This document shows, piece by piece, positions 1-47,147 of a stretch of DNA of 47,147 nt (within the stretch, counting starts at the first letter, position 1; every line of letters starts with the position of its first letter). Source of the DNA: Clostridiaceae bacterium (GTDB taxonomy: Bacteria; Bacillota; Clostridia; Saccharofermentanales; Fastidiosipilaceae); NCBI GenBank assembly GCA_012520525.1, contig JAAYOA010000061.1, positions 1 through 47,147 of the forward strand, in the 5' to 3' direction. Under the pieces are notes generated by a model, which made no database searches, was not told where the DNA came from, and saw only the letters and a program-made list of their open reading frames with translations. The position numbers and the translations under genes were made by a program.

Positions 1-936
1 AAGCTCGGTGCAACGATAAATTTAGATGATATTTCTCACATCGATTATCTTAAAAACTTAATTGGCGAACTACCGAAACGTATGAGCTGTCGCTTTAATC
101 CGGGAGGCATCTTTCAGGTCTCGAATGACATCATGGATAATCCTGGTGAAGCAAAATATGGTTTTACGAGACAACAGATGACACAGGGATTCAAAAAGCT
201 CAAAGCCTATGGCGTGGAGTCTTTCGGAATTCATGCATTTTTGGTAAGCAATGCGGTAACAGACGACTATTATCCCCAGCTGGCTTCCTTGCTATTTAAA
301 ATGGCGGTTGAATTGACAGAAGAGACAGGGGCACGTATTGATTTTATCAATTTGTCAGGAGGGATCGGTATTCCCTATAACCCAAATCAAGAACGAGCCA
401 ATATTTATACAATCGGCGAAGGTGTCCGCCTCGCTTTTGAAAAGATTTTGGTGCCGGCTGGACTAGGACATATCGCTATTTACACAGAGCTTGGTCGCTT
501 TATGTTAGGACCCAATGGTTGTCTCGTCGCTAAGGTACTTCATATTAAAGATACATATAAAAAATATGTAGGTCTGGACGCATGCGCGGCAAATCTAATG
601 CGCCCTGCCATGTATGGTGCATATCACCACATCACGGTAATGGGTAAAGAGGATGAACAATATGACCACATCTATGATATAACCGGCGGACTCTGTGAAA
701 ATAACGATAAATTTGCCATTGATCGCAGGCTTCCACTAATTGAACGCGGTGATCTTATAGTGATTCACGACACCGGAGCTCACGGGTTCTCAATGGGTTA
801 TAACTACAATGGTAAGCTGAGGTCGGCAGAGCTTTTGCTTAAACCGGATGGCAGTGTGGAGTTGATTAGACGAGCCGAGACGCCGGCGGATTACTTTGCT
901 ACATTTGATTTTATGGATCGCTTTAAAGACATATAA
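1..936 (+). CDS. lysA: Diaminopimelate decarboxylase, 5'-truncated by window edge
   Basis: PLP enzyme of fold type III that decarboxylates meso-diaminopimelate to L-lysine, the last step of lysine synthesis in the cytoplasm. The reading frame is open from base 1, so the track's ATG at 82 is an internal Met and the true start lies outside the window. Visible family motifs are the glycine-rich LSGGIGIPY segment, YTELGRF, the RPAMYGAYHH stretch, and GGLCENNDKFA, which holds the substrate-contacting Cys-Glu near the C-terminus. The N-terminal half of the barrel, including the PLP lysine, is missing from the window. The next gene follows after about 30 bases, so the two are probably co-transcribed up to the terminator at 1788. 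Related PLP decarboxylases of the same fold (carboxynorspermidine or ornithine type) are the main alternative, but the YGAYHH and CEN motifs favour LysA. Confidence 0.88.
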   Translation, partial: KLGATINLDDISHIDYLKNLIGELPKRMSCRFNPGGIFQVSNDIMDNPGEAKYGFTRQQMTQGFKKLKAYGVESFGIHAFLVSNAVTDDYYPQLASLLFKMAVELTEETGARIDFINLSGGIGIPYNPNQERANIYTIGEGVRLAFEKILVPAGLGHIAIYTELGRFMLGPNGCLVAKVLHIKDTYKKYVGLDACAANLMRPAMYGAYHHITVMGKEDEQYDHIYDITGGLCENNDKFAIDRRLPLIERGDLIVIHDTGAHGFSMGYNYNGKLRSAELLLKPDGSVELIRRAETPADYFATFDFMDRFKDI

Positions 937-965
937 TTGATTGTAAATATATTGTGGAGGTTGAT

Positions 966-1703
966 ATGAAAGGTTTAGTGTTGGCCGCGGGTTATGCAAC
1001 TCGGCTTTATCCCCTTACTAAAAATAAGGCAAAGGCATTGTTGCCGATTAAGGGACAACCAATTCTAGACTATATTGTCGATGAGATGTGGACTATGCCA
1101 GATTTGGAGCAAATTATTATTGTTTCTAATCATCGCTTTGCTAAAGATTTTGAGGCGTGGCGTCAGACGAGACCCGGAGAAGATATCGTAGTGATAGATG
1201 ACGGTACGACTAGTGACGATGACAAGTTGGGCGCGATCGGTGATATGCAGTACGTAATCGACAAGCTGAAAATCGACGATGATTTCTTTGTGATTGCCGG
1301 CGATACTCTGTTTACATATAAACTAAAGGATGCCTGGGAGGCTTTCCGCGAAACAAATGATGATATGATTTTAGCATGTGAAATGCCTGAAGGAGAAGAT
1401 TTAACTCGTTTTGCCATTGCCACTGTGAATGATCAAGGTGTAATTACGTCTTTGGAGGAAAAACCTGCCGAGCCAAAGTCAAATCTCGCTGTATTTGCGA
1501 CATATTTTTACCGCCGGGATACCTTGCCTCTGATTAAAACATATTTAGATGAAGGTAATTCACCAGATGCGCCGGGAAATTTTCCAGCTTGGCTTTATAC
1601 GCGAAAAACAGTGAAGCTCTATCAATTTACAGGTAACTGTGTAGATATTGGTACGCCAGAAGCCTATGCAGCAGTGAATGAAACATGGCCTGATGTAAAG
1701 TAA
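966..1703 (+). CDS. Sugar-phosphate nucleotidyltransferase family protein
   Basis: The protein transfers a nucleotidyl group from an NTP to a phosphorylated sugar or polyol, feeding cell-surface polymer or lipid synthesis. The N-terminus carries the Rossmann-like NTP-binding signature LAAGYATRLYPLT followed by K-A-L-L-P and PILDYI. A central IAGDTLF is the metal-binding Asp segment, and LEEKPAEPKS is the conserved E-K-P motif. At about 246 residues it is a minimal single-domain enzyme with no left-handed beta-helix acyltransferase tail. The track starts at GTG 954, but GGAGG at 956-960 sits at SD distance from ATG 966, so 966 is preferred. It lies about 30 bases behind lysA. The exact substrate (glucose-1-phosphate, or choline-phosphate as in LicC-type enzymes) cannot be read from sequence. 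Confidence 0.82.
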   Translation: MKGLVLAAGYATRLYPLTKNKAKALLPIKGQPILDYIVDEMWTMPDLEQIIIVSNHRFAKDFEAWRQTRPGEDIVVIDDGTTSDDDKLGAIGDMQYVIDKLKIDDDFFVIAGDTLFTYKLKDAWEAFRETNDDMILACEMPEGEDLTRFAIATVNDQGVITSLEEKPAEPKSNLAVFATYFYRRDTLPLIKTYLDEGNSPDAPGNFPAWLYTRKTVKLYQFTGNCVDIGTPEAYAAVNETWPDVK

Positions 1704-1787
1704 TGGGTATGGGGTTGCAAGATGACCATTAAAAATTGATATGGTCAAAAGTTCGTCTATGTAGCCCAATATATAAAACGTATAAAT

Positions 1788-1842
1788 GCCCGCTTACAGT
1801 TTTAGCCTTAATAGGTATAGCTGTTTGCGGGCTTTATTATTT
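1788..1842 (+). terminator. Rho-independent terminator after the lysA operon
   Basis: GCCCGCTTACAG (1788-1799) pairs with CTGTTTGCGGGC (1821-1832) across two T-T mismatches. It is followed by TTTATTATTT and lies about 85 bases after the nucleotidyltransferase stop. Confidence 0.75.
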
Positions 1843-1907
1843 CTAAATTTAAATATTTTAATATTTTAGCCTGATTATAGTTTTTAAAGCAATTTAGATC
1901 CTTTGAT

Positions 1908-3494
1908 CTATTGTTGGATTTTATAAAAGCAAAATCCACGATTTAAGTGCAGGTTGTATGACCATTTTACTCCAACCGGCAGCTGAGAAATTTGATATGC
2001 TGTCTGGATCAGTTCGGCAAATTGTGTTTGCTCTAATTCAAAATCAATGAGAAATTCTATGAGATAAGGGGGGGCGCTACTGGGATGCTGTAGGGTGTAT
2101 ACCAATACATTTTGCAACTGTTCTGGTGTTTCAACGTAGAGTCCGTTTGCTGTATAGTAATCTATATAGTCCGTAGATGCTGCAGGCTGGAATGTTTCGC
2201 TGGTCTGGTGGTCCACCTCAAAAAATTGATCTGAACAGAGAAACCAAGTATGTTGAACTTCGGGAAAGTCAAATAGTCCTTCCTGGTCGTCCCAAGTGAC
2301 ATCCACGTTATACCATTGACCATAAAGCATTACTTTGTTCCAAGCGTGCATTTCCTCATGCTCACTGCGATCTCTAGCAGTTCCGCTTACAATCCTACTT
2401 TCAAATCCAAGACGTCTGACAATCATATCAAAGGCTTGGCTATATCCCACACACATTGATTTGCCATGGATGAGACAACCAAAGGCATTATTGTTGTTTA
2501 CGTAGTCAAGATCAGCTTCTCCGTTGTCGTAATAGGTTGTTAAGATAATAAAATCATGGGCAAGACGCAGTCTGGCGTAATCATTTTCAGTGACAGCGGC
2601 AATGGCGTCGGCAATGGCATCGGCACGGCGGCTCAACTCTAAATAATCAGCCTGTCTTTTTTCTGGTTCATCATAGCCAGGTCTAATACCGCTCTGTAGA
2701 ACAAAATGAGTAAATCGGATGCCTTCTGTGGTGTCTTCATAATTATATTTATAGGTAAATCCCCGTTGTTCCTGACCAGCAGAATCGGTAAATTGCTGCG
2801 CTTCGATAAAAAAGAGACGGGGGTCAGTCAGTTTCAATTCTTTGAGCCAACGGTTGATTGTTTTCGTTCCCGATTCAATATCGGAAAAATAAATATCGCC
2901 GATCACATTGTCGAGAACAATTTCGGTTTTTCCGTCTAAAAGACCAGCCAAAATAGTTGACTTAATGGTCTCTTCGGCATTCATTTCAGTCTCATTGGAG
3001 TAACCCAAGACGTCGCTGTTTAATTCTCTAACGCCCAGAGAACCATATCGTTCTAAGACTGGAGGACCTGGTTGTTCAGGCATGAGCATGCCTGCTATGT
3101 TTGCAACAAGGGATTCTAGAATTTCCTCATCACGAGTGGACCAAATTTTTATCTTTTCGGCAGTACTATGATCCCCGTCGATCAAATGTCCAGGTTGCAG
3201 CTTGACACAGCTTGCACCAATTTCATTGGTATCAGAATCAGCCAAAAGTGAAGGGTCGGTTGACATATCATCCGTCCCTTCGATGCAGCTCGTTTGGTCT
3301 GATTGAGATTCTGATGAAGCGTTTTCAACATTTTCAGCAATCCCATAAGTCTCATGAGCCTCCGTCTGAGAGCGCCCATTATTTAATAATTCTGCTGTTT
3401 TATACTGTCTCCAAACTCCATAAATAAGTAAGAGACCTCCCGAAATAAAGATCAGCACAAGAACAATAGCACCAAATCTACGCTTGCCACTCAT
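1908..3494 (-). CDS. Membrane-anchored transglutaminase-like protein
   Basis: The 528-residue protein has one N-terminal membrane helix (about residues 8-27, FGAIVLVLIFISGG...) after a short basic stretch, so the bulk is probably extracellular. A low-complexity Ser/Asp/Glu linker (about 40-115) precedes a helical region and a C-terminal transglutaminase core. The core shows a catalytic triad in the usual order: Cys348 in KSMCVGYS, His383 in HAWNKV, and Asp398 in NVDVTWDD. Bacterial members of this fold act as cysteine proteases, peptide cyclases or cell-wall-associated hydrolases; the substrate is unknown. Its ATG overlaps the stop of the upstream radical SAM gene by four bases (ATGA), which implies translational coupling. 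About 70 residues follow the core and resemble nothing I recognise. Confidence 0.8.
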   Translation of the reverse strand: MSGKRRFGAIVLVLIFISGGLLLIYGVWRQYKTAELLNNGRSQTEAHETYGIAENVENASSESQSDQTSCIEGTDDMSTDPSLLADSDTNEIGASCVKLQPGHLIDGDHSTAEKIKIWSTRDEEILESLVANIAGMLMPEQPGPPVLERYGSLGVRELNSDVLGYSNETEMNAEETIKSTILAGLLDGKTEIVLDNVIGDIYFSDIESGTKTINRWLKELKLTDPRLFFIEAQQFTDSAGQEQRGFTYKYNYEDTTEGIRFTHFVLQSGIRPGYDEPEKRQADYLELSRRADAIADAIAAVTENDYARLRLAHDFIILTTYYDNGEADLDYVNNNNAFGCLIHGKSMCVGYSQAFDMIVRRLGFESRIVSGTARDRSEHEEMHAWNKVMLYGQWYNVDVTWDDQEGLFDFPEVQHTWFLCSDQFFEVDHQTSETFQPAASTDYIDYYTANGLYVETPEQLQNVLVYTLQHPSSAPPYLIEFLIDFELEQTQFAELIQTAYQISQLPVGVKWSYNLHLNRGFCFYKIQQ

Positions 3495-4378
3495 ATGTTC
3501 ATGTCCTGGCGATGAAACCGTCGCTCCATTTCCTCCGGCGTCGTGGAAGCGAGAAAATTCTCCAGTCGCTCAATGGTTTCTTGCTGTTCGTCCGGAACTT
3601 CCGCATTAATATTTAAAGCATTTGAAACATGATAGGAGTTGACTAGTAATTTACTTTTGGGTTTTAGTTCTTTAAATAGCGTTAACAATTCTTCAATGCG
3701 CTCGTATTCACCTGCCTCTACATAAGTACCTTCCCGTCGTGCCTGACCCAACGGAGTATCTTCCATTATGACGAGTGAATTACAGTAGAGTACGCGAGCG
3801 TGGATCTGGTTCATTAAGGCAGCAGTATGTTTAGCGTTTTCGATACCTTTGCCATGCCCTGCTAAACCGGTCATTATAATGACACCGTAAGTTATGCCGG
3901 CTGCGGTAAGTCGGTTTAATTGAGTCACGGCTTCGGCCGCGGTGGAGCCTTTACAGAGATAGGTTAATAATTCGTCCCAACCGGTTTCCAGACCGAGATA
4001 CAGTTGATTGATACCCCGTGCTCGCAAGGCTTTTAGATCTTCATCACTTTTATTAATAATATTTTTTACCGAAGCATACATTGTAATTGTTTTAACTTGC
4101 GGCATAAATTCTTCGATGTCGTCACAAATATCGTGTAATTTTGGAGCGGAAAGAACGAAGGGATCACCGCCCACTAGATAGATTCGTGTGGCATGCGGAT
4201 AATATTTTTGGAATTCACTCAAATATACACGGATCCTCTCCCTCGGATAAACTTTAAAAGGTACACCTCGGTACATATTACAGAAACTGCATTTGTTGTG
4301 GCTGCAGCCAGCAGTAACGGGGAGTAAGGGTGAAGTAGCTTCTCTAGGGGGACGGTAAACAACGGTATCATACATCAT
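3491..4378 (-). CDS. Radical SAM protein with CX4CX2C cluster motif
   Basis: The 295-residue protein is a probable [4Fe-4S]/SAM radical enzyme. The cluster ligands are Cys25, Cys30 and Cys33 in GCSHNKCSFC, a CX4CX2C spacing rather than the common CX3CX2C. I confirmed the spacing on the complementary strand. YLVGGDPF resembles the GGE-type SAM-binding motif, and LGLETGWDELL resembles the barrel strand seen in Elp3/HemN-like enzymes. The chain ends soon after the barrel, without an obvious accessory domain or extra cluster. The start ATG has AGAGGAA at SD distance. It overlaps the transglutaminase-like gene by four bases and follows mnmA after about 90 bases, so the three minus-strand genes may form one operon. 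The reaction is unknown. Confidence 0.82.
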   Translation of the reverse strand: MMYDTVVYRPPREATSPLLPVTAGCSHNKCSFCNMYRGVPFKVYPRERIRVYLSEFQKYYPHATRIYLVGGDPFVLSAPKLHDICDDIEEFMPQVKTITMYASVKNIINKSDEDLKALRARGINQLYLGLETGWDELLTYLCKGSTAAEAVTQLNRLTAAGITYGVIIMTGLAGHGKGIENAKHTAALMNQIHARVLYCNSLVIMEDTPLGQARREGTYVEAGEYERIEELLTLFKELKPKSKLLVNSYHVSNALNINAEVPDEQQETIERLENFLASTTPEEMERRFHRQDMNI

Positions 4379-4470
4379 ATTTATTTCCTCTTGCTAATTA
4401 AATTTTGTTATTATACTAAATGATTTTCGATTTGTGTTTGTGCAGTTTTCGTGAAATACAAAGTATTATG

Positions 4471-5643
4471 TCAACTTTGTCCCTGGGTTGCAATGACGCC
4501 CCCACCTAAGACGTAGTCATCTTGGTAAAATACGATAGACTGTCCCCTGGTGATGGCCCGTACGGGTTCGTCAAATAAAACTTCTACAGTTCCATTATCG
4601 AGAGACCGGACTGTGCAAGGTGCTTCCTTATGACTATACCTTATTTTGGCAGTGCAGCGCAGAGTCGTGTTCAGGTTGGAGAGATAAATCCAATTGACAG
4701 AATGGGCAACTAGGTATCGCTGCATCAAGTCATCATTGTGACCGAGATAGACTGCTTTTGTTCTTGGGTCTTTATCTACGACATAGAGCGGCTCAGAGTA
4801 GGAAATACCCAATCCTCGTCTTTGTCCTATGGTGTAAGCTGAAAAGCCTTTGTGTGGTCCCATATCTTGACCATTTTTAAAAAGATAAAAGCGACCTGTT
4901 TCATCGGCGTGTCCAGTATATTTTTGAATAAATTCGTGGTATTTGCCGTTAGGAATAAAGCAGATGTCTTGGCTATCTGGTTTAGTAGCAAGCGGCAATT
5001 CTATTGCGACGGCAAGTTGACGAATCTCTTCTTTGCTAAATTCGCCACAGGGAAAACGCGTATGGGCGAGTTGTTCCTGTGTTAGGTTATAAAGAACATA
5101 GCTTTGGTCTTTTTCATGATCTCTTCCTTTAAGGAGCAGCCACCGCTTGAGGGTTGGATCATATAGTGTGCGGGCATAGTGTCCGGTCACTAAAACATCA
5201 AATCCTAATTCATTTCTTTTATCAAAAAAGGAGGCGAACTTGATCAGTCGGTTGCAATCTACGCAAGGGTTGGGCGTTGCACCCATTAGATAGGCGTTTA
5301 CAAAGCGGTCGACAACCTCCTTTTCAAAGTCTATAGTGTGATCAAGTACCATATGTTGACAACCTAAAATAGCCGCTGCGCGGGCTGCATCTTCGATGTC
5401 TTGAGGGCTACAGCAGGAGCGATCTGTCGATAAATCTAATTTTTCACTGCGTAGCTTTAATGTTGCGCCGATTGTTTCGTAGCCCTGTGCCACCATCAGA
5501 GCGACGGCCACTGTGCTGTCTACACCGCCACTCATTGCGACAAGGGCACGACCTTTACTAGCAGGTACGTGGCGATACATTCTATATGCTGCAATTGTCG
5601 ATTGAATTACAGTTGACCGTTCATTTATATCTACATTTTGCAC
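4471..5643 (-). CDS. mnmA: tRNA-specific 2-thiouridylase MnmA
   Basis: MnmA puts sulfur on C2 of the wobble uridine of Lys, Glu and Gln tRNAs, using ATP to adenylate the uridine and a persulfide sulfur. The PP-loop SGGVDST lies close to the N-terminus. The first catalytic Cys is in TPNPCVDCNRLIKF, GHYAR follows, DQSYVLYNL is the tRNA-contacting strand, and the second catalytic Cys is in SQDICFIP. The C-terminal beta-barrel is complete. The track uses TTG 5658, which has no SD. GTG 5643 has GGAG nine bases upstream and is preferred, leaving a modest N-terminal extension before the PP-loop compared with the usual start. Cognate IscS-type desulfurase genes are not in this window. It is the first gene of the minus-strand group and diverges from the gene at 5775. 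Confidence 0.95.
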   Translation of the reverse strand: MQNVDINERSTVIQSTIAAYRMYRHVPASKGRALVAMSGGVDSTVAVALMVAQGYETIGATLKLRSEKLDLSTDRSCCSPQDIEDAARAAAILGCQHMVLDHTIDFEKEVVDRFVNAYLMGATPNPCVDCNRLIKFASFFDKRNELGFDVLVTGHYARTLYDPTLKRWLLLKGRDHEKDQSYVLYNLTQEQLAHTRFPCGEFSKEEIRQLAVAIELPLATKPDSQDICFIPNGKYHEFIQKYTGHADETGRFYLFKNGQDMGPHKGFSAYTIGQRRGLGISYSEPLYVVDKDPRTKAVYLGHNDDLMQRYLVAHSVNWIYLSNLNTTLRCTAKIRYSHKEAPCTVRSLDNGTVEVLFDEPVRAITRGQSIVFYQDDYVLGGGVIATQGQS

Positions 5644-5774
5644 TAATGAATTCTCCAATCTTATACACTATGATTGTTCTTGAACTATTGTATCAGCTGC
5701 TTATAAACTGTGATTGTAAGTAAAGTGTTAATTCCTAAGGGAATACAAAGAATAAAATATAGAGGCAATTAAAT

Positions 5775-6833
5775 TTGAATAATAATATGAGTGACAAATT
5801 ATCTCTAAAACGAAAAAATAATTTAATCAACGATGAAAATGAAGCGAGTAAAAAAGAATTTGTAACCGAAGGATTGGCTGATTCAACTTTCAAATCTACA
5901 CCAAATCTGTTGAAAAATCGGATTCAAAGGTGGCAAAATTTAATTCTAGTCAACTCGCCTGGTATGCGGATTATCAAAACAGCGATCGCTATTTTGATCT
6001 GTCTGCTCGTCAGCTATATGTTTGATATTAATACAGCGATGCAGTCATCGATTGCAGCGATCGTATGTCTTGGTCAAGATATAAGAAATACTTGGAGGGT
6101 TTCTAAGAATAGACTTATTGGTACATTAATAGCCGGTGTCTATGCTTATCTCTTTATTCTATTTTCTCTCGTTTTTTTAGAAATGACTCCTTTAACTATC
6201 GGTTATTTAATCATGACTGGAATTTTTGTTATTCCATTGATGTCATTTCTTGTGCGCATCAAAAAACCCGGCGGAGTGGTTATTGCAGCGATTGTCTTTA
6301 TTATTATTGCCCTCAGTGTGGAAGGACAAGCGGAAGACCCCTTGCTGTATGTTGCCATTCGTATACTACACACCTTGTTAGGTGTAGCTGCTGCTATGTT
6401 TGTCAACTGGTTCCCACCTCTTAATATGCTAGGTCGACATTTGAAGAAAGTGCAGTTACGAGCTGCTTTCCGTGCGGAAGAGTTGGATGCGATTATGAAA
6501 GAAGCGATGAATTACGACGACGAGGATCTGGATGTCATTGTACAAAAAAGTGATGGAACGATGGTGTCCCGCCGCAGAATAAAGCGCTCTAAGGTGACTT
6601 TCAAAGCCGATCAAGATGTCAGCTTCCTCGACCCCTACGACCCCATCGTCACATTGCCCGATGAAGTTCCCGCACCCGAGCCAGATCCTTATGATCCTCC
6701 CCAACAGAGTGATGCCCTTGACATATATGAAATTCAAACGGCTGATGACAACATTGATATCAAGTTAGTTGTCGAAGAGCCTACAGCAGATGAAATCAAA
6801 TCTGCGGAAAATGAATCTGACAAAACTGAATAA
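5775..6833 (+). CDS. Aromatic acid exporter (ArAE_1/DUF939)-like membrane protein
   Basis: This is an integral membrane protein of the FUSC/aromatic-acid-exporter type. A polar N-terminal stretch of about 60 residues leads into about five or six membrane helices between residues 63 and 215. One loop carries GQDIRNTWRVSKNRLIGTLI, which matches the conserved R-x-x-G-T segment of DUF939. The remaining 135 residues are soluble, acidic and proline-rich (PDEVPAPEPDPYDPP) and look disordered. Known members usually have a helical cytoplasmic C-domain here, so this tail is unusual. The start is TTG 5775 with AGAGG nine bases upstream; ATG 5787 is the alternative but sits too far from the SD. The substrate is unknown, and an organic anion exporter role is inferred only from the fold. 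Confidence 0.72.
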   Translation: MNNNMSDKLSLKRKNNLINDENEASKKEFVTEGLADSTFKSTPNLLKNRIQRWQNLILVNSPGMRIIKTAIAILICLLVSYMFDINTAMQSSIAAIVCLGQDIRNTWRVSKNRLIGTLIAGVYAYLFILFSLVFLEMTPLTIGYLIMTGIFVIPLMSFLVRIKKPGGVVIAAIVFIIIALSVEGQAEDPLLYVAIRILHTLLGVAAAMFVNWFPPLNMLGRHLKKVQLRAAFRAEELDAIMKEAMNYDDEDLDVIVQKSDGTMVSRRRIKRSKVTFKADQDVSFLDPYDPIVTLPDEVPAPEPDPYDPPQQSDALDIYEIQTADDNIDIKLVVEEPTADEIKSAENESDKTE

Positions 6834-6861
6834 CGTCCTAAAATGTGACTGTTTTTGGACG
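6834..6861 (+). terminator. Weak hairpin after the DUF939-like gene
   Basis: CGTCCTAAAA (6834-6843) and TTTTTGGACG (6852-6861) form a ten-base-pair stem with one mismatch. No run of T follows, so termination would be inefficient or need another factor. Confidence 0.35.
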
Positions 6862-6999
6862 GAGCTTTAAAAACTAATTTACAACGTTAAAATTATTTGC
6901 AAAATTGATACTTTATGCGTTATTTTTGAATTTAACACTTAACGTTTTTTGAATAATGTATATATTTACAAAATAGAAAACATAAGGAGAGGGATCACT

Positions 7000-8289
7000 A
7001 TGGGAATGACTATGACACAAAAGATATTGGCTGCCCATGCTGGACTGGATGAAGTTAAGGCGGGTCAATTGATTGAGGCCGAACTTGATATGGTGATGGG
7101 CAATGATGTCACTACGCCGCCTGCTATCGATGTCTTTCGAAAATCAGGCAGAGACAAGGTATACGATCGCAAAAAAGTAGCCTTGGTACCGAGCCACTTT
7201 ACCCCAAATAAAGATATTAAATCTGCAGAACAAGCGCTGCGACTAAGAGCATTCGCTGAGGAGCAAGATTTATTTTATCGTTTTGAGCAGGGCAAAGAGA
7301 CCATGGGCATTGAACACGTCGTACTGCCAGAGAACGGCATGATTATGCCCGGTGACACCTTGATCGGTGCCGACTCCCATACTTGTACGGATGGTGCCTT
7401 AGGTGCCTTTTCCACGGGCGTTGGCAGCACTGATTTGGGGTGTGCGATGGCTACAGGTAAAGCATGGTTCAAAGTGCCCGGGGCTTTGAAGTTTCATTTA
7501 ACCGGTGAGTTGAAGGACCCTTGTACGGGTAAAGACTTAATTCTCTACATCATCAGTAAAATTGGCGTGGACGGTGCCTTATATCGCTCGATGGAATATT
7601 CCGGTCCAGGTGTTAAGACATTGAGTATGGCCGATCGCATGACGGTCTGCAATATGGCGATTGAAGCTGGCGGTAAAAATGGCATTTTCCCTGTCGATGA
7701 TATCACCTTGGAATATATCAAGCGGGTCGCTCCAGAACGCTATGAAGCAGGAGATTTTACTATTTATGAGGCAGACGAAGACGCAGAGTACGATGAAGTT
7801 TATGAAATCGATCTCAGCGAGATACCTCTTATGGTAGCTTTTCCTCACTTGCCCGAAAACGGTAGAGCGGTAGGCACGTTTGATCCCATCGAAATCGACC
7901 AAGTTGTAATTGGATCCTGTACTAACGGTCGCATCGATGATATGCGTCTGGCTGCTCGCTTCCTTAAAGGTCGCAAAGTAGCTTCCCATGTACGCTGTAT
8001 TATAATACCTGGTTCACAGAGGGTATGGAATCAATGCCTGAAAGAAGGACTGTTCGACATTTTCACCGCAGCCGAAGCGGTGATTAGCGCCCCGACCTGC
8101 GGACCTTGTCTAGGCGGGCACATGGGTGTTTTGGCGGCGGGTGAGCGCTGTGTAAGTACCACTAATCGCAATTTTGTTGGTCGTATGGGTCATCAGACTG
8201 CTGAAATATACTTGGCTGGTCCCCCAGTGGCTGCGAGTTCTGCAATCATGGGCAGAGTAGCCGGACCCGACGAACTGCCTGAACTTTAA
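7000..8289 (+). CDS. leuC: 3-isopropylmalate dehydratase large subunit
   Basis: LeuC and LeuD together form the [4Fe-4S] hydro-lyase that interconverts 2- and 3-isopropylmalate in leucine synthesis. The protein is about 429 residues, which fits the shorter LeuC/HacA-type class. [20 protein letters not shown] contains a conserved His and the first cluster Cys region. GSCTNGR and PTCGPCLGG provide the other cluster cysteines. The track starts at 6949, but ATG 7000 has AAGGAGAGG directly upstream and gives the normal family N-terminus ([11 protein letters not shown]). Unusually, leuD does not follow immediately but after 226 bases with its own leader. Homoaconitase and other members of the same family are alternatives, but neighbouring leuD and leuB make leucine synthesis the best reading. 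Confidence 0.93.
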
Positions 8290-8415
8290 ACTGTTGCATA
8301 GCAAAACTATATCTTGTTACAAGCGACATTGTTTTTAAAGCAAGAGGACTATTATTAAGTAAAATATTAAACAGAAATTTGAGCAGAAAATAATAACCAA
8401 ATTGAGCGTCAAGGG

Positions 8416-8447
8416 TTGACATATTGAACGGTCCCTTACAATAGAAT
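8416..8447 (+). promoter_or_regulatory. Candidate leuD promoter
   Basis: A consensus -35 TTGACA (8416-8421) is followed by TACAAT (8437-8442, 15-base spacer) and TAGAAT (8442-8447, 20-base spacer). Neither spacing is ideal, but the element lies between leuC and leuD just ahead of a structured leader. Confidence 0.4.
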
Positions 8448-8460
8448 TACATATATAAGC

Positions 8461-8500
8461 CCAGCAGGCAGTTTGTAGAACTGATTCACCTGTTCGCTGG
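8461..8500 (+). promoter_or_regulatory. Stem-loop leader before leuD
   Basis: CCAGC, AGG and CAGTT on the left arm pair in order with GCTGG, CCT and AACTG on the right arm around the loop TGTAG, with bulges only on the right arm. The structure ends two bases before the AAAGGAG SD of leuD. It could stabilise the message or modulate translation. It lacks the T-box consensus and matches no riboswitch that I recognise. Confidence 0.5.
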
Positions 8501-8515
8501 CAAAGGAGTCACTAA

Positions 8516-8998
8516 ATGGATGCAAAAGGTAAAGTTTTTAAATATGGAGAAAATGTAGACACCGATGTCATTATTCCGGCCCGCTATCTCAACACCTCAG
8601 ATCCGGACCACCTGGCTGCCCACTGCATGGTTGACCTAGATCCTAGCTTTGTAGAAAGGGTGAAACCAGGCGATATCATCGTTGCCGGCAGAAACTTTGG
8701 TTGTGGTTCATCTCGAGAGCACGCACCCGTGGCAATCAAAGCGGCTGGAGTCAGCTGTGTCATAGCCCCTTCGTTTGCCCGTATATTTTATCGCAATTCG
8801 ATCAATATGGGGTTGCCGATCCTAGAGTGTGCTGAGGCTGCGGAAGGGATTGAGGATGGCGACGAAGTCGAAGTGGATTTTTCTAGCGGCATGATACACA
8901 ATATCACTAAGGATGAGACATATAAGGCTCAAGCCTTCCCTGAATTCATCCAGAAAATTATTGCGAGCAATGGTTTGATCGGTTATATTACAAAATAA
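8516..8998 (+). CDS. leuD: 3-isopropylmalate dehydratase small subunit
   Basis: This is the swivel-domain subunit that completes the LeuCD isomerase and carries substrate-recognising residues. Its 160 residues match the short LeuD class that partners the HacA-type large subunit. The N-terminus has [13 protein letters not shown], and the core [14 protein letters not shown] is the hallmark of the family. [16 protein letters not shown] is the conserved segment after it. AAAGGAG at 8502-8508 sets the ATG at 8516. A strong terminator follows at 9043. The 226-base gap from leuC, with a promoter-like element and a hairpin, suggests that leuD can be made independently of leuC. Confidence 0.95.
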
Positions 8999-9042
8999 TT
9001 AGAGCTTGTGTTATAGCTCGAAGTACCTAATAATTGATGCTT

Positions 9043-9086
9043 AAACGACTGTACTGTGGTTAATAGACTAGTACAGTCGTTTTTTA
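9043..9086 (+). terminator. Rho-independent terminator after leuD
   Basis: AAACGACTGTACT (9043-9055) pairs with AGTACAGTCGTTT starting at 9070 and runs into a T tract (TTTTTTAT). This is a strong, canonical terminator. Confidence 0.9.
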
Positions 9087-9211
9087 TATCATTATTAAAT
9101 CCAAGAAGTCACTTTAATGATTCTTATAAAATTTGCTGTGGCGGAACATAATGATAATAATTCATTTTATTTTATTTTTTGCAATCTTATCATCTATTTC
9201 CCTGTATTTCG

Positions 9212-9252
9212 TTGACGAGTCAACTAATATAAGTTAATATCTCGTATATTAA
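9212..9252 (+). promoter_or_regulatory. marR promoter with two overlapping palindromes
   Basis: The -35 TTGACG (9212-9217) and -10 TAATAT (9235-9240) are separated by exactly 17 bases. The -35 lies inside GTTGAC-GA-GTCAAC (9211-9224). The -10 lies inside the perfect inverted repeat TTAATAT-CTCGT-ATATTAA (9234-9252). MarR proteins bind AT-rich palindromes of about this size, so autorepression through the second site is likely. Confidence 0.65.
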
Positions 9253-9280
9253 ATTAATGGTGTGATACAAGGTATGACAA

Positions 9281-9739
9281 ATGAAACCATATAAATCGTT
9301 TATAAGGTCAATTTTAAAAATACAGAGAACCTGCCAGTTGTACATCTATCCAAGAATAGCGAAGTTCGGTGTCGGCAGAGGACAGTGGTATTTTTTGAAC
9401 CGTCTGCTTTTTGAAAACGACGGACTTAATCAGGAAACTTTGTCTGAGGAAATGGTCGTTGATAAAGCTCACACAACCAGGGCCATCAGAAATTTAGAAG
9501 AAAACGGTTTTGTTTGTTGTCAAAAAGATGAAATTGACGGTCGCAAAAAGAAGGTTTTTGTGACGGAGAAGTCCAGAGAAATAGAGTCCGATTATCATCA
9601 AATTTTTAAAGACTTGAATGCCATCTTGGTTAAAGACTTTAGCGGTGAAGAAAAAGAAGCTTTACGTAATTATCTTCATCGGATGATGAATAATATTCAA
9701 GAATTTATTGATGAATCGGAACGTACTTCGGGACACTGA
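9281..9739 (+). CDS. MarR-family transcriptional regulator
   Basis: This 152-residue winged-helix regulator probably binds DNA as a dimer. The central part reads LNQETLSEEMVVDKAHTTRA, a typical recognition helix-turn-helix. It is followed by IRNLEENGFVCCQKDEIDGRKKKVFVTEKS, the wing with the conserved D-x-R pair that contacts the minor groove. Helical dimerisation segments flank the DNA-binding core. ATG 9281 has AAGG at SD distance. A palindromic promoter directly upstream suggests self-repression. The gene precedes the cobalamin riboswitch and reads in the same direction, so transcripts could run on into the B12 operon, but I see no direct evidence that it controls that operon. The ligand is unknown. 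Confidence 0.88.
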   Translation: MKPYKSFIRSILKIQRTCQLYIYPRIAKFGVGRGQWYFLNRLLFENDGLNQETLSEEMVVDKAHTTRAIRNLEENGFVCCQKDEIDGRKKKVFVTEKSREIESDYHQIFKDLNAILVKDFSGEEKEALRNYLHRMMNNIQEFIDESERTSGH

Positions 9740-9754
9740 TTTGGTTGAAAATTT

Positions 9755-9910
9755 AATATTCCTGGGTTGCTATGAATTAAAAGAGAATGCGGTGAAAATC
9801 CGCAACAGCCCCGCTACTGTAATCATCGTCAAGCTATGCGCCACAATGTCACTGGTCATTCTGGGAAGACGGCGTGTAGAGATGTAAGTCAGGAGACCTG
9901 CCTAGGAGTT
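9755..9910 (+). ncRNA. Cobalamin (B12) riboswitch
   Basis: Core elements appear in the usual order: AATTAAAAGAGAATGCGG, TGAAAATCCGCAACAGCCCC, GCTACTGTAA, then GAAGACGGCG and the B12 box GATGTAAGTCAGGAGACCTG. This is the conserved skeleton of the adenosylcobalamin-type aptamer. It lies 150 bases upstream of the TrmO-like gene and the ABC transporter, so bound cobalamin should switch the operon off. The exact ends are estimated. Confidence 0.95.
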
Positions 9911-10014
9911 TGTAAATCATTTTTCGAGGGAAAGGTGGCTTAGTATGATAAATATCAATTCTTATAATTCTTTAATTTATCTTTTATCTCAATCTATATT
10001 TTTAAGTCTCAAGC

Positions 10015-10053
10015 TAAACCGACTGTGGAGTGGTTTACCTGTTTTTAAGGAGG
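10015..10053 (+). promoter_or_regulatory. Possible expression platform of the B12 riboswitch
   Basis: TAAACC (10015-10020) pairs with GGTTTA (10032-10037), followed by CCTGTTTTT and then the AAGGAGG SD (10047-10053). The hairpin could end transcription at the T run or mask the ribosome site. The anti-structure with the aptamer was not resolved by eye. Confidence 0.4.
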
Positions 10054-10060
10054 CTCAAAT

Positions 10061-10492
10061 TTGAAATTAGTACAAATTGGCTGTGTTCACAGTCCTTATA
10101 AAGAAAAAAAGGATGCACCAAGGCAAGGTAAACTAAAAGACACTGTCAGTCAGATCGAGATTTTTGATGAGTATTTATCAGCTATGCAGCGCCTCTCCGA
10201 TTTGACACACATTATTGTTCTTTATTGGGGAGATCGCGCCGACCGATCTATTACAATGTCACCCACACCTTTTGATAGTGAACCAATTGGTGTATTTGCA
10301 TCTCGTTCCCCTAATCGACCTAATCCCATCGCATTTTGTGTATGTGAGATTGTAGCTATCAAGAATAATATCATTGAAGTTAAGAATTTAGATGCTTTGG
10401 ATAGCAGCCCAGTCCTAGATATTAAAGCATATGCAGCAGCGATCGATGCCTACCCAGAGGCACAAAGAAAGGGGCGGGGTGTACACGGATGA
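10061..10492 (+). CDS. TsaA/TrmO-like SAM-dependent methyltransferase domain protein
   Basis: The 143-residue protein is a stand-alone TsaA (YaeB/UPF0066) domain. Bacterial TrmO uses SAM to N6-methylate t6A37 in tRNA-Thr. Visible family segments are the N-terminal I-G-x-x-x-S-P-Y, a central VLYWGDRADRS, and the signature GVFASRSPNRPNPIAFCVCEI followed by NLDALDSSPVLDIKAY. It lacks the C-terminal extension of the E. coli protein. The start is TTG 10061 with the strong SD AAGGAGG seven bases upstream. It is the first gene after the cobalamin riboswitch and overlaps the permease start by four bases (ATGA). That context suggests a function linked to corrinoid or metal uptake rather than, or in addition to, tRNA modification; this is inference. 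Confidence 0.85.
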   Translation: MKLVQIGCVHSPYKEKKDAPRQGKLKDTVSQIEIFDEYLSAMQRLSDLTHIIVLYWGDRADRSITMSPTPFDSEPIGVFASRSPNRPNPIAFCVCEIVAIKNNIIEVKNLDALDSSPVLDIKAYAAAIDAYPEAQRKGRGVHG

Positions 10493-11571
10493 TGTCTAGC
10501 GATTCACCAACTAAGGGTGTTGATCTGAAAAATATTTACAAGCAAGATATCAGAAAAAAACGCGGCATTATCATAGGTATTTTAGTGCTAACAATTCTCC
10601 TAATGGTCTACGCGTTGAACCAAGGTGCTGTGGACACGACGCCTTTAGAGATCTTGAAAGCTCTTTTTTCAAAAGAAGAGACCAAGGCGAATATCGCCAC
10701 ATGGAATATTAGGCTGCCAAGAATTTTGGGCGCCGTTGTAGCTGGAGCGGGTCTAGGCATTTCTGGCTGTGTTATGCAGACAGGCATGCGAAATCCTTTG
10801 GCTTCTCCATCTACCTTAGGAATATCTAATGCCGCAGCGTTTGGTGCGAACATCGCCATCGTATTTTTTGGTGCTGGTGCGGTTAAAGGTGGCAGTGGCA
10901 AGGTCGGTATATATAATCCTTATTTAGTGACAATTTTTGCATTTATGTTCTCTATCTTGGCGATGGTAATTATTATTATGATTGCTAGGTTAAAAGCTTT
11001 TTCACCGGAGGCGATAGTGTTGGCGGGTGTAGCATTTAGTTCGCTATTTGCTGCCGGTACTACATTGATACAGTATTTTGCAGAAGACCATCAGATCGCA
11101 GCTATGGTGTTTTGGACGTTTGGTGATTTAGGTAGATTGACGTGGAGAGAGTTAAGAATATTATTTGTTTTGATCTTAATTATAGTGATCTATTTAATGG
11201 CCCATCGCTGGGATTATAATGCACTAGACAGCGGTGAAGATGCCGCCCGCAGTTTGGGTGTTAATGTAGACAGAGTGCGGCTTATTACAATGGTTGCATC
11301 CTGTATAATCACAGCAGTCAGCGTCTCTTTTATGGGAATTATCGGGTTTATCGGTTTGATCGCACCTCAGATGATGCGCCGTATTATAGGTAATGATCAC
11401 CGCTTGTTGATTCCGGCAGCAGCAGCCACGGGAGCTTTTATTCTACTATTTGCTGACACAATAGCCAGAGTCATTCTTTCTCCTATCGTGTTGCCTGTGG
11501 GAGCGGTCACTTCATTTTTTGGCGCTCCACTGTTCTTATTCCTGTTGATTAGGGGGTATTCAAGGAAATGA
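10489..11571 (+). CDS. FecCD/BtuC-type ABC transporter permease
   Basis: This permease of the iron-siderophore/B12 importer class forms a homodimeric channel with the ATPase encoded next. The 360 residues begin with a basic cytoplasmic stretch, and the hydrophobic profile fits about ten membrane helices. Family signatures include the early RLPRILGAVVAGAGLGISGCVMQ, NPLASPSTLGIS, and GFIGLIAPQMMRRIIGNDHR, which is the coupling-helix region facing the ATPase. Its start lies in the ATGATG that overlaps the TrmO-like stop, and its own stop overlaps the ATPase start (ATGA), so the three genes are translationally coupled. The riboswitch assigns cobalamin or another corrinoid as the likely substrate. 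Without it, heme or siderophore would be equally possible. Confidence 0.92.
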   Translation: MMSSDSPTKGVDLKNIYKQDIRKKRGIIIGILVLTILLMVYALNQGAVDTTPLEILKALFSKEETKANIATWNIRLPRILGAVVAGAGLGISGCVMQTGMRNPLASPSTLGISNAAAFGANIAIVFFGAGAVKGGSGKVGIYNPYLVTIFAFMFSILAMVIIIMIARLKAFSPEAIVLAGVAFSSLFAAGTTLIQYFAEDHQIAAMVFWTFGDLGRLTWRELRILFVLILIIVIYLMAHRWDYNALDSGEDAARSLGVNVDRVRLITMVASCIITAVSVSFMGIIGFIGLIAPQMMRRIIGNDHRLLIPAAAATGAFILLFADTIARVILSPIVLPVGAVTSFFGAPLFLFLLIRGYSRK

Positions 11572-12320
11572 TTTTAAATGTCAACGAAATTTGTTTTGCA
11601 TACCCGGGCAATTCGGTTTTGGAAGATGTCTGTTTTAGATCGAGCAGAGGGGAGTTTGTCGCAATACTAGGTCCCAATGGTACGGGCAAGACAACCCTCT
11701 TGAAGTGTATCAATAAGATTCTCAAACCAGCTTCAGGCACAGTCTACATGAATGAAGATGATCTACATCAATTGAAAGGCAAGGAACTCGCCAAGAAAAT
11801 CGGTTATGTAGAACAAAATCGAGAAAAAACTCGTTCTACTGTTTTTAATGCCGTTCTCTTAGGCAGAAAACCCCACATTAAATGGGATGTAACGGAAAAA
11901 GACATCGCTATTGTCGAACAAATTATGCACTCTATGAATCTCTCGGATTTTGCCATGCGCTACGTTGACGAATTAAGTGGAGGAGAAGCTCAAAAGGTAA
12001 TTATTGCCCGTTCTTTGGCACAAGAACCGGAAATCTTGTTGATGGATGAACCAACTAACCACCTTGATTTAAAGAATCAAGTTGAAGTTATGAATACGAT
12101 CAAAGATATAACAAGGGAGAAAAATCTCACTACAATTGTCACGATGCATGACATTAATCTGGCTTTGCGCTATGCCGATCGATTTATATTAATGAAAGAT
12201 AAGAATATTTATGCAGCGGGAGATGAATCTGTGATTAATCCTGAAACCATAGAGACTGTCTACTCTCTGCCAGTAAAGATTATTTCCCATGAGGGAAGCC
12301 AAATTGTCATTCCAGCATGA
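11568..12320 (+). CDS. ABC transporter ATP-binding protein (BtuD/FepC type)
   Basis: This is the ATPase that powers the BtuC-like permease. The 250-residue chain has the Walker A motif GPNGTGKTTL near residue 34, a Q-loop (YVEQNREKT), the signature ELSGGEAQKVIIARSLAQ, the Walker B segment ILLMDEPTNHLDL, and the H-loop TMHDINLALRY. All catalytic elements are present, so it should be active. The ATG overlaps the permease stop by four bases. The binding-protein gene follows after 68 bases that contain a small hairpin. Regulation is inherited from the upstream cobalamin riboswitch. Confidence 0.94.
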   Translation: MILNVNEICFAYPGNSVLEDVCFRSSRGEFVAILGPNGTGKTTLLKCINKILKPASGTVYMNEDDLHQLKGKELAKKIGYVEQNREKTRSTVFNAVLLGRKPHIKWDVTEKDIAIVEQIMHSMNLSDFAMRYVDELSGGEAQKVIIARSLAQEPEILLMDEPTNHLDLKNQVEVMNTIKDITREKNLTTIVTMHDINLALRYADRFILMKDKNIYAAGDESVINPETIETVYSLPVKIISHEGSQIVIPA

Positions 12321-12342
12321 CATACCACTCTAAATTCGTTGG

Positions 12343-12360
12343 ATAACCCGATAGGGTTAT
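12343..12360 (+). promoter_or_regulatory. Small hairpin between ATPase and binding-protein genes
   Basis: ATAACCC-GATA-GGGTTAT is a perfect seven-base-pair stem with a four-base loop and no T run. In transporter operons such hairpins can protect the downstream binding-protein message and raise its level relative to the membrane genes; that role is inferred. Confidence 0.45.
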
Positions 12361-12388
12361 AAATAAATTAGTTTTAAAGGAGTATGAT

Positions 12389-13573
12389 ATGAAAAGATTT
12401 TTAACCGTTCTTTTGACACTTGCTATGTTCGTTTCTCTCAGTGCATGTGGCAGTAAAGAAAATGCCGAACCTGAGGAGGAGACGGAGACAACGGCGGTCG
12501 AAACAGAGGCCGAAGCCACAGTTTCAGAAGAGACAGAGGCAGAAACTGCCGAAGCAGAAGGTACAAGGGTTGTAGTGGATGTTCTGGGCAGAGAAGTAGA
12601 AATTCCTGCAAAACCGGAAAAATTTGTTAATGTCGGTGTCGGTACGTTAAGGCTTTATACCTATGTGGCACCGATTGAAAAATTAGTCGGTGTAGAACAG
12701 ACCGAAGTCGAGGAACAACGTGGTGTACCTTATACTCTCGTCAACGCTGAAAAAGTAAAAGATCTTCCGATCATCGGTGCAGGTGGTCCTCGCGATACCG
12801 CAGATCCCGAAGCAATCTTGGCCACATCCCCCGATGTTATTTTTGACACCTATTCCACAGAAGTAGAAGCTGCCGACGAATTGCAAGAGAAGACAGGCAT
12901 ACCTGTAGTCGTCTTAAGTTATGGCAAAGTCGAACTGGTCGACGAAGACCTGCACCAATCCATTAGACTTATTGGTGACGTCACCGGTGAACAAGAAAGG
13001 GCCGAAGAAGTCATTAATATTATCAACAACTACCTAGATGACATCAGTCAGCGTGTGTCTGACATCGATCCCGCAAGCTCCCCTACAATTTATATTGGCG
13101 CCATGGGCAATAGAGGACAACAAGGCATCGAGAGCACCCGAGGCAACAACATCATGACAAATATCCTTAAGGCCAATAACGTTTCCGACGAAGTTGGAGA
13201 AAAAGGTGGATTCTTCATTGATAAAGAACAGCTGTTAGAATGGGATCCTGAATACATTTTTGTGGACGCTGACGGTTTGCCTTTAGTCAGAGAAGATTAT
13301 CAGAATAGCCCAGCTCTTTATGACGCACTGACTGCAGTTCAGGAAGGCAAAGTTTACAGTCAACTTCCCTTTAAACTCAGACATACAAATTTAGAAACTG
13401 CCATCGCTGACATCTATAACATTGGTAAAGTTATTTACCCTGATGAATTTAGTGACGTCGAACTAGATGCTAAAGCCGATGAAATTTATGAGAGCTTCCT
13501 AGGGGCACCCCTCTATGACCGCATGATCGAGGACTTCGCACCTTTTGGAACAGTAGACATCACCCAGGAATAA
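12389..13573 (+). CDS. Cobalamin-type ABC transporter substrate-binding lipoprotein
   Basis: This extracellular lipoprotein should deliver substrate to the permease/ATPase pair. The signal peptide is short and ends in the lipobox LSAC with Cys20 as the lipidation site. A Glu/Thr/Ala-rich flexible linker runs from about residue 25 to 57. The periplasmic-binding-protein (FepB/BtuF, class III) fold follows, starting with RVVVDVLGREVEIPAKPEK. Its two lobes should be joined by a long helix. AAAGGAG places the start at 12389. The operon is closed by the terminator at 13652. The substrate is inferred to be cobalamin from the riboswitch; binding residues could not be checked. Confidence 0.9.
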   Translation: MKRFLTVLLTLAMFVSLSACGSKENAEPEEETETTAVETEAEATVSEETEAETAEAEGTRVVVDVLGREVEIPAKPEKFVNVGVGTLRLYTYVAPIEKLVGVEQTEVEEQRGVPYTLVNAEKVKDLPIIGAGGPRDTADPEAILATSPDVIFDTYSTEVEAADELQEKTGIPVVVLSYGKVELVDEDLHQSIRLIGDVTGEQERAEEVINIINNYLDDISQRVSDIDPASSPTIYIGAMGNRGQQGIESTRGNNIMTNILKANNVSDEVGEKGGFFIDKEQLLEWDPEYIFVDADGLPLVREDYQNSPALYDALTAVQEGKVYSQLPFKLRHTNLETAIADIYNIGKVIYPDEFSDVELDAKADEIYESFLGAPLYDRMIEDFAPFGTVDITQE

Positions 13574-13651
13574 TTAAGCTCGGTTATATTAGAGCAATAA
13601 ATTTGAAAAACAATTTTAAGTGAATGTCAGAATTTATTTGATCAACTAAAA

Positions 13652-13696
13652 GGCATCGGATTTGTAGTGCTTACGAATCCGATGCCAATTTGATTT
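13652..13696 (+). terminator. Rho-independent terminator of the B12 uptake operon
   Basis: GGCATCGGATT (13652-13662) pairs perfectly with AATCCGATGCC (13676-13686), followed by AATTTGATTTT. The stem is eleven base pairs and extends inward by a GT/AC pair, but the T tract is interrupted. Confidence 0.85.
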
Positions 13697-13999
13697 TATT
13701 GTTTTAAAGTTTATATGTTGAAACATATATATAATATTCACATAAAATTATATACAAGTATTTTTGTTAACCGAAGACATTGGTTAATTTGCATAAAAAT
13801 CAATGTTACATCGATATTTTAGCATAATTAATGGTTTTTAAACGTATTATTCGACTTAGCTGTGATAGAATATTCAGAATATGAAAAACATCTATCGCTT
13901 TAAATCCAAGTCGTCTGTATGATTTAATCGGTGTGATATTTAGACCAATCTGACGGGATCGATCTTCTCAGCCAGAGTATGTTGAAGAGAGGGGTAATT
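13697..13999 (+). promoter_or_regulatory. leuB upstream region with two inverted repeats
   Basis: About 300 AT-rich bases hold no gene. TATATGTT-GA-AACATATA (13712-13729) is a perfect inverted repeat that abuts a -10-like TATAAT (13730-13735), though no good -35 is visible. TTAACC (13767-13772) and GGTTAA (13782-13787) form a second repeat. The rest of the roughly 200-base leader shows no T-box consensus. Confidence 0.4.
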
Positions 14000-15124
14000 A
14001 TGGAGCACTTGCAACAAGAAAACTTTAGTAAAAAGAGAACATATGAAATTGCTGTTATACCAGGTGATGGTATTGGACCGGAAATCATAGATAGTGCTCG
14101 GTCGATTATGCGTCAGGTTGCAGCTAATTATAATTTTGATGTCATTGAAAAACAATGTTTGGCAGGTGGTGCGGCGATCGACGAATTTGGTGTACCACTG
14201 CCCGAAGTGACTCTTAAGACTTGTCAATCGGCGGACGCCGTTTTGCTCGGCGCTGTAGGTGGTCCCAAGTGGGATCATGTTCCGACCGAACAGCGTCCTG
14301 AAAAAGCTCTTCTAGGTCTTCGAAAAGGTTTAGGCTTATATGCCAATTTGCGCCCCGCAAAGCTTTATCCCGCCCTTTCCGCAGCCAGTCCTTTGCATCC
14401 CACTATTGTCAAAGACGGCATAGATATCTTGTTTGTGAGAGAGTTGATTGGTGGCATCTATTTCGGCGAAAGGGGTAGGTCTGGCAGTGGATCAACCCTG
14501 CGTGGCTATGATACTGAGAGCTATTCAGTTGCCGAGGTAGAACGGATTGCCCGAATGGCTTTCATCGCAGCTGAAGGAAGAAAAAAGCACGTTATCTCGG
14601 TTGATAAAGCTAATGTCTTGGAGAGTTCGCGAGTTTGGCGAGAAACAGTAGAAAAAATAGCTGCCAATCATCCGGCGGTCACATTGGAGCACTTATATGT
14701 TGACAACGCAGCCATGCAGCTCGTTAAACGACCTAGCACGATGGATGTGGTGGTAACGACGAATATGTTTGGTGACATTCTGTCCGATGAAGCGGCGATG
14801 ATTACCGGTTCTATCGGCATCTTGCCTTCGGCTTCCTTGGGAGAACCAGACAAACCAGGTATGTATGAGCCGATCCACGGATCAGCTCCTGATATTGCAG
14901 GTACAGGACAGGCAAATCCCTTGGCAACGATTTTATCGGTAGCTTTGATGTTGCGCTATTCGTTGCATCAATCCGAAGCAGCCAAAGATATTGAGAAAGC
15001 TGTCGATCAAGTTTTATCAGAGGGGTGGCGATCTCGTGATCTCATCCTTCCCAATCAGACAGTCGATCCTGATAAGATCGTAGACTGTGACGGCATGACT
15101 GAGAAAGTGTTAGCCTGTCTTTAA
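14000..15124 (+). CDS. leuB: 3-isopropylmalate dehydrogenase
   Basis: LeuB oxidatively decarboxylates 3-isopropylmalate with NAD to 2-oxoisocaproate in leucine synthesis. The 374-residue protein shows [13 protein letters not shown] at the N-terminus, the substrate loop [19 protein letters not shown] (Leu and Arg typical of LeuB rather than isocitrate dehydrogenase), [13 protein letters not shown], the catalytic Asp region [17 protein letters not shown], and the NAD-binding [18 protein letters not shown]. The track starts at 13979. ATG 14000 is preferred because GAGAGGGG stands at SD distance. It is separated from leuC and leuD by the B12 uptake operon and has its own long upstream region. ilvD follows after 165 bases. 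Confidence 0.95.
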
Positions 15125-15289
15125 AGTATTTTGATTATTTACTCTATAAAATAAAGTATATAATTTGAATTTAGTATCCTATATTATGGCATTTTAAAAG
15201 ATGAGACGATCAAGGGAGTATAGTTAAACAATTATTGAAGAAAGGATATGAATCATCGCATTTCTATATGCCGGTGATTTGGTGACAGC

Positions 15290-16948
15290 ATGAGAAGTGA
15301 ACAAATTAAAGTTGGCAAAAGTCGCGCCCCACACCGTTCATTATTATATAGTCTTGGCTTGACAGAGACAGAGATGGAGCGCCCCTTTATCGCCGTTGTG
15401 AATTCATTTAATGAAATCGTTCCAGGCCACATTCATCTGAGAGAAATCACGGAAAAAGTCAAGGACGGTATCCGATTAGCCGGTGGTGTTCCCTTTGAAT
15501 TCCCTGCTATTGCTGTCTGTGATGGTATCGCAATGAATCATGACGGCATGCACTATTCACTGGTTAGTAGAGACTACATTGCCGATTCCTGTGAAATTAT
15601 GCTCCAGGCTCATCAATTCGACGGCGTTGTTTTTATTCCTAACTGCGATAAAGTAGTGCCTGGTATGCTGATGGCAGCAGCTCGCTTGGATCTGCCTTCT
15701 ATTTTTGTAAGTGGCGGTCCTATGTTGCCAGGTGACTCGGCTCGCTTTGGGCGTATGGGCTTGATGTCGGTGTTTGAAGCAGTTGGAGCAGAATCGGCAG
15801 GGAAAATCAGTGAAGCTGAATTAATTCGCGTCGAACAAGAAGTCTGTCCTACCTGTGGTAGCTGTGCTGGTATGTATACCGCTAACACGATGAACTGTTT
15901 GACGGAGGCAATTGGTCTGGGGCTGCCAGGCAACGGCACTATCGCTGCGGTTTTAGCAGACCGTCGCCGGCTTGCCAAAGAGGCGGGCATGCGCATCCTT
16001 GATCTTGTTGAAGAAAATAAAACTGCCCGCATGATTATGAATAAAGGCAATTTAGTCAACGCAATGCGAGTGGATATGGCTCTAGGTGGATCCACCAATT
16101 CGGTGCTTCATATGTTGGCAATTTCCCGGGAAGCAGGTAGTCCGCTTACACTAAAAGAGATTGAAGAACTTTCTGCGACAACCCCACAACTCTGTAAACT
16201 TGACCCCGCTGGAGATGACTTTATAACCGATTTAAATGCCAACGGCGGTATCTCTGCGGTTATGGCAGAATTAGCTAAAAAAGATCTCATTGATAAGTCC
16301 GTCAATACAGTGGATGGTACATTAGCGGAACGCCTAGAAGGCAATGGGGGCAGCAATGGCTATGTGATCCACAGCGTCGATGACCCTGTTTCTCCTGACG
16401 GGGGTCTTGCCATACTGTTTGGCAACATCGCCCCCGAGGGCTGTGTTGTAAAGAAAGGTGCGGTCTTACCTGAAATGCTACAACACGAAGGACCTGCCCG
16501 AGTATTTGAAAGTGAAGAAGAGGCCTGTGAAGCAATCTTTGGTGGCAAAATTCAACCCGGCGACGTGGTCGTCATCCGCTTCGAAGGACCTAAAGGAGGT
16601 CCTGGTATGCGGGAAATGTTAAGTCCCACCAGCGCGCTTGCCGGTATGGGTTTGGACAATTCAGTCGCCTTGTTGACCGACGGTCGTTTCTCCGGCGCCA
16701 GTCGCGGCGCTTCCATAGGTCATATCACGCCGGAAGCAGTGGACGGAGGCTTAATCGGTAAAGTCCTTGAAGGTGATCCAATTGCCATTGATATTCCGGC
16801 TCGTACCATTAGCTTGAAAGTGTCTGAAGACGAGTTGGCAAATAGAAAATTTGCTCCACAACCAGAACGTAATTTAAAAGGTGTTTTGGCTCGTTATGCC
16901 CGGCAAGCTGGCAAAGCTTCGGAAGGCGCAGGCATGGAAATAGGTTGA
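15290..16948 (+). CDS. ilvD: Dihydroxyacid dehydratase
   Basis: IlvD dehydrates 2,3-dihydroxy-isovalerate and 2,3-dihydroxy-3-methylvalerate to the 2-oxoacid precursors of valine, leucine and isoleucine. The length of 552 residues is normal. Cluster-binding cysteines are visible in [19 protein letters not shown] and [19 protein letters not shown], and [20 protein letters not shown] and [20 protein letters not shown] are strict family signatures. ATG 15290 is the first possible start after an in-frame TGA; its SD (GGTGA) is weak. A tiny nine-codon ORF ends just upstream (see rejected items). ilvB follows after about 80 bases, probably in the same transcript. Confidence 0.96.
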
Positions 16949-17033
16949 CTATTCTCTACAAATATTAATTAAAATCAATCTTTAAATAATACTATTATTA
17001 ATCTAAATATGAATATTTTTAAGAGGTATGGAT

Positions 17034-18743
17034 ATGAATGGTGCTGAAACTGTAGTCAAATTTTTACAGGACAAAGGGGTTACATGTGGCTTTGGGTATC
17101 CGGGAGGACCTGTTTTGGTTCTCTATGAAGCAATATATAAGTTAAAATTCAATCATATTTTAACGCGCCACGAGCAGGGAGCGGTTCACGCTGCCGAAGG
17201 TTATGCTAAGGCAACAGGTAAACCCGGTGTTGTATTTGCTACATCAGGTCCCGGTGCTACAAACTTGGTCACTGGATTAGCCGATGCTAAGTTGGACTCG
17301 GTTCCGCTTTTAGCGATCACTGGGGCGGTTGCACGGGATGACACAGGAAGTGATGCATTCCAGGAAGCTGATATAACGTGTGTTACAGAGCCAGTCACGA
17401 AGTATAACTACTTTATTATGGATGAGAGTGAATTGTTACCTGCCCTAGAGGAAGCTTGGGAAATGACCACATCTGATCGACCAGGTCCTGTTTTGATTAA
17501 TATTCCCAAAGATATTTTGGCAACCTCTATTCCGGCAGATCACAATGCTACCAATAAAGTGCGTCGTCACCGCCCACAACCGCCGGAATCGGAAACTCAA
17601 ATCCCCGCGGTCTTAGAGGCGCTGTCGCAGTCGGAAAAACCACTGATGTTGGTAGGTGGCGGTTGTAATATCTCACCTTCAGCACCGGCAGCTTTGAAAG
17701 GCATCGTTGATGCCATTGGTTTGCCCTGTGCTACCACTTTGATGGGTAAAGGTACATTAGCAGCTGATCAACGCCACTACCTCGGTCACATCGGTATGCA
17801 TGGAACCGTTCAATCTAACCATGCCCTAGCCGAGTGTGATTTACTTTTAATTGTCGGTTCCAGACTGAGCGACCGGGTGGTCGCACTGCCAGATGATATG
17901 CGCGCAGCTGTGCGCACCATTATCCATGTAGATATAGATGGCTCTGAAGTGGGGAAGCGTATTCGTCCAGATATTCCTATCGAAGCTGACGCCGGAAAAT
18001 TTTTATCCGGATTGTTAGATGCTGTTACCAATAATGGGTGGCGTGCGCCCGAGGTCTGGCAATCTTGGCGAGATATGCTGGAGGATTTGACAATTCGATT
18101 TAATCGTCTAATAACAAAACGCCTTGCAGCGACAGATCCACTGCGAGCATCATTTATTATCGACCGAGCGTCACACTTATTTGCGGGGCAAGATCCCTTG
18201 GTTGTTACGGATGTAGGTCAGCACCAGATGTTTGCAGCCCAATACTTTAAAATTGAATCACCCAACTCATTTTTGACCTCTGGCGGATTGGGTACAATGG
18301 GTTTTGGTCTTCCGGCGGCGATCGGAGGATCTTATGGCTGTCCTGAACGACCGACAGTGCTAGTCGCAGGGGATGGCGGACTCCAGATGACCATACAGGA
18401 ATTAGGTCTGTTAGCAGCCCTCGATCTGCCTGTTTTTATTATGATCATGGATAACTCTACACTAGGTATGGTGCGTCAATGGCAGACCCTTTTCTTTGAC
18501 GAACACTACAGCCAGTCCATGCTTGGTAATAACCCTGACTTTGTGAAAATTGCCGAAGCCTACGATATCACTGGAAAAAATATCCATACCGTTGAAGAAT
18601 TTGATGCCGCAGTGTCTGATTTTCAGGCTAATCCGCGCCCTTATTTAACACGGATTTATGTAGAAACGTTCGAGAATGTATTTCCGATGATTCCAGCGGG
18701 AAAGGGTCCTGGTGATTTGATTATGCCAGGTTTTGAAGCATGA
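17034..18743 (+). CDS. ilvB: Acetolactate synthase, large (catalytic) subunit
   Basis: This ThDP enzyme condenses two pyruvates, or pyruvate plus 2-oxobutyrate, to acetohydroxyacids, the first common step of branched-chain amino acid synthesis. The N-terminus shows GYPGGPVLVLYEAI and RHEQGAVHAAEGYA with the catalytic Glu, then TSGPGATNLVTGLADA. The C-terminal ThDP/Mg motif is GDGGLQMTIQELGLL...DNSTLGMVRQWQ, typical of anabolic synthases. The track start at 17028 is one base behind AAGAGG. ATG 17034 has proper spacing and gives the usual MNGAE N-terminus. No regulatory ilvN subunit and no ilvC follows, which is unusual for this pathway. The stop overlaps the next radical SAM gene by four bases. 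Confidence 0.92.
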   Translation: MNGAETVVKFLQDKGVTCGFGYPGGPVLVLYEAIYKLKFNHILTRHEQGAVHAAEGYAKATGKPGVVFATSGPGATNLVTGLADAKLDSVPLLAITGAVARDDTGSDAFQEADITCVTEPVTKYNYFIMDESELLPALEEAWEMTTSDRPGPVLINIPKDILATSIPADHNATNKVRRHRPQPPESETQIPAVLEALSQSEKPLMLVGGGCNISPSAPAALKGIVDAIGLPCATTLMGKGTLAADQRHYLGHIGMHGTVQSNHALAECDLLLIVGSRLSDRVVALPDDMRAAVRTIIHVDIDGSEVGKRIRPDIPIEADAGKFLSGLLDAVTNNGWRAPEVWQSWRDMLEDLTIRFNRLITKRLAATDPLRASFIIDRASHLFAGQDPLVVTDVGQHQMFAAQYFKIESPNSFLTSGGLGTMGFGLPAAIGGSYGCPERPTVLVAGDGGLQMTIQELGLLAALDLPVFIMIMDNSTLGMVRQWQTLFFDEHYSQSMLGNNPDFVKIAEAYDITGKNIHTVEEFDAAVSDFQANPRPYLTRIYVETFENVFPMIPAGKGPGDLIMPGFEA

Positions 18744-20446
18744 CAAAACCATTAAAAATTGCACTTGTTGCTCATAATGCCCGTTTCACGCATACCAATC
18801 CTTCTGTACGAAGTATGCTTGTAAATGCTAACAAACAGCTGTCCGCCGCCATTGACGACGGACGGCTGACTTTTGTGGCGTGTGAATTAACAATTAATGA
18901 TCCCCTCGATGACCGGGCTGCTAAACTTCACGATTTGGATGCTGACATCTATCTTTTTTCCGCCTATATATGGAATATCGAAGAAACCAAAGCAGTTGCT
19001 GAGATCATTAAGAAGGCGAATCCAAATCGTTTAATCGGCTGCGGTGGTCCTGAAGTGTCTTATACTCCCGAAACTGATTTAATAGAAACCCCTTGGTTTG
19101 ATTTTATTCTATGTGGTGAGGGAGAAGTGCAGATTGTTGAGCTAGGGAAAGCTATATTAAAGCATTGGATTCCTCTTTTATCCAGTAGCAAAATTCAGAT
19201 TTCAAGTTTTTTTGCAGCAGCCTTGGCTTCTATGACAACTGCAGTCAGAGGCATGGTCTGTCGCGACAGATATGCAGAAATACGCGTCGATCAATCGTCG
19301 GCATTAAATCTAGAAAGACCTGAGATTAAGTTCGTATATGGTCCAGCTAATGAATATGTGGATCTCAACCAACTACCATTTTTATGGGATCAATCACTAG
19401 GAGAGGAAATCAATTCTGATGAGCAAATCAAAAACCGGATGCTTTACTATGAGAGCAGCCGCGGCTGTCCTTTTCATTGTGTCTATTGTCTGTCTTCGGT
19501 AGAAAAAGGGTTGCGCCTGCGGGATTTGAATAAGGTTTTCATTGAATTGAAGGAATTGGTCGATCGGGACGCCATGCTCGTTAAATTCGTTGATCGCTCC
19601 TTTAATGCTGTTCCGTCTAGAGCTCAAGCGATTTGGCAGTATTTAATTGATATCTATCGTCCTGGTCAGAAGACTCGCTTCCATTTTGAAATTGAAGCAG
19701 ATCTTATGGACCAAGCAGCGCTGGATTTATTGACCACTGCACCCTCCCATTTATTTCAATTTGAAATCGGCGTTCAGACAACTAACAACAAAGTTTTAAA
19801 GACAATTAAAAGACAGCAGAATAACGATCATGTGGCATCTGTAGTGTCTGCACTTCGTCGCACATGTGATATTCATCTACACTTAGATCTAATTGCCGGT
19901 CTTCCTGGCGAAGATATGAATTCCTTTAAACAGTCATTCAATGATGTTTACGCTATGAAACCTGACGTTATTCAGTTAGGATTTTTAAAGATTCTTAAGG
20001 GCACACCCATGGCGCAGATGGCGACAGAACGGGGTTACACCTGGCGTACAACACCCCCCTACGAAGTGATTACAAGCGATGGGATGTCCTATGCCGATTT
20101 GCAATCATTAAAAAGAATTGAAGCAGTCTTGGACCGGTTTTATAATCAACCGTGGTTAGATAATGTATTGGAACCTGTTCTCGCTGCCTACAGCGATGCA
20201 TTTTCTTTTTATGAAGATCTGGCGGCTTTTGGTCAAAAACGAGATTTGTTATATCGCCGGGTGTCAGCTGAAGAATGGTATGCCGAACTATTGCGCTTTG
20301 CTAAAGAATGGGTCTTTAAAGATAATGAAAACCCTCAAAAAGCTCAGGCGTGGCATACCTATTTTAAATCCTGCTATCAGGCTCAACAACGTAGAGGTAG
20401 GATTAATTGGGATGTGTTTGTGTCTCGATATGGCATAGAAGAATGA
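18740..20446 (+). CDS. B12-binding-type radical SAM protein with DUF4080-like C-terminus
   Basis: The 568-residue protein has a cobalamin-binding-like Rossmann domain at about residues 1-140 (DADIYLFSAYIWNIEET, GCGGPEVSYTPE). A radical SAM barrel follows with CPFHCVYC as a standard CX3CX2C cluster motif. A further helical domain of about 170 residues at the C-terminus resembles DUF4080. Whether the N-domain truly binds B12 is uncertain, because no clear D-x-H-x-x-G is visible. The ATG sits in the ilvB stop (ATGA), so translation is coupled to acetolactate synthase, an unexpected pairing. Relatives are annotated only as B12-binding radical SAM proteins, and the reaction is unknown. The cobalamin uptake operon nearby fits a B12 need. 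Confidence 0.85.
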   Translation: MTKPLKIALVAHNARFTHTNPSVRSMLVNANKQLSAAIDDGRLTFVACELTINDPLDDRAAKLHDLDADIYLFSAYIWNIEETKAVAEIIKKANPNRLIGCGGPEVSYTPETDLIETPWFDFILCGEGEVQIVELGKAILKHWIPLLSSSKIQISSFFAAALASMTTAVRGMVCRDRYAEIRVDQSSALNLERPEIKFVYGPANEYVDLNQLPFLWDQSLGEEINSDEQIKNRMLYYESSRGCPFHCVYCLSSVEKGLRLRDLNKVFIELKELVDRDAMLVKFVDRSFNAVPSRAQAIWQYLIDIYRPGQKTRFHFEIEADLMDQAALDLLTTAPSHLFQFEIGVQTTNNKVLKTIKRQQNNDHVASVVSALRRTCDIHLHLDLIAGLPGEDMNSFKQSFNDVYAMKPDVIQLGFLKILKGTPMAQMATERGYTWRTTPPYEVITSDGMSYADLQSLKRIEAVLDRFYNQPWLDNVLEPVLAAYSDAFSFYEDLAAFGQKRDLLYRRVSAEEWYAELLRFAKEWVFKDNENPQKAQAWHTYFKSCYQAQQRRGRINWDVFVSRYGIEE

Positions 20447-20637
20447 TCCAAAGAAGTAGTGGAATTCATGAATTTCAAGTGATTAAAAATTCTCCTGATT
20501 TAACAATTATTAGACCTGTGATTATTGGCATGAAAACTCTAATTAGGGAAATTTAAAAGTAAATCCTAAAATCATAATTTTTTCTATAAATATGATAAAA
20601 TTAACATATTATAGGTACAGATCTTTGGAGGTGTAAT

Positions 20638-21990
20638 ATGTTGCAATTTAATATGAAGAATGCAGCTCAATTTGTCTCTCAGCAGGAAATGGATAATCTG
20701 AGAGCACAAATGAAACTGGCTCAACTACAAACGCTAGAAAAGAATGGCCCGGGCAATGACTTTTTGGGCTGGGTCGATTTACCCGTCGACTATGACAAAG
20801 AAGAATTTAATCGCATCAAAAATGCGGCAACTCGCATCCAAGAGCATTCTGGCTTACTGGTCGTGGTCGGAATTGGTGGCTCTTACCTAGGTGCCCGTGC
20901 TGTAATTGAACTATTGTCACATCACTTTAATGACTACTTGCCTGGCAACAAACGTAAATTCCCGCGCATTGTCTTTGCCGGCAACAACATTAGTGGAGCT
21001 TATCTGGCAGATTTGATGGATGTGCTAGATGAGTATTCTGTCTCGTTAAATGTGATTTCTAAATCGGGTACAACGACTGAACCGGCCATTGCATTCCGTA
21101 TTTTGCGCAACTATATGGAGGATAGATACGGCAAAGAAGCAGCCAAAGATCGTATATTCTGTACCACAGATCGCAACAAAGGTGCTTTGAAGCATCTTGC
21201 GGATCAAGAAGGATACGAGACGTTTGTCATACCCGATGATATCGGCGGACGTTACTCCGTTTTGACAGCGGTAGGACTCTTACCAATTGCCGTCGCTGGC
21301 ATTTCTATCGACGATTTAATGGCTGGAGCTGCCCAGGGCAGAGAACGCTTTGCAAATACGAGTTTTACAGATAATGATGCCGCCCAGTATGCCGCAGCCA
21401 GAACTTGCCTGATGCGCAAGGGTTATGAAATAGAGATTCTGGTCAATTACGAACCGGCCTTCCATTATATGACGGAGTGGTGGAAACAACTCCAAGGTGA
21501 AAGTGAAGGCAAGGACAATCGAGGTCTTTTCCCTGCCGGTGTTGATTTTTCCACCGACTTGCATTCGATGGGGCAATATATTCAGGCGGGACGTCGCATT
21601 CTGTTCGAGACGGTTGTCAGCTTTGAGGATGCCGGCCGCACAGTTGAGATACCCAAAGATGAAGCCAATCTTGATGGCTTAAACTTCTTGGCTGGAATGG
21701 GCATGGATGAAGTTAATCAAAAAGCAATGCAGGGCACAGTGTTAGCCCACGTCGACGGCGGTGTGCCAAATTTAGCTATCAATCTCAGTGAGCGGACAGC
21801 CTTTAGTTGCGGCGAACTTATTTATTTCTTTGAAATTGCATGTGCCTTTGCAGGTTATCTCAATGCCATCAATCCATTCGATCAACCAGGCGTCGAAGCA
21901 TATAAGAACAATATGTACAGCTTGCTCGGTAAACCCGGCTATGAAGAAGAGGGTAAAAAATTGCAAGCGCGCATTGACGCTACAAAATAA
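20638..21990 (+). CDS. pgi: Glucose-6-phosphate isomerase
   Basis: Pgi interconverts glucose-6-phosphate and fructose-6-phosphate in glycolysis and gluconeogenesis. The 450-residue length matches the short Gram-positive class. Visible signatures are [19 protein letters not shown], the sugar-phosphate-binding [14 protein letters not shown], the conserved [17 protein letters not shown], and [12 protein letters not shown] near the C-terminus with the catalytic Lys. The SD TTTGGAGGTG at 20626 onward fixes the ATG. The gene stands alone, with a terminator at 22083. The 190 bases upstream are AT-rich with no clear promoter. Confidence 0.96.
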
Positions 21991-22082
21991 TTGTATAACA
22001 TATAATCTAGATATTATTTAATGCCAATCATTTTATGTATAAAATAATTTTATATATTTAATAGACGCATTGAGTTCCATTT

Positions 22083-22115
22083 AAAACTGTCGCTGCTACG
22101 GTAGCGGCAGTTTTT
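22083..22115 (+). terminator. Rho-independent terminator after pgi
   Basis: AAAACTGTCGCT pairs with AGCGGCAGTTTT, including one T-G wobble, around a short GC-containing loop. It ends in TTTTT and lies about 95 bases after pgi. Confidence 0.8.
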
Positions 22116-22146
22116 AGAGAAAAAATATTCAGGGGTAAGGTAAAAT

Positions 22147-24084
22147 TTGAATTGCGTAAACTTATCGCGCAGTTTGTTGCGCAGTGTTGAGAAGCCCGCC
22201 CGTTATGTTGGTGGTGAAGTTAATAGTGTAGTAAAAGAGGTCACAAAAGACTTAGTTCGCTTTGGATTTTGTTTTCCTGACACATATGAAATCGGCATGT
22301 CAAATATGGCGTTGCGGATTATTTATAATATTTTAAACCGCCGCAATGATGTGTGGTGTGAGCGGGTTTTTTCGCCGTGGATTGATATGGAAGCTGCTAT
22401 GAGGGAACAAGGTATTCCGCTATTTACGATCGAATCCCGAACACCAATAAATGAGTTAGATGTGCTAGGATTTACCCTGCAGCACGAACTGTCTTACTCT
22501 AATATCTTAAATATGTTAGATTTAGCTTCCATTCCTTTCTACACCCATGAGCGCGAAGATTTGTTTCCGCTGATTTGTGCCGGCGGTCCCATTGCCTATT
22601 GCTGCGAACCTATTGCCGACTTTTTAGATTTCGTAATGGTTGGCGATGGCGAGGGGTTAATTGATGATGTCATGGATATTATTGTTGCTGCGAAGACCAA
22701 ACCGAATATGACAAAGGAGGCTTTATTAGCAGAACTCTGTGGTTTGCAAGGCATCTATGTACCTTCTTTTTATGATGTAAAATATAATAACGATGGAACA
22801 GTAAAAGAGATTGAGCCTAATCATCCCGCCGCTCCAAAAAAAGTTTTAAAATATATCGTGCGGGATCTTGATCGCGTTCCTTTTCCGACACAGATGTTGG
22901 TTCCCAATACCGAGATCGTACACGACCGCATGTTTTTGGAAATTTTTCGAGGCTGTCCGCGGGGTTGTCGTTTTTGTCAAGCGGGTCAACTTTATCGTCC
23001 GGTAAGAGAGAAATTGCCCAATACCTTAGTTCAAAATGCCCTTGAAATGACAAGATCTTCTGGGTATGACGAATTGGGATTACTGTCTCTATCTACTTCG
23101 GACTATGGTTGTTTAGGTCCTTTGACAGACAATCTTTTAGAACTATTGGAACCAAAGCAAGTCAGCCTTTCCCTGCCGTCTCTGCGTCTCGATAGTTTTT
23201 CGATGGATTTGATGGAAAGGGTTTCGAGGGGACGTAGAAGTGGACTTACATTCGCCCCGGAAGCTGGGACGCAGCGCCTGCGAGATGTCATCAACAAAGG
23301 TATTACTGAAGAAGATCTTTTGACCGCTGCTGCGACTGCCTTTGCCGGAGGTTATGCCGGTATAAAACTATACTTTATGTTGGGTCTTCCTACAGAAACT
23401 GAAGAAGATGTGGCTGGCATAGCAGATTTAGCAAATAAAGTAGCAGAGGTCCATAGGAATACAACCCCTGTCAAGGGTAAACGCCGTCGACTTAGCATGG
23501 TCGTCAGCACATCAATGTTTGTACCTAAACCATTTACACCTTTCCAATGGGCAGCTCAAGACAGCATTGAAAAGATGCAGGAAAAGCAAGATATCTTGAA
23601 AGAAAACATTAAAAATAGGGGAATTCGATACAATTGGCATGATGCAACTGTTTCCCGTTGGGAAGCTGTACTGGCTAGAGGAGACAGACGGTTAGCTCCA
23701 GTTTTAGTGCGCGGTCTAAGACAAGGTCAGACTTTTGATGCATGGGACGAACAGTTTAACGGCGAAGTTTGGTTTGAAGCCATGGCTGTAGAAGGGTTGG
23801 ATCCTGACTTTTATACGACGCGACAACGCACAAAAGAGGAAATCTTTCCATGGGATCATATTGACTGCGGAGTAAGTAAGTCATTCTTCTGGTCTGAGTG
23901 GGAAAAAGCACAGCGCGCCGAATTGACGGCAGAGTGTCGCACCGCCTGTCATGCTTGTGGCGCCCAGCAATTTAAATGCGGTATTTGTCCTACCGCTCCA
24001 ACGCAAATAAAGTCAGAGCAACCCCAATCAAATGACTTTAAATCTAGTCATAGTCGTGAACAAGGAGGAGCCGCCTATGTCTGA
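22147..24084 (+). CDS. TIGR03960-type B12-binding-like radical SAM protein
   Basis: The 645-residue protein belongs to the family that occurs next to a DUF2344 partner in many Clostridia. The N-terminal domain (about 1-220) has the Rossmann-like fold seen in cobalamin-binding radical SAM enzymes, with FCFPDTYEIGMSNMALRIIY as a family signature. The radical SAM cluster motif is in FRGCPRGCRFCQAGQLYRP (CX3CX2C). After the barrel comes a C-terminal cysteine-rich tail with CRTACHACGAQQFKCGICPT, possibly another metal site. The start is TTG 22147 with AAGG six bases upstream. The 3' end overlaps the DUF2344 gene by eight bases, implying a complex or shared pathway. The function is unproven; relatives often lie beside ribosomal protein and RNase G genes. 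Confidence 0.88.
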   Translation: MNCVNLSRSLLRSVEKPARYVGGEVNSVVKEVTKDLVRFGFCFPDTYEIGMSNMALRIIYNILNRRNDVWCERVFSPWIDMEAAMREQGIPLFTIESRTPINELDVLGFTLQHELSYSNILNMLDLASIPFYTHEREDLFPLICAGGPIAYCCEPIADFLDFVMVGDGEGLIDDVMDIIVAAKTKPNMTKEALLAELCGLQGIYVPSFYDVKYNNDGTVKEIEPNHPAAPKKVLKYIVRDLDRVPFPTQMLVPNTEIVHDRMFLEIFRGCPRGCRFCQAGQLYRPVREKLPNTLVQNALEMTRSSGYDELGLLSLSTSDYGCLGPLTDNLLELLEPKQVSLSLPSLRLDSFSMDLMERVSRGRRSGLTFAPEAGTQRLRDVINKGITEEDLLTAAATAFAGGYAGIKLYFMLGLPTETEEDVAGIADLANKVAEVHRNTTPVKGKRRRLSMVVSTSMFVPKPFTPFQWAAQDSIEKMQEKQDILKENIKNRGIRYNWHDATVSRWEAVLARGDRRLAPVLVRGLRQGQTFDAWDEQFNGEVWFEAMAVEGLDPDFYTTRQRTKEEIFPWDHIDCGVSKSFFWSEWEKAQRAELTAECRTACHACGAQQFKCGICPTAPTQIKSEQPQSNDFKSSHSREQGGAAYV

Positions 24085-24757
24085 TCCTAATGCGGTACAA
24101 AAGTGGCAAGTTCGTCTTTGTTTTTCTATTAAAGGTGCCCTAGTTTGGTTGGGACACCTAGACATGATGAGAACAATGGAAAGGTCTTTGCGCCGAGCGG
24201 AACTGCCGCTATTCTATTCCCAGGGATTTAATCCCCGCCCTGAATTGGTTTTTGCGCTGCCGGCAGGTGTAGGCATTGAGACTGAAAGAGACTATGTGGA
24301 TATTTTTTTGAGAGAACACGTTTCGATCACTAATTTTCTAGATCGTTTGGCTAAAACAGTTCCACCAAACCTAACCCTTTTGGATGCTCATCTGGTTGTA
24401 GATGAGAAGAAAAGTATTATGGGTCGAGTATGCGCTGCAGACTACGGTTTGTATTTTCCTAAAGCAGCTTCTTTTGGGACCTTGATATGGGAAGCCCAAG
24501 CGATGCAAGTAGAAAAACATTCCAAGAAAAAAAGTCGCATCATAGATCTGCGTCCAATGCTTCTTGAAGTGTATGATAGTGAAGACTCTAATGCCCTTGA
24601 AATTAAAGTTAAGGCAGGAAGTGCTGAAAATATGCGTATGGACTTATTGAGCCAAGTTTTAGTCGACCAATTTGGCGCTTCAGAAGATAATGTTAACAAT
24701 GCTCGCATCGTTCGACATGACTTGTATTTTTTGCCGGTAAAAACAAATAAAGGATGA
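24077..24757 (+). CDS. DUF2344 (TIGR03936) partner of the radical SAM protein
   Basis: The 226-residue protein is found almost always fused to or beside TIGR03960-type radical SAM enzymes, so a joint role in RNA or tRNA modification is likely but unproven. The N-terminus carries the signature LVWLGHLDMMRTMERSLRRA, with GFNPRPELVFALPAGVGIE next. The track starts at 24032, but AAGGAGG sits nine bases before ATG 24077, giving an eight-base overlap with the upstream gene. In many Clostridia the following genes are RNase G, rplU, rpmA and obg. Here they are replaced by an unrelated sialate-esterase-like gene after a 206-base gap. Confidence 0.86.
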   Translation: MSDPNAVQKWQVRLCFSIKGALVWLGHLDMMRTMERSLRRAELPLFYSQGFNPRPELVFALPAGVGIETERDYVDIFLREHVSITNFLDRLAKTVPPNLTLLDAHLVVDEKKSIMGRVCAADYGLYFPKAASFGTLIWEAQAMQVEKHSKKKSRIIDLRPMLLEVYDSEDSNALEIKVKAGSAENMRMDLLSQVLVDQFGASEDNVNNARIVRHDLYFLPVKTNKG

Positions 24758-24805
24758 GCAAGACCTTTTGCCCAATCCATCTATGTGTCATTAACCGGTT
24801 TATAT

Positions 24806-24828
24806 TATTGTATTTTGAAGTTACAATA
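24806..24828 (+). repeat. Inverted repeat upstream of the esterase-like gene
   Basis: TATTGTA (24806-24812) and TACAATA (24822-24828) form a perfect seven-base inverted repeat with a nine-base spacer. It lies in the 206-base gap and could be an operator. No firm promoter is visible beside it. Confidence 0.35.
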
Positions 24829-24963
24829 TCATATAGAAAGTTAGTTAGTTGAACTTAGGATCTAGCACTTAATTTTATTAACTCAACTCAGAGACTGCTA
24901 TTTATAATTAATTAAGTTAAAGAAAACGACCGACGATTGAACAGAGTATAAAAGGAGAACGAG

Positions 24964-27588
24964 ATGACAGTTCCATCAATTGTGCTGCCACCATACTTTT
25001 CATCTGGTATAGTCATTCAACAGCATGTACCTTTGCAACTAAAAGGAACGGCACCACCGGGATCATCCCTGGCTCTTGAATTATATTGCGAGGCACCGCC
25101 AGAAGGTGTGCCCGTTATTGTTGAGAAAAAAATTGGTCTGGTGCATACCGATCGTTGTGATGTGGATGCAGATGGCAATTTTGCACTTTTTATACCATCT
25201 TTGGGTGCTTCGTTTCACCGTTATACTCTTCATATTTATTTTATTACTCAACCGGATTCCGAAGAAGAGAAGACCTCCGAAGAAACAGATGAAGCTGATC
25301 AAAGCAAGGACGCTGAGAAAACAAAGAAAAAAAAGACACTTGTAAAACCAAGTGAAAGACTTATTGTAGAAAATATTTTGGTCGGTGAAGTCTGGGTGAC
25401 TGGTGGACAAGGCAATATGGAAATGCCCCTTTATGCCGTCAACGAAGGTCGCGATATACCCCTCTTTCAAAAGGCAGATTATGTACGTTTCTTTGTTCAA
25501 GATGCTTTTGGTATTGATCCTACAAAAGGTGCATTTAGTTATAGACCAAAACGGCGCTTTGCCAATGCCTTTTGGGTAACCAGCAATGATGATCAGAATT
25601 TACGTCATATAAGCGGACTGGCCGCTTATATCGGCATAGAATTAGAAAATGCCTTACAAGTTCCCATTGGAATTATTGATACTGCTTTAGCTGAATCAAT
25701 GGTTCATACCTGGATTGATCGAGGAACCATCCAATCAGATCGCAAGTATGTTCAGCAGTTGCAGGAGCGGGGACTATGGGTGGACAAGAAGACATGGGCA
25801 CCAAGAAGTCGTCGCAGTATTCGCCAACCGTCGGTGTTTTTTAATCACAAAATTGCACCGTTCGAAGGTATGTCTGTACGTGGATTTATTTTTGCTCAAG
25901 GTGAAAATGAAGTTGGCGATGAATATTTTTTCCAGAGAGGTTTCCTACTGCAAATCGAGAGCTGGCAGAAAGTATTTAAACCAGTTCCCGGGGAAAAATT
26001 GCGCGTCGTTTATACCGGACTATCGCCTTGTTCTTACTATGAGGAATCGGCGTCAGCGTTGCCTCGTTTTAATTTAATGTTGGCTCGACTTAGAAAAGCT
26101 GTACCCGTGCCAGCTGGGTTTGTCGCAGTTCAAGACTTAGATCCGTCTTGGGTAACTTCGCCCCCGCAGTGGCGCAACCCGCGTTATCCAGTATATAAAA
26201 GAGAACTGGCCATCCGAATCGCTACGATTATTTTAGGTATGGCTTACCGTCGTAAACTTCCGGTAACTTCCCCTGAAATCAGCCGGGTTAAACGGGTTGG
26301 CAATAAGCTCATGTTATCCCTGCGTCACCTGGAACAAAATTTAAAACTCCGCAGCGGAGATACGTCCTTGAAAGGTTTTGCCATCTGCGGTGAAGATAAT
26401 GTTTATCGACCTGCTTATGCAACCATTTTGTATGGCATCGAGGTCATGGTATGGCATCCAGACATCGCCATTCCCAAACAAATTACTTACGCATACCGCG
26501 AAATGGCTTTGGAAGCAAATCTGCAGACTGGTGAAAATTTAACGATTGCCCCCTTTTCAACATCTAATGATCCCGGAGAACCGGCGGCTGAAAATGAGTG
26601 GACGTACTGTGACCAATTATTTACTTGGGCAACGACCAAGGGTATACAAGTACAAAATAAGACCAATCTAGATAGTAAGACTAATCACGTTAGACCAGCC
26701 ACATCTGCGGTCCATACCCCAAAGGACAAGATTCGCAAACCAAAAATGGATTTGTCCTCGGATATGCTGTATCCTGGCGGTGTGTTGCCCACTGAATTCA
26801 TTTCTCAGTGGCGGGATTTGGAAGAAGTGGATGTCCGCCTAAAGCTAAACACACAGACTTTTTATTCTGGAGGTAATTCTCTAGCTGTAAGTTATGCTGG
26901 CAGCGAGGCAGATATGCCCATTTTATCGCCAGAATTAGATGCATTTTCTATGCGTCCCCATTTATATCTAAAGAATTATCATAGTTTACAAATCATGGTC
27001 TTCAATATGGACGGTCGTGTAAAAGAACTTCGTTTGGAAGGCAGTTCGCAGTGGCATCGTTTGGAAGCTTCTGTTGAATGGCATACGTTTATTTTTGACC
27101 TAAAGCCGCTGCATGAACAAAATATCAATCATATTGTTTTGCGTATTATGGATAAAATGAGGGTCGGTCTCATTTTAATCGATCACTTTGAATTGAAGCG
27201 AAATTTATTTGAACCTTTTAAAATAGAAGGTGAGGATTTCCGCTACGGTTCTAACGAACTATATGATGAAGAGTTAGAAAGGTCAAGCATTCAGTCTACT
27301 CAGTCAAAATCCACTGATGGCACGAAGGCTAAGTCAGAATCAGATGAAAAAGACATAGGTATTAGAAAACCAGATCTAAACGCCAGTCCACCACCGCAAA
27401 TTCGTCGGGTTACATTGGATAAACTTGATTTGAATGATTTTGCGGGTGTCAATGCCGACGGCAAGGCTCCTACGGAAATGGAGTTAGATAAAGCTAAAAA
27501 TATCGACAAAAGCGAGACAGAAAAGAACGGAGGATCATCCGAATTAGACCAAACTGTGGAGAGTGACGAGACCGATGCAAAAGAATAG
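24964..27588 (+). CDS. Sialate O-acetylesterase-like protein lacking catalytic Ser and His
   Basis: The 874-residue protein follows the SASA (SGNH-hydrolase) layout. An N-terminal beta domain is interrupted by a Glu/Lys-rich insert (about 98-125), the hydrolase domain covers about 131-420, a beta-sandwich-like module follows (about 620-740), and an acidic, disordered tail takes up the last 130 residues. The nucleophile block that should read GQSNMEM reads GGQGNMEM, so the serine is Gly150 (codon GGC at 25411). The usual D-x-H-P block is also absent; the aligned segment reads NPRYPVYKRELAIRIA. FAQGENEVGD keeps part of the third block. No signal peptide is seen, so the protein appears cytoplasmic. 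Its 3' end overlaps rsmA. It is more likely a carbohydrate-binding or scaffold protein than an esterase. Confidence 0.72.
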   Translation: MTVPSIVLPPYFSSGIVIQQHVPLQLKGTAPPGSSLALELYCEAPPEGVPVIVEKKIGLVHTDRCDVDADGNFALFIPSLGASFHRYTLHIYFITQPDSEEEKTSEETDEADQSKDAEKTKKKKTLVKPSERLIVENILVGEVWVTGGQGNMEMPLYAVNEGRDIPLFQKADYVRFFVQDAFGIDPTKGAFSYRPKRRFANAFWVTSNDDQNLRHISGLAAYIGIELENALQVPIGIIDTALAESMVHTWIDRGTIQSDRKYVQQLQERGLWVDKKTWAPRSRRSIRQPSVFFNHKIAPFEGMSVRGFIFAQGENEVGDEYFFQRGFLLQIESWQKVFKPVPGEKLRVVYTGLSPCSYYEESASALPRFNLMLARLRKAVPVPAGFVAVQDLDPSWVTSPPQWRNPRYPVYKRELAIRIATIILGMAYRRKLPVTSPEISRVKRVGNKLMLSLRHLEQNLKLRSGDTSLKGFAICGEDNVYRPAYATILYGIEVMVWHPDIAIPKQITYAYREMALEANLQTGENLTIAPFSTSNDPGEPAAENEWTYCDQLFTWATTKGIQVQNKTNLDSKTNHVRPATSAVHTPKDKIRKPKMDLSSDMLYPGGVLPTEFISQWRDLEEVDVRLKLNTQTFYSGGNSLAVSYAGSEADMPILSPELDAFSMRPHLYLKNYHSLQIMVFNMDGRVKELRLEGSSQWHRLEASVEWHTFIFDLKPLHEQNINHIVLRIMDKMRVGLILIDHFELKRNLFEPFKIEGEDFRYGSNELYDEELERSSIQSTQSKSTDGTKAKSESDEKDIGIRKPDLNASPPPQIRRVTLDKLDLNDFAGVNADGKAPTEMELDKAKNIDKSETEKNGGSSELDQTVESDETDAKE

Positions 27589-28435
27589 TTGGTCGGATCC
27601 ATTCGAGTACATTTCTTTGGGCAAACTTTTAAAACAATATAATATCGCCCTCAATAAACGTCTCGGACAGCATTTCTTAAGCGACTGGAACACACTACGT
27701 CGCATAGTTGAATTGGCGACTGTAAGCGAGGAGGACTTGGTTTTAGAGATAGGATGCGGCGCCGGCACGTTGACAACGACTATAGCAGCGACGGGTGCTT
27801 CAGTGATCGGTATTGAAATCGATCGTTCTTTAGCTCCCCTGCTAACAGATCGTTTTATGGACCATACGAATGTTAATATCATTTATGACGATGCGTTAAA
27901 TCTGGATTTTCAGAAGTTGCTAAATCAACAAAAAAATTTTTCTCAACTAAAGATCATAGCTAATGTGCCCTATTATATTACGTCAGCTTTGGTAGAAAAA
28001 TTTTTGCTCGAAATACCTTTTGCCGAAACTATTGTCGTTCTTGTACAACAGGAAGCGGGTGAGCATTTTACAGCAAAAAGCGGCAAATCTTTTGGACCTC
28101 TGACTGTTCTTTGTCAAACTTATGGTGAAGTGAGGGAAGTTTTTAAAGTTAAACCGTCACTTTTTTTGCCGCCCCCTCAAGTTATATCGTCGGTCATTCA
28201 GATGACTTCCAGAAAGCTACCTGTAGTTTTAGATTATTTAGCATTCTATGATTTTTTACAGAGTTGTTTTAAACAGAGAAGAAAGACATTGATCAATAAT
28301 TTGCACCACGCTTTCCCACAATTTGAAAAATCTAGTTTAGAAAAAATATTGCAAGAATTGGGTTTAGAACTTGCAATTCGACCAGATCGAGTGGATGTAA
28401 AAACATTTTGTAATTTATTCAAATATTTTTGTTAA
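27575..28435 (+). CDS. rsmA: 16S rRNA dimethyladenosine transferase
   Basis: RsmA (KsgA) dimethylates two adjacent adenosines in helix 45 of 16S rRNA, using SAM, late in small-subunit assembly. The protein shows NKRLGQHFLSD at the N-terminus, the SAM-binding LEIGCGAGTLTTTIA, GIEIDRSLAPLL, and the catalytic IANVPYYITS (N-x-P-Y). The C-terminal helical domain has FKQRRKTLINNL. The track begins at GTG 27563. ATG 27575 is chosen here, although the SD is weak in both cases. The gene overlaps the end of the esterase-like gene by about 14 bases, so its translation probably depends on that gene. Confidence 0.93.
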   Translation: MQKNSWSDPFEYISLGKLLKQYNIALNKRLGQHFLSDWNTLRRIVELATVSEEDLVLEIGCGAGTLTTTIAATGASVIGIEIDRSLAPLLTDRFMDHTNVNIIYDDALNLDFQKLLNQQKNFSQLKIIANVPYYITSALVEKFLLEIPFAETIVVLVQQEAGEHFTAKSGKSFGPLTVLCQTYGEVREVFKVKPSLFLPPPQVISSVIQMTSRKLPVVLDYLAFYDFLQSCFKQRRKTLINNLHHAFPQFEKSSLEKILQELGLELAIRPDRVDVKTFCNLFKYFC

Positions 28436-28531
28436 AGTATTGAATGTTTTATGTTATACAATGATAATCTTTTGAATCTTTTGTGAAAATTTATTCATTC
28501 TCATGGTTTGTTAATCATTTTTCATAAATTA

Positions 28532-28559
28532 TTGTATACCTAATCCACCTGACTATGAT
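28532..28559 (+). promoter_or_regulatory. Candidate pckG promoter
   Basis: TTGTAT (28532-28537) and TATGAT (28554-28559) are spaced by 16 bases, about 90 bases ahead of pckG. The remainder of the 212-base gap is AT-rich with no other recognisable element. Confidence 0.4.
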
Positions 28560-28647
28560 AATATTATCCATAGTGTGAAAATTGGCTTAGTAGAGAATTT
28601 GCGTGTTTTTTAAGTTCTATTGAGTTAAAATAAGAAAGGATTTTGCT

Positions 28648-30411
28648 ATGAGTTGTCAAAGTAAAGCTGTAAAACAATGGGTCGATGAAATGATCGAACT
28701 TTGTCAACCTGACAAAGTTGTTTGGCTGGACGGTTCTGAAGAAGAAAAGAAACGTCTAGAAGAAGAAGCCCTTTCAACGGGTGAAATGCAGCTTCTCGAC
28801 CAAGAAAAATGGCCAGGTTGTCTCTATCACCGCACGGCGGTAAACGACGTTGCACGTGTTGAAGGCAGAACGTTCATTTGTACTAGAAAAGAAGAAGACG
28901 CTGGTCCAACTAATCACTGGGCAGACCCCAAAGAGATGTATGAAAAATTAGGTGCGATGTATGACGGCGTTATGAAAGGCCGCACAATGTATGTCATCCC
29001 CTATATCATGGGTCCCGCCGGTTCACCGTTCTCTAAAGTGGGCGTTGAATTGACCGACAGCATTTATGTTGTATTAAACATGCGCATTATGACCCGTATG
29101 GGTGATGTCGCCTGGAAACAACTCGGCGATAGCGATGAATTTGTTAAAGGTCTGCACTCCAAAGCAGCTGTGGATCAGGATAAGCGCTACATCGTACATT
29201 TCCCCGAAGACAATACCATCTGGTCCATTAACTCGGGTTATGGTGGAAATGTTCTGTTGGGTAAGAAGTGCTTTGCTCTGCGTATTGCTTCTTTCCAAGC
29301 TAAGAATGAAGGATGGATGGCTGAGCATATGCTCATTCTCGGCATTGAGAACCCCGAAGGCAAGACTCAATATCTTACCGGTGCGTTCCCAAGTGCCTGT
29401 GGCAAAACAAATCTAGCCATGTTGATTCCTCCGGCATACGCCGAAGGTTACAAAGTTTACACCGTCGGTGACGATATCGCTTGGATGCGTCCTGATAAAA
29501 ATGGTGAAAACTTATTGGCGATTAATCCGGAATCCGGCTTCTTTGGCGTCGCTCCTGGTACCAGCATGAAGTCCAATCCGAATGCCATGTTGACAACAAA
29601 AACAAATACGATTTTCACCAACGTTGCATTGACAGATGATATGCAGCCTTGGTGGGAAGATATGGGCATACCAGCTCCGGCTCACTTGACCGACTGGATT
29701 GGCGACGACTGGACTCCTGACAGTGATAAGAAAGCGGCCCATCCTAACTCTCGCTTTACTGCTCCTGCCGGACAGTGCCCCTGTATTTCTGATCAATGGG
29801 AAGATCCGAATGGTGTACCTATTTCTGCGATCTTATTTGGTGGTCGTCGTGCTAAGACTGCTCCCTTGGTCTATCAATCGTTTGACTGGAAGCACGGTGT
29901 CTTCGTAGGTTCTACAATGGCATCTGAAACTACAGCTGCCGCAGCCGGCGCAGTCGGTGTCGTACGTCGTGATCCCATGGCTATGTTGCCTTTCTGCGGT
30001 TATAACATGGGCGATTATTTCCAACACTGGCTTGATATGGAAGACAAGATTAAAAATCTACCTAAGATCTTTAATGTTAACTGGTTCCGTCTTGACGATA
30101 ACGGCAAGTTTATTTGGCCGGGCTTCGGCGATAACTTCCGCGTTCTGCAGTGGATTCTGAAGCGTTGCAACGGTGAAGTCGATGCCGTCGAATCCCCCAT
30201 CGGTTATCTGCCTCATCCAGAAGATATTTGTCTTGATGGTCTTGATGACTTCACGACTGAAGACGTGGCAGACTTGCTAAGTGTGGACATCGACGTCTGG
30301 GAAGAAGAGATTGCTGACATCGAAGAACACTACAAGAAATTTGATCGTCTGCCTCAAGAGTTAACTGATCAGCTAGCAGCAATGAAAGAACGCTTTGCCA
30401 AGTTGAAATAA
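28648..30411 (+). CDS. pckG: Phosphoenolpyruvate carboxykinase (GTP)
   Basis: This enzyme interconverts oxaloacetate and phosphoenolpyruvate with GTP/GDP. In fermentative anaerobes it often runs toward oxaloacetate on the way to succinate. The 587 residues match the GTP class, not the shorter ATP class. The P-loop [15 protein letters not shown] contains the hyper-reactive Cys, VGDDIAWM is the metal-binding Asp block, [10 protein letters not shown] and [14 protein letters not shown] are substrate and nucleotide segments, and [19 protein letters not shown] is the guanine-binding region. GAAAGGA sets the ATG. It is monocistronic, with a terminator about 105 bases downstream. Codon use is regular and GC is slightly raised, which would fit high expression. 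Confidence 0.96.
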
Positions 30412-30515
30412 TTCTTCAGACGTGAAATATATTACTTTAAAATTATAAATAATAAGCCAAGCAATATATAAAGTTTTCTTTGCAAAAGGCTAATATAATT
30501 TTCTAATTAAGAGTT

Positions 30516-30554
30516 AAGAAGCGGCACATCCATGAAAGACGTGTCGCTTCTTTA
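30516..30554 (+). terminator. Rho-independent terminator after pckG
   Basis: AAGAAGCGGCAC (30516-30527) pairs with GTGTCGCTTCTT (30541-30552), with one G-T wobble. The left arm begins with A residues, so the structure could also work in reverse; the T tract is short. Confidence 0.8.
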
Positions 30555-30731
30555 TGCTTGACTTGTTGATATAGAATTAAAGACCTGCTCTTCGCTGTGA
30601 TCGAGTTTATTGGTCTGTTAAAAATCTATATAAATAAATGAGCAAAATCATTTTCAAATAATTATGTAAAGGTACATAAGTATGTATAATAAATAAGAAC
30701 ATATTGAGATTAATTTTTGTGGAGGTTTACC
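30555..30731 (+). promoter_or_regulatory. zapA upstream region with alternating half-sites
   Basis: TTATGTA (30662-30668) and TACATAA (30673-30679) form a perfect inverted repeat with spacer AAGG. TACATA and TATGTA (30681-30686) form a second repeat that runs into a -10-like TATAAT (30685-30690). The layout suggests an operator over a promoter. The SD TGGAGG lies just before ATG 30732. Confidence 0.45.
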
Positions 30732-31607
30732 ATGAACCATTATATTGCACATATTGGTAATTTAAAATATGCCTTGAATATTGTCAGAGATGAAGCTTGG
30801 ATGGATAAAATTACTTCGGCGATATCAGATCGGGTAGAAAATCTTAAAGACAGCAATCCATCGTTAGGCACACTTCAAATTACTACCCTAGCCTTTATTA
30901 ATTTTATGAATGACTTTTACGAACTTGAAGAACAGCGCGATGAGCTTTTGGCAGCTCTTGAAAAAGCAGATCCCGAACAAGCAACCGCGTTTAAAGATAA
31001 GCTTGCCCAGGAGTTAGCATCACAGGCAAATGCATCCAAGGGAAAAAAACAAGAAAGATTAACACAGAATAATGTCCCAATCCGCACGAGCAACGAAAAA
31101 AGTCTAAAAAACAGTCCTAATCGAGCGGAGACGAAGAAACGTATAGAACCAAGTCAGAATTCTGAACAGAAACCGACAGGCTCTGATGTATCAGGAAGTT
31201 CTGAAACAACCATGTCTACATCAACGACTTCACCCTTCCAGTCATTGAGTCAGGTGCCAACAACGGAAACACCAAAAGCTCCGGCGCGCCCTGTACGTAA
31301 ACCCGGTGTTTCTATTGATCCATTGACGGGTAAACCTCGGGAGGTAGACCGCAGCAAGCAGTCGACGGCGATCGACCCTTTAGCGCCGAAACGAAAAAAG
31401 ACAGAAAAAGGGGATATTAATCCTTTTGCACATAGGACGAAAAAAGAATCATATTCGATTGATCCATTTACCGGTAAACCACGCCAAAGTCAATCTGCTA
31501 AACGTTCTGGAACTGGTACTTCTAAATCATCCCGAGAGCACGATTCAAAGAAAGACAGATCGGATCACAAAGGACGCCGCGGTAGCAGTATTAATCCTTT
31601 TAAGTAA
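30732..31607 (+). CDS. zapA: ZapA-like cell division protein with long repeat-bearing tail
   Basis: The first 100 residues match ZapA, which cross-links FtsZ filaments at midcell. They comprise a small beta-alpha head (LKYALNIVRDEAWMDKITSAI) and a coiled-coil helix (MNDFYELEEQRDELLAALEK). Normal ZapA ends there. Here about 190 further residues follow that are rich in Ser, Thr, Lys and Pro and appear disordered. The last 100 carry a motif five times: SIDPLTGKPR, AIDPLAPKRK, DINPFAHRTK, SIDPFTGKPR, and SINPFK as the exact C-terminus. The track start at 30717 is upstream of TGGAGG; ATG 30732 is correct. The U32 peptidase follows after about 50 bases, the order seen in other Clostridia, which supports the ZapA call. 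Confidence 0.8.
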   Translation: MNHYIAHIGNLKYALNIVRDEAWMDKITSAISDRVENLKDSNPSLGTLQITTLAFINFMNDFYELEEQRDELLAALEKADPEQATAFKDKLAQELASQANASKGKKQERLTQNNVPIRTSNEKSLKNSPNRAETKKRIEPSQNSEQKPTGSDVSGSSETTMSTSTTSPFQSLSQVPTTETPKAPARPVRKPGVSIDPLTGKPREVDRSKQSTAIDPLAPKRKKTEKGDINPFAHRTKKESYSIDPFTGKPRQSQSAKRSGTGTSKSSREHDSKKDRSDHKGRRGSSINPFK

Positions 31608-31659
31608 TCCTTATTCATAAGATGTATTATTAAATTCTTTACTTGGTTGGAGGGTAGCT

Positions 31660-34278
31660 ATGAATTTTAGCGGTGAAATTCTCGCACCGGTAGGTAACTT
31701 CGAAATGTTAAACGCGGCTTTAGCCTATGGTGCCGATGCCGTCTACTTCGGCTGCGGTCATCTCAATGCACGCAGCGAAACTGCAGCCTTCTCATTGACC
31801 GACCTGCCTAGAATTGCTAGATTATGCCACCGTCATAATTGCCGTGCCTATTTAGCTTTAAACACGTTGATTTATTCACATGAAATTGATTTAGCTATGA
31901 CATATGGGAATGCGGCAATGGCAGCAAATATAGACGCTGTGATTGTCCAAGATATCGGCTTAGCCGCTGCACTCCACAAAGCTTTTCCCGAAATGATTTT
32001 ACACGGCAGTACCCAAATGACCATCGGTTCTTTGGCTGCACTTTCCTGGGCACGGGAGATTGGAATATCCCGTGTTATTCTGCCTCGTGAGTTATCGCTA
32101 TCAGAGATTAAATACTACACCGATTTTGCCCACTCAATTGACTTAGAAGTCGAAGTGTTTGTCCATGGAGCACTCTGTGTTTCCGTTTCTGGGCAATGTG
32201 GATTAAGTCGTCTCGCCGGTGGTCGCAGTGCCAATCGAGGCGAATGCGCTGGACCATGCCGACATGAATGGATGCTTTTTCAAGATAATCAAAAAGTAAA
32301 AGAGGGTGCTATCCTGTCTCCGCGAGATCAGAGTATAATCACACAAATACATCAGTTGGCATCTTTAGGAATAGATTCCTATAAAATTGAAGGACGTTTG
32401 CGTCAACCTGTTTATGTGGCGACAGTTGTGGAAGCTCTCCGCAACGCTTTGACAGGGCAACCTGTTGATGAGGAAGCATTGCTATTAGCCTATAATCGCG
32501 GCGGACATTTTACGACTGCTTTTATGCACGATGAAGACGGCACTGACTTTTTGTCTGGCTCTTATGTTGGCAGTTTTGGAATTTGTAACGGTGTTGTTGT
32601 GGAATTAGATCCGGACCAGGGTTGGTTGTATTATCGACCAGAAAAAAATCGGTCTTTACCCGGTGACGGCGATGTATTATCTGTACGTACCCCTGATGGC
32701 AGCAGAGAATTAGCAAGTTCTCCGGCAAGGCAAATTAAAGAAACAGGAGGACTTGTCGGTTACCGAGGGCTTCATCCCGATGTTTTGCGCAAACTTAATC
32801 GGGGCGATCGCATCTACCGCATGACAAATGTCAGCAAAGAAAAAGAAGTCGCCTCTGCGAAATTACCGCGGTTGCCTGTCGTTATGTCTCTCGAGGCCGC
32901 AGGTTCAGTTGTGCAGTTGACAGCCCACTTACAAAATGAACCTGATAGTCAATTTAGTTCGCAAACTGAAGTGATACCAGATCTACCAGCACTGCCAAGC
33001 GAACGACTTATAAAACAATTGCGTAAAACCGGCGGAACTCCGTTTTGCGCTACTGAGGTATTGTTGAATTCAAATATTAATATAAGACTGCCGATTTCGG
33101 CTGTGAATCAGTTGAGACGCCAAGTCTTGGACGGATTGCTGGGAGTGATCGACGACACAGATGGTGTTGCGTATTCTGGTTCAACCAGTGCAAAAAAAGA
33201 TGACAGTGGATCAGATTTAAAACGTCCCTTTGTGTTGTCCCTGACTACAGCCAATATGACTGATAAGTTATTCGCTGATCCAGGTGTTTCTTCGGAACAG
33301 ATACAAGGTTATATAGAAAGGGATCAAACGATTCAAGATAAGGCACAATTTGTTATAGACAACAGACCCGTTACTTCGATCCGTGCCACATATCCTGTTT
33401 ATCGCTATCCTGATCCTTTACCTGAATTAGAAAATCTGCATATAGGTATTCCAATTCAGGCCATCATTGAATGGCAGCAAAATGACCCTCAACATTTTGC
33501 TGCGTGGCGACAGTCTCGGAATGTACAGTCTTTAGCTGCTATTTTGCCGCCTGCTGCCGATCTTTCATTGTGGCAAAAGTGGTTTGAATTTTTACATCAA
33601 TGCCCTCCAGGTCTAATTGACCATATTCTTACCCAACAACTTTTGAAGGCAACTTTTAAGAATGTTGATCATTCTGCGGGGCGAAACGTGTCTTCGATAG
33701 AGATCAATGGAGATTTCGGACTTAATATTATCAATGAATTATCTTTTTCTATAATTGCTGCAGCTAATATAACAAGTATTGCCTTGTCACCTGAACTTAC
33801 ACCTGGTGAGACATTCACTCTTATCAAAGAAATTGCCGAACTTTCTGACCAAGGTCAATCGAGACATATCAACTTCTCAAAACGCTCGACAAATCCGCCA
33901 GTAAGTTCAACGGTACGAATTGCAGATGTTCTACCTGCTGTAGAAATTCTCACCTATGGCAAAGAGAGGGTTATGTACATGAAACACTGCCCCGTGGGTC
34001 TCAGGCGAGAAGGCTGTTTCCGTTGTTTAGGGCATCGATATATGATGCGTAATCTTCGTTTTGAAACGGATCAATACGAATTACACTGTCACAGAGCGTA
34101 CAATTGTTGGACTGAGTTGAGGACAACTGATCCCACAGATCGCAGGCAATTGTGGAGTGAACTTATGCAATGGCAAAAGCTCAGTCCACAACTAGAACTT
34201 ATTGCTAGATTGGAATTTACAACTGAATCTGCGACTGTACAAAGGGACATCGTGCACAAATTAATTTCCGCAATATAA
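31660..34278 (+). CDS. U32 family peptidase-like protein (DUF3656-type)
   Basis: The 872-residue protein starts with LAPVGNFEMLNAALAYGADAVYFG, the barrel entrance of the U32 family. The family signature is EVFVHGALCVSVSGQCGLSR, followed by SANRGECAGPCRHEW with conserved cysteines. The family was named for collagenase-like peptidases, but several bacterial members act in RNA hydroxylation (RlhA, TrhP), so peptidase activity should not be assumed. The C-terminal half, including CPVGLRREGCFRCLGHRYMMR, resembles the DUF3656 extension with possible Fe-S cysteines. TTGGAGG sets the ATG. The position just after zapA is conserved in Clostridia. Confidence 0.88.
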   Translation: MNFSGEILAPVGNFEMLNAALAYGADAVYFGCGHLNARSETAAFSLTDLPRIARLCHRHNCRAYLALNTLIYSHEIDLAMTYGNAAMAANIDAVIVQDIGLAAALHKAFPEMILHGSTQMTIGSLAALSWAREIGISRVILPRELSLSEIKYYTDFAHSIDLEVEVFVHGALCVSVSGQCGLSRLAGGRSANRGECAGPCRHEWMLFQDNQKVKEGAILSPRDQSIITQIHQLASLGIDSYKIEGRLRQPVYVATVVEALRNALTGQPVDEEALLLAYNRGGHFTTAFMHDEDGTDFLSGSYVGSFGICNGVVVELDPDQGWLYYRPEKNRSLPGDGDVLSVRTPDGSRELASSPARQIKETGGLVGYRGLHPDVLRKLNRGDRIYRMTNVSKEKEVASAKLPRLPVVMSLEAAGSVVQLTAHLQNEPDSQFSSQTEVIPDLPALPSERLIKQLRKTGGTPFCATEVLLNSNINIRLPISAVNQLRRQVLDGLLGVIDDTDGVAYSGSTSAKKDDSGSDLKRPFVLSLTTANMTDKLFADPGVSSEQIQGYIERDQTIQDKAQFVIDNRPVTSIRATYPVYRYPDPLPELENLHIGIPIQAIIEWQQNDPQHFAAWRQSRNVQSLAAILPPAADLSLWQKWFEFLHQCPPGLIDHILTQQLLKATFKNVDHSAGRNVSSIEINGDFGLNIINELSFSIIAAANITSIALSPELTPGETFTLIKEIAELSDQGQSRHINFSKRSTNPPVSSTVRIADVLPAVEILTYGKERVMYMKHCPVGLRREGCFRCLGHRYMMRNLRFETDQYELHCHRAYNCWTELRTTDPTDRRQLWSELMQWQKLSPQLELIARLEFTTESATVQRDIVHKLISAI

Positions 34279-34324
34279 TAATACTTATAATGAGGTTTTA
34301 TATAATTATATAAAGAGGCTTTTT

Positions 34325-34900
34325 ATGAAAAACTTAAATCATCAAAAAGGAGAGGGGGGTATATTTTCAAGGCAAGAAGAAAAAACAATCGTGCCGGAAC
34401 AACTCATTGTCGATGTAGAAATATGTCGCCCCCACGTAACTTTACCCGAATATGTTCATATCGGTGACGCCGGCATGGATGTAAGGGCAGCTGAAGACGT
34501 AGAACTGGCACCGGGAGAAACAGTGCTCGTGCCTACAGGATTAAAGTTTGATTTACCTTTAGGTTGGGAAATTCAGGTACGTCCACGCAGTGGGCTTAGT
34601 TTGAATACGCCTCTGCGATTGGCAAACGCTCCGGGTACGATCGACTCAGGATTTAAAGATGAGCTTCATATTATAGTTCATAACAGCAGTTGTCATTGCC
34701 AAGTCGCGGAAGAGAATAAAACTGCTATATTCAATGTCAAGAGCAAAGGAAATAAAAAGGGTACCTACCGAATTGCAGCGGGTGATCGCATTGCCCAAAT
34801 TTTATTTGCGCCAGTGCATCAGACCCAAATAAGACCTGTAGAAAAACTACAAGAGCATTCACCCAATCGCGGCGGAGGCTTTGGACACAGCGGATTTTAA
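34325..34900 (+). CDS. dut: dUTP diphosphatase (trimeric type)
   Basis: The enzyme hydrolyses dUTP to dUMP and PPi, keeping uracil out of DNA and feeding dTMP synthesis. Five motifs are found in order: DAGMDVRA, RPRSGLS, NAPGTIDSGFKDEL, GDRIAQILF and NRGGGFGHSGF. Two points differ from the common form. Motif 3 has Phe and Lys-Asp where Tyr-Arg-Gly is usual, and about 25 extra residues (SSCHCQVAEENKTAIFN...) lie between motifs 3 and 4. The first 30 residues are an extension without counterpart. AAAGAGG is six bases before ATG 34325. Activity is likely but the altered motif 3 deserves a check. Confidence 0.88.
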   Translation: MKNLNHQKGEGGIFSRQEEKTIVPEQLIVDVEICRPHVTLPEYVHIGDAGMDVRAAEDVELAPGETVLVPTGLKFDLPLGWEIQVRPRSGLSLNTPLRLANAPGTIDSGFKDELHIIVHNSSCHCQVAEENKTAIFNVKSKGNKKGTYRIAAGDRIAQILFAPVHQTQIRPVEKLQEHSPNRGGGFGHSGF

Positions 34901-34944
34901 AAATGATCGGCAAGATCTCTGACGCAGGCAGATAGGAGAATTAA

Positions 34945-36294
34945 ATGGCAATCATGAATCATATTCGTACTCAAATTCCCCCTTCCATTTACGACAATGT
35001 ATATCAATATTTGACTGCTGCAAACTGGCCTTGTGATGGTCTGAATCTGGAAAAAGAAACAACCGCCTTTCGAGAAAATCTGCAGTATGGCTTGAATCAC
35101 TGGGACACAGTCATGCATATGTTTCCTTCTTTTATTAATGTCAGCGAGGCAATCCCTGTAAATGAAACGGCCATTGTTATTGATGCAGGGGGAACGAATT
35201 TGCGTCTAGCAACAGTGTATTTTGATGATCAATATGAACCGATAATAGAACATTTTGAACAACACTTAATGCCTGGTATGGACGGACCTTGTGGATATGA
35301 AGAGTTCTATGATATTTTAGCAGCACTTGTTGAACCACTTTTAATTTATAGTACTAAGATTGGTTTTTGTTTTAGTTTTGCAACGAAAATGTTGCCTAAT
35401 AAAGATGGTTTGCCCAAACCTTTTAGCAAAGAATTACAATTAAACGCCATAGTCAACCGTCCCATCGGACAGTCACTTCATGAAGCTTTGATCAGAAGAG
35501 GCGCTTTGTCTGAAAAAGATAAATTTGAAATCGTTATTTTAAATGATTCGGTGGCAGCCCTGCTCGGCGGTCTACAACATGTTAAGCAAGAAGGCTTATC
35601 TGTTTAAAATTACATCGGTTATATCTTAGGTACGGGAACTAATACTGCATATATTGAAGACAATTCTAGGATTACTAAATTAAAAGATCATTCAAATGTC
35701 GGACGGATGGTTATGAACACCGAGTCCGGTACTTATCCTATTGAAAACCGCAGTCGGTTTGACAGGGACTTGGATGCAAAAACCCAGTATCCCAACGATC
35801 ATTTGTTTGAAAAAATGATTTCAGGGCGCTATAAAGGGGATTTATTGGATGAAATTATAAGTCAATCTATTAAACATACAGATCTATTTTCTACTGCTTT
35901 CAGAATAGCTTATCGCGATTGTGATTGTGTGAACACAATCGCCATGAGTTCTTTTATAGAAGACCCCTATGCAAGTGGTTCTCTGGCTGATCTTTGTGCT
36001 GAGGAAACTGACAGAGCGACAATGATGTTGCTTGCCCATGCCATCGAAGATAGAGCTGCTCAACTGGCATGCTGTAATATCGCAGGCATTTTGACCCATC
36101 TCAAACCAGACAACCAACTGCCAGTTGCCCTTATAATTGACGGCAGCACTTATTTTAAATCCCCGACTTTTAAAGCATATTTAGATCATTATTTTTCAAA
36201 ATATATAAATAAAAAATTAAATTATAAATTACAGATCATACCTTCAGTGAACGGCAATCTCGTTGGAGCAACGGTGGCAATTTTAACAAATTAA
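34945..36294 (+). pseudogene. Hexokinase family gene interrupted by one in-frame TAA
   Basis: The two track ORFs (34945-35607 and 35707-36294) lie in the same frame and are joined by readable coding sequence after a single TAA at 35605-35607 (codon 221 of 450). Before the stop the protein has VIDAGGTNLRLATVYF, the phosphate-1 motif of hexokinases, and LNDSVAALLGG with the catalytic Asp. Directly after the stop comes NYIGYILGTGTNTAYIED, the phosphate-2 motif. The chain ends with a further LIIDGSTYFKS block, so the whole fold is encoded. Intact, it would phosphorylate glucose with ATP. The gene is a recent pseudogene, a sequencing error, or a case of readthrough. ATAGGAG sets the ATG; it follows dut closely. 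Confidence 0.8.
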
Positions 36295-36336
36295 TAATCC
36301 TAGTAAACCTAATGCAAAGAGTTAATGTCACATCGT

Positions 36337-37407
36337 TCACTGCTTAGAATTGTCAAGTTTTTTTAGGTAATTTAAAACAATTTCAATGTATCGTTCCTGA
36401 TCATCAAAAAATGATTCGTAAAGCCCTGTACTTTTGCTAGTATAGACATCCGTCAAACCATGATGCTGAGTCAGTCGTGCTGTAGACACAGCATTTGTAT
36501 TTTGTGAATCTATCTCGCCGTACGATGTTTGTTGAATGATTAAAACTGGGATGGGCAAGTCGCGGACACTTTTTGTAATATCAATATTTTTTGCGAGGCC
36601 TGCAGTGAGGCGAACAGCGTAGGGAACGGTGTGTTTGGTAATTGAGTGCAAGAAGAAATCACCCTCTTGTACAGCATATTTAATATAATCATCGGAAAAG
36701 GGCAGGGGAGAGTCGAGAATCATGCCTTTGATAGCGTTGCGTCTAAATGTTAAGTTGTGGAGAGCCTCATTGGCAACTTCTTCAATGACTTCGGTTGCTT
36801 GACCGTCACTGACTTCACCTTTAGAGTTAGGAAGATAGCCCTCTGGCAAGTGATTCCAGGCGGCTATTGCGGAAGTCACCCCACATCCGATGCCGTATAA
36901 AACGACATCAGGAGATCCGGTCGCATTATAAAGATAACGCATGGCGGCAACCACATCCTCCCACTCGGTATAACCGAAAGTTGATAATTCGCCATCTGAT
37001 GAACCAGCATGACGTTGGTCAAAGGTTAAAACATTATAACCGACCTTGTTGGCAATTTGAATTAGCTCCCTCGTCTCGTTGCCGAAGGGCAAGCGATGGC
37101 TGGCATGGGGGTGAATGATAATTAAACTGATGCCATTTGAATTTTTTGCCGGAAAAAACCAACCATTTAAATTAGTATGGTCATCTAATGATAGAAATGT
37201 CACTGGAATGAAAGAATGCATATTGTTAGCAGCATAGGTATCCAATGAAACTTTTTCGTCCCGCATTAGTTTATTTCCTTGGATAAAAGTCAACCCAGCA
37301 AAAAGAATGGCCATCAAAGCGACCAAAAGAAGAATTATGGTAAATCTAATAAAGCGTCCTTTGCCTTTTTTAGGTTTAGACGCGACAGCAGTCTGTGTTC
37401 TTCGCAT
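36337..37407 (-). CDS. Membrane-anchored alpha/beta-hydrolase-like protein lacking nucleophile
   Basis: The 356-residue protein has a basic N-terminus and one membrane helix (about 20-42), so the hydrolase-like domain should be outside the cell. The fold order is clear: LIIIHPHASHRLPFG, VLTFDQRHAGSSDGELSTFGYTEWEDV, and the elbow VVLYGIGCGVTSA. In YqkD-type relatives the elbow reads G-x-S-M-G, while here the Ser position is Gly174 (GGA, bases 36886-36888). The later Asp and His blocks are also not recognisable (LIIQQTSYGEIDSQNT; KSTGLYES). It is therefore probably not a working serine hydrolase. It converges with the hexokinase gene and stands alone on the minus strand. A peptide- or lipid-binding role is possible; the function is unknown. 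Confidence 0.72.
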   Translation of the reverse strand: MRRTQTAVASKPKKGKGRFIRFTIILLLVALMAILFAGLTFIQGNKLMRDEKVSLDTYAANNMHSFIPVTFLSLDDHTNLNGWFFPAKNSNGISLIIIHPHASHRLPFGNETRELIQIANKVGYNVLTFDQRHAGSSDGELSTFGYTEWEDVVAAMRYLYNATGSPDVVLYGIGCGVTSAIAAWNHLPEGYLPNSKGEVSDGQATEVIEEVANEALHNLTFRRNAIKGMILDSPLPFSDDYIKYAVQEGDFFLHSITKHTVPYAVRLTAGLAKNIDITKSVRDLPIPVLIIQQTSYGEIDSQNTNAVSTARLTQHHGLTDVYTSKSTGLYESFFDDQERYIEIVLNYLKKLDNSKQ

Positions 37408-37799
37408 ATAGAACTCCCAAATTCAGTTGATTTGAAGAGAATATTATCAGTCTTTGGCATCCGTAATTTTACTCTAGTTTGAGTATATGAATGATAAAAT
37501 TAATAAGCAAGGTAAAATGATAGTGTGAAACATATAAAATGCGTGAAACAGTACATTGAAACTTGATGTAATAAAGCTTTAATCATAACGAAATATTTTT
37601 AGTTGGTTGTTCACTAAACAAGCGATATAAAAGTTAATTATTATTTTTATTTTATATTATGGACAAAGCTAGCTTTATTCTTCACTTTAAAATAATATTG
37701 CCTTTTTACAGTTGACTTAAACTAGGTTAAAGTATAATTCATAATTGTTTGAAAATAGGTATATGGATAGAAAATATATTAAAACAGGGATATCGTTAT
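37408..37799 (+). promoter_or_regulatory. Divergent intergenic region with tsaD promoter
   Basis: About 390 bases lack a convincing gene. On the plus strand TTGACT (37712-37717) and TATAAT (37733-37738), spaced by 15, form the likely tsaD promoter. AAAGCTAGCTTT (37665-37676) is a perfect palindrome, and TAAAGCTTTA occurs near 37573. No RNA structure is recognised. Confidence 0.5.
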
Positions 37800-38861
37800 A
37801 TGTATATTTTAGGCATAGAATCTTCCTGCGATGAGACAGCGGCGGCTGTGATTAAAGACGGCAGAGAAATTTATTCAAATATAATAGCGAGTCAGATTGA
37901 TATTCATAAGGTGTATGGTGGCGTGGTGCCAGAAATTGCTTCCCGACACCATCTCGATGGTATTCTGCCAGTTATTTATGAAAGTCTGAGCGAAGCGGAT
38001 ATCACACTTGCAGACTTAGACGGCATAGCGGTTACTTTTGCACCGGGGCTGGTGGGGGCTCTTTTGGTTGGTGTAGCGTCGGCAAAGGGCTTGGCCTTAG
38101 CTACAGGGTTGCCACTTTACCCAGTTCACCATATCGCTGCTCATATTGCTGCTAGTTTTCTTTTGGATCAAGCACCGCAAACACCGTTTATAAGTCTGGT
38201 TGTATCTGGCGGACATAGTCATATCATTCGGGTTGTTAGCATGACAGAATATGAAATACTCGGCAGTACAAGGGATGATGCAGCGGGAGAAGCCTTTGAT
38301 AAAGTTGCCAGAGCTGTGGGACTAGGCTATCCTGGCGGTCCTTTAATTGACCAAGCATCCACTGGCGGTAATCCTCGAGCTATTCGTTTTCCAGAGACTG
38401 ATTTTGGGGACGGTAATTTTGATTATTCATTTAGTGGTGTTAAAACAGCGGCCTTGAATTATTTAAACCAAATGGAGCAGTACCGCAGTCGCAAGCCTGA
38501 ATTATATGAAAAATATTTTAATCTCGCTGACTTTTGCGCGAGTTTCCAATTTGCGATTACCCATGCACTGACGCGACAACTGATGGAAGCGGCAGCAGCT
38601 TATCCCAGTGAAGATATTATTTTGGCAGGCGGTGTGGCGGCAAATCGCAGTCTTCGAACAGCCCTTGAAGCTGCTTGCATGGAGACAGGGCGAAGATTTA
38701 TTTGCCCACCGCCCCAACTTTGCACAGACAATGCAGCGATGGTGGGTGCTCTAGGTTATCAACTGGCGATAGCCGGAGTTGAGCCTGCTACAGGGCGACT
38801 TGATGCTATAGCTAATCTACCGATCGACATTTGGGCTAAAAATCTCAAATACCTGAGCTAA
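37800..38861 (+). CDS. tsaD: tRNA t6A threonylcarbamoyltransferase TsaD
   Basis: TsaD transfers the threonylcarbamoyl group to A37 of ANN-decoding tRNAs, working with TsaB and TsaE in the cytoplasm. The 353-residue protein starts MYILGIESSCDETAAAV, the typical N-terminus. VHHIAAHIAAS holds the metal-binding His pair, FISLVVSGGHSHI is the ATPase-fold signature, and DDAAGEAFDKVARAVGLGYPGGP is the strict family motif; a final LCTDNAAMVG supplies the metal-binding Asp. The track start (TTG 37749) has no SD and adds 17 residues, so ATG 37800 is chosen. smpB follows after about 110 bases. The t6A made here is the substrate of TrmO-type enzymes such as the one proposed at 10061. Confidence 0.96.
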   Translation: MYILGIESSCDETAAAVIKDGREIYSNIIASQIDIHKVYGGVVPEIASRHHLDGILPVIYESLSEADITLADLDGIAVTFAPGLVGALLVGVASAKGLALATGLPLYPVHHIAAHIAASFLLDQAPQTPFISLVVSGGHSHIIRVVSMTEYEILGSTRDDAAGEAFDKVARAVGLGYPGGPLIDQASTGGNPRAIRFPETDFGDGNFDYSFSGVKTAALNYLNQMEQYRSRKPELYEKYFNLADFCASFQFAITHALTRQLMEAAAAYPSEDIILAGGVAANRSLRTALEAACMETGRRFICPPPQLCTDNAAMVGALGYQLAIAGVEPATGRLDAIANLPIDIWAKNLKYLS

Positions 38862-38972
38862 AAGCATTTGTCAGGACAATTTAATGAGGTTTGATATCGC
38901 AGCAAAAATATAGACATATAAAGTCGAACTTTTGTATTATTGATTGCAAATTTGGAATTTGGGTGTAAATAT

Positions 38973-39434
38973 ATGAAAGACAATATAAAACTAATTACAA
39001 AAAATCGTAAAGCCAGAAGGGAATACGAAATTATTGAGACCTATGAAGCTGGTATTGAATTAAAGGGTACCGAAGTTAAATCGATCCGATTGGGCAATGT
39101 CAACATTGCCGATAGTTACGCAATGATAAAGAATAACGAGCTTTATCTTGTAGGTGCCCACATAAGTCCCTATGAACAGGGCAACAGATATAATGTGGAT
39201 CCCACCCGAGATCGCAAATTATTGATGCACAAGAAAGAAATTATGCGTCTATTCGGTCGCACTCAACAACAGGGATTAACATTGATTCCCCTGTCCTTGT
39301 ATTTCAAAAATAGCCGGGTAAAAGTAGAATTGGCTTTAGGTAAAGGTAAGAAGTTACATGACAAGCGGGAGGATATAATAAGACGAGAAACCGACCGTGC
39401 TGTTGCACGTAACATTAAAAATTTCAATAATTAG
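38973..39434 (+). CDS. smpB: SsrA-binding protein SmpB
   Basis: SmpB binds tmRNA and carries it to stalled ribosomes for trans-translation. The 153-residue protein shows NRKARREYEIIETYEAGIEL, the strict GTEVKSIRLGNVNIADSYA, and HISPYEQGNRYNVDPTRDRKLLMH. The C-terminal GKKLHDKREDIIRRETDRAVAR helix occupies the decoding centre. The track starts at 38940. ATG 38973 gives the normal length. No tmRNA gene (ssrA) is recognised in the 240 bases downstream or elsewhere in the window. Confidence 0.96.
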   Translation: MKDNIKLITKNRKARREYEIIETYEAGIELKGTEVKSIRLGNVNIADSYAMIKNNELYLVGAHISPYEQGNRYNVDPTRDRKLLMHKKEIMRLFGRTQQQGLTLIPLSLYFKNSRVKVELALGKGKKLHDKREDIIRRETDRAVARNIKNFNN

Positions 39435-39614
39435 CGTCGCGTTAAAATAATAAAATATTAATATTTAGTTAATCCTCTCTTTTTATAGGGGGTAAAATGC
39501 CTTGAACTGAACAAGATAAACATAAATCAAATTGCACAAATTATTGTTAAGTTTACAGCAATAATCTGCCAAATTTACAATTCTTAAAGTATAATATTAA
39601 AAAGATAAATTATT

Positions 39615-39650
39615 CGTCGGTATAGTTGTTAAACTACCGGCGTTTATTTC
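39615..39650 (+). terminator. Possible hairpin between smpB and the MMPL gene
   Basis: CGTCGGTATAGTT and AACTACCGGCG pair with a two-base bulge and a wobble, then TTTATTT. It could end the smpB transcript, but a -10-like TATAAT (about 39590) just upstream would place it in the leader of the next gene. Confidence 0.4.
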
Positions 39651-39677
39651 AGTCTAATAAAACTGAGGAGTCTATCA

Positions 39678-41831
39678 ATGCGCAAGCTCAGCTATTTTAT
39701 TGTTCGCCACCGCAAACTAATTATGGTTGTCTTCATTATTCTATGTGTCTTATCCGTGATCGGTATGACACAAGTAAAAATCAACTACAGTTTACAGGAT
39801 TATTTGCCAAAAGATGTTCCTTCAACCCAGGCAATTGATAAATTGTCTGAAGAATTTGATATGACACTTCCTAATGCACAGGTCATGGTGCCAATCGACT
39901 CGATCCAAGAGGGTCTGCAAATTAAAAACGATTTGAGACGAAGCGACGGTGTTATATCTGTTCTCTGGTTGGACGATAGTGTTGATTTGGCAGTACCTAT
40001 CGAAATGGCCGATCAAGCTACTGTAGAGGGCTTTTATAAAGACGGAATGGCTCTCTATCAAGTAGCGATCAACACCAACGATGCCGAGAGTAAGCTAGAA
40101 GCAATATATGACTTACACGAAGATGTGAGGGTGAGTGGCAATTTAGTAGATTTAGCCAATGCCCAATTCTCGTCCCAGCATGAAATTGGAAGAATTACAT
40201 TATTTGTAATCCCAATTGCTTTGATCATTCTATTAATTAGTACCCATTCATGGTTAGAACCATTTGTGTTTGCTGTTGCGATTGGTGTCGGCATTTTATT
40301 AAACATGGGTACAAACTTTTTTATAAAAGAAATTTCATTTATAACCCAGACAATAGCCGCTGTTTTACAGCTCGCTGTTTCGATGGACTATGCCATCTTT
40401 TTATTGAATCAATTTAATCAACTACGCCAGGAAGGTTATGATGCAGAAGAGGCCATGGCCTTGGGCATTCAAAAGTCGGTAACGGCAATCGCTTCGTCAG
40501 CTATGACAACGGTCTTTGGATTTTTAGCACTAATCTTTATGCGGTTTTCATTAGGAGCTGACTTAGGCTTAGTCATGGCTAAGGGAATATTATTTAGTTT
40601 TATCTCTGTCATTATTTTCATGCCTGTTTTACTTTTAGGTGTTTATAAATTTATAGATAAGACAACCCACCGACCTTTTATACCAGATTTTACTTTTCTC
40701 GGACGCTTTGTCATTAAAGCCCGTTGGGGAATAATAATTTTAGGTGCCATATTAATTTTACCGGGTTTTCTCGGCAGTCGCAGCAACAAATTTATTTATG
40801 GCAACATAGGTTATCCTGATGACTCTAAAATTTTTGAGGATCGACAACTTATTAATGATCATTTTGGCATCAATCAACAGCTTTCGCTATTAGTCCCTCG
40901 TGGCAATATACCAAAAGAATTAGAACTCGAAGAAAAGTTAGAATCAGTGCCAGAAATAAAGTCGGTCATCTCCTATGTGTCCACGGTAGACAAAGCTATT
41001 CCGACCGACGTGGTTCCTGAGGATCAATTGTCCATGCTGATGTCGGACAACTACAGCAATTTTATAATCACGGCAGAGATGCCCGGTGAAGGAGATAAAA
41101 CCTTCCGAGTTGTTGAAGAAGTGCGTCAAATTGCTCACTCCGTTTATGATGAGAATTATTATCTAAATGGATTAAGTGTTGTCATGATGGACATGAAAAC
41201 AACCATAGAGGCGGACGAGAAGATCGTCAACGGTTTAGCCATTTTGGCTATCGCCTTGACCATTATGTTTGCCTTCAAATCTTTAACTTTGCCCCTTATT
41301 TTAGTACTGACGATCGAGCTCGCTATTTGGATTAACTTATCGGTGCCCTATTTTTCTAATATTGAAATCAGTTATGTCGGTTACCTCATTATTAGTACTG
41401 TTCAGTTGGGTGCTACGGTGGACTATGCAATTTTCTATACCGATAAATATTTGACGCATCGACGAACCATGAAACGAAAACAGGCTATTTTAAAGACGTC
41501 TGGAACAGTTATAAAGTCTCTTTTACCACCTGCCCTGATTTTGACTTGTACAGGCCTTGTTCTGAACATGATTTCTTCGTTGTCTATTGTTAGTGAACTG
41601 GGAGAAATTTTGGCTAGAGGAGCAGTACTATCATTCACAATGGTTATTTTTTTACTGCCTTGCCTGTTGTACTACTTTGACTTTATTATTCGCAAAACAA
41701 CGAGGGGTCTACACCTTATGCACGATGAAGTACTGCATCATCGATTACATCATCGAAAGCGTTCATCTAAAAATGAAGCAACAAATTCTTTGGCTAACAA
41801 ACCTTCTCACACAGAGAGGAGCAATCCATGA
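39678..41831 (+). CDS. MMPL/RND-family membrane transporter
   Basis: The 717-residue protein has the twofold RND layout: membrane helix 1 (about 13-31), a large outer loop (32-170), a group of helices to about 345, then the same pattern again to about 690. Motifs AVSMDYAIFLLNQFNQ and GATVDYAIFYTDKYL are the paired D-Y-A-I segments of the MMPL proton path, one in each half. Known members export lipids, siderophores or peptides. The stop overlaps the next ORF by four bases (ATGA), so the two proteins are made together. No TetR or MarR gene lies next to it. GAGGAG is at SD distance before ATG 39678. The substrate is unknown. Confidence 0.88.
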   Translation: MRKLSYFIVRHRKLIMVVFIILCVLSVIGMTQVKINYSLQDYLPKDVPSTQAIDKLSEEFDMTLPNAQVMVPIDSIQEGLQIKNDLRRSDGVISVLWLDDSVDLAVPIEMADQATVEGFYKDGMALYQVAINTNDAESKLEAIYDLHEDVRVSGNLVDLANAQFSSQHEIGRITLFVIPIALIILLISTHSWLEPFVFAVAIGVGILLNMGTNFFIKEISFITQTIAAVLQLAVSMDYAIFLLNQFNQLRQEGYDAEEAMALGIQKSVTAIASSAMTTVFGFLALIFMRFSLGADLGLVMAKGILFSFISVIIFMPVLLLGVYKFIDKTTHRPFIPDFTFLGRFVIKARWGIIILGAILILPGFLGSRSNKFIYGNIGYPDDSKIFEDRQLINDHFGINQQLSLLVPRGNIPKELELEEKLESVPEIKSVISYVSTVDKAIPTDVVPEDQLSMLMSDNYSNFIITAEMPGEGDKTFRVVEEVRQIAHSVYDENYYLNGLSVVMMDMKTTIEADEKIVNGLAILAIALTIMFAFKSLTLPLILVLTIELAIWINLSVPYFSNIEISYVGYLIISTVQLGATVDYAIFYTDKYLTHRRTMKRKQAILKTSGTVIKSLLPPALILTCTGLVLNMISSLSIVSELGEILARGAVLSFTMVIFLLPCLLYYFDFIIRKTTRGLHLMHDEVLHHRLHHRKRSSKNEATNSLANKPSHTERSNP

Positions 41832-44407
41832 CTTTTATTTCTAAAAAATTAGATAAATTGGGGAACAAATTATTGCGTCACAAATCTGGTTGGATAAAGT
41901 TCTGTAGTGGAATTTTAAGCGTTGGTCTGCTTATACCGACTGTGACAGTTTTTGCAGAGACTGAAACTGCAACGACCTCAAACTCTAATAATGAAATTCA
42001 AGATTTTGTAGGTCTAAGCGAGGGCAAGAGCGAAATTATCTATGCCAGCTTAAGTGGCGATGGAACTGTAAAAGATGTCTATGTGGTCAATCGATTCAAT
42101 GAGGACGCTGATTCGATCATTAAGGATTATGGCGATTATACAGATGTTCATATGCTTTCACGACAGGGCTCTATAACAAAAAAGGACGGTTACGTCGAAG
42201 TTAAGACGGGAGATGAACCGCTCTACTACCAAGGTCGATTAGGCTCGAAAAAGTTACCCTGGAAGTTCAATTTCAAGTACAAACTGGATGGAAAAGATGT
42301 TGATATTGATGAGCTATCGGGTGCTAGCGGAAAATTGTCCTGCGAAATAAATATTGAAGCTTTAAAAGAGACTTCTGAACCAGATCAATATAATCCTTGG
42401 GCAGATGGAAATATGCTACAAATAACTGTTACGCTTCCCAGTGACAGGGTAAAGAATCTAGAAACTTCTTCGGGAACACTGGCGGAAGCTGGCAGCAATT
42501 ATACGATCGCTTTTATAGTCATGCCCAGAACAGCCCAAAGTACCTTTAAGTTTTTCGCAGATGTGGAGAATTTCTATATGCCTTCCATGCAAATCGCGGG
42601 TGTACCCTTTAGTATGGATTTATCCGGTGTTAATGTATCCTCGATTATGGAAAACGATGAAATTCAAAAATTACAGGATGGGACCAACGATCTTGCTCAA
42701 GGTTCGCGAAAACTGGCTGAAGGGTTAGCTGAATTAAACAATGCTAACGAGACTTTAAAAAGTGGATTAGGTGAAATTACAACTGGCGGCAGTGAATTGC
42801 AGAGCAGTGGTAATCAGGTTGCCGACGGTATTAATCAATACACTGGAGGTGTTCAAAAATTAGCCGGCGGAAGTAGCTATCTTTCATACGGTCTGAAAGA
42901 ATCTGTCAATGGAGCTCAAGCTCTGACGGCTGGGGCAAAGAATTTGGAATCTGGTGTTAAACAATATACTTCCGGTGTTAATCAGTACGTAGAAGGAACT
43001 GAGCAACTGCTCGATGGTGTCGTTAAGTTAGATGAGGAAACTGAACCTCTTATGACGGGGCTGGATCAGCTGGCGATAGGGTTGGATGAACTAGCTAAAG
43101 GAGATCAGTTAGTTGAAAGTTCTGCCCAGATTCAACAGACATTACAACAGATTAGTACCGAAATTTCGGCGTCGGGAGGATCTCTTAATTTAGACGAGTT
43201 AGACCAGATGTTAGAGTCTTTAAATCAGGCAGGTGCGAATTTAGCAACTGGTTCAAGTGAATTCTTAACAGCGTTAGATAACGTCATAACCTCTGTAAAT
43301 GGATTAAATCAGGCAGCTGATGGATTGGCCGCAGGTATGACCAGTCTTATACAAGGATTAGAACAACAGACTGCCATGAGCAACGAAACCATCTCTGCTA
43401 CCCTTGGCTTGTCGTCTGAAGCATTGAATAATCCAGATGTTTTGACGGTGTTAGCCTATCATCGTCAAATGTCGGAAGAAACATTATCAGGATTAAAACA
43501 AATGACAGACTTACAGGTCAATCCACAAGCACCCGTTCCAATTTTACAAAATGGTTTGAGTCAATTGGCTACTGGCTTAGCTGAAATGAGGTCTCAATAT
43601 GCCGCTCTAGATACCGGTATTCAACAGTTTAGTTTAGCCCTGCCAAAGTTGGCCGCTCTGACTGATTTGGTTAAATTGGGAGGAGGTCTGCAAACGTTGA
43701 GTGTACACTATAACCAGTTCCATCAAGGGTTGACGTTATATGTAAGTGGCGTCAATATGTTTCGACAGTACTTTGATAAAAATGATCCAAACAGTGTGTA
43801 CGTAGGTCTGCAAAAAATGGTTGGTGGCATCAACACCTTGAGTAATGGAGCGAAACAATTAAAAGGAGCCGGCGAACAATTGAAAAATAGCGGTTCCGAT
43901 TTGATCAACGGTCAGTCTCAAATGTATCAAGGTTTGACAGGTCTTTCGTCAGGTCTACAAAAGTTATCCGCAGGTTTTGAGCAATACATTTCAGGTCTAG
44001 AACAAATTGCCGGTCGCTCAAAAGAGCTTTCAGGCGGAGTGCGTCAGTATCTGGATGGCACAGATCAATTAATTACAGGTCTAAATGAGTGGGCTGGAGG
44101 CTATCATCTCTTTGGCGAAGGCATTGACAAAAGTGCGGCAGGGGGAAACGAATTAGCAGACGGTATGGGAACGTTTAACGAAGAAATACTGGATATCGAC
44201 GATCAGTTTGAAGATATGATGGATGACTTGCTAGCCGAATACGAGGGCGAGACACCTCCTTCTTTCACATCTTCAAATAACAAAATAGCCTTGGTACAAT
44301 TTGTCATCTTGACGGAATCAATTCCCGAAGTTGAAGAGGAGGTGCCCGTGGAGACACCTGAAGAACCAAAGGGTTTCTGGGATAAATTATTAGATCTTTT
44401 TCGTTGA
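41828..44407 (+). CDS. Secreted protein with XXXLXXG heptad repeats, coupled to MMPL
   Basis: A signal peptide runs to about residue 43 (TVTVFA-ETE). Residues 44-270 form a mainly beta domain. Then comes a long run of seven-residue repeats of the form x-x-x-L-x-x-G (for example KLQDGTNDLAQGSRKLAEGL), from about 278 to 800, broken by helical stretches. These heptads resemble those of YhgE/Pip-type phage-infection and WXG-secretion accessory proteins, where they build a long stalk. Most relatives end in membrane helices. This one ends in an acidic linker and the short amphipathic GFWDKLLDLFR. It starts inside the MMPL stop. It may extend the transporter across the wall; this is inference. Confidence 0.82.
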   Translation: MTFISKKLDKLGNKLLRHKSGWIKFCSGILSVGLLIPTVTVFAETETATTSNSNNEIQDFVGLSEGKSEIIYASLSGDGTVKDVYVVNRFNEDADSIIKDYGDYTDVHMLSRQGSITKKDGYVEVKTGDEPLYYQGRLGSKKLPWKFNFKYKLDGKDVDIDELSGASGKLSCEINIEALKETSEPDQYNPWADGNMLQITVTLPSDRVKNLETSSGTLAEAGSNYTIAFIVMPRTAQSTFKFFADVENFYMPSMQIAGVPFSMDLSGVNVSSIMENDEIQKLQDGTNDLAQGSRKLAEGLAELNNANETLKSGLGEITTGGSELQSSGNQVADGINQYTGGVQKLAGGSSYLSYGLKESVNGAQALTAGAKNLESGVKQYTSGVNQYVEGTEQLLDGVVKLDEETEPLMTGLDQLAIGLDELAKGDQLVESSAQIQQTLQQISTEISASGGSLNLDELDQMLESLNQAGANLATGSSEFLTALDNVITSVNGLNQAADGLAAGMTSLIQGLEQQTAMSNETISATLGLSSEALNNPDVLTVLAYHRQMSEETLSGLKQMTDLQVNPQAPVPILQNGLSQLATGLAEMRSQYAALDTGIQQFSLALPKLAALTDLVKLGGGLQTLSVHYNQFHQGLTLYVSGVNMFRQYFDKNDPNSVYVGLQKMVGGINTLSNGAKQLKGAGEQLKNSGSDLINGQSQMYQGLTGLSSGLQKLSAGFEQYISGLEQIAGRSKELSGGVRQYLDGTDQLITGLNEWAGGYHLFGEGIDKSAAGGNELADGMGTFNEEILDIDDQFEDMMDDLLAEYEGETPPSFTSSNNKIALVQFVILTESIPEVEEEVPVETPEEPKGFWDKLLDLFR

Positions 44408-44520
44408 TTAATGTGGGATTATGTGCCAAAAATTATACAGACCCATTTCAACTTTTTACCAAAGCTATCTTTTTGACAAAGATTTGATATATTTTTATTA
44501 AATTATTTATTATGGTTGTT

Positions 44521-44559
44521 TAGAACAGGATCAGTTTAAACTGACCCTGTTCTATTTTT
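44521..44559 (+). terminator. Rho-independent terminator before rpsB
   Basis: TAGAACAGG-A-TCAGTTT pairs with AAACTGA-C-CCTGTTCTA with one mismatch, followed by TTTTT. It closes the MMPL gene pair about 115 bases after the stop. Confidence 0.9.
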
Positions 44560-44590
44560 AAATTTAACTTCATTTAAACAAAATATAATT

Positions 44591-44618
44591 TTGACAATTT
44601 TTTATATTCCGGTATACT
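44591..44618 (+). promoter_or_regulatory. rpsB promoter
   Basis: The consensus -35 TTGACA (44591-44596) and -10 TATACT (44613-44618) are spaced by 16 bases. Transcription would begin near 44625, giving a leader of about 75 bases. Confidence 0.7.
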
Positions 44619-44624
44619 TATAAC

Positions 44625-44700
44625 GCTAATACGCACATGGAGGTATCCTGTTGAATAAGAGTGACCCTCCATGGAGGCATAAACAGGAGGTATTTTAATT
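44625..44700 (+). promoter_or_regulatory. Structured rpsB leader, candidate S2 autoregulatory element
   Basis: Two pairings compete. CATGGAGGT (44636-44644) can pair with ACCCTCCATG (44664-44673). Alternatively CCTGTT (44647-44652) pairs with AACAGG (44682-44687), which covers part of the SD AGGAGG (44685-44690), around the palindrome CCTCCATGGAGG. Such mutual exclusion is typical of ribosomal protein leaders. I cannot match it to a named RNA family by eye. Confidence 0.5.
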
Positions 44701-45492
44701 ATGTCAGTTGTTAGTATGAAACAATTATTAGAGGCCGGTGTCCACTTCGGTCACCAAACACGTCGCTGGAATCCCAAGATGGAACGCTATATTTATACCG
44801 AACGCAACGGTATTTATATTATTGATTTGCAGCAGACAGTCAAACTGATCGAAGATGCTTATATGTTTGTTCGCGATATTTCAATGAACAACGGTCACGT
44901 TTTATTTGTTGGCACCAAGAAACAAGCCCAAGATTCGATCCGTGAAGAAGCAGAACGCTGTGGCATGCACTTTGTAAATAATCGTTGGCTCGGTGGTACA
45001 TTAACCAACTTTGCAACCATTAAAAAGAGTGTCAAGCGCCTATTTGATCTCGAAAAGATGTCCGAAGACGGAACTTATGATCTTTTGACAAAAAAGGAAG
45101 TATCTAAGTTAGAGCTCGAACAAGAAAAATTACAGAAAAACCTTGGCGGTATTAAATACATGAAAAATTTGCCAGACTGTATTTTTGTTGTTGATCCCCG
45201 TAAAGAATATATCGCTGTAAACGAAGCTCGCCGTCTAAATATTCCTGTCATTGCGATCGTAGACACAAACTGTGATCCGGACGACATCGATTATGTCATT
45301 CCTGGTAACGACGATGCCATCCGTGCCGTCAAACTGATTGCAAGCGTAATGGCCAACGCCGTTCTTGAAGGTCAGCAAGGTCGTCAAGAAATTTTGGAAC
45401 AGGATCAGGATACCCTTGAAGAAGAAATGTTAGCCGAAGCTGAAGCAGAGGACGACGGCGAGAAACCTTCACTGGAAAGTATTTTCGCGTAG
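44701..45492 (+). CDS. rpsB: 30S ribosomal protein S2
   Basis: S2 binds late to the 30S subunit between head and body and is needed for S1 or mRNA placement. The 263 residues start [27 protein letters not shown], the standard signature. [28 protein letters not shown] and the C-terminal [31 protein letters not shown] are also canonical. The last 30 residues are an acidic tail, common in this family. AGGAGG is ten bases before the ATG. tsf follows after 115 bases with a hairpin between, the usual rpsB-tsf order. Confidence 0.98.
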
Positions 45493-45560
45493 AAATATTT
45501 AATAATAGTCCTAACGAGTTAGCATAATTAGGGTTAGTTAAACCAATTATATGATCAGAT

Positions 45561-45593
45561 GACCTAGTGCGCTGGATAGACCGTACTTAGGTC
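45561..45593 (+). promoter_or_regulatory. Hairpin in the rpsB-tsf gap
   Basis: GACCTAGT (45561-45568) pairs with ACTTAGGTC (45585-45593) with one bulged base, just ahead of the tsf SD GGGAGG. No T run follows, so it is not a simple terminator; it may attenuate or protect the tsf message. Confidence 0.45.
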
Positions 45594-45607
45594 GATGGGA
45601 GGATAAA

Positions 45608-46258
45608 ATGTCTGAAATCAACATTAAATTAATCAAAGAGCTATGAGAAAAAACCGGTGCCGGTATGATGGATTGCAAAAAAGCTCTGATGGAAAACGAT
45701 AGCGACGTCGAAAAAGCACAAGCATGGCTTCGGGAGCAGGGCATTCTCAAGGCAAGCAAGAAATCCAGCCGTATTGCTGCGGAAGGCGTTGTATTATCTT
45801 ATATTCACGGTGGTGGTCGCGTCGGCGTATTGATCGAAGTTAACATTGAAACAGATTTCGCCGCCAAGAACGAGGACTTCCTGCAGTTTGTGAAAGATTG
45901 TGCTATGCAAGTTGCCGCTATGAAGCCACGCTGGGTCAGCCGCGATGAAGTTTCTGATGAAGCGCTTGAAAAAGAGCGTGAAATTATTCGTAACACAGCC
46001 CTGAATGAAGGTAAACCAGAGAAGATCGTTGACAAGATCGTTGACGGTAAGATGGGTAAATTCTACGAGGAGAACTGCTTACTGGATATGCCTTTTGTTA
46101 AGGATGAAAGCATGACTGTTGGTGAATTGCAGAACTCTTTGATTGCTAAGATTGGTGAGAATATCAAAGTTCGTCGCTTTACCCGTTACGAAGTAGGCGA
46201 AGGAATTGAGAAAAAAGAAGAAGATTTCGCCAGCGAAGTTATGAGTCAGATTAAATAA
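45608..46258 (+). CDS. tsf: Elongation factor Ts with in-frame TGA at codon 13
   Basis: EF-Ts is the nucleotide exchange factor that recycles EF-Tu-GDP. From ATG 45608, behind a good SD (GGGAGG), the frame reads MSEINIKLIKEL, then TGA (45644-45646), then EKTGAGMMDCKKALMEN. The family normally has Arg at this place, so the frame, start and SD are intact apart from this one codon. The track starts at Met20 (45665), but this has no SD and would remove most of the first EF-Tu-contacting helix. The core and the C-terminal dimer domain (IETDFAAKNEDFLQFV, MPFVKDESMTV) are complete. Options are a sequencing error (CGA to TGA), UGA readthrough, or a short reinitiated protein. Confidence 0.85.
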
Positions 46259-46287
46259 CTTAAAATTTTTCAATCAATTTTCAACAT

Positions 46288-46336
46288 AAATCCTCATGAT
46301 CGTGATTTTAATATCGTCCGGTTATGGGGATTTTTA
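46288..46336 (+). terminator. Terminator after tsf
   Basis: AAATCCTCAT (46288-46297) pairs with ATGGGGATTT (46324-46333), including one wobble, across a 26-base loop that may fold further. It is followed by TTATATTT. Confidence 0.6.
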
Positions 46337-46603
46337 TATTTATCAGTGTAAAATATTTAGTCCATAGCGTATTACATTACAATTTCACATTAAATTTGTA
46401 AGACATACAATAATTAACTTTATCTCAACTTTATTTTAAGGCAATAGTAATGAAAGCAAAAAATACATTCTTTCCATTTTTAAAGATTTTATAATTACAA
46501 TACTGTTGCATAATATTTATTAATATATAGAACTTTGTTGCTCTTCATTCATTGAACACATACAATAAACAAGGAAAGATTAAACGAAAGTTGAGGAAGA
46601 TAT
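46337..46603 (+). other. AT-rich gap before pyrH
   Basis: About 265 bases carry no gene, RNA or repeat that I recognise. TATAAT-like strings occur (about 46489), but no convincing -35 partner was found. The pyrH promoter should lie here because tsf has its own terminator. Confidence 0.5.
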
Positions 46604-47147
46604 ATGGAACAACCTGTTTATAAGCGAATTTTATTAAAGTTATCTGGTGAAGCATTGGCTGGTGAACAAAAAAGTGGACTCAATCAAGCTATTTTAAAAT
46701 CTGTTGGTCAAACCATTAAACGTATCGTCGATATGGGTGTAGAAGTAGGCATTGTCGTCGGAGGCGGTAATTTTTGGAGAGGTCGCACCAGTGAAGGAAT
46801 GGATCGGGTGACCGCTGATCATATTGGCATGTTAGCAACTACAATGAATTCACTTGCTCTTTCAGATGCCCTGGAACAGGCAGGGTGTACAACACGGGTA
46901 ATGAGCGCCATCGAAATGCGCCAGATTGCCGAAACATATATCAGAAAAAGGGCGATCCGCCACCTAGAAAAGGGACGGGTCGATATTTTTGCCTGTGGCA
47001 CTGGCAACCCATATTTCTCCACAGATACAGCTGCGGCTCTCCGGGCTGCAGAAATCAATGCCGATGTCATTCTCAAAGCAACCAACGTAGACGGCGTATA
47101 CGATAAAGATCCCAGTAAATATGCAGATGCCATTAAGTATGACAACG
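46604..47147 (+). CDS. pyrH: UMP kinase, 3'-truncated by window edge
   Basis: PyrH phosphorylates UMP to UDP, feeding all pyrimidine nucleotides, and is a hexameric amino-acid-kinase-fold enzyme regulated by GTP and UTP. The frame is open to the last base (about 181 of the usual 235-240 residues) and is absent from the ORF track for that reason. It begins [20 protein letters not shown], with the kinase-fold GGGNFWRG and [15 protein letters not shown] after it. [17 protein letters not shown] is the UMP-binding segment, and [13 protein letters not shown] follows the family pattern. GAGG stands at SD distance before the ATG. The order rpsB-tsf-pyrH is the standard one in Firmicutes, usually followed by frr. 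Confidence 0.96.

Follow-up and report, generated by a model that had tools for sequence, protein, structure and literature searches.

A divergent ZapA with a basic tail carrying five I-[DN]-P-[FL] motifs in an uncultured Clostridiaceae genome

Results

Identification of the zapA gene

The DNA analysed here (the window) is a stretch of 47,147 nucleotides, contig JAAYOA010000061.1 of assembly GCA_012520525.1, from a Clostridiaceae bacterium placed by GTDB in the Fastidiosipilaceae (order Saccharofermentanales, class Clostridia). It contains a zapA gene flanked by genes encoding a PEP carboxykinase and a U32 family peptidase (Table 1). The encoded protein matched Pfam PF05164 over its N-terminal region with an E value of 7.9e-8 and a score of 33 bits, the curated cut-off being 23.8 bits, and this single-copy gene was the only PF05164 match in the genome, which also encodes FtsZ (G000:C158, FtsZ_C 103.8 bits). 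The U32 peptidase gene also lies directly after zapA in at least five family relatives. Because the Pfam match exceeds the cut-off and is the sole ZapA match in the genome, and because adjacency to the U32 peptidase gene is common to the relatives, the gene is a genuine though divergent zapA. Its product shares the domain, the single copy and the presence of a genomic FtsZ with the ZapA family typified by E. coli and B. subtilis, but differs in having a basic tail of approximately 200 residues in which I-[DN]-P-[FL] occurs five times and in matching the NCBIfam equivalog PRK14126 only weakly, its 24.2 bits falling far short of the cut-off of 80. No significant match was found among solved structures (best E 0.043), and a single-sequence AlphaFold model of moderate confidence (mean pLDDT 56) contained helices at residues 21–41, 47–78 and 81–112 and no head strands.

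Table 1. Position of zapA, its neighbours and the features of the encoded protein within the window
Feature	Position	Strand	Evidence
Upstream neighbour, GTP-type PEP carboxykinase	28648..30411	+	Pfam
zapA gene, 291 aa	30732..31607	+	ATG start, GGAGG ~6 bases upstream, PF05164 match
ZapA domain (aa 7-90), putative head plus beginning of the coiled-coil helix	30750..31001	+	Pfam match
Low-complexity basic tail, aa 92-291, probably disordered	31005..31604	+	Composition; low pLDDT
Motif 1, SIDPLTGKPR, aa 194-203 (I = 195)	31311..31340	+	Sequence
Motif 2, IDPL, aa 214-217 (as AIDPL)	31371..31382	+	Sequence
Motif 3, INPF, aa 229-232 (as DINPF)	31416..31427	+	Sequence
Motif 4, SIDPFTGKPR, aa 242-251 (I = 243)	31455..31484	+	Sequence
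Motif 5, SINPFK and stop, aa 286-291 (I = 287)	31587..31607	+	Sequence
Downstream neighbour, peptidase U32 family protein	31660..34278	+	Pfam; synteny

Two further observations were made in and around such loci. In the relative G004 an aminotransferase-like gene stands between those for PEP carboxykinase and the U32 peptidase (locus L159), where zapA is missing. In the window itself, a hexokinase gene at 34945–36294 (+) with Pfam domains of the eukaryote-like type (PF00349 and PF03727) contains one in-frame TAA at 35605–35607 in an otherwise open frame, and is either a broken gene or the site of a sequence error.

A non-random motif array in the tail

The initial annotation had described a ZapA with a low-complexity basic tail in which an I-D/N-P-F/L motif recurs five times, twice as a full ten-residue copy and three times in shortened form, with the protein ending on SINPFK, and this description is borne out by the sequence (isoleucines at 195, 214, 229, 243 and 287). 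The coordinates given for it, 31311–31607, cover the array, but the gene itself probably begins at 30732. S, K, T, P and R abound in the 200-residue tail, which contains 41 K/R, 21 D/E, 31 S and 18 P but just 25 I/L/V/F/M/Y residues; the motifs account for five of the seven isoleucines and for three of the four phenylalanines, and pLDDT in the single-sequence model was mostly below 50 at residues 104–191. Spacing between successive copies is 19, 15, 14 and 44 residues, so that the regularity claimed for the array holds for the first four copies and not for the last gap. Among 200,000 shuffled tails, 534 contained one motif and none contained two or more (an expectation of 0.003 per tail), the pattern used having been picked after inspection of the data. 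GC content by codon position is non-random across the tail, with a low third position as in neighbouring genes, and is consistent with coding; a frame-shift artefact was rejected, as neither codon-position GC nor the +1 frame gave any sign of a displaced conserved tail. The array is real and non-random, and it was found in one genome.

The main rival to a function in docking, and a serious one, is neutral drift, by which the tail would be a fast-evolving low-complexity linker whose repeats arose through local duplication and divergence without a specific partner, the functional peptide of the relatives having been lost. Several features of the array speak against this. The two full 10-mers differ at five codon positions, of which four are synonymous and one exchanges L for F, suggesting that the peptide has been kept, in a comparison biased by the selection of the pair for protein similarity. 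All five copies retain the four-residue pattern although the surrounding DNA has diverged, and the last of them falls exactly at the C-terminus. Drift is nonetheless favoured by the great variation of ZapA tails across the order in length, charge and sequence and by the presence of the array in one genome only. In addition, no ZapA match was found anywhere in the genome of G004 (82% complete), which suggests that zapA may be only weakly constrained in the family. Overall we regard drift as less likely than not, though it is the strongest of the alternatives.

Distribution of the array

Conservation in orthologues is the usual proof of a functional short linear motif. The pattern [IVL][DN]P[FLYM] was absent downstream of the ZapA domain in all 97 other ZapA loci of the order and in all 70 sampled outside it within the class, a set spanning order and class in which the nearest ZapA proteins compared are at family level; the conservation in related species on which the initial annotation had staked its proposal was thus not seen. 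At the DNA level, I[DN]P[F/L/Y..]TGKP occurred at two sites in 186 order genomes, both inside the window zapA. A search for a homologous tail in 391 genomes of the class gave a best E value of 0.0125, and none of the weakly matching loci had a frame carrying at least two motif copies. No closer relatives emerged when genome_contigs and viral_contigs were searched by peptide. Derivation of the motif from a known family was also considered and rejected: across 84,980 species (genome_contigs), I[DN]P[FL]TGKP[RS] occurred once per protein in unrelated proteins, among them one protein family of Actinoplanes and Paractinoplanes, and in no ZapA. On these comparisons the array is lineage-specific at best and could be private to one species.

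Separately, a number of Sphingomonas proteins of 450–690 residues (L045, L057, L071, L072, L100, L104) were seen to end in a tail rich in proline whose C-terminus, INPLTGKPRGSH...GRR, is conserved; as far as seen they are unrelated to ZapA.

A long tail, which the initial annotation had taken as unusual, proved to be ordinary. Past the ZapA domain, the median stretch measures 96–123 residues in the order's groups f1, f3 and f4 and 97.5 residues in the 70 class ZapA proteins from outside the order. The window tail is set apart instead by the array and by its net charge, which is +20, whereas none of the 167 other ZapA tails exceeds +7.

A conserved C-terminal peptide in other ZapA proteins of the order

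A different short peptide, Q-x-[ST..]-[FIL]-x-[DE], was present near the C-terminus of 53 of the 56 ZapA tails of groups f1, f3 and f4 (loci include L003, L005–L011, L012–L017 and L147–L168), in most cases 8–40 residues from the end. Its core, Q-x-[TSNRD]-[FILM], was found in 53/56 tails as against a mean of 15.2 and a maximum of 26 in shuffled sequences, a comparison in which the Q-x-[ST] pattern was written with the data in view and the sequences, being related, are not independent; among the class ZapA proteins from outside the order it occurred at chance level (20/70 versus 18.2). Versions include QMTIYDY, QMSIEEL, QLTFEDYL and QLSLQDCL in f1, the window's own family, RQTSIDDL, QLTIEDA and LQTSFAEI in f3, and QTNLEDYL and QQSRLEDYI in f4. 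Group f2 proteins have other conserved ends (EPTPMEQLA, LPLEELA, LLPLEQYC, LLPLEQYCKENNIP). Some of the order's peptides resemble sliding-clamp-binding motifs, such as QIDLF (L147), QMSIEEL and QLSLQD. No name for the peptide was found in the literature searched. The maintenance of such a peptide in sister lineages supports the view that ZapA tails may serve as docking arms in the order.

Group f2 proteins (e.g. L016, L020, L171–L174, L184–L189) were also observed to have an N-terminal extension of approximately 70–80 residues ahead of the ZapA domain.

The window tail resembles those of the peptide-bearing proteins in being long and probably disordered. Whereas they have one conserved hydrophobic-acidic peptide near the end, it has none and carries the five I-[DN]-P-[FL] copies instead; the sole match to the Q-type pattern in the window ZapA is QERL, beside the coiled coil. 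The array could conceivably be a multiplied and altered form of the order's peptide, generalized as [ST]-[IF]-[DE]-[DE]-[LY], with S-I-D-P-L/F standing for S-I-D-D-L and the same partner retained. When a profile of the relatives' peptide was run along the window tail, four of the six best places coincided, in register, with I-[DN]-P-[FL] sites, GVSIDPL ranking first, as this explanation would predict. The scores at these places were low, however, the best being 1.5 where the maxima of shuffled tails had a median of 2.3 and nearly all true sites reached at least 9.8, and the window sites have neither the Q that is conserved in the relatives nor their second acidic residue. We consider a common origin of the two motifs unlikely.

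Candidate partners in the genome

The FtsZ encoded in the window genome has a mid-linker DVPEFL motif, the C-terminal end ILPWFFDDDDDNYDE and an acidic tail, DDDDDNYDE; FtsZ usually ends in DIPxFL. A SepF with an acidic N-terminal stretch is also encoded, and no matches to EzrA or DivIVA were obtained in this genome (92.7% complete). SepF and FtsZ are candidate partners of the tail, since both are encoded in the genome and have strongly acidic stretches, EzrA and DivIVA not being detected. A wall protein, also suggested by the initial annotation as a partner, found no support. The sequence I[DN]PF is encoded at 70 DNA sites in the genome as against 33 for the reversed control, and among the in-frame sites examined there was no second protein in which it is repeated. 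A partner sharing the motif was thus rejected, as the other proteins examined carry at most one in-frame I[DN]PF, and an IDPF-coding site just downstream of SepF lies outside any gene.

In most family members FtsZ (L129–L139) ends in a conserved ILPWFF/ILPWLF-acidic peptide, and several of these proteins also keep a DVPAFL-like mid-linker motif.

The acidic stretches of FtsZ and SepF, together with the exceptional net charge of the tail, would also fit an explanation in which the tail acts mainly by charge, bundling FtsZ through binding to the acidic ends of these proteins, or else contacting DNA or membrane, with the motif copies playing a minor part. Charge alone does not account for a repeated hydrophobic motif, and a similar acidic FtsZ end occurs in relatives whose ZapA tails are neutral or acidic. 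As the principal activity of the tail this is improbable in our judgement; a charge contact with the acidic end of either protein may nevertheless operate alongside docking.

Discussion

Members of the ZapA family assemble into coiled-coil oligomers and bundle FtsZ, and ZapA is commonly viewed as a small FtsZ cross-linker without a tail. The window protein is a variant of this known protein. The literature searched describes no ZapA tail motif, in agreement with the statement in the initial annotation that no ZapA with such an array is known to have been described.

Our tentative reading, to which we give slightly less than an even chance, is that the basic disordered tail of this ZapA serves as a multivalent docking arm in which the array has replaced the single C-terminal peptide of the relatives. 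It is favoured because the array is non-random, because its copies remain similar as peptides despite their codon differences, and because the tails of sister lineages hold a conserved peptide. The N-terminal domain would probably bundle FtsZ filaments as a coiled-coil oligomer, by analogy with other ZapA proteins. Each I-[DN]-P-[FL] copy would be a short linear motif presenting one hydrophobic-turn-hydrophobic element to a pocket of the partner. With five copies per chain, multiplied by oligomerization of ZapA, individually weak contacts could add up to tight recruitment dependent on the Z-ring. In this lineage the array would stand in place of the one Q-x-[ST]-[FIL]-x-[DE] peptide of the sister tails. 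A multivalent docking arm had been put forward in the initial annotation, and the repetition of the motif in a hydrophobic-poor tail and the tail peptide of sister lineages agree with it. Against it, the motif appears in no other ZapA examined, from family level outward, and its spacing is uneven.

Two known systems offer comparisons. Eukaryotic endocytic proteins carry several short D/N-P-F (DPF/NPF) motifs along a disordered arm and thereby gain avidity; the window tail is like these in motif layout alone, and no homology is claimed. Within the Firmicutes, the conserved QNR motif of EzrA binds FtsA, an instance of a short motif in a Z-ring protein that mediates recruitment (PMC12288466) and a comparison of how the two might work only, since protein and motif are unrelated and EzrA was not detected in the window genome.

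As long as it is known from a single uncultured genome and relatives have yet to turn up, the five-copy array is a curiosity; it would exemplify the conversion of a one-site peptide into a multivalent one. A bolder proposal, which we think has little chance of being correct, is that in this order ZapA acts as an adaptor, its disordered tail bringing another machine to the Z-ring by means of the order-specific C-terminal peptide, and that the window lineage has rewired this arm to five sites, whether its partner is unchanged or new; if so, the sliding-clamp-like versions of the peptide would tie division to replication. In our view the order-wide C-terminal peptide is a more useful and more testable result than the array. 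Should the tail act as a docking arm across the order, ZapA would be a recruiter as well as a cross-linker, and the conserved peptide would provide a direct handle on the partner recruited.
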